Shown here piece by piece: positions 1 through 64,000 of a stretch of 64,000 bases of DNA (position 1 is its first letter; each line of letters opens with the position of its first letter). A program made the translations under genes and the position numbers. Source of the stretch: Pseudomonadota bacterium (GTDB taxonomy: Bacteria > Pseudomonadota > Gammaproteobacteria > Burkholderiales > Nitrosomonadaceae); NCBI GenBank assembly GCA_018240285.1, contig JAFEGA010000006.1:124001-188000 (forward strand), read 5' to 3'. Under the pieces are notes generated by a model, which made no database searches, had not been told where the DNA came from, and worked only from the letters and a program-made list of their open reading frames with translations.

Positions 1-63
1 GGGGATGTCAGTTGTAAGGTCTGCACCGTCACTGCTAATACTGCTAGAACTATCATGTCATTA

Positions 64-1050
64 TTAGGGCCATAACGTTCTCTTGTATGCTAAGTACTCT
101 GCAGCATGATTAAGAGATGGCATGAGTGTAAGTCTTGATATATCTAATCTATATAGCAATCGCAATAGCTGATCAGCTTCGGTTGCCGGTAGAGAGAAAC
201 GAATTAGAGGAGGCTTAGTGTAATGTGCTCCATCACGTTCGGCGCGCACTGTGTCCTCTATACTTGGCCACCTGCCATTCTCCAAAAAGAACTGGTTGGC
301 ATTTTTTATAACGGTAAATACTCCTCGTTGTGCGCGTAGAAAAGAATTGTTTGCACGCGGCGGTGAAACAAGTGTGATACTTTCTACTTTTCCGAGCAGC
401 TGAGTTCCAAAACCAAAAATAGCGAACTCAGTATCCCTTCGATCATTATCAGCTAGAACGGATGCTTTCTCAGCAGCGAAATATGCAGCAACTAACGGTG
501 ATTCGGTCCAATCTAGAAGTCGTGTTGGAACACCATGGTGCTGAGCTAGCGCCATGCTCGGAAGAAAACGTTCAGCAGGGAATTCTGAATGTGACTCGAT
601 CTCTTGATCTGAAAATAGTGCCTCAAGTAAAGATCGGTGGAGAGCTAAGTCGCTATAGTCAAGAGGCGTTTGTATTCCGACTCGATCAGCCGCTTCTAAA
701 AAAAGCTGTACAGCTCTCAATTCGGCATGCACATGAGAAGCTAAATATTCCCTAGTATCACCACTGTCGAGTGTTCCTTTATATGGTGGCTGAGGAGTGT
801 ATTTCTCTAGAGCATCATAAGTCCGATGTGCTGCCGGAAGAAGGGGCCAATCTTTTCTCGCTTGACCACGAAAAATGTATCCATTGATAAATTTCTCGCT
901 TACATCAAAGAGACTGTTCGGTGCAAATATATTGTCTTCGAGGAAGCAATCGATCAGTTCACGAGCGCTACTAAAGGAATGATCTATATCAAAGTCTGGT
1001 TTCATGCCACTGCTTAATTTCCAAGATTCTTCACCAAATGCGCCGGACAC
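64..1050 (-). CDS. FRG-domain protein
   Basis: A 328-residue protein with the FRG domain: an Arg-Gly-Gln triplet near residues 61-63 (Y-I-F-R-G-Q) and the signature QHHGVPTRLLDWT at about 170-182, followed by a hydrophobic LVAAYFAAE stretch. FRG domains are named after these residues; they occur in accessory loci and some are suspected effectors or defence proteins, but no reaction is assigned here. The longest reading frame begins with GTG inside a dispersed repeat (1035-1062), so the real start may be the ATG at 1005 (MKPDFDI). The coding DNA is visibly AT-richer than the housekeeping genes further right, which suggests acquisition by transfer. It stands alone, followed at its 3' side only by the window edge. 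Confidence 0.8.
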   Translation of the reverse strand: MSGAFGEESWKLSSGMKPDFDIDHSFSSARELIDCFLEDNIFAPNSLFDVSEKFINGYIFRGQARKDWPLLPAAHRTYDALEKYTPQPPYKGTLDSGDTREYLASHVHAELRAVQLFLEAADRVGIQTPLDYSDLALHRSLLEALFSDQEIESHSEFPAERFLPSMALAQHHGVPTRLLDWTESPLVAAYFAAEKASVLADNDRRDTEFAIFGFGTQLLGKVESITLVSPPRANNSFLRAQRGVFTVIKNANQFFLENGRWPSIEDTVRAERDGAHYTKPPLIRFSLPATEADQLLRLLYRLDISRLTLMPSLNHAAEYLAYKRTLWP

Positions 1051-1062
1051 CGTAATGATCGA
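1035..1062. repeat. Direct repeat copy 1
   Basis: A 28-base segment (core GACACCGTAATGA) that recurs at 1875-1903 in the same orientation with only a few differences, all transitions. The two copies bracket the REP-like palindrome and the toxin-antitoxin pair. The GTG start of the longest FRG frame lies inside this copy. Confidence 0.65.
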
Positions 1063-1141
1063 ATAAATTTTCTTTGCTGATCAGTACAGTGGGTTGGAGT
1101 GACACAAAGAATCTCCAATATTTCGCCATACTGCCCGTAAT

Positions 1142-1171
1142 CCTGGATTCCCGCTTGCGCGGGAATGACGA
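1142..1171. repeat. REP-like palindromic repeat
   Basis: A perfect 8-bp inverted repeat, ATTCCCGC at 1147-1154 and GCGGGAAT at 1159-1166 with a TTGC loop, embedded in the sequence CTGGATTCCCGC...GCGGGAATGACG. This type of short dispersed palindrome is common between genes in many proteobacteria and often reads as fake peptides such as VIPAQAGIQ. It lies between the FRG gene and the antitoxin gene and may act as an mRNA-stabilising or terminating hairpin. Confidence 0.75.
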
Positions 1172-1240
1172 TTCGCAACACCATGAGGGGCAAGCCTTGT
1201 AATTGACATAATTTCTCCCAAAAATCTCGAATCGTAACAC

Positions 1241-1519
1241 TCAAGACACGATCAATTTACACCCCAGTGCTTCAACGATCTTAGCAATGGTGTCGAATTG
1301 CGGATTGCCGTCTTCCGACAGGGATTTGTATAGACTTGCTCGCGTTACACCAACCTGCTTGGCTATTTCGGTCATGCCTTTGGCGCGTGCAGCGGTGTTT
1401 AGGGCGTGGATCAAGTCGGACGTATTGCCTGTCTGCGCAACCTCGCGTAGAAATTCACGAATATCTTCATCGGTTTCAAGGTGGGCTGCAATATCAAGTT
1501 TTCTGGTTTTAACAGTCAT
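1241..1519 (-). CDS. HI1420-type addiction module antitoxin
   Basis: A 92-residue helix-turn-helix protein of the putative addiction-module antidote family (HI1420-like). Residues about 50-90 form the DNA-binding domain, with the characteristic MTEIAKQVGVTRASLYKSLS helix pair and the ending NPQFDTIAKIVEALGCKL. It starts only 3 bases after the stop of the toxin gene, with GGAG upstream of its ATG, so the two genes are co-transcribed in the order toxin then antitoxin, which is the usual order for this family. The antitoxin is expected to bind the toxin and repress the shared promoter. Function is inferred from family membership. Confidence 0.88.
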   Translation of the reverse strand: MTVKTRKLDIAAHLETDEDIREFLREVAQTGNTSDLIHALNTAARAKGMTEIAKQVGVTRASLYKSLSEDGNPQFDTIAKIVEALGCKLIVS

Positions 1520-1522
1520 TTG

Positions 1523-1846
1523 TTAATCTCCAAGCATTTCAAGGATTATTCCGGCTTTCTCAATATCTTTGGTCTGGCTGCTTTTGTTACCGCCGGACAG
1601 TAGCAAAACGACATGGTCATCGCGGATCGTGTAATAAATCCTGATACCGCCATCGAAGAAACAGCGCAGTTCAAACAGATTATTCTTGATGATTTTGTAA
1701 TCACCAAAATTGCCATTTTCGATTCGAGCAAAACGCGCGAGCAGCTTGTTTTGTGTTGTGCGATCCAGTTTCTGAAACCATTCGTCAAATATTCCTGTCG
1801 TTGATAGTTCGTATTTCATTGGCAAATTGTATTTTATAGGAAACAT
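1523..1846 (-). CDS. RelE/ParE-superfamily toxin (HI1419 type)
   Basis: A small basic protein of the RelE/ParE toxin superfamily, HI1419-like branch. The family pattern is visible in the C-terminal half: ELRCFFDGGIRIYYTI, then VVLLLSGGNKSSQTKDIEKA. Members usually cleave translated mRNA or poison gyrase; which applies here cannot be seen. The longest frame is 107 residues, but the second methionine at 1819 (MKYELSTTG) fits the family's usual N-terminus and gives 98 residues. It directly precedes its antitoxin gene with a 3-base gap. The pair sits in the accessory strip flanked by direct repeats. Confidence 0.85.
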   Translation of the reverse strand: MFPIKYNLPMKYELSTTGIFDEWFQKLDRTTQNKLLARFARIENGNFGDYKIIKNNLFELRCFFDGGIRIYYTIRDDHVVLLLSGGNKSSQTKDIEKAGIILEMLGD

Positions 1847-1874
1847 GATGACAATGGAGATTTCATTTTTTTAT

Positions 1875-1903
1875 CAAATACGCCAGACACCGTAATGACC
1901 GGA
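1875..1903. repeat. Direct repeat copy 2
   Basis: Second copy of the segment at 1035-1062 (core GACACCGTAATGA), same orientation, just upstream of the toxin gene. About 24 of 28 aligned bases agree and every mismatch is A/G or C/T. Confidence 0.65.
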
Positions 1904-1996
1904 CAAGCTTACATTGCCGGTAAATTAAATGATCTGCGCAACATCGGTCATGAGTTATGATCCCGAAAATTTAATTTACTTTAAACACATAAAACC

Positions 1997-2875
1997 ATGC
2001 ATCTGCAACATATCGCACTGGCCGTTTTCGTCGCGGTGATCTGGGGGTTCAATTTCGTGATGATCAAGGCGGGGCTTGACGAGCTTCCACCCGTTCTGCT
2101 GTGTGCGCTGCGCTTCTTTTTTGCGGCGTTTCCGGCAATCTTTTTTGTTCAGTTGCCTGCCATCGCTTTCCGGCGCGTGCTGATTTTCGGATTCACCATG
2201 TTTGCGTTGCAATTTACGTTGCTGTTCTTCGGTATGGCTGCCGGTGCGACGGCTGGTTTGGCTTCGTTATTGCTGCAAGTGCAGGTGTTTTTTACGATGT
2301 TATTGGTAGTCGTGTTTCTGGATGAAAAACCTTCCGGCTGGCAAATCGCCGGTGCGATCGTTGCGTTTTCCGGTATCGGACTTGTTGCCGCCAATCTGGG
2401 TGGCGACATCTCGGCGCTGGGTATGGTGTTGATCGTTGCGGCCGCAGCTTCGTGGGGCGCGGGCAATCTGATCTCCAAACGGCTCGGCAAGATCGACATG
2501 CTGGCGCTGGTCATCTGGGGAAGCTTCGTTGCATGGCCGCCGCTGTTGCTGGTGTCATTCATCTTTGAACAAGACGCTTGGAATCTCGCAAGCTTGTCCG
2601 GGTTGACGTGGCGCTCGTTTGCCTCCATCGGATACAATGCATACCCGGTTACCTTGCTGGGCTTCGCAGCGTGGAACTGGTTGCTGAGCCACTATCCGGC
2701 GGCGACGGTCGCACCGTTTTCGCTGCTCGTGCCGGTGTTCGGGTTTGCGAGTTCCGCGCTGGTATTGGGTGAGCCGATTCATTCCTGGAAAGTTATGGCC
2801 GCCGCATTGATCATGACGGGGTTGTGCATTAACTTGATGGGGGCTCGCATCGCTACGCGCAAGCAACAGCCATGA
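1997..2875 (+). CDS. EamA-family DMT transporter
   Basis: A 292-residue inner-membrane protein of the drug/metabolite transporter superfamily with two EamA repeats (about residues 5-135 and 145-285) and roughly ten hydrophobic segments. The N-terminus HIALAVFVAVIWGFNFVMIK and the repeat-end LLLQVQVFFTMLLVVVFLDE and LGEPIHSWKVMAAALIMTG are typical. Relatives such as EamA of E. coli export cysteine and O-acetylserine, and others carry amino acids or purines; the substrate here is unknown. It appears to be a single gene with its own promoter, between the accessory strip and the methyltransferase gene. No odd features were seen. Confidence 0.85.
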   Translation: MHLQHIALAVFVAVIWGFNFVMIKAGLDELPPVLLCALRFFFAAFPAIFFVQLPAIAFRRVLIFGFTMFALQFTLLFFGMAAGATAGLASLLLQVQVFFTMLLVVVFLDEKPSGWQIAGAIVAFSGIGLVAANLGGDISALGMVLIVAAAASWGAGNLISKRLGKIDMLALVIWGSFVAWPPLLLVSFIFEQDAWNLASLSGLTWRSFASIGYNAYPVTLLGFAAWNWLLSHYPAATVAPFSLLVPVFGFASSALVLGEPIHSWKVMAAALIMTGLCINLMGARIATRKQQP

Positions 2876-3115
2876 TGAACTTTGATGCAACGAATTGCTC
2901 TTATGGAAGCTCAGAAAAACTACTGTACTCGGTCATACTATGTTGCAATCAGACTCAAAATGCGCATTTACACCTTGTAAACTGCGTTTTTCACCCGATT
3001 CCGCCTTGCCTGATCGTCGTTTACTAGCTCTTCAGGGCTTCCTTAGCGTTACCGGTATTGATTATTTTGCAGTAATGCAAAGATTCCGGTTCGGTGCGCA
3101 CTTAAAGCAGATAGG
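2876..3115. other. Intergenic segment with imperfect hairpin
   Basis: A 240-base gap between eamA and the methyltransferase gene. It contains an imperfect inverted repeat at about 2956-2991 (GCATTTACA facing TGTAAACTGC). A 74-codon frame runs through it, but it has no recognisable protein features. I suspect a dispersed intergenic element rather than a gene; no clear terminator with a T-run is visible. Confidence 0.35.
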
Positions 3116-3820
3116 ATGAAAAAACACTTCCGTTATATCCCGGCCTTCCATTTTCATTGGTTGACGCGCTACTACGATCCCATGATGCGGTGGTTGTTTC
3201 CCGAATCGGGGATCAAAGCGGGATTGATCGCGCAAGCTCGTCTGCAACCCGGTCAAGTCGTGCTGGATGCGGGGTGCGGTACCGGTACGCTGACGTTGCT
3301 GATCAAACAAACCGAGCCGGGCGCGGCGGTCTATGGATTGGATATGGATTTTCGGGCGTTGAGCATCGCGCAAGAAAAGATCGGGAAAGCGGGAGAGAAC
3401 ATCACGCTGCAGCTGGGGTCGGCGGCTTGTCTGCCTTATCCCGATAAAAGTTTCGATCGCATCTTTGCAAGCCTGATGCTGCATCATTTGACGCGCCAGG
3501 ATAAACAGTTGATGTTGGGGGAAGCGTTCCGCGTGCTCAAACCGGGGGGTGAGTTGCACGTGGCGGATTTCGGCGCGCCGCACGATGCCGTCATGTGGCT
3601 GATCTCATGGATTGTGCGCTGGTTTGAAGAGATTCACGATCACGTTCTCGGTTTGTTGCCGGTTTTTATGGCGGATGCCGGATTCGATCCAGTTCAGGAA
3701 ATGGTTCGCTATCGAACCTTTGCAGGCCCCATCGCTTTGTATCGCGCCAAGAAACCCGCAGGGAATGACTCGGCTGTAAGAATTCGTGAGAAATCTCAGG
3801 GTTGTTTACAGAGAGGTTGA
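3116..3820 (+). CDS. Class I SAM-dependent methyltransferase
   Basis: A 234-residue Rossmann-fold methyltransferase. Motif I is VLDAGCGTGTLTLL (about residues 50-63), followed by an acidic residue ending strand 2 (YGLDMDF) and the post-motif region SFDRIFASLMLHHL, then VLKPGGELHVADFG. This is the UbiE/Methyltransf_11 type. The N-terminal segment FRYIPAFHFHWLTRYYDPMMRWLF resembles methyltransferases acting on quinone or lipid-like substrates, but the substrate cannot be named. Start is the ATG at 3116 just after AGATAGG. The downstream neighbour is on the other strand, so it is probably monocistronic. Confidence 0.85.
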   Translation: MKKHFRYIPAFHFHWLTRYYDPMMRWLFPESGIKAGLIAQARLQPGQVVLDAGCGTGTLTLLIKQTEPGAAVYGLDMDFRALSIAQEKIGKAGENITLQLGSAACLPYPDKSFDRIFASLMLHHLTRQDKQLMLGEAFRVLKPGGELHVADFGAPHDAVMWLISWIVRWFEEIHDHVLGLLPVFMADAGFDPVQEMVRYRTFAGPIALYRAKKPAGNDSAVRIREKSQGCLQRG

Positions 3821-3846
3821 TTAAAAAGTCTTTCGGAGTTCGAGTT

Positions 3847-4464
3847 TCAATAAACCACCGGTAGCGGATCCAGGCTGCGCCATAGGTACCAGGTAGCAAC
3901 TGAGCGCCACGGTTGCCACGGTTTGGCGGTTTCGATCAGAGTGTTTTTATCGACGGCTTGTTTGCCGAAATAATGCAGACTGACGGCGCGTTGCAGGCCG
4001 ATGTCGTCGAGTGGCAGCACATCGGGGCGATGCAGATGAAAGATCAGGAACATTTCCGCGGTCCAGCGGCCGATACCTTTGACTTGAATCAGTTGCTTGA
4101 TGACGGCTTCGTCACTCATGTCTCCCCACGCCGTTTCGCTCAAATCCCCTTCGCGGAAATGCCGCGATAAATCGTGCAGGTAGATGACTTTCCTTGCGGA
4201 TAAGCCGCATGATCGCAGCAATTCCTGTTCGGCTGCGGCAATGGTGTGCGGGGTGATGTCGGGGATGGTGGCGATGACCCGCTGCCAGACACTTTCGGCG
4301 GCTTTAACGGAAATTTGCTGGCCGACGATGGAGCGCGCCAGCGTCGTGAACGCGCAGCCGCGCGATTCCAGCGAGGCATCGGCGAATTGCGCGATCAATT
4401 GCTGCATGACGGCATCGCGCGCGGCCAGTTCTTGCGTTGCTTGCGTCCAATAAGCAGGCGTCAT
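3847..4464 (-). CDS. DNA-3-methyladenine glycosylase II (AlkA-like)
   Basis: A base-excision-repair glycosylase of the HhH-GPD superfamily that removes alkylated purines from DNA. The helix-hairpin-helix appears as QVKGIGRWTAEMFLIF and the catalytic aspartate follows in DVLPLDDIGLQRAV. The segment LARSIVGQQISVKAAESVW is the conserved N-terminal half. I start at the ATG at 4464 (MTPAYWTQ), giving 205 residues; the longer frame up to 4560 adds 32 residues unlike the family and runs into the mraZ control region. It lacks the extra N-terminal domain of E. coli AlkA, as is common for the short form. Monocistronic, divergent from mraZ. Confidence 0.85.
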   Translation of the reverse strand: MTPAYWTQATQELAARDAVMQQLIAQFADASLESRGCAFTTLARSIVGQQISVKAAESVWQRVIATIPDITPHTIAAAEQELLRSCGLSARKVIYLHDLSRHFREGDLSETAWGDMSDEAVIKQLIQVKGIGRWTAEMFLIFHLHRPDVLPLDDIGLQRAVSLHYFGKQAVDKNTLIETAKPWQPWRSVATWYLWRSLDPLPVVY

Positions 4465-4778
4465 CGTGGAGTAAAGTGGGAAATTAAAATCGCGCAGTGT
4501 GCATTTTTTTACTTCCGAAAACAATCCTATTTTGGTCCTTTTCTGTCGTTGAATTAACAACCTTTCTCTCGTTTTTCTCCTATCTATCTTATTTATTTGA
4601 ACATTTTACAACCTTCCTAGCGGTAATCCGCTGCGGCTTTAAGTCTTTGTCGCATAAATATAAAAACCCAATTTTCATCTTGACTAGCCAGTTTTTTTTG
4701 ATTAAAGTGGGAGGTGGTGGGAGAATGTGGGAAAATTTGGTGGGCCTCGATGAATTTTCCGTATTTTGAGGAGACAGC
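4465..4778. other. Divergent control region, alkA-like / mraZ
   Basis: A 314-base region between two divergent genes. The left two-thirds is AT-rich and contains pyrimidine tracts and a small 5-bp hairpin (AGCGG-TAAT-CCGCT, 4619-4632). The right end holds the MraZ operator and a possible -35 element TTGACT at 4680-4685. No gene is seen; a frame at 4497-4769 has no protein-like features. Confidence 0.6.
4708..4732 (+). promoter_or_regulatory. MraZ operator (three TGGGA boxes)
   Basis: Three exact TGGGA boxes at 4708-4712, 4718-4722 and 4728-4732, each separated by 5 bases, i.e. one per helical turn. A degraded fourth box (TGGTG) follows at 4738. This is the arrangement known to be bound by MraZ in the dcw promoter of E. 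coli and other bacteria. It lies 46 bases upstream of the mraZ start, so autoregulation of the whole dcw cluster is expected. A TTGACT at 4680-4685 could be the -35 element, with a weak -10 overlapping the first box. Confidence 0.9.
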
Positions 4779-5225
4779 ATGTTTCGTGGCATCACGCAAC
4801 TCAGTCTGGATGCAAAAGGTAGGCTTGCGATACCGGCAAGATACCGTGGCGAACTGGCGTCTTCTTGTGCAGGTCACTTGATCGTGACGGTTGATCCTTC
4901 CAGATGTCTGCTGATTTATCCTCAGCCGGCCTGGGAACCGATAGAACAAAAACTCAATAATCTTTCCAGTTTTGATTCGAAGACCCGCAATTTGCAGCGG
5001 CTGTTGGTGGGTAATGCGAGCGACGTCGAAATGGACGCTGCTGGCCGTATTTTGTTGCCTCCGCCGCTGCGTATTTTTGCCAGTTTGTCCAAGGATGTGG
5101 TTTTGGTTGGGCAAGGATCAAAATTTGAGTTGTGGGATGAAGGGCAATGGAATACGCAAATTGAAGAAGCGCTGGCGTTCAAGGATGGCGATATGCCGCC
5201 CGAGCTGGACGGTTTTTCATTGTAA
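4779..5225 (+). CDS. mraZ: Transcriptional regulator MraZ
   Basis: A 148-residue protein with two SpoVT/AbrB-like swapped-hairpin domains (about 1-60 and 75-125). The first carries the family opening MFRGITQLSLDAKGRLAIPA and the second the related DAAGRILLPPPLR. MraZ forms a ring that binds the repeated TGGGA boxes found here upstream of the gene and represses the dcw operon. It is the first gene of the division and cell-wall cluster, followed 21 bases later by rsmH. The ATG follows a good ribosome site (TGAGGAGACAGC). Length is normal. Confidence 0.97.
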   Translation: MFRGITQLSLDAKGRLAIPARYRGELASSCAGHLIVTVDPSRCLLIYPQPAWEPIEQKLNNLSSFDSKTRNLQRLLVGNASDVEMDAAGRILLPPPLRIFASLSKDVVLVGQGSKFELWDEGQWNTQIEEALAFKDGDMPPELDGFSL

Positions 5226-5246
5226 TTGAGACGGAAAAAGCAATAG

Positions 5247-6185
5247 ATGCACATTCCGGTGTTGTTGCATGAAGCGGTCGATGCGCTGGCGGTCAAACCC
5301 GACGGTATTTATGTGGATGCAACATTCGGCCGTGGCGGCCATAGCCGCTTGATCCTGTCGCGATTGGGTGAACAGGGACGGCTGGTGGCATTGGACAGGG
5401 ATCTGGCTGCGGTAGTTGCGGGTGAAGCCATTACGGACCAACGGTTTTGTATCCGCCACGGCAGTTTCTCGCAAATGCAGTGGATATTGCAGCAGCTTGG
5501 GATTGCCAAGATCGACGGTGTATTGCTGGATCTAGGTGTGTCGTCGCCGCAGTTGGAGGAAATCTCGCGCGGATTCAGTTTTCGCGCTGGCGGACCGCTC
5601 GATATGCGCATGGATACGACTGGCGGACAAACCGCGGCGGAGTGGCTGGCGGCGGTGGCGGAAGAGCAACTGGAACGGGTGATCAAGGAATACGGCGAAG
5701 AGCGGTTTGCGCGCCAGATTGCCCGGGCGATTGTGGCTGCGAGGGCGCGGCAACCCATCGTGACGACATCGCAGCTTGCCGAAATCGTGTCAGCGGTGGT
5801 GCGCACACGTCAGCGCGAGAGCATACGGCATCCGGCGACGCGCACTTTTCAGGCGATCAGGATTTTTCTCAACCGGGAGCTTGAGGAATTGTCGCTGGTG
5901 CTGCCGCAATGCGTGGAGTTGCTGAATCCGGGCGGAAGGTTGGTGGTGATCAGTTTTCATTCGCTGGAGGATCGCATGGTCAAACAATTTATGCGTAAGG
6001 CAGCCAGTACGGATGAGTTACCGCGCGGTGTGCCGCTGCGGGAAAAGGATGTGCAAAGATTGAGTAAACAGACTTTGCGTGTAATCGGCCGGGCCGTGCG
6101 TCCGGGCGAACGGGAAGTGGAAGAAAATGCGCGGGCAAGAAGCGCAGTAATGCGTGTGGCTGAGAAAGTAACCCTCAACGGATGA
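5247..6185 (+). CDS. rsmH: 16S rRNA (cytosine-N4)-methyltransferase RsmH
   Basis: Formerly MraW. It methylates N4 of C1402 in 16S rRNA using S-adenosylmethionine. The 312 residues include the N-terminal [13 protein letters not shown], the SAM-binding [15 protein letters not shown] (about 23-37), [13 protein letters not shown] and [16 protein letters not shown], and the late motif [19 protein letters not shown], all standard for the family. It is the second gene of the dcw cluster, and ftsL follows after 4 bases, so translation is probably coupled. Nothing unusual is seen. Confidence 0.97.
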
Positions 6186-6189
6186 CGGG

Positions 6190-6480
6190 ATGTTCAAACT
6201 GAACATTTTTCTGGTTTTTATATTGATCGCTTGCGCCCTGGGCGTGGTGACCTCGCAGCACATGGTGCGCAAGTTATTCATGGCGCTGGAAAATGAAAAG
6301 GGAATCGAGCGCAAGCTGGATGTGGAATGGGGAAGATTGCAACTGGAACAGAGCACATTGATCATGCATGGCCGGATAGAGCATATCGCAAGAGAGCATC
6401 TGAAAATGACTGTGCCGTCTGCCGCCAGCATTCAAATCGTATCGATCAATGAAGCGGATGCAAAAGGGTTAAAACCATGA
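6190..6480 (+). CDS. ftsL: Cell division protein FtsL
   Basis: A 96-residue bitopic membrane protein: a short cytoplasmic start, one transmembrane helix (about residues 4-22, FLVFILIACALGVVTSQHMV) and a periplasmic coiled-coil-prone stretch rich in Glu, Leu and Lys (EKGIERKLDVEWGRLQLEQ). FtsL forms a complex with FtsB and FtsQ and activates septal peptidoglycan synthesis by FtsW-FtsI. Its sequence is poorly conserved, so the call relies on size, topology and its place between rsmH and ftsI. It overlaps ftsI by 4 bases. Confidence 0.92.
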   Translation: MFKLNIFLVFILIACALGVVTSQHMVRKLFMALENEKGIERKLDVEWGRLQLEQSTLIMHGRIEHIAREHLKMTVPSAASIQIVSINEADAKGLKP

Positions 6481-8201
6481 TTAAACCCGAACCACGGCAA
6501 ATCAAGTTATCGACGTGGCGTTCGCTGCTGCTGTTTGGCTTGCTGGTGCTGGGCTTAATCAGTTTGGCGGGGCGTGCAGCGTATTTGCAAGGCATGCACC
6601 ATGACTTCCTGCAGGAAAAAGGCGAATCGCGTTACAGCCGCGTGGTGGAAATGAATGCCGACCGCGGCATGATAACCGACCGTAATGGCCATATTCTGGC
6701 AATCAGCTCACCGGTTGCCTCGATTTACGCCGATCCAAAAGTAGTGGAAATAAAACCGGAGCAACTGAAGAAGCTGGCCAGTCTGCTCGAGATGGATAGC
6801 GCCGAAATCAATGACCGCCTGAACCGGGAAAATAGCCGGTTTGTTTATTTGAAGCGGCAAGTGGTTCCGGATACCGCTGAAAAAATCATGAAGATGAAAA
6901 TCAAAGGGATTCATTTAACCAGCGAATCCAAGCGCTACTATCCGGAAAGCGAATTTGCCGCGCATGTGCTGGGATTCACCGACATCAACGACGAAGGCCA
7001 GGAAGGCGTGGAGCGCGGCTGGCAGGATACGCTCGCGGGTGAACTGGGGCGGCGCCGCGTCCTCAAGGATAACAAAGGGCAAATCATCGAGGATGTGGAA
7101 AACATCCGTCCGCCCAAACCAGGGCAAGATCTGGTGTTGTCGATCGATCGAAGAATTCAGTATCGCGCGCATGCGGAATTGAAAGAAGCAGTGCTGGCCA
7201 ATAACGCCAAGGCCGGCAGCATCGTCGTGCTGGATGCGCAAACCGGTGAAATTCTGGCCCTGACCAATTTACCGGCGTATAACCCGAATCGACGCTCATC
7301 CATTACCAATGAAAGATTGCGCAACCGGGCGTTGATCGATACGTTCGAACCGGGATCGACATTGAAACCGTTCACTGTGGCGATTGCGATGGAAATCGGC
7401 AAAGTCAATGCCAACACGGTGCTGCAAACCGCACCGGGCATGTGGCAAGTGGGCAGAAAAACCATACGCGATGTCAGCAATAAAGGCGAGTTGACGGTGG
7501 CGCAAATCATTCAGCAGTCGAGCAATGTCGGAACGGCAAAAATCGCCTTGTCGCTGGAATCGCAAACGATGTGGGAAATGTTTAACCGTTCCGGCTTCGG
7601 CACGCTGACGAATTCCGGTTTTCCCGGCGAAGCCAGCGGCATATTGCGCTCTTACAACAAATGGCGGCCGATTGAACAAGCCACCATGTCATACGGCCAC
7701 GGCATATCCACCAGTCTGATGCAATTGGCGCGCGCCTACACGATCTTCGCCAGCGGCGGCGAATTAAAACCGATCTCGCTGTTGAAACAAAACATGCCGG
7801 TGATGGGACAGCGTGTCATTTCGCGCGATACCGCGCAGGCGATGAGCCGCATGCTGGAAATGGCGACCAAGCCGGGCGGTACGGCTCCGCTGGCGCAAAT
7901 CAGCGGCTACCGCGTCGCCGGAAAAACCGGCACGGCGCATAAATTGGTCGACGGCCAGTATGCCAATAAACGCTATATCTCCACATTTGTCGGCTACGCC
8001 CCAGCATCAAATCCGCGTCTGATCATCGCCGTGATGATCGACGAGCCTTCCGCCGGTAAATATTTCGGCGGCGCCGTTGCTGCTCCGGTGTTCAGTAAAG
8101 TCATGTCCGGCGCGTTGCGCATTCTGAATATTCCACCGGATGCACCGGCCAACAATGTGATTACGTTTACCGCGACACCCGAGATGGGTGATGAAGGATG
8201 A
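6477..8201 (+). CDS. ftsI: Peptidoglycan transpeptidase FtsI (PBP3)
   Basis: The septum-specific class B penicillin-binding protein that cross-links new peptidoglycan during division. The 574 residues comprise a short cytoplasmic tail, a transmembrane helix (about 15-35), the PBP dimerisation domain and a transpeptidase domain. The catalytic motifs are visible: serine S294 in STLK, S348-S-N in QQSSNVGT, and K483-T-G-T. It works with FtsW, encoded seven genes downstream. It overlaps ftsL and murE by 4 bases each, which indicates tight translational coupling. Confidence 0.97.
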   Translation: MIKPEPRQIKLSTWRSLLLFGLLVLGLISLAGRAAYLQGMHHDFLQEKGESRYSRVVEMNADRGMITDRNGHILAISSPVASIYADPKVVEIKPEQLKKLASLLEMDSAEINDRLNRENSRFVYLKRQVVPDTAEKIMKMKIKGIHLTSESKRYYPESEFAAHVLGFTDINDEGQEGVERGWQDTLAGELGRRRVLKDNKGQIIEDVENIRPPKPGQDLVLSIDRRIQYRAHAELKEAVLANNAKAGSIVVLDAQTGEILALTNLPAYNPNRRSSITNERLRNRALIDTFEPGSTLKPFTVAIAMEIGKVNANTVLQTAPGMWQVGRKTIRDVSNKGELTVAQIIQQSSNVGTAKIALSLESQTMWEMFNRSGFGTLTNSGFPGEASGILRSYNKWRPIEQATMSYGHGISTSLMQLARAYTIFASGGELKPISLLKQNMPVMGQRVISRDTAQAMSRMLEMATKPGGTAPLAQISGYRVAGKTGTAHKLVDGQYANKRYISTFVGYAPASNPRLIIAVMIDEPSAGKYFGGAVAAPVFSKVMSGALRILNIPPDAPANNVITFTATPEMGDEG

Positions 8202-9754
8202 ATGGGATGACGATCAAAAAGAAAACTTCCCAGTTGTTCGATCATCATCGTTTGGATGAGCTGGGTGTTCCAGTTAAAAATCTGGTGACGGATAGCCGGC
8301 AGATACAGCCCGGCGATACCTTTCTCGCTTACGCTGGTGAAGCCGCGGACGGACGCGACTTCATTCCGCAAGCGATCGCCGCGGGCGCCAACGCCGTACT
8401 GTGGGATCCGCGGGATTTTACCTGGAATTCCGAGTGGCGCATCCCGGCATTGGCGATCGACGATCTAAAAGCAAAGGCGGGTTCGATTGCCAGCCATGTA
8501 TATGATCATCCTTCTGAGAAATTATGGATGATCGGAATCACCGGAACCAACGGCAAGACATCGTGCAGCCACTGGTACGCGCAAGCCATGACAAGCCTGG
8601 GTAAGAAAACGGCCGTACTGGGAACGCTCGGAAACGGTTTTTGCGGCGCATTGGCAAAAGCGGAGAATACGACGCCCGATGCTGCGGTATTGCAGCGCTC
8701 GCTTGCTGGATTCGTTGAACAGGGTGCACACGGTGTGGCGATGGAAGTATCGTCGCACGGTTTGGTGCAAGGACGGATCAATGGCACCGTGTTCGCGGTG
8801 GCCGTGCTGACCAACTTGTCGCGCGACCACCTGGATTACCATCGCGATATGGACGAATATGCCGCCGCCAAGGCGCGCTTGTTTTTCTGGCCTGGTTTGC
8901 AGTATGCGGTCATCAACATGGACGATGTGCTGGGCGTCGAGCTATCGCGCCAACTCGCCCATAAATCCACAACCCTGATCGGCTATGGATTTCATTATCC
9001 GGAGAAGCGTAACTCGGGCCAGTTCAAAATGGTTTATGGCTCCAATTTGAAAGTTGATATCCACGGCCTGGAATTCGATATCGAATTTGAGGATAATCGC
9101 GAACATTTGAAAATTGGATTGTTGGGTAAATTTAATGCATCAAACTTGCTGGCTGTTGTGGCTGCCATGCTGGCAAGCGGCATTCGCCTGCCGGATGCGG
9201 TCCGTTCACTTGAAAATGTGCAACCCATTCCGGGCAGGATGGAAAAATACCAAGGGGTTGACCAGCCGATTATTATCGTGGATTACGCGCATACTCCCGA
9301 CGCTTTGGAAAAAGTGCTGTGCACGTTGCGTGAGCTGTTGCGCAGCGCACAACCGAAGAAACGCGCATCGGGACGAAGCGCGCGGCTGTTCTGTGTTGTC
9401 GGATGCGGTGGCGACCGGGATAAAGGCAAGCGTGCCATGATCGGTGAAGTCGCCACGCGGTTGGCGGATGAAGCCGTATTTACCAGCGATAACCCGCGCA
9501 CGGAAGATCCTTTGCGCATTATTCACGATATGACGGCGGGTGCGGGTGCGGACAATTACCAGATCGAGCCCGATCGCGCGCTGGCTATTTATCAGGCCAT
9601 TGCCAATGCGCAAAATAACGATATCGTGCTAATCGCAGGTAAAGGCCATGAAAAATTCCAGGAAATCAAAGGGCGGAAAATTCCATTCAGCGATGCGGAA
9701 ATTGTGCAGCAGGTGCTGAAGGATTTAGCCAGAAAGGTACGGGTTCAATCATGA
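8198..9754 (+). CDS. murE: UDP-MurNAc-tripeptide ligase MurE
   Basis: It adds the third residue of the peptidoglycan stem peptide. The 518-residue Mur ligase has the ATP loop GITGTNGKTSCSHW (about 110-123) and the substrate motif D-N-P-R at 431-434. DNPR marks enzymes that use meso-diaminopimelate, as expected for a Gram-negative. A slight insertion around residues 385-395 (QPKKRASGRSARLF) is unremarkable. It overlaps ftsI and murF by 4 bases each. Confidence 0.97.
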   Translation: MNGMTIKKKTSQLFDHHRLDELGVPVKNLVTDSRQIQPGDTFLAYAGEAADGRDFIPQAIAAGANAVLWDPRDFTWNSEWRIPALAIDDLKAKAGSIASHVYDHPSEKLWMIGITGTNGKTSCSHWYAQAMTSLGKKTAVLGTLGNGFCGALAKAENTTPDAAVLQRSLAGFVEQGAHGVAMEVSSHGLVQGRINGTVFAVAVLTNLSRDHLDYHRDMDEYAAAKARLFFWPGLQYAVINMDDVLGVELSRQLAHKSTTLIGYGFHYPEKRNSGQFKMVYGSNLKVDIHGLEFDIEFEDNREHLKIGLLGKFNASNLLAVVAAMLASGIRLPDAVRSLENVQPIPGRMEKYQGVDQPIIIVDYAHTPDALEKVLCTLRELLRSAQPKKRASGRSARLFCVVGCGGDRDKGKRAMIGEVATRLADEAVFTSDNPRTEDPLRIIHDMTAGAGADNYQIEPDRALAIYQAIANAQNNDIVLIAGKGHEKFQEIKGRKIPFSDAEIVQQVLKDLARKVRVQS

Positions 9755-11148
9755 TGACAATCCGGGAAGCGGCGCAAGTACTGCAAGCCGAATGGAACGG
9801 GCAGGATGGATTGTTTACCGGTGTGAGCACCGACAGCCGCACGCTCAAGGCGGGCGATCTGTTCGTGGCTTTGAGCGGCGACCGGTTCGATGGCAGCGCA
9901 TTTATCGCCAGCGCCGAAGAAAAAGGCGCGGTTGCCGCACTGGTTCCGCAGACAATCGGTGGCGAATTGGCAACCGGTATTCCGCTGCTGCGCGTCAAGG
10001 ATACACGGCTGGCATTGGGGCAATTGGCGGCACACTGGCGCAGCCGGTTTACGCTCCCGGTGATCGGTGTTACTGGCAGCAACGGCAAGACCACCGTCAA
10101 GGAAATGATTGCCGCAATATTGCGTCAGGCGGCGCGCGATGATGCCGGTGCAGATGAACAAGCCGACCGGGTTCTAGCGACTGAAGGAAATCTGAATAAC
10201 GATATCGGCGTGCCGCAGATGTTGTTGCGTTTACGGCCGCAGCATCGCTACGCGGTGATCGAGATGGGGATGAATCACATCGGCGAGATCGGTTATCTCA
10301 CCGGATTGGCAAAACCCGGTGTCGCCGTGATTACCAATGCCGGTGCTGCGCATATCGAGGGATTAGGGTCGGTCGAAGCGGTGGCACGCGCCAAGGCGGA
10401 GATCATTGCCGGACTGGATGCGCAAGGAACGGCCGTGATCAACGCGGATGACCGCTATGCCGCTGTGTGGCGGGAATATGCTGGTGCACGCAAAATAATC
10501 GATTTCGGTTTGCGTGAGAAGGCTTTGGTCAGTGCCGAGTTTCAGGCCGATCGATTGAGCAACCGGATTCAGTTGAAATTACCGGATGGCAACGTGGAAG
10601 TGAAGTTACAAGCACCGGGCGTGCATAATGTGTATAACGCGCTGACCGCCGCCGCTGCTGCGACGGCATTGGGAATCGGTAAGGAAGCGATTGCTGCCGG
10701 TCTCACAGCATTCCAGGGCGTGAAAGGGCGGCTGCAGAAAAAATCCGGTTTGCACCATGCACTGCTCATCGACGATACCTATAACGCCAATCCCGAATCG
10801 GTGCGTGCGGCTTTAGCGGTGCTGGCGGCAACTCCCGGGAAAAAAATACTGGTGCTCGGAGATATGGGGGAATTGGGTAAATCCGCTATTGATTTGCATC
10901 GCACAATCGGGCGCGATGCGCGCAACGCCGGGTTGGATTGCTTATTGACGTTGGGTGAGCTGAGCGCGTACGCAACGGAAGAGTTTGGCAAAGGCGCACG
11001 GCATTTCAATAATATCGATGAATTGCTGCACGAGACGGAAGGTTTGCTGGCGGATGATGTAACTTTACTGGTCAAGGGATCGCGCTTCATGCATATGGAA
11101 CGCGTGGTGCGGCAACTGGAACAGCCGGTGGAGTCATCATGCTGCTGA
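9751..11148 (+). CDS. murF: UDP-MurNAc-tripeptide:D-Ala-D-Ala ligase MurF
   Basis: This enzyme adds the D-Ala-D-Ala dipeptide to complete the UDP-MurNAc-pentapeptide. Its 465 residues show the three Mur ligase domains: the N-terminal substrate domain ([18 protein letters not shown]), the ATP loop [19 protein letters not shown] near residue 105, and the C-terminal domain with [17 protein letters not shown] and VLGDMGELG. An insertion of about 15 residues rich in Ala, Asp and Arg follows the P-loop. It overlaps mraY by 10 bases. Confidence 0.97.
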
Positions 11149-12224
11149 CACTCTCGCAATGGCTGGCGCAAGACATCCGCGCGTTCAATGTGTTCAGTTA
11201 TATTACCTTGCGCACCGTGTTGGCTGCGCTGACTGCTTTGGTGATTTCCTTCATTATCGGTCCAGTGATGATCCGTAAACTGACCGCTTACAAAATCGGT
11301 CAATCGGTGCGTGACGATGGTCCGCAAACGCATCTCGTCAAAACCGGTACCCCCACGATGGGCGGTGCCTTGATTCTGACGGCAATTGTTTTGACAACCC
11401 TGCTGTGGTCGGATCTGAACAACCGCTATGTCTGGGTGGTGCTCGCGACCACGTTGGGATTCGGCGTAATCGGCTGGGTCGATGATTACCGCAAAGTAGT
11501 TTACCGCAATCCGAAAGGACTCTCCGCGCGTGCTAAATTTTTCTGGCAATCGCTGATCGCGCTCGCGGTTGCGCTGTATCTGGCGTCGATCGCTGAAATT
11601 CCGGCGCAAACCGACATGATCGTGCCCTTTTTCAAGGGGGTTGCGATTCCTCTGGGGGCGGCGGGCTTTGTTGCGCTGTCCTATTTTGTCATCGTCGGTA
11701 CCAGCAATGCGGTGAATCTAACGGATGGTCTGGACGGCCTGGCCATTATGCCGACGGTCATGATCAGCAGCGCGCTGGCGGTTTTTGCGTACGCATCCGG
11801 TCACGTCGTATTTGCCAAGTATCTCGGCATTCCCTATATCCCCAACGCCGGGGAATTGGCTGTGTTTTGCGGCGCCATGGCCGGCGCCGGGCTTGCCTTC
11901 CTGTGGTTTAACGCGTATCCCGCGGAAGTTTTCATGGGCGATGTCGGCGCATTGGCGCTGGGCGCGGCGCTGGGAATCGTCACCGTCATCGTGCGCCAGG
12001 AAATCGTGCTGGTCATCATGGGCGGTGTTTTCGTCGTCGAAGCGCTCTCCGTGATGCTGCAAGTGGCGTCGTTCAAATTGCTGGGCAAACGGATTTTCCG
12101 CATGGCGCCTTTACATCATCATTTTGAATTGAAAGGCTGGAAAGAGAATCAAGTGGTGGTCAGATTCTGGATCATCACCTTTATTTTGGTATTGGTCGGG
12201 TTGTCGACATTAAAGTTACGATGA
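11139..12224 (+). CDS. mraY: Phospho-MurNAc-pentapeptide transferase MraY
   Basis: The integral-membrane enzyme that makes lipid I by moving phospho-MurNAc-pentapeptide to undecaprenyl phosphate. The 361 residues contain about ten transmembrane helices and the conserved acidic motifs: GWVDDYRKV near 115, [13 protein letters not shown] near 190 and the HHHFELKGW loop near 325. The length equals the family norm. It overlaps murF and murD at its two ends. Confidence 0.97.
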
Positions 12225-13636
12225 ATTTGCAAGGTAAAACAATTTTGGTGCTGGGTATGGGCGAAACCGGTTTATCCATGGTGAAATGGTTGCTGCGGCA
12301 AGGCGCCAAGGTGCGCGCCGCCGATAGCCGCCTGGAGCCGCCCAACTGTCGGCAAATCACCGTCGAATTTCCAGCAGTGCAACTGCACACAGGCAGATTT
12401 ACCGCGCCGGTATTTGACGGTATCGACATGATTGCGATCAGTCCCGGCGTATCGCTGGCCGATCCTGAAGTGCAGCGTGCCGTGCAACGAGGGGTGCCAG
12501 TGATAGGCGACATGGTGCTGTTTTCCTGGGCGCTTGAACAAAGCCGCTTACCAAGACCGAAAGTCGTGGCGATTACCGGTTCCAATGGAAAAACGACAGT
12601 TACCGCCATGACGGGTGCTATGCTGAGGAAATGCGGCTGGAATGTCGAGGTAGCGGGTAATATCGGCCCCGCTGTGTTGAATGCGCTGATGCAACGTATG
12701 GATGCGGGCGACTGGCCGCAGGCCTGGGTTTTAGAGACCTCTAGCTTTCAACTGGAAACGACGCACAATTTAAACGCCGATGCCGCAACCGTGCTCAATG
12801 TCAGCGAGGATCACCTAGATCGCTACAGCGGCATGCATGACTACGCCATGGCTAAGGCAAGGGTGTTTCTGCGGGAGAAAGCCGGCGAAGGCATTCAAAT
12901 TTTAAACCGCAATGATCCCAGCGTTTGTGCCATGGCTTTGCCTGGCAGAAAACAAATCACGTTCGGCGTCGATGAATCGCCAACTCAAGCGGATTATGGC
13001 CTCCACCATGACAGCGATGACTTGTGGCTGATGGAAGGTCACCAGTCATTAATGAAAGCTTCCGAGTTGAATGTTTACGGCCTGCACAACGCGGTCAACG
13101 CGCTGGCGGCCTTGGCGTTGTGCCGCGTGCTTGGCGCGCCCATCGATCCGCTTTTGTCCGCGCTGCGGGAATTCCGCGGCTTGCCGCACCGCATGGAGAA
13201 AGTGGCGGCGTTCAATGGCGTTACTTTTTATGATGACTCCAAAAGCACCAATGTCGGTGCTACCGTGGCTGCCTTGAGCGGCATGAAGCAAAATGCCATT
13301 CTGATCGCCGGTGGCGACGGCAAGGGGCAGGATTTTTCTTATCTGAGGGAAGCGGTTGCCAATAACACCCGCGCTGTCGTATTGATCGGCCGGGATGCGG
13401 GCATCATTGCGGATGAGTTAAAAGATTGCGGCGTGCCTTTGCATTATGCGGTGACCATGGAAGAGGCCATGCAAAAAAGTTTTTTGCTGGCGCAATCCGG
13501 CGATGTGGTCTTGCTTTCACCGGCATGCGCCAGCTTAGACATGTTTAGAAATTATATCCATCGCGCGGAAGTGTTCGTTGCGGCGGTCAAGGATCTGGAA
13601 AACAAATTTTTCAATTTCGGACAGAAAAAACATTAA
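12221..13636 (+). CDS. murD: UDP-MurNAc-L-alanine:D-glutamate ligase MurD
   Basis: It adds D-glutamate to UDP-MurNAc-L-Ala. The 471-residue protein begins with a nucleotide-binding-like fold ([17 protein letters not shown]), has the ATP loop [19 protein letters not shown] at about 115, and ends with the Mur ligase C-domain ([17 protein letters not shown], then [16 protein letters not shown]). Both the SPACAS and DSKSTN motifs are the expected ones. ftsW follows after 3 bases. Confidence 0.97.
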
Positions 13637-13639
13637 CCG

Positions 13640-14800
13640 ATGATTTATCAGGCAAGCAATCAGAAACCAAGAATCATGGCCGATTTTGACCAGGCGCTGG
13701 TGTGGTCGGCTGTGCTATTGCTGAGCATCGGTTTGGTGATGATTTACTCCGCCTCGATTGCCATCGCCGAAGTCCAATTTGGTCCCGATCGCGCCGGTCA
13801 TTATTTGTTGCGGCACAGCGCATATCTGGGGGTTGGATTGCTGCTGGGATTGATTGCTTTTCAAGTGCCCATGCAGATGTGGCAGAAATACGTTACCTAT
13901 CTGCTCATCACCAGCATTTTGCTGTTGATATTGGTATTGGTGCCCGGCATCGGGCATGAAGTGAACGGCAGTCAACGCTGGATTTCGCTGTTCGTGGTGA
14001 ATATCCAGCCATCTGAATTTATGAAGTTTTGCATGGTGTTGTACGCCGCCGACTACGTCAACCGCAAGGCAGCCGATCTGAATTCTTTCTTCAAGGGGTT
14101 TGTGCCGATTGCGATCGTGCTGTCCGTGGTCGGCGCATTATTGCTGCTCGAACCGGATTTCGGCGCTTTCTTTGTAGTGGCTGCGCTGGCGATGTCGATT
14201 TTGTTTCTCGGCGGTGTCAGTTTAAAAATTTTCATCAGTCTGATCGCGATCCTCGCGTTCGGTTTGTACGAATTGATTTTGAGTTCGCCGTACCGGCTGA
14301 ATCGCGTGATTGCTTTCATGGACCCTTGGGCCGATCCGTATGGTAAAGGTTATCAGTTGAGCCATGCGTTGATCGCGTTCGGGCGTGGCGAATGGCTAGG
14401 TGTAGGTCTGGGCGGCAGCGTGGAGAAACTGTTCTATTTGCCAGAAGCACACACCGACTTTTTACTATCGGTGTTGGCCGAGGAACTCGGCTTTGTTGGT
14501 GTGGCGACTGTAATCGTTTTGTTCATCTGGTTGATCACGCGCGCCTTTGTCATCGGCCGTCTGGCGGCAAAACTGGGCAGCCCTTTCTCGGCACTGGTGG
14601 CGCAAGGCATCGGCATCTGGATCGGCGTGCAGGCGCTGATCAATATGGGCGTCAACATGGGCGTCTTGCCGACCAAGGGATTGACGTTGCCGCTACTGAG
14701 TTTCGGCGGTAGCAGCATCACGGCGAATTGCATCGCTTTGGCGGTTTTGCTGCGCATCGACTGGGAAAACCGGCAACGGCTGCGGGGGTTGAACGTATGA
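13640..14800 (+). CDS. ftsW: Septal peptidoglycan glycosyltransferase FtsW
   Basis: A SEDS-family polymerase that extends septal glycan strands from lipid II together with FtsI. The 386 residues have about ten transmembrane helices and the family motifs [10 protein letters not shown] near residue 125, [13 protein letters not shown] near 233 and [18 protein letters not shown] near the C-terminus. Its stop codon overlaps the murG start as ATGA, so the two are translationally coupled. A typical member with no odd features. Confidence 0.97.
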
Positions 14801-15888
14801 GCACACATACGATATTGATCATGGCAGGCGGCACCGGCGGACATGTGTTTCCGGGATTGGCGGTGGCCGATTATCTCAGGCAAGCCGGTTGGCAGGTCAT
14901 TTGGCTGGGAACGGAAGCCGGCATGGAGTTAAAACTGGTGCCGCAACACGGCTATAAAACCGAAGTGATCCGCTTTTCCGGATTGCGCGGCAAACGATTG
15001 GTGACTTGGTTGACGCTGCCGGTACGGCTGCTTAAGGCATTCTGGCAGAGCATGCGCATCATCCAGCGCGTGCAGCCGGATGTGGTGCTGGGCATGGGTG
15101 GCTATCCGGCTTTTCCCGGCGGCATGATGGCTTCATTACTGAATAAGCCGCTGGTGATTCATGAACAGAACTCGATCGCCGGATTGACCAATAAAATTCT
15201 GGCGAAACTCGCGGACAGGATTTTTCTCGGATTTCCCGGCGCGATTCACGGTAATCCGGAATCAACGCTATATTCGGGTAATCCGGTGCGTGCCGCGATA
15301 GCACAGATAGAATCCCCGGAAAAACGCTTTCAAGGACGGCAAGGCCCATTGAAACTGCTCGTGGTGGGCGGCAGTCTCGGTGCGCAAATCCTGAATACTG
15401 TCGTGCCGCAAGCGCTTAAATTGATACCGGAGAATTTGCGCCCCCTGGTCGTGCATCAGGCCGGTACCTCACATTGGGAAGCGGTTAAAAAGGCTTATGA
15501 AGACTTGCAACTGGATGGAGAAGTAAGCGCGTTCATCGACGATATGGCCAAACGCTACGCCGATTGCGATTTAGTGATCTGCCGCGCCGGTGCGTTAACC
15601 ATCGCGGAATTAAGTGCTGCTGGGGTCGCCAGCATTCTGGTGCCGTATCCGCATGCAGTCGATGATCATCAAACCGCTAATGCGCAATTTCTTGCCCGGC
15701 ATGGCGCCGCCCTATTGTTGCCGCAGCGCGAGCTGATTGCGCAAAAGCTGGCGGATTTGCTCAAAGATTTAACCCGTGAAAAATTGCTGAACATGGCTAT
15801 GGCCGCGCGCGGCCAGGCAAAACCGGATGCCACCCGGGTGGTGGCTGAGGCCTGTATCCAACTGAGCGGAGCGCTGCATGAAGCATAA
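14797..15888 (+). CDS. murG: Lipid II synthase MurG
   Basis: The membrane-associated GT-B glycosyltransferase that adds GlcNAc to lipid I, forming lipid II. The start is the ATG at 14797, which overlaps the ftsW stop and gives 363 residues with the family N-terminus [21 protein letters not shown] frame reaching back to 14728 would add 23 residues that merely read the end of ftsW in another frame. Other motifs are [23 protein letters not shown] and the donor site [15 protein letters not shown]. It overlaps murC by 11 bases. Confidence 0.97.
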
Positions 15889-17305
15889 AGTCAAACATAT
15901 TCATTTCGTCGGTATCGGCGGTGCGGGCATGAGCGGCATTGCAGAGGTGTTCGTCAACCTGGGCTATCAGGTCAGCGGTTCCGATTTAATGAATAACCCG
16001 GTGACGCAGCGTTTGGCAAAGCTCGGCATCAAGGTTTATGCCGGTCATGCCAGTGAGCAAATTGCCGGAGCGGATGTGGTGGTGACGTCGACGGCGGTGA
16101 AACCGGACAATCCGGAAGTGATTGCCGCCAAGAACAAAAATATTCCAGTAGTGCCGCGCGCCATGATGCTGGCGGAGTTGCTGCGGTTGCGCAGCGGTAT
16201 CGCGATTGCGGGCACGCACGGCAAAACTACCACGACGAGCTTAATTGCCAGCATTCTCGCGGCGGCGGATATGGATCCGACGTTCGTCATCGGCGGAAAA
16301 CTGGAAGCGGCGGGTTGCCATGCCAAACTGGGTAGCGGTGAGTTCATCGTCGTCGAGGCGGATGAATCGGATGCTTCGTTTTTGTATTTACAACCGATGC
16401 TGGCGGTCGTGACGAACATCGATGCGGATCATATGGAAACTTACGGTCACGACTTCAGCCGGTTGAAGCAAACCTTCGTGGATTTCTTGCAGCACTTGCC
16501 TTTTTACGGCATGGCGGTGGTTTGCATGGACGACGCCAATATCCGCGAAGTGATGCCTTTGATTACCAAACCGATCACCACGTACGGCTTGTCCGAAGAG
16601 GCGCAAGTGCGTGCCGTTGACATCCGGCAAGACCGTCACCGCATGAAATTTACCGCGATTGTCGGTGTAAACGGCTCTGCCCGGAAACTCGATATCGCGC
16701 TGAATATACCCGGTTTGCATAATATCCAGAATGCGCTGGCCGCCATTGCGGTCGCCAATGAGATCTGTGTGCCGGATGCCGCCATTGTCAAGGCGTTGTC
16801 GGAATTCAAGGGCGTCGAGCGGCGTTTTCAGCAGTACGGCGAAATCCGCTTATCCGCGCAGAAAAGTTTTACTTTGGTCGATGACTACGGCCACCATCCG
16901 GCGGAAATGGAAGCCACCATCAAAGCGGCGCGCGGCGCGTTTCCAGGCCAGCGGCTAGTAGTGGTTTTTCAGCCGCATCGCTACACGCGCACTCGCGATG
17001 TATTCGAGGATTTCACCCGGGTTTTGTCGCAAGCTGATGTGTTGCTGCTCACGGAAGTTTATCCGGCCGGTGAAGAACCGATTGTCGCGGCCGATAGCAA
17101 GTCTCTAGCGCGCTCGATCCGGGTGCAGGGCAAAGTGGAACCGATTTATATCGAAGAAGTGGACGATTTACCGGCTGCCATCCTGGATGTCGTGCAGGAT
17201 GGCGACATTGTGCTGGTGATGGGTGCGGGTTCGGTGGCCCGAGTGGCGCCGCACATTGCGCAAATGAAAAACAAGCTGACCGTCGTGAATGGCTGTGAAT
17301 GCTGA
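15878..17305 (+). CDS. murC: UDP-MurNAc:L-alanine ligase MurC
   Basis: The first Mur ligase, which joins L-alanine to UDP-MurNAc. Its 475 residues start with [19 protein letters not shown], a dinucleotide-fold motif specific to MurC, followed by the ATP loop [18 protein letters not shown] near 110. The central [13 protein letters not shown] and the C-terminal [14 protein letters not shown] and [11 protein letters not shown] are also diagnostic. murB follows after 12 bases. Standard length. Confidence 0.97.
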
Positions 17306-17317
17306 GGATGATGAGGA

Positions 17318-18307
17318 ATGACCGCTGTCCATCAAAATGTGAGGTTCGCCATGCCGGTAACAGGTGAAACAGCCGGTAATGCGGCGGCGCCTATCTTACG
17401 GGGCGAACTGCGCGTCAATGAACCGATGAACCGGCATACTTCCTGGCGCACCGGCGGCTGTGCCGATCGCTATTACCTGCCAGCGGATCTGGATGATTGG
17501 GTGAATTTCCTGCGTGCGTCACCGCATGAACCGCTTTATGTCATCGGCTTGGGCAGCAATTTGCTGGTCCGGGACGGCGGGTTGCGCGGCACGGTCGTTG
17601 CGCTGCACGCGCGCTTGAATGATGTGCGTTTGATCGAACAGAATTCATCTGGTGGACTGATTTATGCGGCCGCGGGTGTAGCGTGCGCCAAGGTGGCGCG
17701 CTTTGCCGCTAAGCATCATTTCGCAGGGGCGGAATTTCTGGCCGGGATACCAGGCACGGTCGGCGGCGCGCTGGCGATGAATGCCGGATGTTATGGATCG
17801 GAAACCTGGGAAATCGTGCAGCAGGTGCAAGTTGTTGACCGCAGCGGACAAGTCTTGATACGCCAGCCAAGCGAATACGCAATCGGCTACCGCAGCGTGC
17901 AACGGCATCCCGGGTCAGCCAGTGCGCTGGAAACCGAATGGTTCACCGGCGCCTATTTCCGGTTGCCGTCAGGCGATCAGGCGCAAGCCCGCGCACGCAT
18001 CAAGCAATTGCTGGCGCAACGGGTGGTTAGCCAGCCGCTCGATCAGCCGAATGCCGGTTCGGTGTTTCGCAATCCGCCGGGCGATCATGCGGCGCGTTTG
18101 ATTGAAGCGTGCGGCTTGAAGGGATGCAGTATCGGCGGCGCGATGGTGTCGCCCAAGCATGCCAATTTCATTGTCAATACCGGTAATGCCAGCGCGGCGG
18201 ATATTGAAGCTCTGATCATGATGGTGCAAGGCAGGGTTAAAAAAGCAACGGGCATAGCACTGGTTCCGGAAGTCCGGATCATCGGTGACGCCAGGAGATT
18301 GTCATAG
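17318..18307 (+). CDS. murB: UDP-N-acetylenolpyruvoylglucosamine reductase MurB
   Basis: The FAD enzyme that reduces enolpyruvyl-UDP-GlcNAc to UDP-MurNAc with NADPH. The FAD-binding motif [17 protein letters not shown] lies near residue 75 and [18 protein letters not shown] near 145; the proton-donor serine sits in NAGSVFRNP and the last conserved glutamate in VPEVRII. The organisation fits the shorter type of MurB. The first 30 residues before [18 protein letters not shown] are unusual and the start could be the ATG at 17351 (residue 12). The stop codon overlaps the GTG start of ddl. Confidence 0.95.
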
Positions 18308-19224
18308 TGATCGGGCATAACGTGGGCAAAGTAGCCGTGCTGATGGGTGGCCGTTCCGCCGAGCGGGAAGTATCGCTGCAAAGCGGGCAAGCGGTGCTGG
18401 ATGCATTACTGCGCTGCGGCGTCGATGCGCATTCGTTCGATCCGGCGCAGCAAGCGCTGGAGAAACTGCCGCAACAAGGTTTCGATAAGGTTTTTATCGC
18501 ACTGCACGGCCGTTTCGGCGAGGATGGCACGATTCAGGGCGCGCTGGAGTTGATGGGGTTGCCCTATACCGGCAGCGGTGTGATGGCTAGTGCGCTGGCG
18601 ATGGATAAATGGCGCACCAAATTGATTTGGCAAGCAATAGGTATCCAGTCACCGCGCTATGAGCTATTGCATGCCGGCAGCGATTGGAAGCAGATTGCTG
18701 AGACGCTGGGATTGCCGCTGATCGTCAAACCGGCGCGCGAAGGCTCGACCATCGGTTTGACCAAAGTGAAGCGTGTCGAGGATTTGGCGGAAGCGTACCG
18801 GCTGGCTGCCCGGCACGATGCGTTGGTGCTGGCGGAAGAATTCATCGCGGGCAAGGAATTGACCGTGGCGATTCTGGGTGAAACGCCGCTGCCGGTGGTG
18901 CGAATTGAAATTGCGGGCGAGCTTTACGACTACCAAGCCAAGTATTTTTCCAATGAAACGCAATACTTTTGCCCGAGCGGTTTGCCGGCGGAATTGGAAG
19001 CGGCGATCCAGAAACAAGCATTAAAGGCTTATCAGGTGCTGGGCTGCCGGGGTTGGGGAAGAGTTGATTTGATCTTGAGTGCAACCAACCAATTCTATTT
19101 CCTCGAGGCGAATACTTCGCCCGGCATGACCGGCCACAGTCTGGTGCCGATGGCGGCAAGAACGGCGGGGATTTCTTTTGACGATCTGGTTCTGAAAATA
19201 TTGGATTTGGCTCATGTGGAATAA
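18307..19224 (+). CDS. ddlB: D-alanine--D-alanine ligase
   Basis: An ATP-grasp enzyme making D-Ala-D-Ala for MurF. It uses a GTG start whose first base is the last base of the murB stop codon. The 305 residues show [17 protein letters not shown] at the N-terminus, [19 protein letters not shown], the lysine-containing [15 protein letters not shown] and the metal-binding end [20 protein letters not shown]. Location in the dcw cluster identifies it as the DdlB type. It overlaps ftsQ by 11 bases. Confidence 0.96.
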
Positions 19225-19990
19225 CCATCATGCCTTGAATATGCTATCCGGAACATTGCTCACTGCGGTGGCGCTAGCGGTTCTGTATGCCGTCAGCTTG
19301 CAGCTTATCCAGCCGCCGCTGTTTCCGATCAAGGAAATTAATGTGCAAGTCATTCAGGGTGCGGAAAAAGGCAGAGCCGAGCTGGAACATGTGACGCGCG
19401 ATCAAATTGAGCAACTGGTGAGAAATGAAATCGCGGGAAATTTTATTTCGGTAAATCTCACTGAAGTGCGCGAAGCTTTTGTAAAATTACCATGGGTGCG
19501 AGAAGCCAGGGTGAAAAGAGAATGGCCGCACGGGTTGAATGTGACGCTTGAGGAGCATCAAGCATTGGCCTATTGGGGTAGTCATGCGTTGGTCAATACT
19601 TATGGCGAGGTGTTCCGGGTAACCGCCGATACTGATTTGCCGGTGTTTACAGGACCTAACGAAGCCAGCGCGCACGAAGTGACGCAGCAATTCCGGCGCT
19701 TCAACCGGATTTTGGCGCCGCTGCAACAACAGATCGCGGAAATCAGCCTGACCGCGCGTTACGCGTGGCGCATTCAGCTCAATACCGGAACAGTTTTGGA
19801 ATTGGGGCGAAATGAGATCGAGGAGCGGCTGGCTCGTTATGTTTCAGTCTATAACCATAGTATTGCACGGCTAAGCCAGCAAGGACCGTTAGCGTATGTC
19901 GATTTGCGCTATCCCAATGGCTTTGCCATCCGTATGCCCGAAGTAATACAACAAGTACCCCGTAAATCCGGCACGAGGAGAGAGACGTAA
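19214..19990 (+). CDS. ftsQ: Cell division protein FtsQ
   Basis: A 258-residue bitopic inner-membrane protein. It has a cytoplasmic start, a single transmembrane helix (about 10-30, [20 protein letters not shown]), a POTRA domain (about 35-115, including [26 protein letters not shown]) and the FtsQ beta-domain. FtsQ links FtsB/FtsL to the division machinery. The position between ddl and ftsA supports the call. The gene ends 20 bases before ftsA. Confidence 0.95.
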
Positions 19991-20010
19991 GACCATGGAG
20001 ATGGGATTAG

Positions 20011-21249
20011 ATGAATAAAGCGCGAGAAAATAGAAATCTAGTGGTCGGCCTGGATATTGGCACATCCAAGATCGTGGCCATTGTCGCAGAGGTCATTCCG
20101 GAAGGCGGTTTTGAGGTGATCGGCTTGGGCAGCCACCCTTCACGTGGATTGAAAAAAGGCGTCGTGGCCAATATCGAGACGACTGTGAATGCCATTCAGC
20201 GTGCATTGGAAGAAGCGGAGTTGATGGCGGACTGCAAGATTCATGAAGTTTATACCGGGATAGCGGGCAGTCACATCAAAGGTTTTAATTCCGACGGCAT
20301 GGTGCCCATTAAAGATAAGGAAGTGACCGAAAAAGATGTCGAGCGCGTCATGGAAGCGGCCAAGGCGGTGAATATCCCGGCTGATCAGCAGATTCTGCAT
20401 ATTTTGAATCAGGAATTCATCATCGACGGTCAAGAGGATGTGCGTGAACCGGTAGGGATGAGCGGCATACGGCTGGAAGTGAAAGTGCACATTGTCACAG
20501 GCGCCGTTTCGGCCGCGCAGAATATCGTCAAGTGCGTGCACCGCTGCGGCCTGGAAGTGCGCGATCTGATCTTGCAGCCGCTGGCTTCGGCCATGGCGGT
20601 GCTGTCCGAGGATGAAAAGGATTTGGGAGTCTGTCTGGTGGATATCGGTGGCGGTACAACGGATATCGCCGTGTTTACTCATGGCGCCATTCGCCATACC
20701 GCGGTGATTCCAATCGCGGGAGATCAAATCACCAACGACATCGCGATGGCGTTACGCACGCCGACCAAAAGCGCGGAAGACATCAAGTGCCGCTACGGCT
20801 GTGCCTTGAGAAGTCTCACCGATACCCATGAAATGGTGGAAGTGCCGGATGTGGGCAATCGCGGCTCGCGCCAGCTTTCCAAACAAACCCTGGCTGAGGT
20901 GATAGAGCCGCGCGCCGAGGAGCTCTATTGCATGGTGCAAGCCGAGTTGCGCCGTAGCGGGTTTGAAGAATTGCTATCGTCGGGCATCGTGATTACCGGC
21001 GGATCCGCTTCGTTACGCGGCATGGTGGAATTGGGCGAAGAGATCTTTCACATGCCGGTGCGATTGGGCATGCCCAATTATCACGGCAACTTGAAAGACG
21101 TGATCCATACGCCACGTTATTCGACTGGGATTGGTCTGATTCTGGCCGGTATCGAGCAGATGCAGCATCAGCATGGTTCAAGATTACAAGGAGGCTCTGC
21201 GAAGCAGATTTTCTCCAGAATGAAGGGGTGGTTCCAAAGAAATTTTTAA
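20011..21249 (+). CDS. ftsA: Cell division protein FtsA
   Basis: An actin-like ATPase that tethers FtsZ filaments to the membrane. The 412 residues contain the phosphate-1 loop VVGLDIGTSKIVAIVAEV, the phosphate-2 region CLVDIGGGTTDIAVFTHG and the adenosine motif GIVITGGSASLRGM. The C-terminus SRMKGWFQRNF is a typical membrane-targeting amphipathic helix. It lies 67 bases upstream of ftsZ, a gap large enough for an internal promoter. Confidence 0.97.
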   Translation: MNKARENRNLVVGLDIGTSKIVAIVAEVIPEGGFEVIGLGSHPSRGLKKGVVANIETTVNAIQRALEEAELMADCKIHEVYTGIAGSHIKGFNSDGMVPIKDKEVTEKDVERVMEAAKAVNIPADQQILHILNQEFIIDGQEDVREPVGMSGIRLEVKVHIVTGAVSAAQNIVKCVHRCGLEVRDLILQPLASAMAVLSEDEKDLGVCLVDIGGGTTDIAVFTHGAIRHTAVIPIAGDQITNDIAMALRTPTKSAEDIKCRYGCALRSLTDTHEMVEVPDVGNRGSRQLSKQTLAEVIEPRAEELYCMVQAELRRSGFEELLSSGIVITGGSASLRGMVELGEEIFHMPVRLGMPNYHGNLKDVIHTPRYSTGIGLILAGIEQMQHQHGSRLQGGSAKQIFSRMKGWFQRNF

Positions 21250-21316
21250 TGCGAAATTTTACGGGTTGTATTGCAGTCAAGCGGCTTTAATTTCAATGTA
21301 CTAAAGGAGAAACAAT

Positions 21317-22480
21317 ATGTTCGAGATCATGAATAACGAAACTCAAGAAGCAGTCATCAAAGTTGTCGGCGTTGGTGGGTGCGGCAGCAATGCTGTGGAT
21401 CATATGATCCAGAACGGCATGCAAGGCGTTGAGTTCATCAGTATGAACACTGATGCCCAGGCATTGAAAAGTAATAAAGCGCCGACAGTACTGCAACTGG
21501 GTACAGGTATTACCAAAGGACTCGGCGCGGGAGCAAACCCTGAAATTGGCCGCGAAGCCGCGCTGGAAGACCGTGACCGCATCGCCGAATTGATTCAGGG
21601 CGCGGACATGCTGTTTATCACCGCCGGCATGGGCGGCGGCACCGGAACCGGTGCGGCACCAGTGGTAGCGCAAGTCGCCAAGGAAATGGGCATTTTAACC
21701 GTGGCTGTGGTCAGCAAACCGTTTGCATTCGAAGGTAAACGTTTACTCGCCGCCAAAGCGGGCATGGAAGCTTTGTCGCAGCATGTAGATTCGCTGATTG
21801 TGATCCCGAACGATAAGCTCATGATGGTACTGGGTAACGATATTTCCATGCTGGACGCATTCAAAGCCGCCAACGACGTGCTGTACGGCGCGGTAGCCGG
21901 TATCGCCGAAGTGATCAATTGTCCCGGCTTGGTTAACGTGGATTTTGCCGACGTCAGAACGGTCATGTCGGAAATGGGCATGGCGATGATGGGTTCTGCG
22001 ATTGCCATGGGTGTCGATCGCGCCCGTGTTGCAGCGGAACGTGCGGTATCCAGCCCGCTGCTCGAGGATATCTCCTTGGCCGGAGCGCGCGGCATTCTGG
22101 TGAATATTACCGCCAGCTCGTCGCTGAAAATGCGCGAAGTGCATGAAGTGATGAACACCATTAAAGACCTGACCGCTGAAGATGCAACGATTATTGTCGG
22201 TACCGTGATCGACGAGAATATGACCGATAATTTGCGCGTTACCATGGTTGCAACCGGTCTCGGCAGCATGGTCGGCCAAAACCAAAATCAGAATCAGAAT
22301 TCACCGTTAACCGTGGTGCATACGCGCACTGGTACAGATGATCGGGATTCCATTTTTTCCACTGAAGAACCTGCTGTGATACGTACGGGCAGAAGAAGTA
22401 ATGCTACCGTGGCGGCAATGCGTCAATCCGGTGTGGATCCAATGGATATACCTGCTTTCTTGAGAAGACAAGCCGATTAA
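21317..22480 (+). CDS. ftsZ: Cell division protein FtsZ
   Basis: The tubulin-like GTPase that forms the Z ring. The signature loop GGGTGTGAAPVVA lies near residue 107 and the T7 loop follows near 205 (NVDFADVRTVM). The C-terminal peptide MDIPAFLRRQAD matches the conserved tail that binds FtsA and ZapD. The disordered linker is short and begins with a Gln/Asn repeat (GQNQNQNQN) encoded by a small 6-base repeat. The ribosome site AAAGGAGAAACA is strong, as expected for a highly expressed protein. It is the last gene of this cluster; lpxC, which often follows, is not here. Confidence 0.98.
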   Translation: MFEIMNNETQEAVIKVVGVGGCGSNAVDHMIQNGMQGVEFISMNTDAQALKSNKAPTVLQLGTGITKGLGAGANPEIGREAALEDRDRIAELIQGADMLFITAGMGGGTGTGAAPVVAQVAKEMGILTVAVVSKPFAFEGKRLLAAKAGMEALSQHVDSLIVIPNDKLMMVLGNDISMLDAFKAANDVLYGAVAGIAEVINCPGLVNVDFADVRTVMSEMGMAMMGSAIAMGVDRARVAAERAVSSPLLEDISLAGARGILVNITASSSLKMREVHEVMNTIKDLTAEDATIIVGTVIDENMTDNLRVTMVATGLGSMVGQNQNQNQNSPLTVVHTRTGTDDRDSIFSTEEPAVIRTGRRSNATVAAMRQSGVDPMDIPAFLRRQAD

Positions 22481-22487
22481 TATCTTT

Positions 22488-22540
22488 TAATTTCTGATTT
22501 TCTCAATTTTAGGCGTGAACAATTGGGAATCAGAAAATTA
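22488..22540 (+). terminator. Hairpin after ftsZ
   Basis: An imperfect inverted repeat 8 bases after the ftsZ stop: left arm 22488-22508 and right arm 22521-22540, both containing forms of TAATTT-CTGATT. It is AT-rich and is followed by AAAAATAAG, so it is more a processing or bidirectional signal than a classic GC hairpin with a T-run. Confidence 0.5.
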
Positions 22541-22552
22541 AAAATAAGCAAT

Positions 22553-22583
22553 CAATACCCCCACCGTGTAAGGTGGGGTATTG
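22553..22583 (-). terminator. Strong hairpin between ftsZ and pgpA
   Basis: CAATACCCCCACC at 22553-22565 pairs with GGTGGGGTATTG at 22572-22583, with one bulged C and a six-base loop. On the minus strand the stem is followed by a T-rich stretch, so it should terminate the pgpA operon; it can also stop readthrough from ftsZ. Confidence 0.75.
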
Positions 22584-22684
22584 ACCCGGAAAAGCCGATC
22601 ACGCTAATTAAAGTTGCCGGTAATTTTGTGTAAATATCTTTGATTCATATGATTTGCCGGACGCAGTGGTTTTTCAGAGTCGGC

Positions 22685-23236
22685 CTAGAAATAGGTCTCG
22701 GATAAAACCCAAGCCTTCCATCCGGCCAAACAAAGTAGCGTAAAGAAGGCTGCCACCATATCGTCGAACATGACGCCGAATCCGCCTGTCAGGCGGTTAT
22801 CGTAATAGCGGATCGGTTGCGGTTTGGCGATATCGAAGAAGCGGAACAGAACGAAAGCCGCGAGTTGCCATGTCCAGTCGTCGGGCGTGAAGTACAGCAC
22901 TAGCAAGAACGCCACAGTTTCATCCCAAACCATGCCGCCATGATCGGGATCGCCCAGCGCTCTGCCGCAGAGACCGCAGGCCCAAATGCCGACGATGAAC
23001 ATGATGTCGATCAGCAAGAGAAAATAAACCGGGTTCAAATAATGATTGAGCCACCAGAATAACGGAAACGCTACCAATGTACCCACCGTGCCCGGCGCAA
23101 TGGGACTAAGTCCTGCACCGCCGGAAAATGCAATGAGAGAAGCGGCATGGCTGTAGACAAAATAGATATCCGGCCGGAATTGCGCGGCGGCGGAGTCATC
23201 TTGCGATTGATGCGTTTCAGGTGTTGAAGTGGTCAT
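22685..23236 (-). CDS. pgpA: Phosphatidylglycerophosphatase A
   Basis: A membrane enzyme that dephosphorylates phosphatidylglycerol phosphate in phospholipid synthesis. The family motifs are GLSPIAPGTVGTLVAFPLFW (about 40-59), DPDHGGMVWDETVAFLL and LFRFFDIAKPQPIRYYD, followed by GGFGVMFDDMVAAFFTLL. Three to four hydrophobic segments are visible. The 183-residue reading overlaps thiL by 20 bases, so the first ~25 residues could be shorter in reality. It is the last gene of the rib-nusB-thiL operon. Confidence 0.95.
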   Translation of the reverse strand: MTTSTPETHQSQDDSAAAQFRPDIYFVYSHAASLIAFSGGAGLSPIAPGTVGTLVAFPLFWWLNHYLNPVYFLLLIDIMFIVGIWACGLCGRALGDPDHGGMVWDETVAFLLVLYFTPDDWTWQLAAFVLFRFFDIAKPQPIRYYDNRLTGGFGVMFDDMVAAFFTLLCLAGWKAWVLSETYF

Positions 23237-24188
23237 AGCCTGTGATTTCCAATGTCATTGCATGTCCTTGCGCGTCTTTTACGATCAGCCCCGCACCGGA
23301 ATGAATTTTGCCAATGCGCGTCAGCGGAACGGCCAATTCTGCAGAAAGCGCTTCAATTTCTCGGCGATTGATTTCCGCTGCCGTGAAGCATAACTCGTAA
23401 TCGTCTCCGCCCGCCAGTAAGCAATCGGTGGCGAACTTTTGCTGCCAATATTTTTTTAACACCGCGGAACAGGGTATGTCCGTGATGTCGATGCTGGCGG
23501 CTTTTTCCGAAGCGGCGAGTATATGCCCCAAATCCGCCACTAAACCATCGGAAATATCGATGGCGCTATGCGCCAGACCGGTCAGTCGTCGCCCGAGTTC
23601 CACCCTGGCTTCCGGCATCAGTAACGACGGCAGGCATTGTGCAATTTCTTCGGATGTCAGCGTAATCTGTTGTAATTCATGTTTCAGCGCCAACGCAGCA
23701 TCGCCTAGTTTGCCGGAAACCCAGATATCGTCGCCTGGTTGCGCGCCGCTTCGGCGTAAAGCCTGGCCTGCAGGAACTTCGCCGATGATCTGCACGCCGA
23801 TATTTAGCGGTCCGGCGGTGGTGTCGCCACCGATCAATTCGACCCGATAGCGGTCAGCGAGAGTGAAAAAACCCTTGCTGAATTCCGCCAGCCAGCTTGT
23901 ATCCGGGCTTGCCAATTCTTCTGGCAGCGTCAATGCCAGTAAAGTCCAGCGCGGCTTGGCGCCCATCGCCGCCATGTCGGACAAATTGACTGCCAGGGAT
24001 TTGTAGCCGAGCTGGTAAGGATCCGCATCGGCGAAAAAATGCCGGCCGCTTACCAGGGTATCCGTTGATAAGGCCAGTTCGGTTCCGGGCTTGACGGCTA
24101 GGAGCGCTGCGTCGTCGCCGATTCCAAGCAGGGCACCGGTCATGGGCCGCTTGAAATAGTCGCGGATAATGTCGAATTCCGAAGCCAT
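23217..24188 (-). CDS. thiL: Thiamine-monophosphate kinase
   Basis: It phosphorylates thiamine monophosphate to thiamine diphosphate. The 323 residues have the PurM/ThiL fold with GIGDDAALLAV near residue 22, the metal-binding LSTDTLVSGRHFF and YKSLAVNLSDMAAMGAKP, and the later IDISDGLVADLGHIL and LAGGDDYELCFTA. Its place between nusB and pgpA is common in proteobacteria. It ends inside the start of pgpA, which points to coupled translation. Confidence 0.96.
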   Translation of the reverse strand: MASEFDIIRDYFKRPMTGALLGIGDDAALLAVKPGTELALSTDTLVSGRHFFADADPYQLGYKSLAVNLSDMAAMGAKPRWTLLALTLPEELASPDTSWLAEFSKGFFTLADRYRVELIGGDTTAGPLNIGVQIIGEVPAGQALRRSGAQPGDDIWVSGKLGDAALALKHELQQITLTSEEIAQCLPSLLMPEARVELGRRLTGLAHSAIDISDGLVADLGHILAASEKAASIDITDIPCSAVLKKYWQQKFATDCLLAGGDDYELCFTAAEINRREIEALSAELAVPLTRIGKIHSGAGLIVKDAQGHAMTLEITGYDHFNT

Positions 24189-24204
24189 GCGGCTTTCTTT
24201 GGCT

Positions 24205-24705
24205 TTACGGGCGATGTTTTACCGTTTTCGGCATGGTGGCCTCAACGGGGCGGAGCTGTATGGCCAATTTATCCAGCACGCCGTTGACATACTTGTAACC
24301 GTCGCTGCCGCCATAAGTTCTGGCCAGCTCAATCGCTTCGTTGATGATGGCGCGATAGGGGATTTCCGGGTGATGGATCAGTTCGAACGTGCCCAATAAC
24401 AAAATCGCCGATTCCACCGGACTCAATTCATTCAAGGCGCGATCCAAATGCGGCAGGATGATTTTTTCCAGTTCTTCCGCATGTTGCAGCACGCCATGCA
24501 GCACATGAACGAAATGCTTGCCGTCGACATGTTTGAATTCTTCGGATTCTCGTAACTGCTGTTCGATAAAATTTGCCGCACCGCCGGCTACTTGCCACTG
24601 GTAAATACCCTGTAAAGCAAATTCACGTGCTATACGGCGGCGGCTTTTGTATTTTTCCGTTTTGTTGCCGCTGGATGGATCAATTTCAGTCACTGCACTG
24701 CTCAT
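24205..24705 (-). CDS. nusB: Transcription antitermination factor NusB
   Basis: An RNA-binding protein that with NusE recognises boxA in rRNA leaders and supports antitermination. The 166-residue all-helical protein shows [16 protein letters not shown] near the start, [29 protein letters not shown] in the middle and [13 protein letters not shown] at the end. Its first ~20 residues (rich in Glu and Lys) are a variable extension. The start overlaps the end of ribH by 4 bases. Confidence 0.95.
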
Positions 24706-25184
24706 AAGTCGATTTCATCAATTTTGATATGCAAATTGGCCATTTCCAGTGCAACCTGCGCGGACTCTGTGCCTTTGGTGCTCATCCGGGCAATCGCCTG
24801 ATCTTCGTTATCGGTGGTCAAAATGCCGTTGGCGATGGGAATTTCTGCTTCCAGTTGCACCGTGAGCAAGCCGCGCGCCGATTCGTTGGCGACTATTTCA
24901 AAATGGTAAGTATCGCCACGGATCACGGCACCTAATGCGATCAGGGCGTCAAACTGATCGGACATGGCCATTCTTTTTAACGTCAATGGAATTTCCAGTG
25001 CGCCGGGTACAGTCGCAATCAGGATATTGGAGTCCAGCACGCCATTTTTCTTTAATTCCGCCGTGCAGGCACCGAGCAGACCTTCGCCAATATCGATGTT
25101 AAAACGGCTCATAACAATACCGATGCGCAGATCGGATCCATCCAAGTTCGGTTCAAATTCAAGTATATCGTCATAGTACGGCAT
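24702..25184 (-). CDS. ribH: 6,7-dimethyl-8-ribityllumazine synthase
   Basis: It condenses the ribitylaminopyrimidine and dihydroxybutanone phosphate to lumazine, the penultimate step of riboflavin synthesis. The 160 residues include [57 protein letters not shown] and the late [15 protein letters not shown], all conserved. Between it and ribBX lies the 149-bp inverted-repeat element. Together with ribBX and ribE it covers most of the pathway; ribD and ribA are not in this window. Confidence 0.96.
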
Positions 25185-25253
25185 GTCTAATTCCTGTTTG
25201 TCTATTTATCAATTGCGCTTGTTTCTCATGCGGCCAGGATGCGAATTATAGCT

Positions 25254-25402
25254 TAGGGAAACGCTGATTAATTGACTGCACGAGCGAATCGCTTCGTTGC
25301 GCGGTATTCAAATCCTCGCCTATCTTGTTGATATGTCCCGGCCGTTGCGTTCCGTGCGCCTATCGCTTCATCTCGTTCGCCGAATTAATCAGCGCTTCCC
25401 TA
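25254..25402. repeat. 149-bp MITE-like inverted-repeat element
   Basis: Terminal inverted repeats of 20 bp: TAGGGAAACGCTGATTAATT at 25254-25273 and its complement at 25383-25402, with one mismatch. The interior has no gene. The right end lies inside the 3' end of ribBX and provides the last 14 or so codons and the stop codon. Size, inverted ends and lack of coding content fit a non-autonomous miniature element. No clear target-site duplication was found; the ends carry TA. Confidence 0.7.
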
Positions 25403-26493
25403 GGCGCGTCCACGTAACCGGTCACTTCCAGACCGAATCCGGTGACGCTGGGCATTTTTCTGGGAGCCGCCATCAAGCGCATTTTTCCGACATTAAGATC
25501 TTTCAGTATTTGGGCGCCAATGCCATGGTCGCGTAAATCCGGTTTAAGTTGAGTGGGAACATGCATTTCCTTTGATTGCACCCGTTCGATCAGTTTTGCC
25601 GGGCTTTCTTTGCGGTGCAGCAACACGATAACACCCCGCCCGGCTTCAGCGATCAGCTTCATAGCGTCATGAATGCTCCAGGAATGCGTAGGGTCATGAA
25701 TATCGAGCAAGTCGACGGCTGACAAAGGTTCATGCACGCGCACCAGCGTTTCTGTTGCGGGGTTGATTTCACCTTTGATCAAGGCCAGATGGGCGGTATT
25801 GGCAATTTCGTCGCGATACGCGGCCAGCAGGAATTCGCCATGCACAGTCTGGATGGCGCGCTCCGCTACACGTGTAACCAGGCTTTCGGTTTGGCTGCGG
25901 TATTGAATCAAATCCGCGATGGCACCGATTTTGAGTTGATGTTTTTGCGCGAATGCGATCAGATCCGGCAAGCGTGCCATGCTGCCATCTTCTTTCAAAA
26001 TTTCGCAGATCACCGAGGCTGCGGTCAAACCGGCCATCCTGGCTAAGTCACAACCGGCTTCGGTGTGACCGGCACGCACCAATACGCCGCCTTTTTGCGC
26101 CATCAGCGGAAAAATATGCCCCGGCTGCACGATGTCTTGCGGTTTGGCATCGGCTTTAACGGCGACTTGCACCGTCCGCGCGCGGTCGGCGGCGGAAATG
26201 CCGGTGGTGACGCCGCTGGCGGCTTCGATGGAAAGGGTGAAGTTGGTGCCGAGCGGCGCGCGATTGGCCGATACCATCAAGGGCAAATCCAATTGGTGGC
26301 AACGTTCTTCGGTTAGGGTTAAACAAATCAGCCCGCGTCCGTGCGTTGCCATGAAGTTGATCGCTTCCGGCGTGACGAAATCGGCGGCCAGCACCAGATC
26401 GCCTTCGTTTTCGCGGTCTTCTTCATCGACCAGGATGACCATCTTGCCTTGTTTCAGGTCGGCGGCAATGTCCTCGATTGCACTAATACTCAT
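25360..26493 (-). CDS. ribB: DHBP synthase with degenerate GTP cyclohydrolase II domain (RibBX)
   Basis: A two-domain protein of 377 residues. The N-terminal ~200 residues are 3,4-dihydroxy-2-butanone-4-phosphate synthase, with DEEDRENEGDLVLAADFVTPE and the THGRGLICL and GHTEAGCDLARMAGL motifs intact. The C-terminal half resembles GTP cyclohydrolase II (EFLLAAYRDEIANTAHLALIKG) but lacks the three zinc-binding cysteines and the catalytic core seen in active RibA; the region after VRVHEPLSAVDLL reads DIHDPTHSWSIHD. So only the RibB reaction is expected. Proteins like this have been called RibBX. The last residues PREALINSANEMKR come from an inserted repeat element. Confidence 0.9.
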   Translation of the reverse strand: MSISAIEDIAADLKQGKMVILVDEEDRENEGDLVLAADFVTPEAINFMATHGRGLICLTLTEERCHQLDLPLMVSANRAPLGTNFTLSIEAASGVTTGISAADRARTVQVAVKADAKPQDIVQPGHIFPLMAQKGGVLVRAGHTEAGCDLARMAGLTAASVICEILKEDGSMARLPDLIAFAQKHQLKIGAIADLIQYRSQTESLVTRVAERAIQTVHGEFLLAAYRDEIANTAHLALIKGEINPATETLVRVHEPLSAVDLLDIHDPTHSWSIHDAMKLIAEAGRGVIVLLHRKESPAKLIERVQSKEMHVPTQLKPDLRDHGIGAQILKDLNVGKMRLMAAPRKMPSVTGFGLEVTGYVDAPREALINSANEMKR

Positions 26494-26499
26494 GTTTAA

Positions 26500-27114
26500 T
26501 TAATCCTGGCTATCTTCAAGATTCAGTAACCTGGCCACGTAACGCGCCAGCATGTCGGTTTCCAGATTTACCCGCATTCCCGGGACGAGTTCTTTCAGAT
26601 TCGTCATTGCCAAAGTATGCGGAATGAGATTGACGGAGAACGTATGATCTTCAATCCGGTTGATCGTTAAACTAACACCATTGACGGTTATGGAACCTTT
26701 GTGTGCAAGGTAGCGGACAACGGATTGGGGCGCCCGGATGACCAGCTCGACGCATTCTCCAATGCATTCCACTTTCACCACAACGCCGGCGGCATCGACG
26801 TGGCCGCTGACCAGATGTCCGCCAAGCCTGTCCGACAAACGCATGGCCTTTTCCAGATTGACGCGAGCGGCTGGTTGATCCAGTCCAACGGTGCAATTCA
26901 GTGTTTCCCCGGAAACATCGACAGCAAACGAATCATGCGTCAATGCGGTTACCGTCAGACACACACCATTCACCGCAATGCTGTCTCCTAATGCAACATC
27001 GCTCAGATCCAGCTGTTGCGTGGAAATGATCAGTGACAAACCGTCATGACCTTTTTCAGTGCGAGGCTGGATACTGGCGATGGTGCCCACAGCTTCAATG
27101 ATTCCGGTAAACAA
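26500..27114 (-). CDS. ribE: Riboflavin synthase alpha chain
   Basis: It dismutates two lumazine molecules into riboflavin. Two tandem lumazine-binding domains are visible: GDSIAVNGVCLTVT and the later GSITVNGVSLTINRIEDHTF, each preceded by a GHxV motif (GGHLVSGHVDAAG). I place the start at TTG 27114, because the family almost always begins MFTGIIEAVG and this TTG stands exactly there, with GGAA upstream. That gives 204 residues; an ATG at 27174 would add 20 residues of unrelated sequence. First gene of the minus-strand operon ending with pgpA. Confidence 0.9.
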   Translation of the reverse strand: MFTGIIEAVGTIASIQPRTEKGHDGLSLIISTQQLDLSDVALGDSIAVNGVCLTVTALTHDSFAVDVSGETLNCTVGLDQPAARVNLEKAMRLSDRLGGHLVSGHVDAAGVVVKVECIGECVELVIRAPQSVVRYLAHKGSITVNGVSLTINRIEDHTFSVNLIPHTLAMTNLKELVPGMRVNLETDMLARYVARLLNLEDSQD

Positions 27115-27204
27115 TTCAAATTTCCAGGGTGCATAATCCGATAAAGCGCATAGTTTAGCATTACCTGTTGGCAAGAATCTGCCCGGATGGTAGCTTGGCG
27201 CTGA

Positions 27205-28920
27205 TTACCTGGTCTGGCGCCCGAAACGGGGTGCAGTTAGCGTTACATCGGCGCGTTCCCAGGCTTTTTTGAAGCGCGTTCCGATCAGTGTCGCTTGATC
27301 GTTCTTTTTTTGCGCGCGCATGGCCTGCATTAAGCCATAAAGCGCCCAGCCATTGTTGCGATTGCGGCGCAGGTCCTCCCAAAAAACCGTTTCCGCTTCC
27401 TCCGGCCGACCTGATTCCAGCAAAATAGTACCGAGCGATAGCCGTGGCGGTTGATGAAATTCGGCCGGCTCCGTATAGATCAGCGCATCTTCCAGCCGCA
27501 CTGCTTTTTCAAGATACGCAATGGCTTGGTCATATTGCCCTTGCGCGGCAGCGATTTCCCCTGCAAGCACTTCCGGAGCGATACGAAGTACGGTGCTCGA
27601 GGTATTTTTCGACAATAATGGGTGGTCTAACCGGGGATCCGTCATGATTTTGCGCAGCGCCACAAGTTCCTGCTCGGCTTGTGGCAGCTGTTTCGTGGCC
27701 ACCAGCGCGAGGCCGCGCACATAATGCCAACTGCCGGTCAGGAAAGCATTAACCGATGGCGGCGGGGCGAGGTCAAGAATTTCCTGCCAACGCCCGAATC
27801 TCGCCAGCGCCCAATAGGGCGTCACGCGGAAAACTGCGGTCAGCGGAATTGCTTTTAGCACGTCATCATCGATTTTCCGGGCGATCTCTTTGGCCGATTC
27901 GATGGCAAGCTGGCTTTGTCCATCCGATGTCGCAGCGAACCAGAGAAAGTGAATATTGTGCGGGTAGTAAACCATCGGATATAAGCCGTGGACATGATCT
28001 TGCGCGATGTAAGACTCGTCCGCCGCGATGGCCATTTGATTGCTCTTGATCGAATCGGCATAGCGGCCGAGGCGTTGATAAATATGCGATGCCATATGGA
28101 TCATATGTCCTGCTTCCGGCATTAATTGAAGCAGTGTATCGGCTGATTTCTCGGCACGTTCCGGCGTCGATGTTGGCTCTATCAGGTGAATATGCATGTG
28201 CAAGGCGCCGGGGTGTTCCGGGTAACGCCGCAGTACGTCTTCGGTCAGCGCGACGATTTCGGCAGTGCCTTCATAGGGAACGCCGTCGAGCATCCAATAG
28301 CCCCACGGCCGCAGATCCATCATCGATTCGACGTACAGCATCGCAATGTCTGGATCGTCCGGAAAGCGCTGGTGCACTTCGCGCATTGCTGCCGCGTAGG
28401 CTTGGTCATTCGTGGTTCTGTGTTCGGCTTTGCCGGAGTAACGTTTTTCAAGTGCGCTGATGAGCGCTTGCTCCTTCTCGGTCGCTTGTGCCATCAGGGA
28501 TTTTGCCTGTTGCATGATTTCCAGCGCCTGGGGTTCTTCATTCGGCTCCATCATGGCGTTAATGTTCGGGCCGAGCACCAGCGCCTGTCCCCAGTACGCC
28601 ATCGCAAGGCCGGGATCCAACCGTGCCGCTTCGCGGAATGCCTGACGAGCCTCGGCATGGTTGAATCCATAGGCGAGATTGAGCCCTTGATTAATGTATT
28701 GCTGCGCTAATGGATTGCTTGTACTGACAGGAAAGACGTGCTTGCCGAGGTTTTGCAGGCGAGGCGCGTAGTGTTCTTTCGCATTAGATTGCTGCGCTGC
28801 GCCGGATGCGGCAGCATGAGATTGGTTGCTTTCTTTCTCAGCCGTGGCCCATGATGCAACAGGACTTGCGACGGCTAAGAGCGCCATCAAAAAGGGGGAA
28901 ACAATAACTCGAGGATGCAT
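27205..28920 (-). CDS. Exported TPR-repeat protein
   Basis: A 571-residue protein with an N-terminal signal peptide (PFLMALLAVASPVASWATA, cleavage around residue 27), so it is likely periplasmic. Several tetratricopeptide-like helices follow, for example INQGLNLAYGFNHAEARQAF near 70, LAMAYWGQALVLGPNIN, the histidine-rich MHIHLIEPTSTPERAEKSAD, then a region ending with AIAYLEKAVRLED and ALYGLMQAM. TPR arrays mediate protein contacts; no enzymatic motif was seen. It follows the DUF4242 gene in the same direction by 53 bases and is probably co-transcribed under TetR control. Confidence 0.8.
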   Translation of the reverse strand: MHPRVIVSPFLMALLAVASPVASWATAEKESNQSHAAASGAAQQSNAKEHYAPRLQNLGKHVFPVSTSNPLAQQYINQGLNLAYGFNHAEARQAFREAARLDPGLAMAYWGQALVLGPNINAMMEPNEEPQALEIMQQAKSLMAQATEKEQALISALEKRYSGKAEHRTTNDQAYAAAMREVHQRFPDDPDIAMLYVESMMDLRPWGYWMLDGVPYEGTAEIVALTEDVLRRYPEHPGALHMHIHLIEPTSTPERAEKSADTLLQLMPEAGHMIHMASHIYQRLGRYADSIKSNQMAIAADESYIAQDHVHGLYPMVYYPHNIHFLWFAATSDGQSQLAIESAKEIARKIDDDVLKAIPLTAVFRVTPYWALARFGRWQEILDLAPPPSVNAFLTGSWHYVRGLALVATKQLPQAEQELVALRKIMTDPRLDHPLLSKNTSSTVLRIAPEVLAGEIAAAQGQYDQAIAYLEKAVRLEDALIYTEPAEFHQPPRLSLGTILLESGRPEEAETVFWEDLRRNRNNGWALYGLMQAMRAQKKNDQATLIGTRFKKAWERADVTLTAPRFGRQTR

Positions 28921-28973
28921 AGCTGCCTCCGTAAAAAATGTTGATTATCAGGTTAACAGGAAGTTTCTCGAAG

Positions 28974-29246
28974 CTATTCAGCTGTAGTCGGATCAATCAC
29001 GGATCGGATTTGCGCAACGCGAGTGACAGGGAATTCGCCCTGTTCTGCGTGCATTCGGATAGCGGCCTCGTTCGGCGCGATATAGAGGCAATACACTTTA
29101 TCATCGGTTACGTAACTTTCCAGCCATTGGATGCTTGGTCCCATGCTGTTCAGAATAGAGCAGGATTTTTGCGAAATGGCTTGAAGGTCTTGGGGCGTGA
29201 GCGAGCCTGCTCCGGGGATTTCACGTTCAATAATGTATTTAGGCAT
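28974..29246 (-). CDS. DUF4242 domain protein
   Basis: A 90-residue protein of the DUF4242 family: it opens with PKYIIEREIPGAGSLTP and continues with WLESYVTDDKVYCLYIAP and the ending GEFPVTRVAQIRSVIDP. One relative of this family binds nickel, but no function is established in general. A perfect 12-bp palindrome that also occurs upstream of the TetR gene lies 27 bases before its start, so it is probably a target of that regulator together with the following TPR gene. Confidence 0.85.
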   Translation of the reverse strand: MPKYIIEREIPGAGSLTPQDLQAISQKSCSILNSMGPSIQWLESYVTDDKVYCLYIAPNEAAIRMHAEQGEFPVTRVAQIRSVIDPTTAE

Positions 29247-29273
29247 ATCTTTCTCCTTTAATTTTCATTAAAA

Positions 29274-29285
29274 ACGACCGGTCGT
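29274..29285. promoter_or_regulatory. TetR operator upstream of DUF4242 gene
   Basis: Perfect palindrome ACGACCGGTCGT between the end of the tetR gene and the start of the DUF4242 gene. A near-identical copy lies upstream of tetR at 29915-29926. The size and symmetry fit a TetR-type dimer site. Regulation is inferred from the paired occurrence. Confidence 0.8.
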
Positions 29286-29306
29286 ATTTTTAAATGCAAA
29301 AAATAA

Positions 29307-29903
29307 CTACCGTATAAAAAAATCATCCAGTAAATCGTGACAGCATTGCTTGACGGGGGCAGACGACTTTTCTATTTGCATCCGCAACAGCGCGCCTTGC
29401 CACGTATTGATCAATAAATCAGCCATTTCTTCGGGAGTTTTGTCCGTTCTGACCGATCCTTGTTGCTGTGCCTGGGCCAGGCCGGATTGTAATAAATCGC
29501 GATATCGTGCGATTGCCGATTGCAATGATTGCTGACATACGTCGCTGGTGCTGCCAATTTCTCCCATGAGGCTGCCCAGCAAACAGCCGCCTTTAAATTT
29601 GTTTTCTTCAAGTTCCACAATCAGCTCGTCAAAATAGCGCCGGATAGCCCCCAGTGCATCGGAACCGGATTGCTGAAGATGCGTGGACAACCGCGAAATG
29701 AACGGTTCGATATAATGCTGGATGACCGCCGCGCCGAATTCTTCTTTGCTGCTGAAGTAGTTATAAAAAGAACCTTTGGGGACATTAACTGCATCAAGAA
29801 TCTCCTGTAAGCCGGTGCCGTGGTAGCCTTGGTTCATGAAAAAAACAACGCCTTGATTCAGCAGGCCTTCTCGATTCAATTCTTTTTTACTTGATTTTGG
29901 CAT
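29307..29903 (-). CDS. TetR/AcrR-family repressor
   Basis: A 198-residue regulator. The N-terminal helix-turn-helix is typical: [42 protein letters not shown] (given in parts: [19 protein letters not shown] and [12 protein letters not shown], about residues 26-56). The C-terminal ligand domain resembles the TetR_C group with [16 protein letters not shown]. The gene is probably autoregulated through the palindrome 12 bases before its start and controls the DUF4242-TPR pair. The inducer is unknown. Confidence 0.9.
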
Positions 29904-29914
29904 ACGAAGATAAT

Positions 29915-29926
29915 ACGACCGGTTGT
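29915..29926. promoter_or_regulatory. TetR operator upstream of tetR
   Basis: ACGACCGGTTGT, differing at one base from the perfect palindrome at 29274-29285, positioned 12 bases before the tetR start codon. It probably mediates autoregulation. Confidence 0.75.
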
Positions 29927-29985
29927 CTCAAAAATCAAACTGAATTTGTATTTAACTCATTTAAGCAATGGATTTCCTGATGAAT

Positions 29986-30062
29986 TGGCGCGCCCAACAC
30001 GATTCGAACGTGCGACCCCCGCCTTCGGAGGGCGGTACTCTATCCAGCTGAGCTATGGGCGC
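29986..30062 (-). tRNA. tRNA-Arg (anticodon CCG)
   Basis: On the minus strand a 77-base cloverleaf: acceptor GCGCCCA pairing with TGGGCGC, D-arm AGCTCAGCTGGATAGAG, anticodon stem CCGCC/GGCGG around the loop CTCCGAA (anticodon CCG), T-arm GTTCGAATC, discriminator G and an encoded CCA. It decodes CGG arginine codons. It stands alone between tetR and the CorC-type gene. Confidence 0.96.
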
Positions 30063-30190
30063 TATGATGGGAAATTATTTTCCAGCATTTGCCGGGCGAC
30101 AGGATAACCGCTTTTATTATTCTCGTCCAACCTGGATTGCTTGAGAGCTCCTGATCCACGCAAAAAACAAGGTGGTTCCGGCCTTAATGT

Positions 30191-31498
30191 TTATCTTGAT
30201 GATCCGGGTTGGCCGGTTTCCGTGTCCACCGGTGCCCGGACAGGGAAAATTTTAACAGTTTTTACCACGCGATTTTTGGTTTGAATCACTTCCAATGGGT
30301 AACCGGCAATATTAAGGCTTGTCCCTGCTTCGGGAATATCCTCGAAATATTCAAGAATCAGGCCATTTAGAGTTTTTGGTCCGTCTAGCGGGAATTGCAA
30401 ACCCAGCTTACGGTTCAATTCGCGTAATAAAGTGCTTCCTTCAACCAGAATGCTACCGTCTTCCTGTTTTTGAAAAATACTAGCCTGAGTTGGCGCTTGC
30501 GTTGTAAATTCACCGATAATTTCCTCGATGATATCTTCTAACGTAACCAATCCCATCCATTCGCCGTATTCATCCACGACCAAACCAACTCTTTTCTGGT
30601 TTTCCTGAAATAGCTGCAATTGGGAAAACAACGATGTTCCGGAGGGGATGAAATAGGGTTCGCGCATCACCTTCTCTAGCGTGGTAGCGGTTATTTTTCC
30701 TCCTTGCATCTGATTCAATACTTTCCGCACATGCACGATACCGACAATATTATCCATGCGTTCACGGTAGACCGGTAAGCGAGTGTGATGGCAAGTCAGT
30801 AATTGGGAATGAATGACGTCATCGTCTGCATTCAAGTCAATCGCCTCGATCTGACTGCGTGGTACGATGACGTCGTCAACGGTAATCGTTTCAAGATCGA
30901 ACAAGTTCAGAAGCATGCTCTGATGCTTGTGTTGTATGAAATGCCCGCCCTCCAGCACCAATGTCTTCAGTTCTTCGGTGCTGATTTTTTGCTCGAGTTC
31001 GCCTTTTTGGGGTTTTAACCGGAACAGGATCAGCAATCCGCTAACAAATAAATTAACAAACCATACGATGGGATAGAAAATAATCAGCAAAGGCGTTAAT
31101 ACATAGCTTGCCGCCAGCGCAATCCGCTCGGGATAAGCAGCGGCGATGACTTTCGGAGTGATTTCGCTGAACACGAGGATGGCAAAGGTCACAGCGATTG
31201 TTCCCATGAGCAAGGCAAAATCATCGTGAGCAAAAAGAGTGGCAACAATGATGGCGACCAAGGTTGCCGATGCCGTGTTCAATAAGTTGTTGCCGAGAAG
31301 AATGACGCCTAATAACCGATCAGTCTTGTCGAGCAGTTTCATGGTCAAGCGGGCGCCACGATGCCCTTGCTTGGCAAGGTGCCGCAAACGATAGCGGTTG
31401 ATCGCCATCATGCTGGTTTCGGATAGGGAGAAAAAGCCTGATAAGACAAGTAAAAACACCAATGCGATTAGCATGATGTGCAGCGGCATATCTTCCAA
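30191..31498 (-). CDS. CorC/HlyC-type (CNNM) membrane transporter
   Basis: A 435-residue protein with three parts: an N-terminal CNNM/DUF21 membrane domain with about four hydrophobic helices (residues 1-190, including FFSLSETSMMAINRYRLRHLA), a pair of CBS domains (about 205-330, DVIVPRSQIEAIDLN and GLVVDEYGEWMGLVTLEDI) and the C-terminal CorC_HlyC domain (about 345-425). Family members take part in magnesium or cobalt efflux; the ion is not determinable here. It is the only gene of its transcription unit. Confidence 0.9.
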   Translation of the reverse strand: MEDMPLHIMLIALVFLLVLSGFFSLSETSMMAINRYRLRHLAKQGHRGARLTMKLLDKTDRLLGVILLGNNLLNTASATLVAIIVATLFAHDDFALLMGTIAVTFAILVFSEITPKVIAAAYPERIALAASYVLTPLLIIFYPIVWFVNLFVSGLLILFRLKPQKGELEQKISTEELKTLVLEGGHFIQHKHQSMLLNLFDLETITVDDVIVPRSQIEAIDLNADDDVIHSQLLTCHHTRLPVYRERMDNIVGIVHVRKVLNQMQGGKITATTLEKVMREPYFIPSGTSLFSQLQLFQENQKRVGLVVDEYGEWMGLVTLEDIIEEIIGEFTTQAPTQASIFQKQEDGSILVEGSTLLRELNRKLGLQFPLDGPKTLNGLILEYFEDIPEAGTSLNIAGYPLEVIQTKNRVVKTVKIFPVRAPVDTETGQPGSSR

Positions 31499-31800
31499 GA
31501 ATCACCTGTAGTAAGTAATGATAAAAGCATTAAATAAACAATCATATATTCTGAGTCTAAGCAAATTTTTGTCAACAAAAAGAGCCGCTGGGTTGAGAGA
31601 TATTGATTATTTTATGCACGATATTAGATTGTAGATAATCTAAATACTGAAATATATTTATGATATTTAATGATTAATTTTGAGTTTCTGGGGATCTTTT
31701 CAGGGAGAATGGAATAATGTAACTGAAAATTGTTTTGTTTTTTGTAAACCTATTAATTGGATTAGCGTTAATAGCATCTCTTCGTTCTGATTCAAATGCT
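31499..31800. other. AT-rich control region before the cph genes
   Basis: About 300 bases, strongly AT-rich, between the divergent CorC-type gene and the cyanophycin genes. It includes a run such as TATTTATGATATTTAATG that could host promoters for either direction. No convincing hairpin, operator or gene was found. A frame beginning at 31735 continues into the first cph gene, but its first 22 residues are hydrophobic and unlike the family. Confidence 0.4.
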
Positions 31801-34131
31801 ATGTCTGACTCCTTAAATTTAGGCTGCAACAGTTCTAAAGATATTAAATTTCTTGAAATCAAGCACCTGAACGGTCCCAATATGTGGACTTATTATCCTG
31901 CTTTGGAAGCGACCGTCGATATCGGCGAATTGGAGGATTTTCCTTCCGATAAGATCCCGGGTTTTTATGAGCGGCTATCGGAATGGTTGCCGTCCCTGAT
32001 AGAGCATCGTTGCAGCTATGAGGAGCGCGGCGGTTTTTTACGCCGCGTCAAGGATGGTACCTGGCCATGCCATATTCTTGAGCATGTCACCTTGGAGCTG
32101 CAGAATCTGGCTGGAATGCGCGGTGGTTTTGGCCGGGCACGCGAAACATCGGTGCGCGGTGTTTATAAAGTTGCATTAAGCGCATGGCATGCGGAAATTA
32201 CCAAAGCTGCTTTGTATTCAGCGCGTGAACTGGTGTTGGCTGCAATGAATTTTCAGCAAGCGCGTAACCCGTTTTACGATGTCGATGGCGCTATTCAGCG
32301 TATACGCGATCTCGTCGATTCGCTTTGGCTTGGGCCTTCTACAGCTTGCATTGTGGATGCGGCCGTTGCTCGTAATATCCCAGCTATCCGTCTGATTGAG
32401 AAAGGAAATCTTGTGCAGCTGGGTCATGGTGCGCGCTGCCGTCACATATGGACTGCAGAAACTGATCGTACACCGGCCGTAGCCGAAAGTATTTCCCGCG
32501 ATAAAGATTTGACGAAATCATTGCTGCAATCATGCGGTGTTCCGGTTCCGGAAGGGCGTGTCGTCGAGAGTGCGGAAGCTGCTTGGGAAGCAGCGAATGA
32601 TATTGGCATGCCGGTTGTTATAAAACCGTGCGATGGTAATCATGGACGTGGCGTTTTCATAGAACTCACCCAACGTGAAGAAATCGAATCGGCCTATCAC
32701 GTAGCGTTAAAAGAGGGCAGCGGAGTATTGGTTGAGCGTTATATTCCGGGCACTGAACATCGCTTGTTGATTGTGGGTGATCGTCTTGTCGCTGCTACGC
32801 GCGGTGATTCGGTATCTGTTGTGGGGGATGGCGTTTCAACTATCGCTGATCTGATCGAATCGCAAATCAATTCTGATTCGCGGCGAGGATTGACGGAAGA
32901 TCATCCGCTGAATTTGATCCGTTTGGATAGCGCAGCAGAAATAGAAATTGCCCGTCAAGGCTATCAACGTGATTCAATTGTGCCGGCGGGCATCACAGTT
33001 TTGATTCAGCGCAATGGAAATCATGCCTTCGATGTGACGGATCAAGTTCATCCGAGTACTGCGTCTATTGCGTCACTTGCGGCACGTGTTATCGGTTTGG
33101 ACATTGCCGGGATTGATTTGGTTACCAGCGATATTTCACGTCCATTGAATGAACAAGATGGCGCTATTGTTGAAGTAAATGCGGGCCCAAGTTTGCTGAT
33201 GCATATCAAGCCGGCAGTCGGCACGCCGCGGCCTGTTGGAAAAGCAATCGTAAATCACTTGTTTCCGAATCAAGAAAACGGCCGCATTCCTATCGTCGGA
33301 ATTTCCGGAAGCTATGGCAAAACACCGGTGGCTTATCTTGTAGCCAGATTGCTGGTTCTCTCTGGTAAACAGACTGGTTTGGCATGTAGTAATGGGCTCT
33401 ATCTGGATTACCGGCAAATCGATAAAAACAATAGCGCTAATTGGGCAGCGGCCAATCGCACATTACTGAACCCGGCTGTTGAAGCCGCTGTTTTTGAGAA
33501 TGGTTTCGATACGCTAATGAATGAGGGGCTGGCCTATGATAGCTGCCAGGTCGGGGTGATTACAAATATTGATCCTGCTTGTCATTTTGGCCGGCATGGC
33601 ATTGAAACCCGCAAGCAAGTCTACACCGTCTTGCGCTCTCAGGTCGATGTTGTCACACCGACTGCAGCAGCGATTGACGATGTGGAAAAAGATGTAAAGC
33701 TGCCGATCGGTGCTGCGGTGCTCAATGCGAAAGATGACATATCGGTAGAGATGGCCGAATTGTGTCACGGCGAAGTTATCTTCTTTAGTAGTGAAGCGGA
33801 TTTACCCGTGATCGCTCAACATCGAGTGAATGGAACCGGTCCTACCCAAGGAAAACGCGCTGTCATCATCCGGAATGACAAAATTGTGCTTACTTCCGGT
33901 ACAGATGAATTGTTACTGCTTAATTTACGCGGAATATCTGTGGAAAGCAGGGCGAAAAGCACACAAGCGATAGAGAATATTTTGGCGGCAGTGGCAGCTG
34001 CGTGGGCATTAGGTATTGAACCTGATCTCATACGTGTTGGAATTGAAACATTTGGTTTTTGCCAAGACAAATACAAACCTGAAAATCAGAATCTTTCTAC
34101 CGGATTACAAACTCAAGGGATTAAGTTATGA
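31801..34131 (+). CDS. Cyanophycin synthetase-like protein with degenerate ligase domain
   Basis: A paralogue of the next gene. From the ATG at 31801 it has 776 residues: an N-terminal domain (IKHLNGPNMWTYYPALEATV), an ATP-grasp domain with intact motifs (VVIKPCDGNHGRGVFI, VLVERYIPGTEHRLLIVGD, VEVNAGPSLLMHIKP), and a Mur-ligase-like domain whose nucleotide loop is altered to GISGSYGKTP (from residue 500) instead of GTNGKTT. The conserved ETARGG and GDHLG motifs of active CphA are replaced by ENGFDT and ACHFG, and the C-terminal Mur ligase domain of about 150 residues is missing. It probably forms only a partial activity or a partner subunit. Its stop overlaps the start of cphA (ATGA). Confidence 0.85.
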   Translation: MSDSLNLGCNSSKDIKFLEIKHLNGPNMWTYYPALEATVDIGELEDFPSDKIPGFYERLSEWLPSLIEHRCSYEERGGFLRRVKDGTWPCHILEHVTLELQNLAGMRGGFGRARETSVRGVYKVALSAWHAEITKAALYSARELVLAAMNFQQARNPFYDVDGAIQRIRDLVDSLWLGPSTACIVDAAVARNIPAIRLIEKGNLVQLGHGARCRHIWTAETDRTPAVAESISRDKDLTKSLLQSCGVPVPEGRVVESAEAAWEAANDIGMPVVIKPCDGNHGRGVFIELTQREEIESAYHVALKEGSGVLVERYIPGTEHRLLIVGDRLVAATRGDSVSVVGDGVSTIADLIESQINSDSRRGLTEDHPLNLIRLDSAAEIEIARQGYQRDSIVPAGITVLIQRNGNHAFDVTDQVHPSTASIASLAARVIGLDIAGIDLVTSDISRPLNEQDGAIVEVNAGPSLLMHIKPAVGTPRPVGKAIVNHLFPNQENGRIPIVGISGSYGKTPVAYLVARLLVLSGKQTGLACSNGLYLDYRQIDKNNSANWAAANRTLLNPAVEAAVFENGFDTLMNEGLAYDSCQVGVITNIDPACHFGRHGIETRKQVYTVLRSQVDVVTPTAAAIDDVEKDVKLPIGAAVLNAKDDISVEMAELCHGEVIFFSSEADLPVIAQHRVNGTGPTQGKRAVIIRNDKIVLTSGTDELLLLNLRGISVESRAKSTQAIENILAAVAAAWALGIEPDLIRVGIETFGFCQDKYKPENQNLSTGLQTQGIKL

Positions 34132-36701
34132 AAGTGTTACGTATGCGCACGTTGCGCGGACCTAATTTATGGAGTCAGCATACTTCTATTGAAGCCACCG
34201 TCTTTTGTGGCGGATTTGAAAGCAACATTGATAGCATTCCCGGTTTTGAAGCGCGGCTACGCGAGCGTTTTCCTGAAATTTCCTTACTTCAAACTGCCGG
34301 TCACCATGAAGCGGTTACGATAGCTCATGTACTTGAATTTGCCACGCTGGGTCTGCAAGTGCAAGCTGGTTGCCCGGTAACATTCAGCCGTACGGTGCAA
34401 ACTCCTGAAGCAGATACTTATCGGGTCATCGTCGGATATAGTGAAGAGAAAGTGGGGCGGCTGGCTTTCGATCTGGCTCAGGTTTTATGTATCTCGGCTA
34501 TCGAGGATACCGCTTTTGATTTAACAAGTGCTCTGTGTCGTTTGCGCGAGCTTAATGAAGATATCCGCTTGGGGCCGAGTACAGGGTCTATCGTGCAAGC
34601 GGCAATAGCGCGTGGTATTCCGTTTCGTCGCTTGACGGAAGGCAGTCTGGTGCAATTCGGCTGGGGCAGTAAGCAGCGTCGTATTCAGGCTTCCGAGAGT
34701 GATCGGACCAGCGCTGTTGCTGAGTCAATCGTGCAAGATAAAGAATTAACGAAAACCTTGTTGCACGCAGCGGGCATACCGGTGCCTCGAGGCCGGGAAG
34801 TAACGGATGCCGATGATGCATGGGCGGCAGCCTGCGAAATTGGTGTTCCAGTTGTGATAAAACCGCAAGACAGCAACCAGGGTAAAGGGGTAACAGTTAA
34901 TCTTGTCACTGCCGAACAGGTAAAAGCGGCTTTTATGATTGCAGCTGAAATTAGCGATAATGTTTTAGTAGAACGTTATATTCCCGGACACGATTATCGC
35001 TTGCTGGTTGTCGGAAATAAGCTGGTTGCCGCTGCACGGCGTGATCCTCCGCAAGTTATTGGTGACGGTGTGCATAGCATTTTTGAGCTGGTGGAGCAGA
35101 TCAATCGCGACCCAATGCGTGGTGAAGGTCATGTTTCTTCGTTAACGAAAATTCATCTGGATGAAATCTCTTTAGCGTATTTAGCGGCGCAAGGATTAAC
35201 GGCCGAATCGGTTCCCGTGAAGGGTATGCGCGTTGTATTGCGTAAGAATGCCAATTTATCAACGGGAGGCACAGCAACGGACGTGACTGATGATGTTCAT
35301 CCGGAGCTGGCAGCGCGTGCGATTGCGGCGGCAAAAGTTGTGGGGCTGGATATCTGCGGTATCGATGTGGTCTGCGATAATGTTATGAACTCCCTGGAGG
35401 ATCAAGGAGGTGGCATCATTGAAGTGAATGCGGCACCCGGTTTGCGTATGCATTTGCAACCTTCGTATGGTAAAGGGCGCGCTGTGGGGGAAGCCATTAT
35501 TGACTATATGTTTCCCCAAGGAGAAGATGCGCGTATTCCCGTGATAGCGGTTACCGGCACCAATGGTAAAACAACGACAACTCGTGTGATTGCCAATATT
35601 TTGCAGAAAGATCATAAACGTGTTGGTGTCACTTGCACCGATGGTGTCTATGTGGATGGACAGTGCATTGATACCGGCGATTGCAGTGGTCCGAAGAGCG
35701 CAAGGAACATCCTTTTTCATCCGGATGTCGATGCAGCGGTTTTGGAAACGGCGCGTGGCGGTCTGTTGCGCGAAGGCTTGGGGTTTGATCGCTGTCATGT
35801 TGCCGTAGTGACTAATATTGGTATGGGTGATCATCTTGGTATGGCCTATATCAATACGGTGGAGGAGCTGGCTGTGGTCAAGCGGGTTATTGTGCAAAAT
35901 GTGACACCGGGTACCGGCTTTGCGGTGCTTAATGCGGCCGATCCGCTCGTGGCCAGTATGGCTGATCATTGCCCCGGTTCGGTCATTTTCTTTGCGCATG
36001 ATAAGCATCATCCAGTACTAGCCATGCACCGAGCACAGCATAAACGTGCCATTTTTGTGGAAAGCGGTTGTATCGTCGCAGCAGGTGAAACTGGCGAATA
36101 CCGCATACCATTGAAAGAAATACCTTTGACCAAGAACGGCAGTATCAACTTTCAAATAGAAAATGTGATGGCTGCTATTGGCGCCGGTTGGGCGCTTGGC
36201 TTGGAATGGAAGGTGATTCATGCGGGGGTGTCAAGTTTTGTGAGCGATACACAAACGGCACCAGGCCGCTTTAATCTTTTCAATTATCGTAACGCAACTT
36301 TAATTGCGGATTACGGGCATAATCCAGATGCAATTCAGGCACTGGTTAGCGCTATTGATAATATTCCATCGAAAAAACGCTCAGTGGTCATTAGCGCAGC
36401 AGGCGATCGGCGTGATGAGGATATTCGTCAGCAGACAAGAATCCTGGGTGATGCGTTTGATGAGGTGGTGCTGTATCAGGATCAGTGTCAGCGTGGCCGC
36501 GCTGATGGGGAAGTATTGACTCTATTGCGGGAAGGTTTAGGTAATGCCAAGCGCACGCAAAAAATTAGTGAAATAATTGGCGAATCTATTGCAATTGACG
36601 CAGCGCTGTCCAATTTGCAGGATGGTGAGTTATGTCTTATTTTGGTCGATCAGGTTGAACAATCGCTGGGGCAGATTAATAGCCGCATCGCATTAGGGTA
36701 A
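34128..36701 (+). CDS. cphA: Cyanophycin synthetase CphA
   Basis: It polymerises L-aspartate and L-arginine to cyanophycin, a nitrogen and carbon reserve, using ATP without ribosomes. The 857 residues contain the N-terminal domain (MRTLRGPNLWSQHTSIEATV), an ATP-grasp domain (VVIKPQDSNQGKGVTVNL, VLVERYIPGHDYRLLVVG, EVNAAPGLRMHLQP) and a full Mur-ligase unit with the loop TGTNGKTTTTRVIANIL (G477), ETARGGLLREGLGFD, IGMGDHLG and the C-terminal domain (DYGHNPDAIQALVSAI, SAAGDRRDEDIRQQ). All expected active-site motifs are present. Co-transcribed with the degenerate paralogue upstream. No cyanophycinase lies in the window. Confidence 0.95.
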   Translation: MKVLRMRTLRGPNLWSQHTSIEATVFCGGFESNIDSIPGFEARLRERFPEISLLQTAGHHEAVTIAHVLEFATLGLQVQAGCPVTFSRTVQTPEADTYRVIVGYSEEKVGRLAFDLAQVLCISAIEDTAFDLTSALCRLRELNEDIRLGPSTGSIVQAAIARGIPFRRLTEGSLVQFGWGSKQRRIQASESDRTSAVAESIVQDKELTKTLLHAAGIPVPRGREVTDADDAWAAACEIGVPVVIKPQDSNQGKGVTVNLVTAEQVKAAFMIAAEISDNVLVERYIPGHDYRLLVVGNKLVAAARRDPPQVIGDGVHSIFELVEQINRDPMRGEGHVSSLTKIHLDEISLAYLAAQGLTAESVPVKGMRVVLRKNANLSTGGTATDVTDDVHPELAARAIAAAKVVGLDICGIDVVCDNVMNSLEDQGGGIIEVNAAPGLRMHLQPSYGKGRAVGEAIIDYMFPQGEDARIPVIAVTGTNGKTTTTRVIANILQKDHKRVGVTCTDGVYVDGQCIDTGDCSGPKSARNILFHPDVDAAVLETARGGLLREGLGFDRCHVAVVTNIGMGDHLGMAYINTVEELAVVKRVIVQNVTPGTGFAVLNAADPLVASMADHCPGSVIFFAHDKHHPVLAMHRAQHKRAIFVESGCIVAAGETGEYRIPLKEIPLTKNGSINFQIENVMAAIGAGWALGLEWKVIHAGVSSFVSDTQTAPGRFNLFNYRNATLIADYGHNPDAIQALVSAIDNIPSKKRSVVISAAGDRRDEDIRQQTRILGDAFDEVVLYQDQCQRGRADGEVLTLLREGLGNAKRTQKISEIIGESIAIDAALSNLQDGELCLILVDQVEQSLGQINSRIALG

Positions 36702-36781
36702 CCTTGTATATTGACTATGACTGTTAAGCGGGATCTATCAAGCGAAACTGCTTAAAATACTAATTACGGTGGCCGGTATGC

Positions 36782-36810
36782 CGGTGCAGCTTATCAAAGT
36801 AGCTGCACCG
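36782..36810. terminator. Hairpin between cphA and zapD
   Basis: A perfect 10-bp stem, CGGTGCAGCT at 36782-36791 and AGCTGCACCG at 36801-36810, with a 9-base loop, in the 250-base gap between two convergent genes. There is no strong T-run next to it, but position and symmetry suggest a shared terminator. Confidence 0.6.
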
Positions 36811-36951
36811 ATAGGTATAAGTGCATTAAAGATTTGTTGTTAAATAGTTAGAAGTGAGTATGTTTGGTTTTGATAAGACTGCCGTAACATTGAGCATCTT
36901 GTCTTCACCTATTGAAAGAACGCTGCAGAAGAATGGTATCTTCTCGTCATT

Positions 36952-37707
36952 CTATAAATTGCAAAAAGTGAGTTCAAATTTGACGTCACCGTCATAAACT
37001 TTATTTTTCTGATTGACGTGCATCGGGATGAAACGGATATTGAGCGCGTATTTGTTGGCGCTAATCTCTGGAATGCAGGGCAATTGATCACTCAAATTCA
37101 GTCTTAACATATGCGCGGTATATTCCGATCCTGTTTGCTGGAAGACTCCTTGATTCGCGACAACCTGCTGGGTTCTGCCGCTTTTTCTTAATAAGTACAG
37201 CACAATTCCAAAAGCGTTGCGAATGGGTTGAAATGGTATCAGCCATTCATCGAAGTCTTTGTGGCGTTGCGCAGGCTCCAAGTTCAACCAGTAGTGATAG
37301 GATGGTAAATCAAATACACAGCAGCCGCCCGGTATCGCAATGCGCTGCTTGATCGCCATTAGCCATTCGTTTTCACGTAAATGTTCCCCAACTTTTCCTG
37401 GAAAATTCAGCATTTCCCGGAAGGTGATTTTTATGTCATTGAGTACATTGTCCAATGCTGTTTCCGATACATCTGGATTTTTTCGCAGCATCTCAAGTAC
37501 CTGCTTCTGTCGTTCAAGCTCTTGCAATAAATCTGATTTAATATCCGCGCGACTGGTTATTTCAAGAACCTCGAAAAGTGCGATGAGGGAAGCATGATGT
37601 TCGGTAGCGGTATCTTTTGTAGAAAAGAAATCAATTTTATTAAACAGATCCTCAAGCCGGAGAAGGGTACGGATACGCTCATTCAGCGGGTGTTCATAAC
37701 AAATCAC
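36952..37707 (-). CDS. zapD: Cell division protein ZapD
   Basis: A cytoplasmic protein that binds the FtsZ C-terminal peptide and bundles filaments. The 251-residue sequence starts with the family's YEHPLNERIRTLLRLEDLF, includes GGCCVFDLPSYHYWLNLEP and LIPFQPIRNAFGIVLYLLRKSG, and ends with INIRFIPMH-like residues (LNIRFIPMHVNQ). It is the last gene of a minus-strand block pilC-pilD-coaE-zapD. The zinc protein gene yacG, which often follows zapD, is not seen here. Confidence 0.95.
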   Translation of the reverse strand: MICYEHPLNERIRTLLRLEDLFNKIDFFSTKDTATEHHASLIALFEVLEITSRADIKSDLLQELERQKQVLEMLRKNPDVSETALDNVLNDIKITFREMLNFPGKVGEHLRENEWLMAIKQRIAIPGGCCVFDLPSYHYWLNLEPAQRHKDFDEWLIPFQPIRNAFGIVLYLLRKSGRTQQVVANQGVFQQTGSEYTAHMLRLNLSDQLPCIPEISANKYALNIRFIPMHVNQKNKVYDGDVKFELTFCNL

Positions 37708-37804
37708 AGTAGCTATGCATCCACAAGAAAAATTAGTGATATTAAAATCTTGCCGCCTAGATTATTTCATAAAAAAATTAATTTTCCCAAACAATTTCTT
37801 TTCA

Positions 37805-38425
37805 CTAATTTGCAGCTTTTTCTTCATCTTTGGAAAGCATCAGATACTGATGATGTAGCTGGATGACTTGTGCTTTCAGAAAATCGATACCGCGATCATT
37901 CATAATCACATCATCAGCTTTCTGCAAGCGATCTTTGCGCGAAATCTGCTGTGCCATGATCGCTTTTACCTGTTGCTCCGATAATTGACTGCGTGCCATG
38001 GTGCGTGAAATTTGTATCTGCTCCTCACAATCAATGACCAGAATGCGTTGAACAATAGGATTGTAGTCGTTCGTTTCAAGTAATAATGGCACCACGAGGA
38101 CAGTATAGGGAGAGTGGCTTTGTTTAATCTGCGCTATGGTTTCTTGCAGTATGAGCGGATGGAGAATCTTTTCCAGTTGATGCCGCGCACGGCTGTCCGA
38201 GAAAACCAGATTGCGCATTTTTTCTCTATCCAGAGCGCCATCTGCTGTCAAAAATGCATTTCCGAATGCGTCTCTGATCAAACTTATTGCTTGGCCATCC
38301 GGCTGGGTTAATTGCCGGGCAATGACGTCGGTATCGATAACGTCAATGCCCAATTCCGAAAATAGCTGACTGGCGCTTGATTTTCCGCAACCGATTCCGC
38401 CGGTTAAACCAACAATAAAAGTCAT
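37805..38425 (-). CDS. coaE: Dephospho-CoA kinase
   Basis: It performs the last step of coenzyme A synthesis. The 206 residues carry the P-loop GLTGGIGCGKSSASQLF near the start, IDTDVIARQLTQPDG, HPLILQETI and the lid region RQL-like sequence in MARSQLSEQQVKAIMAQQ. Its C-terminal tail is short. It lies 3 bases after pilD and is followed by zapD, a common betaproteobacterial and gammaproteobacterial arrangement. Confidence 0.95.
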   Translation of the reverse strand: MTFIVGLTGGIGCGKSSASQLFSELGIDVIDTDVIARQLTQPDGQAISLIRDAFGNAFLTADGALDREKMRNLVFSDSRARHQLEKILHPLILQETIAQIKQSHSPYTVLVVPLLLETNDYNPIVQRILVIDCEEQIQISRTMARSQLSEQQVKAIMAQQISRKDRLQKADDVIMNDRGIDFLKAQVIQLHHQYLMLSKDEEKAAN

Positions 38426-38428
38426 AGA

Positions 38429-39289
38429 TCACAATAAGCCAAGATAGATATGAACCAATTCTTCTCCCCAAAACAAAGCGATCAGTGCACCACCGACCAA
38501 ATAAGGGCCAAATGGAATGGGAATATTTCTGTTCAGTTTGGCTGCGAGAATCAAACCGATGCCGACAAGTGCACCCACCAGAGATGAGAGCAGGATAACA
38601 ACGGGAAGCATGCTCCAGCCTAGCCATGCCCCAATTGCCGCTAACAACTTAAAATCACCATAGCCCATGCCTTCCTTACCGGTTATGAGTTTAAAACACC
38701 AGTAAATTGACCACAAGGAAAGGTAGCCCGCAATCGCACCGATGACCGCCGCTTGAATATCGGTGAAACCCTGATTGATATTGACCAGTAAGCCGATCCA
38801 GAGCAATGGCAGCGTGATGTCATCCGGCAACAGTTGCGTATTCAGATCAATGACAGCCAAGGCGATCAGCGCCCAAACAAAAATCAATGCCGCGGTCGCC
38901 ACAAAACCGTAACCGTAATGCCAGGCGACAAAACCGCTAATCAAGGCTGTTAAGGCTTCTATGATGGGATAACGAGGGGAGATGCGCGCATGACACCGGG
39001 AGCAGCGTCCTCGAAGTACGAGATAACTAATGATCGGAATATTTTCCCGCGCGGAAATTTTGTGCCCGCAATGGGGGCATGTTGAGCGCGGCGTGAAAAG
39101 ATTGAACGCCGGTAAAGCTTCGGCTGTTTCCCCTCGAAGTTCCGCACACTGTTGCAGCCAACTCCGTTTCATCATTTCGGGTAAGCGGTAAATCACAACA
39201 TTCAGAAAACTGCCGACCAGTAAACCGAGTATTGTTATGCAGGATGCAAATAAGACCGGTGAATCTTGCAATAAGGATAGGAATGACAT
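38429..39289 (-). CDS. pilD: Prepilin peptidase / N-methyltransferase PilD
   Basis: An inner-membrane aspartyl protease that cleaves type IV prepilins (and type II secretion pseudopilins) and N-methylates the new N-terminus. The start at 39289 (MSFLSLLQD) gives 286 residues. The N-terminal cytoplasmic domain has the zinc tetracysteine pattern CPHCGHK...CSRCHA; the catalytic aspartates appear in VIDLNTQLLPDDITLPL and GMGYGDFKLLAAIGAWLG. About seven membrane helices follow. The longer frame beginning at 39379 reads back into pilC and is not needed. Confidence 0.95.
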   Translation of the reverse strand: MSFLSLLQDSPVLFASCITILGLLVGSFLNVVIYRLPEMMKRSWLQQCAELRGETAEALPAFNLFTPRSTCPHCGHKISARENIPIISYLVLRGRCSRCHARISPRYPIIEALTALISGFVAWHYGYGFVATAALIFVWALIALAVIDLNTQLLPDDITLPLLWIGLLVNINQGFTDIQAAVIGAIAGYLSLWSIYWCFKLITGKEGMGYGDFKLLAAIGAWLGWSMLPVVILLSSLVGALVGIGLILAAKLNRNIPIPFGPYLVGGALIALFWGEELVHIYLGLL

Positions 39290-39317
39290 GATTCTTGAGG
39301 AGACTAAGTATTTGGGT

Positions 39318-40541
39318 TTAACTGACAACCATACCCATTTTGAAGATCGGCAAGTACATCGCAACGACCATGCCGCCAATGAGTGTGCCCAATACGACCA
39401 TGATGATAGGTTCCATCAAGCTCGAAAGCGCGGCTACTGCATCGTCTACTTCTGCTTCATAGAAATCGGCAATTTTACCGAGCATGGCATCGAGCGATCC
39501 GGCTTCCTCTCCGATCGCAACCATTTGAATCACCATATTCGGAAATACATTAGTGCCGGCCATGGAAGAGGTCAAGCTATTGCCGGTGCTGACCTCGAGT
39601 TGTATATGCTTGGTCGCTTCGTAGTAAATGAAATTTCCTGCGGCACCGGCAACGGAATCCAATGATTCCACCAACGGGACTCCGGCTGCGAACATGGTTG
39701 AGAGTGTGCGTGACCAACGGGCAATGGTGGCTTTGCGGATAACTTCACCGAAGATCGGTAATTTAAGTGCAAGGCGGTCCATAGCTCGCTGCATGGGTAT
39801 TGAGCGTTTCCAGGTATATAAAAAGGCATAGATTGCCCCACCCAGACCGCCAATAATTGCCCACCAATATGCGACAAAGAAATCCGAGAGCTTCATTACG
39901 AGCAGCGTTGGTGCGGGCAACTCGGCACCGAATCCTTCAAACAAATTTTTAAAAGCCGGAATGACAAAAATCATAATCACTGCGGTAATGATGAATGCGA
40001 CAACAATAATCGAGATCGGGTAGAAAAGCGCGGATTTGATTTTTCCTTTAATCGCCTGAATTTTTTCTTTATATGTAGCCAAGCGATCCAGAATGCCATC
40101 CAGAATACCGGCGGCTTCTCCGGCACCAACAAGATTGCAGTAAAGTGCATCAAAATACAGTGGATATTTGCGGAACGCATCGGTTAAATTACTGCCGGTT
40201 TCCACGTCGGCTTTGACGTCCAGCAGTAACTTGCTCAAGGCACGGTTGCTGTGGCCTCTTGCCACGATATCGAAGGCCTGCAATAGTGGCACGCCGGATT
40301 TCATCATGGTGGCGAGTTGGCGCGTAAATAAAGTGACATCCTTGTCGGTTATCTTACCACCGGATTCGGTTTTCTTGATTTTGGTAACTTTAATGCCTTG
40401 GCGGCGTAATGTGGAAGTCACGATCACAGTTCCGGCGGCGCGCATTTCACCTTTCAGTTGTTTGCCGGTTTTATCCTTTCCTTCCCATGAATAATTGAAT
40501 TCCTTTAATTTCTTGTCTGCCTGCGCGGTTACGGTTGCCAT
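39318..40541 (-). CDS. pilC: Type IV pilus inner-membrane protein PilC
   Basis: The platform protein of the pilus assembly machine, 407 residues with two GspF-type domains (about 75-198 and 278-400) and three membrane helices. Diagnostic parts are FTRQLATMMKSGVPLLQAFDI, NLVGAGEAAGILDGILDRLA and the second copy VAIGEEAGSLDAMLGKIADFYE, ending with LMEPIIMVVLGTLIGGMVVAMYLPIF (written here in parts: LMEPIIMVVLGTLIGG, MVVAMYLPIF). pilD follows after 28 bases. The ATPase gene pilB, usually directly upstream, is absent from the 190-base gap. Confidence 0.95.
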   Translation of the reverse strand: MATVTAQADKKLKEFNYSWEGKDKTGKQLKGEMRAAGTVIVTSTLRRQGIKVTKIKKTESGGKITDKDVTLFTRQLATMMKSGVPLLQAFDIVARGHSNRALSKLLLDVKADVETGSNLTDAFRKYPLYFDALYCNLVGAGEAAGILDGILDRLATYKEKIQAIKGKIKSALFYPISIIVVAFIITAVIMIFVIPAFKNLFEGFGAELPAPTLLVMKLSDFFVAYWWAIIGGLGGAIYAFLYTWKRSIPMQRAMDRLALKLPIFGEVIRKATIARWSRTLSTMFAAGVPLVESLDSVAGAAGNFIYYEATKHIQLEVSTGNSLTSSMAGTNVFPNMVIQMVAIGEEAGSLDAMLGKIADFYEAEVDDAVAALSSLMEPIIMVVLGTLIGGMVVAMYLPIFKMGMVVS

Positions 40542-40735
40542 ATTAACTCCTAAGGACCAGGGTTCTCAGAAAATCATAACGTTAGAAATGCTGCAGAAGC
40601 TTAAATTCTGCCGTGGTTCTTGACGTCCAAACCCGAGTGATTGTTTTGAGATTGTGCGCAATAAACGGCACAGATTGGTATAGTCTTAGTGTTAATCGGT
40701 GAAATTGAAAACGTGCGCGGCACAATTGCAAGATT

Positions 40736-41632
40736 TCATGGATTGTTGGTTTGCGCTGCAGCGACACCTTCATATACCGTCGGGTATAGTAATTTGACGC
40801 GTAATTCTTTTTTCATTCTTGAGTTTTTGAGCTGCCTGGATTCTTTCATGAATGACAGCATACCCGGCGATATTTGTTCGTATGCCTGGTTTCGAGTGAT
40901 GCGGGGCGGGCGCGGCAAGCTAAAATGATCCGCCACCAAGTCAAAATATGCTCCCATTTTCAGACGGGAGTCATCACTTGTATGGTAGATCCTGCCGGGC
41001 TTTGCGTAATGCAGAGCGGCCACAATGATTCGCGCCAGATCATCGGCATGAATATGGTTGGTATAACTATCCTCGCGATCCACTATGGCCGGGTGACCCT
41101 CACGCAGGCGTTTCAGCGGCAGTCTATCCGCGGCATAAATACCGGGGACTCGTAAAATAGCAACGGGAACATGATTTCGCCTACCCCAGCTTCTTATCTG
41201 TCTTTCAGCATCGACGCGCCGGATTGCCCGGTCATTTTCAGGATTGACCGGATGGTTTTCATCGATTGATGCGCCGTGGCAGTCACCATAAACGCCGCTG
41301 GTACTGATGTAGACCAATCGTTGTGGTAAAATCGGCACTCGGTTTTTAGTTCGCTTGGTGAGTGCGGACAGCAGATGCGCAGTTCGATTGTCGCGTAATC
41401 CGTGGCTGGGGGGAGGCGCTAGGTGCAGTATCCGCTGCGCGATTCCGGCGAGTTTCTCAAGGCTCTCCGGAGAATCTAAATTTCCGTAAATCGGGGTAAT
41501 GCCGTGCAATCGTAAGTGATCGGCACTATCCAAATTACGCAGCAGACCGAGAATCCGGTAATGTGCTTGTAAAAGCGGCGCAGTTCTTAGCGCAACATCA
41601 CCGCAACCAACAATTAATAATGTTTCTTTCAT
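40736..41632 (-). CDS. NAD(P)-dependent sugar epimerase-like SDR protein
   Basis: A 298-residue extended short-chain dehydrogenase/reductase. The N-terminal dinucleotide motif is VGCGDVALRTAPLL, a variant glycine-rich loop; the catalytic region LVYISTSGVYGD contains the expected Ser and Tyr, and the substrate segment ILRVPGIYAADRLPL follows. Its closest named relatives are uncharacterised epimerase-like proteins of the YeeZ type. The substrate is unknown. It is divergent from the reductase gene at 41675 with only 42 bases between them. Confidence 0.8.
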   Translation of the reverse strand: MKETLLIVGCGDVALRTAPLLQAHYRILGLLRNLDSADHLRLHGITPIYGNLDSPESLEKLAGIAQRILHLAPPPSHGLRDNRTAHLLSALTKRTKNRVPILPQRLVYISTSGVYGDCHGASIDENHPVNPENDRAIRRVDAERQIRSWGRRNHVPVAILRVPGIYAADRLPLKRLREGHPAIVDREDSYTNHIHADDLARIIVAALHYAKPGRIYHTSDDSRLKMGAYFDLVADHFSLPRPPRITRNQAYEQISPGMLSFMKESRQLKNSRMKKELRVKLLYPTVYEGVAAAQTNNP

Positions 41633-41674
41633 AGAATCTGTCTCTAATTAATATCTCTATTTGTTTGCCACTCA

Positions 41675-42733
41675 ATGTCGCATCAAATCATTATTCAGCC
41701 CAGCGGGCATGTTTTCCAGGTGGAACCTGGCGAAACAATTCTTGAGGCGGCTTTACGTGAAGGATACTCACTGCCGTATGGTTGCCGCAACGGTTCCTGT
41801 GGAATTTGCAAGGGAAAAATTATCCAGGGGACGGTGGACTACGGTCACTATAGTGAAGAAACCTTGACCGAAGAAGAAAAACAAGCCGGTTATGCATTGT
41901 TTTGCTGTGCTTCTCCTCTGAGCGATGTTGTGATTGAATGTCATGAAATTAGCGCAACCAAGGATATTGAAATTAAAACGTTACCCTGTCGTGTGCAAAA
42001 ACTCGAGCTTGTTGCTCCGGATGTCATGATTGTTTCTCTCAAACTGCCAACGAATCAACGGCTGCAATTTCTGGCGGGACAGTATATCGATATTTTGCTC
42101 AAAGAGGGTAAACGCCGCAGTTTTTCCTTGGCAAACGCGCCGCATGATGACGAGTTCTTGCAGTTGCATGTGCGGAATTATCCGGGCGGTGCGTTTACGG
42201 AGCATGTGTTTACGCAGATGAAAGTTAAAGACATGCTGCGTTTTACGGGGCCGCTGGGTTCATTCTTCTTGCGCGAAGCGCCGGCGGATGACACGGCTAT
42301 TATTTTTCTGGCAAGCGGTACCGGATTCGCACCCATAAAAAGTATTCTTGAGCATATTTTTTATCAAGAAAACAATCGAAACGAAAAAAGAAAAATAACC
42401 CTCTATTGGGGGGCGCGTACTAAGGCTGATTTATATCTGATCGATTTGGCGCAAAGCTGGCAACAACAGCACGGCAATTTTACTTTTATCCCCGTACTGT
42501 CGGAGCCATTACCATCGGACAATTGGCATGGCAGAACGGGATTGGTGCACGAAGCTGTGATGCAAGACCATCAGAACCTGGAGAAGTATCAGGTGTATGC
42601 GTGCGGCGCCCCCGTCATGGTGAAAGCCGCTTATCACGATTTTACCGGCCATCGCAATTTGCCCAAGGATGCTTTCTTTTCCGATGTGTTTACGCCTTCC
42701 GCCGGTAATACTCAAGTTAATCAGAAATCTTAG
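41675..42733 (+). CDS. 2Fe-2S ferredoxin / flavin NAD(P)H reductase
   Basis: A 352-residue electron-transfer protein with an N-terminal plant-type ferredoxin domain, C-R-N-G-S-C-G-I-C near residues 35-43 plus the distal cysteine in LFCCASPLS, an FAD domain (RSFSLANAP) and an NAD(P) domain (FLASGTGFAPIKSIL). This organisation matches CDP-6-deoxy-delta-3,4-glucoseen reductase-like proteins and oxygenase reductases; no oxygenase partner is adjacent. It is the last gene before the glycyl radical operon, which starts 195 bases downstream. Confidence 0.88.
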   Translation: MSHQIIIQPSGHVFQVEPGETILEAALREGYSLPYGCRNGSCGICKGKIIQGTVDYGHYSEETLTEEEKQAGYALFCCASPLSDVVIECHEISATKDIEIKTLPCRVQKLELVAPDVMIVSLKLPTNQRLQFLAGQYIDILLKEGKRRSFSLANAPHDDEFLQLHVRNYPGGAFTEHVFTQMKVKDMLRFTGPLGSFFLREAPADDTAIIFLASGTGFAPIKSILEHIFYQENNRNEKRKITLYWGARTKADLYLIDLAQSWQQQHGNFTFIPVLSEPLPSDNWHGRTGLVHEAVMQDHQNLEKYQVYACGAPVMVKAAYHDFTGHRNLPKDAFFSDVFTPSAGNTQVNQKS

Positions 42734-42804
42734 AAAAGTGCTGAAGAATTTTGGCGCAGGGCGATTTGCTGCACGGGCGATTCGTCTAACGTTCCTATCT
42801 TTCT

Positions 42805-42818
42805 TTGATCTTGCGCAA
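42805..42818 (+). promoter_or_regulatory. Possible FNR-like site before the glycyl radical operon
   Basis: TTGATCTTGCGCAA has one perfect FNR/CRP-family half site (TTGAT) and a degenerate second half (CGCAA instead of ATCAA). It lies 110 bases before the first gene, about 40-50 bases before a -10-like TACAAT at 42852-42857. Anaerobic control would make sense for a radical enzyme, but one half site is weak. Confidence 0.25.
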
Positions 42819-42927
42819 CGAATTATGCAGTGCCTCTTTAGCGGCAAGGTATACAATAGGGGTGTTTAATGAGTTAGCGGTAAGTTTGGTTAAGTAGCTG
42901 TGCTTAACATGCAAAAGGGAGGATTCC

Positions 42928-45390
42928 ATGACGACCTTTTTGAGTAGCAGAAATTTCACACCCCGCTCGAGTGATGAGCAACAATCCTTGTCGAATGCCC
43001 TAGACGCTATTCTTAAGAACGATTATCAGGGCAATTTCTTCGCATTGCTGGGCATGTACCAGCGTATTCTGGCCGATAACCATCAGCGTCAGCGCTGGCC
43101 GGAAATCCATAAAAAGCTCGATACCTTATTCAAATGCGGCACAGCCGAGGTCATCAGCGGACCGATGATCGGCATTCCCGTTTCCATACGCGATAGCGAT
43201 TATTTCAAGGAAGCCGCTCAGTTGCTCGGCAAGAATAGATCCCTGATGGCCAATATCGAATGGATGGCGACCGCCTGGAATGCGACGTATGCCGACACCG
43301 GTTTGTGGATGGGAAAAACATTTGAGCCGGTATCGCGCGACACGGTGGCGAAAAAAACTGCCAATGATGCAAAAACAATGAGCGGCTATGATCCGGCCAC
43401 GGTGCGCATCGGCCGTAACTTCTTCCGCGAGCCGCCCGATCCCAATGCGCTGCAAGCGATCGGATTGCCTGCGCTGACGCAATTGTGGAAGCTGAAAGAC
43501 CGGCCGATGCGTCCGGATACGACAGGATTTGATTGTGAATTGCGAGCGGAAAATCTGGCCAAGGAAAAAGCGATTCCGTATAGCAAAACGGGCGGATATT
43601 TTCTCTGCAACATGGGGACTTCAGTGGTGCCGGAAATGAACGGCAAGAAAGTGTATCAGCTCAATTACCGCTGGCCCGGTCTGGGGCCGGTGTATCCCAT
43701 GACGCGTCTGATCGATGAAATCGTCCGCATCGACGACGGTATTTATTTGGGACAATTGGTGTTCGCCACGCATCATTACAGTTTGGGGGCCTTCACTTTG
43801 CCGGATGGCCATGCCCTATCGATCGGCGACAGCTATCCTTACCATTCGATGATCGACAATATCAAACGGATTTTCCCCGTAGGCTGGATGGATGACGGCG
43901 ATCCCTACGGTTATCAGAACAACGGCTTTTTCCTAATGGTCGATCCGGCCTTTGCCAAGGCATTTTATGCCGACGATGCATTTCCGCAACTGCGCCCGCG
44001 TGCTGGGGAAATCGGCTATAACGAACTGGGTTATGCGCAAGCGGCGGTGATTTCAAACGAGCCGGAAGCCGCGAAAACGGCAACAGCGGGCGTGCAGAAC
44101 TGGCCTGAAATTACCGATTGGACTGAGGGCTGGAAAAAAGATGCAGCGCTCAATCGTAAATTCACCACGTTCATTCTGGAAGAGTCACCCAAGGGTGCGG
44201 AAGACGGCGATGTAACGCAACTACGGCAAGACGGTGAATCGATTCTGCAGATGTTGCAACGGATCAGCGCGGAAATTTCCGCGCAAAGCAATCCGCAAGA
44301 CAACTTGAAATATTTTGAGAAGCTTAACCGTTTATTCCGCCGCGGCGTAGCGCCGGTGGTAGAAAACGGTTTGTTCCAGGGACATGGCGAGCGCGGATAC
44401 AATGTGCGTGCCGATAGCCGGGAAACGGCCGATTGGTATGGCGAAACAACCCGCACCACCGGTTTTGATTACTATCACGGTGCGACGCTCAATCTGCATT
44501 GCGGCTTTGCCGAAACGTTTTGCCCCGATCCCAATGCCAAGCCGGGCGACGAGCAGCTTTTCCCCGGCCAGCTTGCCGGTCTGGCACTGGGAGGCGGTAC
44601 GCCCAACGTGCTCAACGTGGTATGGCACAGCATCGGCAAGTATATTTTTCCGTGGGCAGGCAAGTCGTATGAAAAAATCTCCGGAAGGAAATTGAGCATG
44701 CTGCTCGACGAAAGCGACGATTTGGCCGAGCGTTATCCCGAGCGCGTTCACCAGCTTAAAACGCATATCGCCAGCGCGCCGCATTACGCTCTGGTGGAAA
44801 AAAACAAAGCGCATTATTGGGATGCGGAAGGTGTGTACGCCCGGCATTTGAAAAGCGGCACCTGGGATCGCGGTATGTCCGATGAAGACAAGGCATTCTG
44901 GGAAAATGAGGCGGCGCAGCATTGGGTGGACGGCAGCAATATCCAGGATAAGCGCATTGTCGCCGCCGACGCGCTGATGCGGATCGCCGATATGAATTAC
45001 CGCGTGCCGGATGCTTCATTGCAAGCGGTGTCGGAAAGCGGCCCATCACCATTCGCCAGGCAGGGTTACATTTTTCTTGGCGTGGATGACCGCGAGTCCA
45101 TCTTGCCGATGAATAACGGCAGCGGGAAAAAGAAAAAAGTGTTTCAGTTTCACTACCGCTTTCCAATGATCGGCGGTCCGGTTCCGATCGGCTTCTGTCT
45201 CGACGAAATCGTTGAAATCGCCGACGGCCTTTATCTGGGGCAATTGATTTATTCCACGGCATTGGATAAACCGTTCCATTCATCGGTCGACCCTGCGGAA
45301 TACCGCTACCAGTTGTTCGGCTATTTTTTGCTGCTCGATGATGCATGGCAGTATCACCGGCTGGCAATCGGATTGGATACATTGAATTAA
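42928..45390 (+). CDS. Unrecognised 820-aa protein with internal duplication
   Basis: I do not recognise this family. The 820-residue protein has no signal peptide and no clear membrane helix, so it is probably cytoplasmic. Two halves share a motif: residues from 242 read V-Y-Q-L-N-Y-R-W-P followed by DEIVRIDDGIYLGQL, and residues from 738 read V-F-Q-F-H-Y-R-F-P followed by DEIVEIADGLYLGQL. Each is preceded by GGYF- or QGYIF-like segments and followed by a [FY]-[AS]-T turn. A glycine-rich stretch AGLALGGGTPNVLNVVWHS lies in between. It has a strong ribosome site GGGAGG and is the first gene of the glycyl radical operon, 17 bases before the enzyme gene, so a role with that enzyme is likely. 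Confidence 0.8.
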   Translation: MTTFLSSRNFTPRSSDEQQSLSNALDAILKNDYQGNFFALLGMYQRILADNHQRQRWPEIHKKLDTLFKCGTAEVISGPMIGIPVSIRDSDYFKEAAQLLGKNRSLMANIEWMATAWNATYADTGLWMGKTFEPVSRDTVAKKTANDAKTMSGYDPATVRIGRNFFREPPDPNALQAIGLPALTQLWKLKDRPMRPDTTGFDCELRAENLAKEKAIPYSKTGGYFLCNMGTSVVPEMNGKKVYQLNYRWPGLGPVYPMTRLIDEIVRIDDGIYLGQLVFATHHYSLGAFTLPDGHALSIGDSYPYHSMIDNIKRIFPVGWMDDGDPYGYQNNGFFLMVDPAFAKAFYADDAFPQLRPRAGEIGYNELGYAQAAVISNEPEAAKTATAGVQNWPEITDWTEGWKKDAALNRKFTTFILEESPKGAEDGDVTQLRQDGESILQMLQRISAEISAQSNPQDNLKYFEKLNRLFRRGVAPVVENGLFQGHGERGYNVRADSRETADWYGETTRTTGFDYYHGATLNLHCGFAETFCPDPNAKPGDEQLFPGQLAGLALGGGTPNVLNVVWHSIGKYIFPWAGKSYEKISGRKLSMLLDESDDLAERYPERVHQLKTHIASAPHYALVEKNKAHYWDAEGVYARHLKSGTWDRGMSDEDKAFWENEAAQHWVDGSNIQDKRIVAADALMRIADMNYRVPDASLQAVSESGPSPFARQGYIFLGVDDRESILPMNNGSGKKKKVFQFHYRFPMIGGPVPIGFCLDEIVEIADGLYLGQLIYSTALDKPFHSSVDPAEYRYQLFGYFLLLDDAWQYHRLAIGLDTLN

Positions 45391-45407
45391 TCAGCGTGGA
45401 GGAAAAG

Positions 45408-48404
45408 ATGATGAGTAATGACAAATTCAATCGCGGCGGTATCCGCATCGACCTGGAACAGGGCACTGCGGATGCTGCCGCATTCAGCGAAAACATCGCC
45501 ATTTTTCCTATTCCCAATACCACGCCGGATAAGATCAAAACATTGCACGATCTGGCGCTGAGCGACATTCGACTGAGCGACTTCCCAGTCGTGCAGGCGT
45601 GGCGCAATCAATTGTTCGATCCGGCATGGATTCCAGAAGTGTGCGATGAACTGCCGCGTTTATTGACTGAATTTCTGCGCCAGCCCGATCATGCAGCGCT
45701 GCCGCCGGTGACGCGCCGCGCGCAGGCGTTGAAACATGTGTTCAGCTACAAAACACCGCTGGTGCGCAGCACCGATTTACTCCCGGGGCAAACGACCACC
45801 AGCTTTGTCGGCCCGGTTGTGTATATGGACATGAGCGGGTATTGCATCTGGCCGGAACTGGAAACGCTGGCCAAACGGCCGCAGAATCCGTTCAAGATCA
45901 AACCGGAAGTCGCCAAGCGGCTGAACGAAGAAATTTTTCCCTTCTGGCTGGAGCGGCGCACGGTACAAGAGGCGGCGCGTTATAGCGCTTACGATACCGC
46001 CAATTACGCAAACGATCAGCGCGATGAGGTCGATGGCGGAATGTGCGAAGGCAAGCCGTCCATCGACCCGCCGCTGAAAAAAAGGGCCGGTGAAACGCCC
46101 AAATGCCAGGAATTGTTTGAGCGGGTGGCTTTTTACTTGTCCGATAAAGCCACGGCTGTTTCCCATACCACACCGGATTTCGGCCGGGTACTGCAATTCG
46201 GGTTTAACGGATTGATTGCGCAATTGCAGAAAGATATCGTGAACGGTATTGCCGATACGCCGGAAAAAATCGAATTTGCCCAAAGTGTCATCGCGGTTTA
46301 CGAAGGCGCTAAGATTTACGCTGAACATTTGGCCGAGGCTGCCGAGAAAGCTGGAAATAACGAGCTGGCGGCAATCTGCCGCAAGGTTCCGGCAGAGCCT
46401 GCCAGTACGCTGGCGGAAGCGATTACCGTCGTCTGGATCTGCTACCACTTGCTGCTGCAGGAGAATACCAATTTCGGCCTTTCGTTGGGCCGGTTGGATC
46501 AGACGCTGAATGAATTCTATCTGCGCGACTGGCTGTCGCAACCGGACGAAGCGGCGAAAACGGCGTATACAAAGCGTGCAGTTGAGTTGATGTGCCACTT
46601 CTTTTTGCGCTGCTCCGATCATGTGCCGCTGTCGCCGGAAAGTGCAGAAGTGCTGTTTGCCGGTAGCGGCTCGAACCAAGCCCTGACCGTAGGCGGCACG
46701 CGCTGGGAGAATGGTCAAACGGTCGATGCGGTCAACGACATGACTTACATTATCCTGAAAGCGACCGAGATGCTGTCCATCCGCGATCCGAACGTGCATG
46801 CGCGCTATCATAAGGATGTTCATCATCGCGCACCGGACGGCACGCCTTTGGCGGCGCATGAAATTTCCCCATATCTGAAACGCATCTGCCAAGTGAATCT
46901 GGTTACTCGCGCAACTCCTGCGCTGCACGGCGATGCGCCGGTGATCCGCAGTATGGCGAATTATTACGCCAAGCACGATCATGTCACGGCGGACGAAGCA
47001 TTGGCGGATGCGCACGATTACGCGTCGATCGGCTGTATCGAGCAAAATGCCGACCATAAACATTACGGCCATACTGGCTCCACTTTGCTGGTGCTGCCGG
47101 CGGTGCTGGAGCTGGCGATGTTCGGCGGCAAGCATCGCAGCGACGGTACCGGCAAGAAGGATCCTAATCTGTTTTACGGCAAGCCGGATTACACATCCCC
47201 GCCGTTGACGGCCATGACATCGATGCAGGATTTCATCGACAGCTTCCGCTTCCAGCTCGATGAAATGGCGCGGCATTGCGTGCAATTCAACAATTATCTG
47301 GGGCGCACGCTGGAAAAAATCCGGCCTTCACCGCTGCTGTCGGGATTATTCGACGGCCCTACGAACAAACCGGGAGAAAGTGGCGCCAAATTCCGCGATG
47401 TTGCTTCCGGCGGTGCCAAATATAATTCTTCCGGGGTCGCTATTATCGGACTTGCCGATGTGATCGATTCGTTTTGCGTCATCGATGCGCTGGTGTTCGG
47501 CGGCAAAATGTCGGCCAAGGAATTGATCGCGGTATTGGATGCAAATTTCGGCCGCAGCCCATTGGTTACCAATGAGGCGGAAGCGCACAATTTTGCCAAG
47601 AACTGGCTGGATCGTATCCGGCAGTTGGCGGGCGGTTCCGGCACGCATCCGGCAGCGATGACACCTCAGCGGTTGCGGGAGTGCATGCGCTTGATCCGCC
47701 TGGCGCCAAAATACGGTGCCGGGGTCGATGAAACACCCGGTGGCATTTACAACAACGCGATGGCGGTTAAATACACGCGCTTGCTGACTAAAATGATCCA
47801 GGAGGTTTTTTTCAAGTACCGTACGCATCGCGGCGGACGTTACTTGACCGGTTACTGGAGCATGACCAATCACGCCGGTTTCGGCATGTTGAGCCGGGCT
47901 ACGCCGAATGGCCGGGTCAATAGCGCATCGTTCGCCAGCGGTATTACGCCGTGCCCCGGTATCGTCAAAGCCAACGGCGAGCCGGTGATGCTGCTGGATC
48001 ACATGCTGTCGGTTGCCAGCGTCGACGCGGACACGGTGCAAAACGGCTACACCTATAATCTCAGTCTAACGCCGCGCGGCAAAGTGTATTTCGACGAAGA
48101 CACCGAGCTTTTTGCCACGCATATGAAGACGTTTATGGATCAGGATGGTGTGCTGGTTCAACTGTGCGTGACCTCGATCGAGGATTTCATCGCGGCGAAC
48201 GCCGCCGCGACGGCGGCAAGCCAGGCCGGTGCGGGTGACGCCGAGCAAAAAGCGCTGGCGCCGTACAAAGATCTGATGATACGGGTGGCCGGTTACTCCG
48301 CTTACTACGTGACGTTGAGTCCGTTGATGCGGCAGGAAATCATTGATCGCGCCAATTTCGATATGAAAAGCGGCATTGAGCAGCACACAACTACAGGAGC
48401 ATAA
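45408..48404 (+). CDS. Glycyl radical enzyme (unknown substrate)
   Basis: A pyruvate-formate-lyase-superfamily radical enzyme of about 998 residues, longer than usual (about 780-870). The catalytic cysteine is C543 in the sequence A-S-I-G-C-I-E-Q; a glutamate two residues later is typical of dehydratase and C-N/C-C lyase branches (glycerol dehydratase, choline lyase, hydroxyphenylacetate decarboxylase). Pyruvate formate-lyase has two adjacent cysteines, which are absent. The radical glycine is G962 in R-V-A-G-Y-S-A near the C-terminus. Other family segments are AVSHTTPDFGRVLQFGFNGL and FAGSGSNQALTVGG. The start is the ATG at 45408 after GGAGG; the frame reaching back to 45345 is within the upstream gene. 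Activated by the radical-SAM protein two genes downstream. Confidence 0.93.
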   Translation: MMSNDKFNRGGIRIDLEQGTADAAAFSENIAIFPIPNTTPDKIKTLHDLALSDIRLSDFPVVQAWRNQLFDPAWIPEVCDELPRLLTEFLRQPDHAALPPVTRRAQALKHVFSYKTPLVRSTDLLPGQTTTSFVGPVVYMDMSGYCIWPELETLAKRPQNPFKIKPEVAKRLNEEIFPFWLERRTVQEAARYSAYDTANYANDQRDEVDGGMCEGKPSIDPPLKKRAGETPKCQELFERVAFYLSDKATAVSHTTPDFGRVLQFGFNGLIAQLQKDIVNGIADTPEKIEFAQSVIAVYEGAKIYAEHLAEAAEKAGNNELAAICRKVPAEPASTLAEAITVVWICYHLLLQENTNFGLSLGRLDQTLNEFYLRDWLSQPDEAAKTAYTKRAVELMCHFFLRCSDHVPLSPESAEVLFAGSGSNQALTVGGTRWENGQTVDAVNDMTYIILKATEMLSIRDPNVHARYHKDVHHRAPDGTPLAAHEISPYLKRICQVNLVTRATPALHGDAPVIRSMANYYAKHDHVTADEALADAHDYASIGCIEQNADHKHYGHTGSTLLVLPAVLELAMFGGKHRSDGTGKKDPNLFYGKPDYTSPPLTAMTSMQDFIDSFRFQLDEMARHCVQFNNYLGRTLEKIRPSPLLSGLFDGPTNKPGESGAKFRDVASGGAKYNSSGVAIIGLADVIDSFCVIDALVFGGKMSAKELIAVLDANFGRSPLVTNEAEAHNFAKNWLDRIRQLAGGSGTHPAAMTPQRLRECMRLIRLAPKYGAGVDETPGGIYNNAMAVKYTRLLTKMIQEVFFKYRTHRGGRYLTGYWSMTNHAGFGMLSRATPNGRVNSASFASGITPCPGIVKANGEPVMLLDHMLSVASVDADTVQNGYTYNLSLTPRGKVYFDEDTELFATHMKTFMDQDGVLVQLCVTSIEDFIAANAAATAASQAGAGDAEQKALAPYKDLMIRVAGYSAYYVTLSPLMRQEIIDRANFDMKSGIEQHTTTGA

Positions 48405-48406
48405 CC

Positions 48407-49051
48407 ATGCACGCCACCATTCCCGCGTTACCGGACGGCATACATTATATTTTAAAATCCGGCATTCAATTGGGCGAGGCCGATGGCAGTCTGGCCGGTT
48501 TGCTGAATCGCATGGAAGGCACACTGTTGGCCGCCGGTATGGCGGCACTGATCAAGCTGGGTTTCGGTTTTTTGATCTGCCTCGATTTGAGCGAATCCAA
48601 AGCGGAAAAAGCACGGCATTTTTTCGATGATAATTTCGTCATCAAGGATCCCAATGCGCCGGGCGGTATCCGCTACTACCAGGGAAAAATCCTGATCCGC
48701 ACGCGCAAACCGCATGACGACATGAATGTGCTGATTAAATTCTGCCCCGATCCGCAAGCGCTTTTTATCGAAACATCGTTCGGTAAGCAATTGAATCCGG
48801 TTGCCATCGTGACCACCGAAGCACTCAGCGAAGCGGAAGCAGGCCGGATCGAACGCGATCCGGATGAAGTGGATTTGGTGATCCGCTTTAAGGATACCCA
48901 GGCGATTCTGGGATTGGCCGAGCGTCCAAATGCGGATGTAGCGCAGTTGTTGATTGAAAATCTGGTGCAGATTACCGGCAATTTCGGGCATATGTTCAAG
49001 TTCGGCGCCATCGGCAAAAACGTTCAGACGGCCATGAAGGAATTTTTATGA
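48407..49051 (+). CDS. Small protein with SCP2-like C-terminus
   Basis: A 214-residue soluble protein, 2 bases after the glycyl radical enzyme gene and overlapping the activase gene by 4 bases. The last ~75 residues (DEVDLVIRFKDTQAIL, then ADVAQLLIENLVQITGNFGH and MFKFGAIGKNVQTAM) resemble the sterol-carrier-protein-2 pattern: a hydrophobic strand, a substrate-pocket helix, a turn with G-N and a helix near the end. SCP2 domains bind fatty acyl or sterol-like ligands. The N-terminal ~110 residues are unrecognised. Function is inferred from the operon: it may present or hold a hydrophobic substrate for the radical enzyme. Confidence 0.6.
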   Translation: MHATIPALPDGIHYILKSGIQLGEADGSLAGLLNRMEGTLLAAGMAALIKLGFGFLICLDLSESKAEKARHFFDDNFVIKDPNAPGGIRYYQGKILIRTRKPHDDMNVLIKFCPDPQALFIETSFGKQLNPVAIVTTEALSEAEAGRIERDPDEVDLVIRFKDTQAILGLAERPNADVAQLLIENLVQITGNFGHMFKFGAIGKNVQTAMKEFL

Positions 49052-49800
49052 GCAGCGAGAAAGGGCTGGTTTTCGACATCAAGCGCGATTGCAGCGAAGA
49101 TGGCCCCGGTATCCGCACCACGGTTTTTCTCAAGGGCTGTCCGCTTTCCTGCATTTGGTGCCAGAATCCGGAAGGCAGAGCGGTCAAACCCGAAACCGAT
49201 ATTCATGGTAACCGGATCGGCACATGGTATACGGTGGACGAATTAATGTACCGTTTGCTGCAAGACAAACCGATTTTTATTGCAAGCGGCGGCGGTGTCA
49301 CGCTGTCGGGCGGCGAAGCGACGTTGCAAATGGGTTTCGCCAGTAAATTGCTGCAAGCCTTGAAGCGCGAAGGCATTCACACAGCGATTGAAACCAGCGG
49401 GTTTTTCGATTATCGACGCTTCAAGGATGAAATGCTGCCCTGGCTGGATTTGATCTATTACGATATCAAGCTGATGGACGAAGCGGCCAGCCAGCAATAT
49501 TGCGGGCACTCGAGCAAGCGCATTCTGGATAATTTTTCCCGCTTGCTCAAGGATGCGCATATCCCGGTGATTCCAAGAATTCCGCTGATTCCGGGAATAA
49601 CGGCGACCGAAGATAATCTCCGCGCCATCGCCGCATTTCTCGATCAGCAAGGCGTCAAGTCGTGCGCATTGATGCCCTACAATCCGCTGTGGAGCGATAA
49701 GCTGAAGAAACTGGGTTTGCCGGCGCGTTACGAGCATAAAGGGTTCATGACACCGGCGGAACAAAAAGCCTGTATCGGCTACTTTACGAAAGCAGAATAA
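49048..49800 (+). CDS. Glycyl radical enzyme activating enzyme (radical SAM)
   Basis: It uses S-adenosylmethionine and a 4Fe-4S cluster to make the glycyl radical on its partner. The cluster cysteines are C31, C35 and C38 (C-P-L-S-C-I-W-C), preceded by the activase motif SEDGPGIRTTVFLKG. Later motifs are GGGVTLSGGEATLQ and AIETSGFF. At 250 residues it has no inserted ferredoxin domain with extra clusters, so it is the short type like the pyruvate formate-lyase activase. The operon context makes the enzyme encoded at 45408-48404 its obvious substrate. Confidence 0.94.
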   Translation: MSSEKGLVFDIKRDCSEDGPGIRTTVFLKGCPLSCIWCQNPEGRAVKPETDIHGNRIGTWYTVDELMYRLLQDKPIFIASGGGVTLSGGEATLQMGFASKLLQALKREGIHTAIETSGFFDYRRFKDEMLPWLDLIYYDIKLMDEAASQQYCGHSSKRILDNFSRLLKDAHIPVIPRIPLIPGITATEDNLRAIAAFLDQQGVKSCALMPYNPLWSDKLKKLGLPARYEHKGFMTPAEQKACIGYFTKAE

Positions 49801-49823
49801 TTCAACCGAGTAAAAGGAAGATC

Positions 49824-50918
49824 ATGCAAAAAGACTTTCACCATGCCACAACCTATGTGCTGGCGCGCTTGGCCGATTTCGACCATGCCGAGGCTGAGAT
49901 CATTGCCTATGCTTCGCAATATGTCGATGATGCGACTAATGCCGGTGTTGTTCACTTCACTGACGGTTCTATGTATGAACATATCAGCTCGGCGCATAAA
50001 ACACTCGATTACAAGAATTTTGACGAATTGGCCAATCATCAGGCGTGGCTGCCGTTCCATTTCTTGCCGGGCAATAATAATGCGAATGCCGGGGAGAATC
50101 CGCTGGATACCTTCATGGACAAAATCGTCTGCAAACCGGATAGTCCCATTGCCAGGGACATGGTGGCTGCGTGCATCGATAGCCGCAACAGTCCACACGC
50201 TTTGCAACGGCTCGGCATTACGCTGCATGTTTATGCCGATACCTGGTCGCATCAGGGGTTCGCCGGGGTTAATCACAAAAATAACGATATTAGTAAGCTG
50301 AACGATGAAGACAATCCCGGCAATTACCTGGCAAACCGGCTGAAGGATTATTTTGGTGACAAATTCGATGCGATTGCCAGCAAACTGATCGGCGATACAT
50401 TGCCGCTGGGTCATGGCGCCGCGCTTTCCTATCCGGATCGCCCTTATTTGAAATGGAGCTACAAAGATAGTAAAAAGAACCGGGTTATCCGGGACAATGC
50501 GGCAATTTTTTTACAAGCGGCGGAGAAAATGTATATCGCCATGCGGCGTTTCCGGCTCGGAGACGCCAATGCCGATGTTCCAGGGTTGCAAGCTACCGAT
50601 AAAGCCAGAATCGAGGCATTGTTCCGCAATATCAAGCACGAAGAGGAGCGCGCTCGGCATCAAGCATGGCTGGAGCGTATCGCAACTGGTTATTTCGATT
50701 TTCCGCCAGCCAATTTGACGTATATCGAAAAAGGCCCCGGCTCCTGGAAGCATGAAGCGCTGGGTACGATCAAAGTGACTGATGATAAGAATGAAAAGTT
50801 TGAATTCAGACCAGGCTTTTTGACAAGCAATTGGAAATTGTTCCACGACGCATTACAGGTGCATCGCTTTTATGTGATTCATGAACTGTTGCCGCGCTAC
50901 GGCATTTGCGCTGCGTAG
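49824..50918 (+). CDS. DUF6765-like histidine-rich protein
   Basis: A 364-residue protein that begins MQKDFHHATTYVLARLAD and contains HISSAHKTLDY, WLPFHFLPG and the segment LGITLHVYADTWSHQGFAGV near residue 135. The spaced His, Asp and Trp residues recall zinc-dependent phospholipase C/S1-P1 nuclease-like folds, and I believe it belongs to the DUF6765 family; no activity is proven. It has no signal peptide. It lies 23 bases after the activase gene with AAGGAAG before its ATG and closes the glycyl radical operon, 19 bases from the convergent rlpA gene. Confidence 0.65.
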   Translation: MQKDFHHATTYVLARLADFDHAEAEIIAYASQYVDDATNAGVVHFTDGSMYEHISSAHKTLDYKNFDELANHQAWLPFHFLPGNNNANAGENPLDTFMDKIVCKPDSPIARDMVAACIDSRNSPHALQRLGITLHVYADTWSHQGFAGVNHKNNDISKLNDEDNPGNYLANRLKDYFGDKFDAIASKLIGDTLPLGHGAALSYPDRPYLKWSYKDSKKNRVIRDNAAIFLQAAEKMYIAMRRFRLGDANADVPGLQATDKARIEALFRNIKHEEERARHQAWLERIATGYFDFPPANLTYIEKGPGSWKHEALGTIKVTDDKNEKFEFRPGFLTSNWKLFHDALQVHRFYVIHELLPRYGICAA

Positions 50919-50937
50919 CGGTAATGCGCTAAACGTT

Positions 50938-51453
50938 CTATTTCTGACTGATTTTCTCGTCGAGATGCTCGACCCTGACTCTGGCAACGCCGTGCAAGCC
51001 GATTTTTTTTGCCGCACCATGCGATAAATCGATGATTCTGCCTTTCTTGAACGGTCCGCGATCGTTGACCAGAACATCGACATGACGGCCGTTCTGCAAA
51101 TTGGTAACCCGGACGCGCGACGGCAGCGGTAAGGTTTTATGCGCAGCCGTTAAGCCATGCGGAACGAAGCGCGTTCCCATGGCGGTGCGATTGCCTGATT
51201 CCGAACCATACCACGAGGCGTGGCCTACCTCCCGGTAACCGGCGGCGGAGCGCATCGGGTAGTAGGTGACGCCGTTTATCTTGTAAGGTTTGTTGTAAGG
51301 TGCGGTGAGATTGGGGTAACGTTGACTGCTTGTATCCGGTGAGCGTTGCGAAGTACCGGAAAACATCGAAGCGCAGCCGCTGATCAAACTGGTGGTCAGT
51401 AACATCATGCCCAAATGCTTGCGATAGGTTGACGGTTGCATAGTGTCTGTCAT
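50938..51453 (-). CDS. rlpA: RlpA-like septal lytic transglycosylase lipoprotein
   Basis: A 171-residue lipoprotein with a double-psi beta-barrel. The signal peptide ends with the lipobox L-I-S-G-C at residues 23-27, so it should be anchored in the outer membrane. The catalytic domain has GHASWYGSESGNRTAMGTRF, where the family's nucleophile region GexTAnGe appears as GNRTAMG, and VLVNDRGPFKKGRIIDLS. RlpA cleaves denuded glycan strands at the septum. It lacks the C-terminal SPOR domain found in the E. coli protein, like many short relatives. Confidence 0.88.
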   Translation of the reverse strand: MTDTMQPSTYRKHLGMMLLTTSLISGCASMFSGTSQRSPDTSSQRYPNLTAPYNKPYKINGVTYYPMRSAAGYREVGHASWYGSESGNRTAMGTRFVPHGLTAAHKTLPLPSRVRVTNLQNGRHVDVLVNDRGPFKKGRIIDLSHGAAKKIGLHGVARVRVEHLDEKISQK

Positions 51454-51640
51454 TCACAAGTTTTCAAAACGTGGTTGATTATAACGGTCATTATCTATGT
51501 CTATGATCCATGCCATGAATCTTTGTTCATATCACAGAATCTTGAATCCGCATCGATTGATCATATTATCATCGCAAGCCGGTGCTGAAGTTGCAAGACT
51601 GTGCCGACGCATTCAATGACAAAAGAATAAGGATTGAACG

Positions 51641-52612
51641 ATGACGGATAACAGCCAGATCAAAATTAATGGTGCGATAGCACGCGAGAATTCTTACGGC
51701 ATGTTGCGCGAGCCGACTTTCTCGGGGGTGCTTTCCTTCATGCGGCGCAATTACAGCAAAGATATTGCCGGGGCCGATCTGGTGATCAGCGGTGTGCCGT
51801 TGGACCTAGCGGTGTCTTACCGTTCCGGCGCGCGTTTCGGGCCGCAAGGAATCCGTTTGGCGTCGGCGGAAGTTGCTTCGCTGAAACCCTATCCGTGGGG
51901 TTTCGATCCGTTCGAGAATCTCGCGGTGATCGATTTTGGCGATTGCTATCTCGATGTTCATAATCCGATGACGATCCATGAGGCGATTGCCGATCATGCC
52001 CGGCATATTCTGGCGTCGGGTGCGCGCATGCTGACGTTCGGCGGTGATCACTACATCAGTTATCCGTTGTTGAAAGCGCATGCGGAAAAATTCGGCGCGC
52101 CGCTCGCATTGATTCATTTCGATGCGCATAGCGATACTTGGCCGGACAATTCACCCAGTTCACTCAATCACGGCTCGATGTTTTATAAAGCCGTGCAGGA
52201 TGGATTGATCGATCCCCGTCGTTCGGTGCAGATCGGTATCCGCACCTGGAATGACGATTTCATGGGCATTCATGTCTTGGATGCCACCTGGGTACACCGG
52301 CATGGCACCGACGCGGTGATTGCCGAAGTTGAACGTATCGTAGGCAACCGTCCGGCTTATTTCACCTTTGATATCGATTGCCTCGATCCGGCGTACGCGC
52401 CCGGCACCGGCACGCCGGTGTGCGGTGGATTGACTACCGCGCAAGCATTAGCGATCATTCGCGGCTTCACCGGCATTAATCTGATTGGCATGGATATCGT
52501 GGAAGTGTCGCCGCCCTATGACCACAGCCAGATCACAGCGCTCGCCGCTGCGCATATCGCCTGCGATCTGATTTGCTTGCTGGCAAAGCGAAAAGCGGAC
52601 GGATTGCTATGA
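51641..52612 (+). CDS. speB: Agmatinase / ureohydrolase
   Basis: It hydrolyses agmatine to putrescine and urea, or a related guanidino compound. The binuclear manganese ligands are visible in the arginase pattern: FGGDHYISYPLL (about residue 130), IHFDAHSDTW and FDIDCLDPAYAPGTGTP (about 245). The 323 residues fit the agmatinase subgroup, and the N-terminal part FMRRNYSKDIAGADLVISGVPLD (in parts: FMRRNYSKDI, ADLVISGVPLD) is standard. Annotating the substrate as agmatine follows from family likeness only. It is a single gene, with its own upstream region between rlpA and it. Confidence 0.85.
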   Translation: MTDNSQIKINGAIARENSYGMLREPTFSGVLSFMRRNYSKDIAGADLVISGVPLDLAVSYRSGARFGPQGIRLASAEVASLKPYPWGFDPFENLAVIDFGDCYLDVHNPMTIHEAIADHARHILASGARMLTFGGDHYISYPLLKAHAEKFGAPLALIHFDAHSDTWPDNSPSSLNHGSMFYKAVQDGLIDPRRSVQIGIRTWNDDFMGIHVLDATWVHRHGTDAVIAEVERIVGNRPAYFTFDIDCLDPAYAPGTGTPVCGGLTTAQALAIIRGFTGINLIGMDIVEVSPPYDHSQITALAAAHIACDLICLLAKRKADGLL

Positions 52613-52879
52613 ATACAGTATTGCGTTATTAAAATTTGCAGCACAAAGTTTTGGTATTTAACCCGCATACCGAAGAACTAGGTGCCTGGAATCCCCTGCC
52701 GGTAACTGCGTAAAACAGGAATTAGATTATCCGATTTTCTGGGAATTTTATTCTATTATTTTATATTTTGTTATATACTTAATTGACTAATGATCAATGA
52801 ATAATCTTAAATAAACAAAATTCTAATCAGATTTCTGCATAGTTGGGCATGATGTTTAATAACATTCAAGGAGACTGAC
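52613..52879. other. AT-rich promoter region of the SQR operon
   Basis: A 267-base gap. The stretch from about 52740 to 52830 is strongly AT-rich (for example TTATATTTTGTTATATACT) and probably holds the promoter. The AAGGAG at 52869-52874 is the ribosome site for the next gene. No operator with clear symmetry was identified. Confidence 0.4.
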
Positions 52880-54166
52880 ATGGCACGTATCGTTATTTTG
52901 GGCGCGGGTATCGGCGGTGTTCCGATGGCTTATGAAATGAAGGAAGCTGTCGGTCAACATCATGAAGTGATCGTGATATCGAATTCGCCAACTTTCCATT
53001 TTGTGCCATCGAATGTCTGGGTCCCGACCGGATGGCGGACTGCGGAAGCTTTGAAAATCGAGCTTGCGCCTGTTTTGCAAAGTAAAGGCATTGCGTTCAT
53101 TCAAAAAGCGGCGTCATCCATCGATCCGGACAACAATCAGGTGATTCTCGACGATCAATCCGCCGTGCCCTATGATTTCCTGATCATTGCGACAGGGCCG
53201 CGCTTGGCGTTTGATGAAATTCCGGGGCTGGGACCGGACGGCCATACTTCCTCGGTTTGCCATGTCGATCATGCCGCTGCCGCCGCGGAAGACTGGCGCA
53301 AGTTCATTGAAAACCCCGGCCCGATCGTCGTAGGCGCGGTTCAGGGAGCCTCCTGTTTCGGTCCCGCTTATGAATATCTGATGGTGCTTGAAACCGAATT
53401 GCGCAACAGAAAGATGCGCGACAAAGTACCGATGACCTTCGTTACCTCGGAGCCTTATATCGGCCACCTTGGGCTGGGCGGTGTGGGCGATACCAAAGGT
53501 TTGCTGGAAAGCGCCTTGCGCGACAAGACTATCAAATGGATAACGAATGCCCGGGTCGACAAGATTGAATCCGGAATGATGTATGTGACCGAAGTTGACG
53601 AAGACGGTCATGACAAAAAAAAGCACGAGCTACCGTTTAAACACTCCATGATGTTGCCTGCTTTTACCGGCGTCGACGCAGTGCGTCATGTCAAAGCGCA
53701 AGGTTTGGTCAATCCGCGCGGTTTTGTTCTGGTGGATGAATATCAGCGCAACAAGGCTTATAAAAACATTTATTCCGTCGGCGTCTGTATCGCCATTCCA
53801 CCCATTGAGAAAACACCGCTGCCGGTCGGTGCACCGAAAACGGGTTATATGATCGAATCCATGGTAACCGCGGTTGCTCACAATATTGCCGAGGAGCTGT
53901 CCGGCAAGGAGCCGTCACACAAGGCGACATGGAATGCCTTGTGTCTGGCCGATTTTGGCGATTCCGGCGTGGCCTTCCTGGCGCAGCCGCAGATCCCTCC
54001 GCGTAACATCACATGGTCTTCGGAAGGAAAATGGGTGCATCTCGCCAAAATCGGTTTTGAGAAGTACTTTATGCGTAAAATACGTAAAGGCATCACCGAG
54101 CCCTACTATGAAAAATTGATCCTTAAACTGATGGGACTCACCCGGTTAAAGGAAGGGGATAAATAA
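52880..54166 (+). CDS. sqr: Sulfide:quinone oxidoreductase
   Basis: A flavoprotein that oxidises sulfide to polysulfur and passes electrons to quinone. The 428 residues begin with the FAD loop [17 protein letters not shown] and contain the second region [16 protein letters not shown]. Three cysteines, C127, C159 ([10 protein letters not shown]) and C355 ([11 protein letters not shown]), have exactly the spacing of the catalytic cysteines C128, C160 and C356 known from Acidithiobacillus ferrooxidans, so it is very likely a true SQR. Membrane attachment by the C-terminal amphipathic region is expected. First gene of an operon that continues with a membrane protein and an RND efflux system. Confidence 0.92.
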
Positions 54167-54167
54167 A

Positions 54168-54368
54168 ATGACACTCGATAGAGCAGTAATCGCAGTTGCG
54201 GGCAGTTTCATCCTGATTAGTCTATTGCTGGCGCATTTTCATTCGAGCAATTGGTTGTGGTTTACCGCTTTTGTCGGTGCTAATCTGTTGCAGTCCGCAT
54301 TTACAGGATTCTGTCCGATGGCCATGTTCCTGAAGAAGCTGGGTATCAAGCCGGGCAGTGCCTTCTGA
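54168..54368 (+). CDS. DUF2892 small membrane protein
   Basis: A 66-residue protein with two transmembrane helices (about 7-24 and 28-45) and the family motif [16 protein letters not shown], corresponding to the YgaP transmembrane domain without its rhodanese part. Such proteins are regularly encoded next to sulfur-transfer and sulfide-oxidation genes. It starts only one base after the sqr stop codon, so both are made together. A role at the membrane with sulfane sulfur is inferred. Confidence 0.88.
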
Positions 54369-54534
54369 TTACTTGCGTGGTTCCGTTCTGTTAAAACTTG
54401 AATTGGACGAAGATTCGGGGAAACGGAACACTGAAGAGCCAAAGCTTCTAGCTTGCCAGCTGTTTGTACTGAGCCGGATGTATTTTTTTCGCTCAGGTGA
54501 TGGCCACTGCTGGTTGTCATTCATACGTGAAGAT

Positions 54535-55929
54535 ATGCCAAAAATAATTCAAAACAAGCTGGTATCCATTTTGATATTGATCATGATGTCAGCGCATCTA
54601 TCAGCAAACGAAAATGCTGTTTTCGGCGCGCATGCCGGTGAAGCGGCAGCGAAAAAAATGGCTGCACAGGTATTTACGCTTGATCAGGCCATTGATTATG
54701 CCTTGGCCAACAATCCCGATTTGCAAATTGCCGTCGAGCGCATCAAACAGGCCGAAGCCCGGCTGGGTATGGCACTTTCCGCGTTTTATCCGCAGATCTC
54801 GGCCCGGGCCACTTATGAGAATTCCAACAACCCGGCGCAGGTGTTTGCGATGATCGTGGCGCAGCGGGATTTTGATGCCAACGCCATGCAGAACATCAAC
54901 AGCCCCGGCTACCGGCAAAACTTTCGCCCGGAGATTATCGGTACCTTTTCGCTTTTTCGCGGCGGACAGGATTATCAAAAAAGCAAGGCGGCTGAACTGG
55001 GGATCGACGCTGCCGAATTCGAGCGCTCAACCGTGAAAAATGCGTTGGTGGAAGCGATAACGGTTTCTTATTATGCTTACCTGGCGGCACAGGAGGCGCT
55101 GAAAGTCGCACAAGACTCCATCCATGCCATTTCCAGCGAACTGAAGCAAACCAAACTGCAATACGAGGCAGGGACCGCGCTGAAATCCGAGGTGTTGTCT
55201 CTCGATGTCAAACTGGCCGAAGCGAAGGAAGCCGAAATCAGGGCAACCAATGGTATCGAACTGTCCAAAACCAGTATGGCCAATCTGCTTGGATTGGAAA
55301 ATTCCACAGCATTCACGATTGCCTCGGCATCCAAACTAACCAAACCTCAACGGGCCGGATCGTTTGACGAGATGCTTGGACAGGCCCTGGCCGGACGTCC
55401 GGAAATCATGGCGGCGGCTAGGCAGGTTGAAATCAGCGAACGTGAACTCAAAGCCGAGCTGGGCGCGTATTTGCCTAAGGCCGATGCTTTCGTCAGTTAT
55501 GGCCAGAACAGCCAGTCACCCGGTTTTTCCGGGCAGAAGGACAACGTCACCGTCGGGGTCGCCGTCGAAATGAATCTGTTTTCGGGGCTCAATACCAAAC
55601 AGCGGATCAGCGCCGCAGAAAGAAAGGTGAAGGAAATGCGTGAGGTGGAACGGAAAGCCCGGTTGGCGATCGAGCAGGAAGTCAAAACCGCTTTCTTGAA
55701 GCTGCAGGAAGCGCTGGCACGGCTGCATGTTGCCGAAACCTCGGTGCAGTCTGCCGAAGAAGCCTTAAGATTGGTGCATGAAGAGCGGCGGGCTGGAATG
55801 GCCACGGTTACGCGCTATATTGAATCCGAGGTTGCTCGCAATAAAGCGCAGTCCGGCTCCATTGCCGCGCATTACGATGCGCTGAGCGCGGAAATGGCAC
55901 TGAAAAAAGCGGTTGGCGTCTGGAAATAA
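54535..55929 (+). CDS. TolC-family outer membrane efflux protein
   Basis: The outer-membrane channel of a tripartite efflux pump. Starting at the ATG at 54535 there is a signal peptide (NKLVSILILIMMSAHLSANE) and 464 residues in all; a longer frame from 54358 overlaps the previous gene and has no export signal. Two repeated outer membrane efflux protein domains are present, the first with LDQAIDYALANNPDLQIA and the second with FDEMLGQALAGRPEIMAAARQ, separated by long coiled-coil helices. The adaptor gene follows after 11 bases. Confidence 0.92.
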   Translation: MPKIIQNKLVSILILIMMSAHLSANENAVFGAHAGEAAAKKMAAQVFTLDQAIDYALANNPDLQIAVERIKQAEARLGMALSAFYPQISARATYENSNNPAQVFAMIVAQRDFDANAMQNINSPGYRQNFRPEIIGTFSLFRGGQDYQKSKAAELGIDAAEFERSTVKNALVEAITVSYYAYLAAQEALKVAQDSIHAISSELKQTKLQYEAGTALKSEVLSLDVKLAEAKEAEIRATNGIELSKTSMANLLGLENSTAFTIASASKLTKPQRAGSFDEMLGQALAGRPEIMAAARQVEISERELKAELGAYLPKADAFVSYGQNSQSPGFSGQKDNVTVGVAVEMNLFSGLNTKQRISAAERKVKEMREVERKARLAIEQEVKTAFLKLQEALARLHVAETSVQSAEEALRLVHEERRAGMATVTRYIESEVARNKAQSGSIAAHYDALSAEMALKKAVGVWK

Positions 55930-55940
55930 AAGGAAAATCT

Positions 55941-57029
55941 ATGTCTACGGCGAATGGACAAAAAAATATCAGAAGAATCGCCACGATTGCCGTCGTGATG
56001 CTAGCCTTGATTTTGCTGTTGATTTACATGCAGGGTGGTTTTACCGGCAAAGTGACGCCGGGAACGACACCTCGGGCTAGCGAAGGCAATCCGCCAGCCG
56101 GTCATACGGTAGTTGCCAAAGAACAGCAAGTGGGTGACATAATGGCTTGGCCCGGTGTCGTCAAATCCAGAACCGTCGCCGATATCGCACCCAGACTGAC
56201 AGCCCGGATCGTCGATATCAAAGTCAACGCGGGAGACACCGTCAAAAAAGGCGATGTGATCGCACGTCTGGACGAGCGTGATCTCAGGGCGCAAGAAAAA
56301 GCTGCGCTTGCCGCGTTGTCCGGTGCCAATGCACAAGAAGCGCGGGCCAGTGCGGACAAACAGCGGATCAGCGGTCTGTACGAGAAAGAGGCGGCGACGC
56401 GTGAGCGATATGACGCTGCAGTTGCACAGGCGAAGGAGGCGCAAGCACGCGCCAACCAGGCTAGCGGGACGTTGACTGAAATCCGGGCGCGGCTGGCCGA
56501 CACACTTTTGCTGGCGCCTTTCGACGGCACTGTGGTCAAGCGTCTGAAACAGCCGGGAGACATGGGGATGCCGGGTATTCCGGTGGTGACGCTACAGGTA
56601 CCGCGCGGTCTCAGGCTGGAAGCCGAAGTACCGGCCGCTTGTGCCGGAGCGTTTCATGTGGGGGAAACGGTGGTGGTACGGATCGATACGCTCGACCGGA
56701 CTTTTGACGCGACCATCGACGAGATCATCCCCGAAATGGATGCGCAGACGCACTCGCAACTGATCAAAATCGCACTGCCCGCGGTAGAAGGTCTGAAACC
56801 GGGACATTTTGGCTGGTTGAAACAAGCCTGCGACGAACATGCCGCATTGCTGATACCGGTCAGTGCCGTGCAGCATCTGGGTCAACTGGAAGTTGTCCGG
56901 GTGCTGTCGGATGGGCGGGAATCCACGCGTCATATCCGCACCGGTAAAATCTTCGGCGACCGGGTCGAGGTCCTTTCCGGATTGCGGGCAGGCGAAATTG
57001 TTCTGACCGGTTCACGGCAGACGCAATGA
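55941..57029 (+). CDS. RND efflux periplasmic adaptor (HlyD/MFP)
   Basis: The membrane-fusion protein linking the RND permease to the TolC-like channel. The 362 residues have an N-terminal membrane anchor (ATIAVVMLALILLLIYMQGG without a lipobox), a lipoyl half-domain (VVKSRTVADIAPRLTARIVDI and INAGDTVKKGDVIARLD-like sequence), a coiled-coil hairpin (about 105-180) and beta-barrel domains. Stop and start overlap with the permease gene (ATGA). The pump may be linked to the sulfide-oxidation genes upstream in the same operon. Confidence 0.92.
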   Translation: MSTANGQKNIRRIATIAVVMLALILLLIYMQGGFTGKVTPGTTPRASEGNPPAGHTVVAKEQQVGDIMAWPGVVKSRTVADIAPRLTARIVDIKVNAGDTVKKGDVIARLDERDLRAQEKAALAALSGANAQEARASADKQRISGLYEKEAATRERYDAAVAQAKEAQARANQASGTLTEIRARLADTLLLAPFDGTVVKRLKQPGDMGMPGIPVVTLQVPRGLRLEAEVPAACAGAFHVGETVVVRIDTLDRTFDATIDEIIPEMDAQTHSQLIKIALPAVEGLKPGHFGWLKQACDEHAALLIPVSAVQHLGQLEVVRVLSDGRESTRHIRTGKIFGDRVEVLSGLRAGEIVLTGSRQTQ

Positions 57030-60000
57030 TGGATAACACCGGAAACCGGAACGTCAAGCATGGCTTGACGACCAAGATCGTTAAAATCTTCACGACCTCT
57101 CAGCTTTCGATACTGTTTCTGATCATCTCGATGCTGGCGGGTGCGGCTGCGCTGATACTGACGCCACGCGAGGAAGATCCGCAAATCGTCGTGCCGGTCA
57201 TGGATGTGCTGCTCGAGTATCCCGGTGCGTCGAGCGAGGAAGTGGAAAAACTCGCGGCCACGCCGCTGGAAGTATTGCTGAAGCAGATCGATGGCGTGGA
57301 ATATGTGTATTCCGTATCCCGGCCCGGCATGGCGGTGATTACCGTGCGTTACTATGTCGGCCAGAATTACGAGAACAGCCTGATCAAAACTTGGAATAAA
57401 CTACTTTCCAATCAACATCTGATTGCGCCGGGCGTGACCGGCTGGCGGGTCAATCCGGTCGAAATCGATAATGTGCCGGTCGTGTTGCTGACGCTATCGT
57501 CGCAAAGCGGCGAGCATGATTCCATGGCCTTGCGCCGCATTGCCGATGAGCTGATCGTGGCGTTCCGGAGCATCGACGATGTCGGTAAGAGCTGGGTGGT
57601 TGGCGGTGAGCAGCGGCGCGTGTCGGTTCATGCCGACCCGGCGCGCATGGCTGTGCATGGCGTTGCCTTGAACGAGATTGTGCGCGCGCTGACCGAAACT
57701 AATATCAATCTGCAGGCTGGCGCTTTCGAGCGCGGCAACCGCGAGATTCTGCTAGAGGTCGGCCCGCATTTCGGTTCGACCGCGGAAGTGGAAGCTACCG
57801 TCATCAAAAGCACGGACAACCGGCCGGTTTATCTGCGTGATGTCGCGCGTGTCATCGACGGTCCGGCCGATGTCAACCATTACACGCGCATCGGTTTCGG
57901 TCCTGCGGTGGAAAACATGGTTACGGCCGGTCAGGTAACCGGTGCCCAGCCGCAGGCCGGGCAGGAGCGCCAGATGGTGACGCTTGCCATCGCCAAGCGC
58001 AAGGGCAGCAATGCCGTCACTGTGTCCGAGGATGTGCTCGCTATGGCTGGCAAGCTGCATGGCACGCTCGTGCCGCACGATGTTTTGCTGACGGTGACGC
58101 GGGACTACGGTGAAACCGCCAATCACAAGGTCAACGAACTCGTCAAACATCTGTGCTTTGCGATCGTGATCATCATGGCCCTGCTGGCGTTCTCGCTCGG
58201 CCCGAAAGAGGCGTTCATCGTGTCGATTGCGGTTCCGATGACGCTGGCGCTGACGCTGCTGCTCGATTACCTCACCGGGTATACCATCAACCGGGTCACG
58301 CTGTTCGCGCTGATTTTGTCTCTCGGTTTACTGGTGGATGATCCGATCGTCGACGTCGAAAATATTCACCGCCATTACCAATTGCGCAAGGAATCACCGC
58401 TGGATGCCCTGCTAACAGCCGTTGAGGAGGTCAGGCCACCGACCATACTGGCGACGTTCACCGTCATCGTTTCCTTCCTGCCGATGTTTTTCATTACCGG
58501 CATGATGGGGCCGTACATGGCGCCGATGGCCTTCAATGTTCCTGTGGCCATGCTCATCTCATTGATCGTGGCCTTTACTGTTACGCCCTGGGCCAGTTAC
58601 AAACTGTTGCAAACTGATTATCACAAACCGCAGCATGAAGCGCCCGTGGAATTCAAACAAACAGCGGTTTACCGCATTTATCACGCTACATTGCATCCGC
58701 TGCTGGCGACACCCGGCCGGGCATGGTTCTTTTTGCTGATCATTCTGGTTGCTTTTGCGGCTTCGGTCATGCTGGCGCTTACTCGGGCTGTGCCGCTGAA
58801 GCTGCTGCCGTTCGATAACAAAAACGAGCTGCAGATCGTCATCGACATGCCGCGCGGTTCGACGCTGGAACAAACCGACGAGGTGGCGCGCGCACTGGGA
58901 AGTTATCTTGCTACCGTCAATGAAGTCACCGATTATCAAACCTACACCGGTACGGCTTCGCCGATGGATTTCAACGGCATGGTGCGGCGCTATTATCTGC
59001 GCAATGGCGGTTACATGGGCGATGTGCGGATCAACTTGCTGCCCAAGGATATGCGCAAGCAGCAATCGCACGAAATTGCGTTGCGCATCCGGCCCGAGGT
59101 GGAAAAAATTGGCAAGCAATACGGCGCCAACCTGAAAATCGTAGAGGTTCCGCCCGGTCCACCGGTGCTGGCCAGCGTGGTGGCGGAAATCTACGGCCCG
59201 CCCGAAGCCAGTATCGCCGATCTGGTTCAGATCACCCGGCGTGTGCGCGGCGATATCGAAACCATCGAGGGCGTCGTCGATGCCGATGATTTTTCCGAAG
59301 CGCTGCACGACAAGATTCATTTCCGGCTTAACCGCGAAAAAGCCGCGCTGTCCGGTGTCAATGCCGCACAGGTTGCGGAGGCGCTGCGCATCGCTGCTGC
59401 CGGGCATGTAGCGGGTATCGTGCATGCGGATACCGAACGCCTGCCGCTGGAGATCGTGTTGCAACTGCCGCGCGCACTGCGTTCCTCCGCTGCCGATCTG
59501 CTGGCGCTGCGGGTACAGAATGCGCAGGGCCATCTGATCCCTTTGAGTGAAATTGTCACGCCGGTGCCGTTACACGCGGATCAACCGATCTATCACAAGA
59601 ACCTGCGCCGGGTGCATTTTGTCGTGGCCGAAATGGCGGGACGCAGCCCGGTCGAAGCCATTTTCGATCTGCAAGACATTCTGGCCGAACGGCCACTGCC
59701 GGAAGGTTATACCGTCGAACTCGCCGGTGAGGGTGAATGGAAAATCACAGTCGATGTCTTCCGCGATCTCGGTCTCGCTTTTGCGGCTGCGCTGGTGATG
59801 ATTTATATCTTGCTGGTCGGTCAGACCGCTTCGTTGACCATGCCGCTGGTCATGATGATCGCCATACCGCTGACGATCATCGGCATCATGCCGGGCTTTT
59901 GGCTGCTCAATCTGGTCATGGCGTCGCCGATCGAAGGTTATCCCAATCCGGTCTATTTCACCGCTACAGCCATGATCGGTATGATCGCGCTGGCCGGCAT

Positions 60001-60298
60001 CGTGGTGCGTAATTCCATCATCCTGGTCGATTTCATCGAGCGCATCCGCGCGCGCGGCGATGTCACATTGCCGGAAGCCTTGATCGAAGCCGGTGCGATC
60101 CGCCTGCGTCCCATTTTTCTAACTGCCGGTGCAGCAATGCTTGGCGCCTTGGTGATCATTCTCGATCCGATCTTCTCGGGACTAGCCTGGAGTTTTATCT
60201 TCGGTATCTTTGCCTCGACGTTGTTTTCCCTGCTGGTGATTCCGGTGGTCTACTTCCTGATTCACAAGCGGGATAGCAATCATATTGCAGTTCAATAA
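57026..60298 (+). CDS. RND efflux permease
   Basis: A 1090-residue proton-driven inner-membrane transporter with 12 membrane helices and two large periplasmic loops. The segment LTPREEDPQIVVPV, residues about 45-58, is characteristic of a branch of RND exporters. The proton relay of helix 4 has D438 and D439 (LLVDDPIVDVENI), as in AcrB. In helix 10 the AcrB lysine appears as R995 (VVRNSIILVDF). The substrate is unknown. The first gene of the operon encodes SQR, so export of a sulfur-related or electrophilic compound is one possibility. Confidence 0.92.
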   Translation: MMDNTGNRNVKHGLTTKIVKIFTTSQLSILFLIISMLAGAAALILTPREEDPQIVVPVMDVLLEYPGASSEEVEKLAATPLEVLLKQIDGVEYVYSVSRPGMAVITVRYYVGQNYENSLIKTWNKLLSNQHLIAPGVTGWRVNPVEIDNVPVVLLTLSSQSGEHDSMALRRIADELIVAFRSIDDVGKSWVVGGEQRRVSVHADPARMAVHGVALNEIVRALTETNINLQAGAFERGNREILLEVGPHFGSTAEVEATVIKSTDNRPVYLRDVARVIDGPADVNHYTRIGFGPAVENMVTAGQVTGAQPQAGQERQMVTLAIAKRKGSNAVTVSEDVLAMAGKLHGTLVPHDVLLTVTRDYGETANHKVNELVKHLCFAIVIIMALLAFSLGPKEAFIVSIAVPMTLALTLLLDYLTGYTINRVTLFALILSLGLLVDDPIVDVENIHRHYQLRKESPLDALLTAVEEVRPPTILATFTVIVSFLPMFFITGMMGPYMAPMAFNVPVAMLISLIVAFTVTPWASYKLLQTDYHKPQHEAPVEFKQTAVYRIYHATLHPLLATPGRAWFFLLIILVAFAASVMLALTRAVPLKLLPFDNKNELQIVIDMPRGSTLEQTDEVARALGSYLATVNEVTDYQTYTGTASPMDFNGMVRRYYLRNGGYMGDVRINLLPKDMRKQQSHEIALRIRPEVEKIGKQYGANLKIVEVPPGPPVLASVVAEIYGPPEASIADLVQITRRVRGDIETIEGVVDADDFSEALHDKIHFRLNREKAALSGVNAAQVAEALRIAAAGHVAGIVHADTERLPLEIVLQLPRALRSSAADLLALRVQNAQGHLIPLSEIVTPVPLHADQPIYHKNLRRVHFVVAEMAGRSPVEAIFDLQDILAERPLPEGYTVELAGEGEWKITVDVFRDLGLAFAAALVMIYILLVGQTASLTMPLVMMIAIPLTIIGIMPGFWLLNLVMASPIEGYPNPVYFTATAMIGMIALAGIVVRNSIILVDFIERIRARGDVTLPEALIEAGAIRLRPIFLTAGAAMLGALVIILDPIFSGLAWSFIFGIFASTLFSLLVIPVVYFLIHKRDSNHIAVQ

Positions 60299-60522
60299 AT
60301 TGCAATTTGTTTGGCTATTTTCCCGCGGAAGATCCAGATGAAATCACTCCAAACCTGTAATGATGCAAGTGCATTCTAAATTTCCCTTCAACAGCATAGG
60401 CTGATGCAGTTTGTACTTTCCGCTACGTAATGAATGCGCTATAGTGAAACGATTATGATCCGGTGTTACAGTTGGTTATGATGCGCGTGCGATCGGCATC
60501 TCATACAAAAAAAGGAAAATTC
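60299..60522. other. Intergenic segment before cysM
   Basis: A 224-base gap after the efflux operon. No clear terminator hairpin, operator or gene was found. A ribosome site AAGGAAAA lies right before the cysM start at 60523. Confidence 0.4.
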
Positions 60523-61503
60523 ATGGCAAATTGGTTTGAAGATAACTCGTTATCGATTGGCCGCACCCCGTTGGTGCGGCTCAACCGGGTGACAGATGGC
60601 GCGGCGGCGCTAGTATTGGGGAAAATTGAGGGGCGCAATCCGGCGTATTCGGTTAAGTGCCGCATTGGTGTGGCGATGATCGATGATGCCGCGCGCAGGG
60701 GGTTGCTGGGGCCGGGAAAAGAAATCGTCGAGCCGACCAGTGGTAATACCGGCATCGCGTTGGCATTTGTCGCAGCGGCGCGAGGTATTCCACTGACCTT
60801 GACGATGCCGGAAACGATGAGCGTGGAGCGGCGCAAGTTGCTGGTAGCGCTCGGTGCCAGATTGGTACTGACCGAAGGCGCGCGCGGCATGAATGGGGCG
60901 TTGGCGAAGGCGGAAGAAATCGTCGCGTCCGATCCCGGGCGTTACGTGTTGCTACAACAATTCAAGAATCCGGCCAATCCGGCCATCCACGAGAAAACGA
61001 CCGGGCCGGAAATCTGGAACGATACCGATGGCGCGGTCGATATTTTTGTCGCAGGCGTGGGAACGGGCGGCACGATTACCGGTGTTTCGCGTTATATCAA
61101 GCACACCAAAGGCAAGGCGATCACATCTGTGGCGGTAGAACCCACGGCGAGTCCGGTGCTGACACAAAAGCGCGCAGGCGTGTCGCTGTCGCCCGGGCCG
61201 CATAAAATTCAAGGCATCGGTGCAGGCTTTGTGCCGGATAATCTGGATCTGTCGCTGGTCGATGAAATCGAGCAAGTGAGCAATGAAGAAGCCATCCTGT
61301 ACGCACGGCGCCTGGCGCGCGAGGAGGGCATTCTGGCCGGTATTTCCTGCGGCGCTGCGGTAGCGGCAGCGGTGCGCCATGCCAAGCGGCCTGAGAATGC
61401 CGGGAAAACCATCGTGGTGATATTGCCCGATTCCGCCGAGCGTTATCTGAGTAGTATTTTGTTTGAAGGCATGTTCGATCAACAAGGTTTGGCGGCAGAG
61501 TGA
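60523..61503 (+). CDS. cysM: Cysteine synthase B
   Basis: A PLP enzyme that makes cysteine from O-acetylserine (or O-phosphoserine) and sulfide or thiosulfate. From the ATG at 60523 it has 326 residues. The PLP lysine lies in the typical segment [15 protein letters not shown] (K at about residue 44; the usual SVKDR reads SVKCR), phosphate-binding [14 protein letters not shown] follows near 185, and [16 protein letters not shown] near 70. A frame reaching back to 60463 adds unrelated residues. Its stop codon overlaps the GTG start of the acetyltransferase, making a two-gene cysteine-synthesis unit. Confidence 0.92.
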
Positions 61504-62450
61504 ATACGAGCAAGAAAATAAGGGATCTTCGGGTGCGCGGGACGTATTTGGATGTGGATAGCATCGTGACCGAGTTGCGTGTGCAGCGGCTGGCATCACT
61601 GGAAAGCCGTAACCGGCATGACCGTCCGCCCAGATTGCCGTCACGCAGGATACTGGCAAGCGTTGCCGAGGGTCTGAGCGCGGCGATGTTTCCGAATCGC
61701 TTGGGTTCATCGGAGTTGGCGGACGAGGGGGTCGATCATTATGTCGGCCATACCTTGAATATGACTTTGCGCGAGTTGATGGTGCAAATTCAGCATGAAC
61801 TGCACTATAACTCGGGTCTGGAAGCGCTCAGCGATGAAGATCGCGCGCAGTCGATCGTCATGACACAGTCATTCGCCAAATGTTTACCGGAAATCCGGCG
61901 CTTGCTGGAGAGCGACATCAAAGCGGCGTATGAAGGCGATCCGGCGGCGCGCAATGTCGATGAGGTGCTAGTGTGCTATCCCGGCATCATGGCGATCATG
62001 CATTACCGGCTGGCGCATGTGCTGCACGGTTTGGGTGTGCCATTGATCGCGCGCATGATTTCCGAGATTGCGCATTCGGCAACGGGTATCGAGATTCATC
62101 CCGGGGCGCAGATCGGCGGCAGTTTTTTTATCGATCATGGCACCGGTGTGGTGATCGGGGAAACCGCGATCATTGGGCAGAATGTCCGTCTGTATCAGGC
62201 GGTTACGCTCGGTGCAAAACGTTTCCCGGTAGATGAGAACGGCGCCTTGGTAAAAGGTAATTTGCGCCACCCGATTGTCGAAGATGATGTAGTGATTTAT
62301 GCCGGTGCCACGATATTGGGGCGCATCACCATCGGGCGCGGATCGACGATCGGCGGCAATGTCTGGCTGACGCGCAGCGTTCCGCCCGGCAGTAATATTT
62401 CGCAAGCGCAGATGCGTCAGGAAGTGTTCGAAAATGGTGCCGGGATTTGA
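61500..62450 (+). CDS. Serine O-acetyltransferase (EpsC-type)
   Basis: It acetylates serine to O-acetylserine, the substrate of the CysM encoded just before. The 316 residues start with GTG overlapping the cysM stop (GTGA). An N-terminal helical region of about 170 residues is followed by the left-handed parallel beta-helix of hexapeptide repeats: [41 protein letters not shown] and the late [20 protein letters not shown]. The catalytic His-Asp pair sits in FFIDHGTG. The long N-terminal part matches the SatA/EpsC-like forms rather than E. coli CysE. Confidence 0.92.
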
Positions 62451-62470
62451 TTTTTTAATTTTAAATCAGC

Positions 62471-62890
62471 GTGATTATGACGATGCATAAACTGATACTG
62501 ACACTCGATGATGCCAAGAAAATCGCTGCCGGCGCTGAGGCGGAAGCGAAGCGGAATGAATGGCCGGTGGTCATCGCGATTGTCGATGACGGCGGCCATT
62601 TGCTTTATCTGCAACGCCTGGATGAAACGCAGTATGGCAGTGTCCAGGTTGCCATCGAGAAAGCGCGCGCCGCCATTGCCTTCCGCCGCCCGACCAAAAT
62701 TTGGGAGAACAATATTACCGAAGGCCGCCAGCACTATTTGGGGTTACCCGGTGCGTTGCCGGTCGAAGGCGGGTTACCGGTTGTGATCGATCAACAATTC
62801 GTCGGCGCAATCGGTGTCAGCGGGGTGCGGTCTTTTCAAGATGCGCAGATCGCTCAAGCAGGGATTGATGCGTGGTTATCCGGTGGTTGA
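62471..62890 (+). CDS. GlcG/HbpS-family protein
   Basis: A 139-residue single-domain protein of the GlcG/HbpS (DUF336) family. The motifs are KIAAGAEAEAKRNEWPVVIAIVDDGGHLLYL near the start (in parts: KIAAGAEAEAKRNEWPVV, IAIVDDGGHLLYL), GGLPVVIDQQFVGAIGVSG near residue 110 and AQAGIDAW at the end. Members bind heme or act in glycolate or cobalamin metabolism, without a clear common role. The GTG at 62471 and the ATGs at 62477 and 62483 are all possible starts. Confidence 0.85.
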   Translation: MIMTMHKLILTLDDAKKIAAGAEAEAKRNEWPVVIAIVDDGGHLLYLQRLDETQYGSVQVAIEKARAAIAFRRPTKIWENNITEGRQHYLGLPGALPVEGGLPVVIDQQFVGAIGVSGVRSFQDAQIAQAGIDAWLSGG

Positions 62891-62952
62891 TCTGGCGCAG
62901 GAAGTATAGAGTTTTTGCTGGTTGATAAGCATTTAGAGAATCCACCGTATCC

Positions 62953-63447
62953 TTAGCGATGTCTTTCCTCATCACTTTGCACCAAGTAGATGAGCGTTGC
63001 TACGATGATCATCACTAAACGGAATGCAGCCTGCTGCCCGTTGGCAACTTCCGATTGCCACATCAGAAACCATTCGCCGCCGATCGTCATGAATCCGGTG
63101 AACCACAGTAAAAAGCCCAATGTGAATCCGAGAATCGCCAAACCTTTCGCTCGGTTGAAAGCAGCGGGGTCTTTGATATTTTTACATAGGCGAAAACCGC
63201 CTAACCAGCATAGTGCTGCGATGACAATTTCAGTGCCGATGATGAAACCGTAAACCGCATGATGAACCAGCGGAGAGTGCACAGCCCGCCATAGTCCCTG
63301 GTTGCCGGGAAACGTGGTATCCATCATCAGCACGTGTGCGACAAGTGTGAAATTGGAGTTGTAATCGGTGAGATTGCCGAAAGCCACTAGCGAAGCATAC
63401 AGCGCGAAAGCCAAGACCATGACAAGTTTGGATAATCTCGTAATCAT
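62953..63447 (-). CDS. DUF2165 membrane protein
   Basis: A 164-residue predicted inner-membrane protein with four to five hydrophobic segments: LVMVLAFALYASLVAFG, YGFIIGTEIVIAALCWLGG, GLAILGFTLGFLLWFTGFM and LVMIIVATLIYLV. The DUF2165 family pattern is visible in NLTDYNSNFTLVAHVLMMDTT and GGEWFLMWQSEVANGQQAAF (parts). Function is unknown. It follows the hairpin terminator of the upstream Tim44-domain gene on the same strand. Confidence 0.85.
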   Translation of the reverse strand: MITRLSKLVMVLAFALYASLVAFGNLTDYNSNFTLVAHVLMMDTTFPGNQGLWRAVHSPLVHHAVYGFIIGTEIVIAALCWLGGFRLCKNIKDPAAFNRAKGLAILGFTLGFLLWFTGFMTIGGEWFLMWQSEVANGQQAAFRLVMIIVATLIYLVQSDEERHR

Positions 63448-63509
63448 GGTCGATTAAAGTGCGCTGAAGATCTAACGGAATTTGCAAAAATGAATTCTAT
63501 GAATGGTTT

Positions 63510-63549
63510 CCGGCCGGATCACCTGTTTTCAGCGTTGTGATCCGGCCGG
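63510..63549 (-). terminator. Hairpin after the Tim44-domain gene
   Basis: A perfect 13-bp stem, CCGGCCGGATCAC at 63510-63522 and its complement at 63537-63549, with a 14-base loop, 33 bases past the stop of the gene at 63583. GC-rich, followed on the minus strand by a moderately T-containing stretch; likely a terminator. Confidence 0.75.
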
Positions 63550-63582
63550 GTTTTGATTCAATGTTGCGTTGCTGCAGAATTT

Positions 63583-64000
63583 TTACGAAACTTGTTGAAT
63601 TCCAGCCAATAACCAAGTGGCATTGGAATCTTTCAGATCTTTCTGCACATGCCAGATTTCATCAAAGGCTTCCGGTTCACCGTTCGGCAATTCGCGCAGT
63701 TGACCGGTGAAACGCACACTGGCAATGGCCATATCCGCGGTTGTTTCCACTTCCAGCAAATGGGCGTCGATGAACATGACTTCCGATTTTTGCTGTACAT
63801 TGCCTCTTTCTTGGATTTGCTGACTGATTTCCGCCAGCATTTCCGGTGTCGTGAAATCACGGATTTCGTTGATATCGCCACGGTCGTGCGCAGCTTGCAA
63901 GCGGATAAACGAAGCTTTGGCGTTGCGGATGAAAGGCTCTACTTGAAAATCCGCTGGGATGGCCGGTTGGCGCTGTGTTGCGCCAGCTTCATCGCTCGCT
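63583..64000 (-). CDS. Tim44-domain protein (C-terminal part, cut by window edge)
   Basis: The reading frame is open to the right edge of the window; its 5' part lies beyond it. Visible are the last ~139 residues, with EPFIRNAKASFIRLQAAHD followed by DRGDINEIRDFTTPEMLAEI, VSQQIQERGNVQQKSEVMFID-like sequence and ASVRFTGQLRELPNGEPEAF. This is the Tim44-like fold found in bacterial membrane-anchored proteins of unknown role. No N-terminal membrane segment can be seen in the visible part. The downstream hairpin ends the transcript. Confidence 0.85.
   Translation of the reverse strand, partial: ASDEAGATQRQPAIPADFQVEPFIRNAKASFIRLQAAHDRGDINEIRDFTTPEMLAEISQQIQERGNVQQKSEVMFIDAHLLEVETTADMAIASVRFTGQLRELPNGEPEAFDEIWHVQKDLKDSNATWLLAGIQQVS

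What the first reader, a model, noticed from the sequence alone, without database searches (positions are those of the whole stretch)
42928..50918. Five-gene glycyl radical operon with no recognisable substrate
Seen in the sequence: five genes with gaps of 17, 2, -4 and 23 bases encode an unknown 820-aa protein, a ~998-aa glycyl radical enzyme with C543 and G962, a 214-aa protein, its radical-SAM activase and a DUF6765-like protein. Established: glycyl radical enzymes are oxygen-sensitive and are activated by SAM enzymes. Inference: the Gly-Cys-x-Glu active site excludes pyruvate formate-lyase and suggests a dehydratase/lyase type; the large size and the accessory proteins suggest a new reaction. 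Finding this in a presumed aerobic ammonia oxidiser is unexpected and may mark an anoxic or microoxic lifestyle.
Basis: partly seen in the sequence, partly recalled or inferred. Interest (0 to 1): 0.9.

Follow-up and report, generated by a model that had tools for sequence, protein, structure and literature searches.

The report
Glycyl radical enzyme with lipid-carrier partner
A Nitrosomonas genome carries a five-gene cluster for a predicted radical enzyme of an uncharacterised family that is nearly always encoded next to a protein predicted to fold like a lipid carrier, so the enzyme likely works on a fatty molecule and could reveal a new kind of low-oxygen lipid chemistry.

Summary
In detail: five same-strand genes (gaps 17, 2, -4, 23 bases) at 42928-50918, with a 998-aa glycyl radical enzyme (GRE; C543, E545, G962), its radical-SAM activase, and three accessory genes. 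The GRE lies far below every curated cut-off for the named GRE models it matches (best equivalog 198 of 1050 bits needed) and groups apart from PflB, PflD, YbiW, CutC and HypD. Relatives fall in two sets: ~1000-aa proteins in Nitrosomonas, methanotrophs, Gallionella, Nitrospirota, Chromatiaceae, anammox bacteria and Desulfobulbaceae, and ~820-aa proteins in Clostridia, Terriglobia and others. Both have a small gene directly after the GRE: 48 of 49 eligible near loci, 8 of 8 distant loci. Its modelled structure best matches sterol-carrier-protein-2 (SCP2) folds, which bind lipids. The 820-aa protein is a tandem duplication with a possibly lipocalin-like barrel; DUF6765 has faint phospholipase-C similarity. 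In Nitrosomonas, 9 of 9 GRE genomes carry the 820-aa gene; GRE-less genomes hold none or broken remnants. Best reading (inferred): a low-oxygen C-O or C-N eliminating lyase whose hydrophobic, perhaps acylglycerol-like, substrate is presented by the SCP2-like partner. Substrate and activity are untested. New variant of a known kind.

The parts
42928..45390 (+). A820: 820-aa protein, tandem duplication; predicted (low confidence) lipocalin-like N-terminal barrel, possible hydrophobic-ligand binder
45408..48404 (+). Glycyl radical enzyme, 998 aa
47034..47042 (+). Codons C543-I544-E545: predicted thiyl-radical cysteine and base glutamate (Cys-x-Glu)
   Evidence: C543 and E545 invariant in 17 of 17 aligned sequences
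48291..48293 (+). Codon G962, predicted glycyl radical site
   Evidence: invariant in 17 of 17 and in the 12 rows printed for it
48407..49051 (+). B214: 214-aa protein with predicted SCP2 (sterol-carrier-protein-2) fold; constant partner of the GRE
49048..49800 (+). Radical-SAM glycyl-radical-enzyme activase, CxxxCxxC starting at residue 31
   Evidence: (TIGR02494 221.9 bits, cut-off 174.35)
49824..50918 (+). DUF6765 protein; conserved His/Asp positions, faint Zn-dependent phospholipase C similarity

Best explanation
The five genes encode a predicted glycyl radical enzyme of an uncharacterised family, its predicted radical-SAM activase and a partner with a predicted SCP2 fold that likely hands the enzyme a hydrophobic, lipid-like substrate. 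Inferred working: when oxygen is low the activase would place a radical on G962; this would move to C543, whose thiyl radical would take a hydrogen from the carbon that bears a hydroxyl group on the lipid; E545 would deprotonate that hydroxyl and a neighbouring group (water, acyl-carboxylate or an amine) would leave, as in the known Cys-x-Glu dehydratases and lyases. The SCP2-like protein, and perhaps A820, would shield and present the lipid, and DUF6765 (faintly phospholipase-C-like) might help to release it from membrane phospholipid. Most likely substrate type: a mono- or diacylglycerol-like molecule. Shown: gene order, conservation, motif, fold match of the model, phylogenetic separation. 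Inferred: substrate class, reaction, oxygen sensitivity, role of each accessory protein.
Confidence: 0.5

Rival explanations
1. A GRE dehydratase or lyase for a small water-soluble substrate (diol, amino alcohol, sulfonate), as in the known Cys-x-Glu enzymes; the SCP2-like protein would be a structural subunit without a ligand.
For: Conserved Cys-x-Glu and H253 as in dehydratases; the best-scoring solved relatives are labelled PFL2, glycerol dehydratase, glycyl radical protein, diol dehydratase and CutC.
Against: Scores far under all equivalog cut-offs; no sixth gene family recurs in more than 6 of 64 loci, and none of 20 Pfam-scanned neighbours is an alcohol/aldehyde dehydrogenase or shell protein (most neighbours were not scanned); diol-contact positions are changed.
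Confidence: 0.22
2. A quinone or other isoprenoid-modifying radical enzyme; the SCP2-like protein would work like UbiJ or UbiT, which serve ubiquinone synthesis on a soluble carrier (UbiT role recalled).
For: The best Foldseek match is UbiJ-SCP2.
Against: SCP2 chains other than UbiJ score the same or higher in the second look; relatives occur in Ruminiclostridium and Oscillospiraceae, which to my knowledge lack ubiquinone; none of the 20 scanned neighbours is a quinone-synthesis gene.
Confidence: 0.12
3. A decarboxylase or radical-addition GRE (hydroxyphenylacetate decarboxylase or alkyl/benzylsuccinate synthase type) that acts on a hydrophobic acid or hydrocarbon.
For: Weak similarity to the indoleacetate decarboxylase model (127 bits); a solved chain labelled benzylsuccinate synthase alpha (8iof) scores 120.9 bits; hydrophobic-carrier partner.
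Against: 127 bits against a cut-off of 1100; MasD, TutD and hydroxyphenylacetate decarboxylase chains are the lowest of the 31 solved relatives (47.6, 43.8, 30.6 bits); the known decarboxylase and succinate-synthase systems have small Fe-S subunits (recalled), not an SCP2 partner.
Confidence: 0.1

Closest known systems
PFL2/glycerol-dehydratase-type GREs (PDB 2f3o, 1r8w, 5i2a)
   Same: Fold family, Cys-x-Glu, His aligned to glycerol dehydratase H164, Gly loop, partner radical-SAM activase
   Different: 23-26% identity to the reference GREs PflD, YbiW and a Rahnella shell-associated GRE (identity to the PDB chains not computed); about 75 extra N-terminal residues and inserts; changed diol-contact positions; SCP2-like partner, A820, DUF6765
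Choline TMA-lyase CutC
   Same: Cys-x-Glu motif, activase
   Different: 197.8 bits against cut-off 1050; Asp in CutC at the place of H253
SCP2-domain carriers such as UbiJ and the alkylsulfatase C-terminal domain
   Same: Predicted fold of the 214-aa protein
   Different: No SCP2 protein that I know of is a GRE partner (recalled); no Pfam SCP2 hit for the 214-aa family itself
DUF6765 (PF20551)
   Same: Full-length match E 9.2e-109
   Different: Family of unknown function; here it is tied to a GRE operon

Membership tests
Glycyl radical enzyme superfamily | PFL-like and Gly_radical domains over curated cut-offs, Gly loop RVxGY | tested here: met
   PF02901 322.8 bits (cut-off 24.3), PF01228 26.3 (cut-off 22.2), G962 in IRVAGYSAYYV
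Glycyl radical enzyme superfamily | Adjacent radical-SAM activase with CxxxCxxC | tested here: met
   TIGR02494 221.9 bits over 174.35; motif at residue 31; linked in 47 of 48 eligible near loci and 7 of 8 distant loci
Glycyl radical enzyme superfamily | EPR-detectable glycyl radical after activation | not testable with these tools
   needs purified protein
Pyruvate formate-lyase | Cys-Cys pair at the active site and TIGR01255 cut-off | tested here: not met
   G-C-I-E here against C-C-V-S in E. coli PflB; TIGR01255 23.6 of 994.2 bits
PFL2-3 / glycerol dehydratase subfamily TIGR01774 | Curated score cut-off | tested here: not met
   324 of 678.2 bits
Choline TMA-lyase, hydroxyproline dehydratase, sulfopropanediol dehydratases, indoleacetate and hydroxyphenylacetate decarboxylases | Curated equivalog cut-offs | tested here: not met
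   197.8/1050, 148.1/1100, 185.7/1000 and 167.4/1000, 127.1/1100, 65.7/1150 bits
Glycerol/1,2-diol dehydratase | Substrate-contact residues H281, S282, D447 of glycerol dehydratase (roles recalled) | tested here: not met
   F356, G357, G557 at these places in the alignment; H164, C433, E435 are kept
SCP2 fold (214-aa protein) | Structural match to SCP2 chains | tested here: met
SCP2 fold (214-aa protein) | Pfam SCP2 sequence profile | tested here: inconclusive
   0 of 20 members of the window-type family; 3 of 6 of the distant equivalent, best E 0.0027
SCP2 carriers | Binding of a lipid | not testable with these tools
   needs protein
Lipocalin-like barrels (A820) | Barrel fold with ligand cavity | tested here: inconclusive
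Zn-dependent phospholipase C (DUF6765) | Pfam PF00882 profile | tested here: inconclusive
   2 of 16 members, best E 0.017; no PDB sequence match

The most novel reading that the evidence does not exclude
A widespread, unrecognised class of glycyl radical lyases takes its substrate from an SCP2-type lipid carrier and cuts a C-O bond of a membrane-derived glycerolipid: radical lipid remodelling that ammonia oxidisers, methanotrophs and iron oxidisers switch on when oxygen runs out.
Probability: 0.27. Interest if true: 0.92.

Novelty: new variant of a known kind. Interest (0 to 1): 0.74.

Why it matters
The glycyl radical enzymes that I know of act on soluble metabolites or on hydrocarbons and are seen as tools of anaerobes (recalled). 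A family defined by a linked SCP2-fold partner would extend the chemistry to carrier-presented lipids and would give microaerophilic nitrifiers, methanotrophs and iron oxidisers a low-oxygen enzyme for which I found no assay. Strains with the genes are listed by name (Nitrosomonas oligotropha Nm75 and Nm45, N. aestuarii Nm36, Methylomonas methanica and koyamae, Ruminiclostridium sufflavum), so the question is directly testable.

Tried and rejected
Foldseek on the A820 model gave no match with E under 0.001; only the second-look aligner gave a barrel match. The C-terminal half of A820 was not modelled well and has no fold call. Sequence profiles of the 214-aa family, its 160-aa equivalent, A820 and DUF6765 found no solved relative with E under 0.001. 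Pfam at a loose limit gave no usable hit for A820. The upstream ferredoxin-reductase-like gene (41675-42733) was considered as part of the unit and dropped: no match in the 74 loci searched. A sigma-70 promoter/terminator scan gave no clear excess over shuffles (9 against 7.5; 15 against 12.3). A link with anoxic growth was tested through NrdD and not found. Literature: searches in the held open library listed no paper that names this family (DUF6765: 0 papers; glycyl radical + lipid substrate: 0). I saw listings only, except passages of PMC11528403 and PMC6453916; their GRE-wide tree and network may hold these sequences as unlabelled groups, their supplements were not read, and most subscription papers are not held, so absence in print is not shown. 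The first ORF listing in the distant loci missed the SCP2-like gene in L068 and L073, where longer antisense ORFs were preferred; one search corrected this.

Full report
Observation. The 998-aa protein matches PFL-like (E 6.9e-96) and Gly_radical (E 1.1e-5); the 250-aa protein is a radical-SAM activase (TIGR02494, 221.9 bits against 174.35); the 364-aa protein is DUF6765 (E 9.2e-109); the 820- and 214-aa proteins have no Pfam match. C543 sits in IGCIEQN, E545 follows, G962 is in IRVAGYSAYYV. Among the 120 listed of 746 relatives the Cys pattern GC[IV]E[QE]N is found in 118 and the Gly-loop pattern in 115 (the misses were not examined).

Is it a known GRE? No named model claims it: NCBIfam scores are 324 of 678.2 (PFL2-3 subfamily), 197.8 of 1050 (CutC), 191.8 of 1109 (PRK09983), 185.7 and 167.4 of 1000 (sulfopropanediol dehydratases), 148.1 of 1100 (hydroxyproline dehydratase), 127.1 of 1100 (indoleacetate decarboxylase), 65.7 of 1150 (hydroxyphenylacetate decarboxylase), 23.6 of 994.2 (PFL). 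Identity to reference GREs is 21.6-26.0% in the long alignments and at most 26.0% among the 40 listed of 50 plasmid records. In a tree of 36 rows (a duplicate row, L090, dropped beforehand) the 14 window-type GREs are one side of a branch with support 100, and together with 8 distant GREs they form a set with support 100 apart from all 14 references, among them PflB, PflD, YbiW, CutC and HypD; the nearest reference is an unnamed-function GRE of Moraxella on a long branch (support 97). The 8 distant ones are not one group in this tree, as two Terriglobia sequences fall next to the window type (support 83). It is a quick tree with long reference branches: fine placement is unsure. Shared motifs in the printed rows include YWSMTNH, RDPN/REPS-xx-AR and S-H-T-x-P; YWSMTNH was one of the two search patterns, so its presence is partly selected.

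Active site. In the published scheme the Gly radical makes a Cys thiyl radical that abstracts H from the substrate (passage of PMC11528403), and a conserved glutamate deprotonates the substrate hydroxyl of isethionate lyase, by analogy with C-O and C-N lyases (passage of PMC6453916). By the alignment the positions of glycerol dehydratase H164, C433 and E435 are kept (H253, C543, E545), while H281, S282 and D447 read F356, G357 and G557. That those residues contact glycerol is recalled. H253, F356, G357, C543, E545 and G557 are invariant in 17 of 17 aligned near sequences.

Co-occurrence. Within the near loci A820 is present in 37 of 56 and in 16 of the 20 with more than 9 kb on both sides; DUF6765 in 27 of 56 and 12 of 20. 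Searched whole, 41 near-type genomes (G364-G404) have A820 in 31 (three of them only weak or partial matches: G376, G381, G389) and 8 distant-type genomes in 2, both Terriglobia. DUF6765 was found in 29 of all 49 and in none of 14 control genomes. In the genus (own genome plus 36 others) the GRE is in 9 of 37, and the same 9 carry A820 over its length (two of those hits contain a stop codon, and one genome has its GRE split). No GRE-less genome of the 28 carries a full A820; Fisher P 8e-9, without correction for kinship. DUF6765 is in 6 of the 9 and in 2 of the 28, both partial (P 8e-4). Three GRE-less genomes keep remnants: G029 has A820 residues 1-430 and DUF6765 residues 280-364 close together, beside the same rlpA and speB genes as in the window; G023 has pieces of the 214-aa gene, activase and DUF6765 on a 4-kb contig; G011 has an A820 piece with a stop. 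This fits a unit that is lost together. Phylum-wide it is rare: 3 of 299 sampled genomes, own and G006 included, have the GRE at E 1e-100 or better, and 2 of 299 have A820; the third GRE genome, G228, is 71% complete and gave no A820.

Host range and lifestyle. Near-type hosts by record title include Nitrosomonas, Methylomonas, Methylobacter, Crenothrix, Gallionella, Nitrospirota, Chromatiaceae, Magnetococcales, Desulfobulbaceae, Scalindua and other anammox-type Planctomycetota; distant-type hosts include Ruminiclostridium, Oscillospiraceae, Spirochaetes, Chitinispirillales, Victivallales and Terriglobia. Many near-type hosts live at oxic-anoxic boundaries (recalled). The window's genus follows from G031, called same genus, whose GRE lies at the same contig coordinates as in N. 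oligotropha Nm75. The window genome has this one PFL-like GRE and no NrdD (the same search rang in 6 of 14 controls). amoA was not found in this assembly (where no control rang); it was found in 12 of the 23 same-genus genomes tested, with three copies in the complete, GRE-bearing genome G006. Assemblies often lose this repeated gene (recalled), so the absence proves nothing.

Mechanism. The best reading is a lyase whose lipid-like substrate comes from the SCP2-fold partner, perhaps with phospholipase-like and lipocalin-like helpers. An acylglycerol fits the chemistry: a hydroxyl carbon beside a carbon with a leaving group (hydroxyl or acyloxy), as in the known dehydratases; this choice is my inference. 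After the five window families (62, 52, 45, 37 and 30 of 64 loci) the next neighbour family occurs in 6, and none of 20 Pfam-scanned neighbours is an alcohol or aldehyde dehydrogenase or a shell protein; the rest were not scanned.

Verdict.

Noticed in passing
L048, L052 (G028; Nitrosomonas MAG_20, CP091134.1): The GRE is split in two places about 235 kb apart on the same strand; both pieces share about 50 residues (427-476). The 5' piece keeps A820, the 3' piece keeps the 214-aa gene, activase and DUF6765.
   Followed up: partly
L160 5882-7566 (G029), L161 (G011), L162 (G023): Decayed remnants of the operon in GRE-less Nitrosomonas genomes; in G029 beside the same rlpA and speB genes as in the window.
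   Followed up: yes
L057 9355-9918, L042 9288-9851, L049 13864-14472, L069 9242-9973: A 188-244 aa family without Pfam match close to the GRE genes in anammox-type, Magnetococcales and Terriglobia loci.
   Followed up: partly
L057 16860-19025, L049 16129-18213, L069 5470-7080: Metallophosphoesterase-type genes near the GRE (PF00149 in L057 and L069; L049 only by clustering with L057).
   Followed up: no
L069 7098-8921, L029 8054-9919: Shorter A820 relatives (about 610-620 aa) beside the GRE in Terriglobia and a planctomycete, so the protein reaches beyond the close family.
   Followed up: partly
G360 (Victivallales genome behind L068): 23 PFL-like matches in one genome (some are pieces of one gene), an unusual number of GRE-like genes.
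   Followed up: no
window genome G000: amoA not found in the assembly although the genus is known for ammonia oxidation; NrdD not found either.
   Followed up: partly
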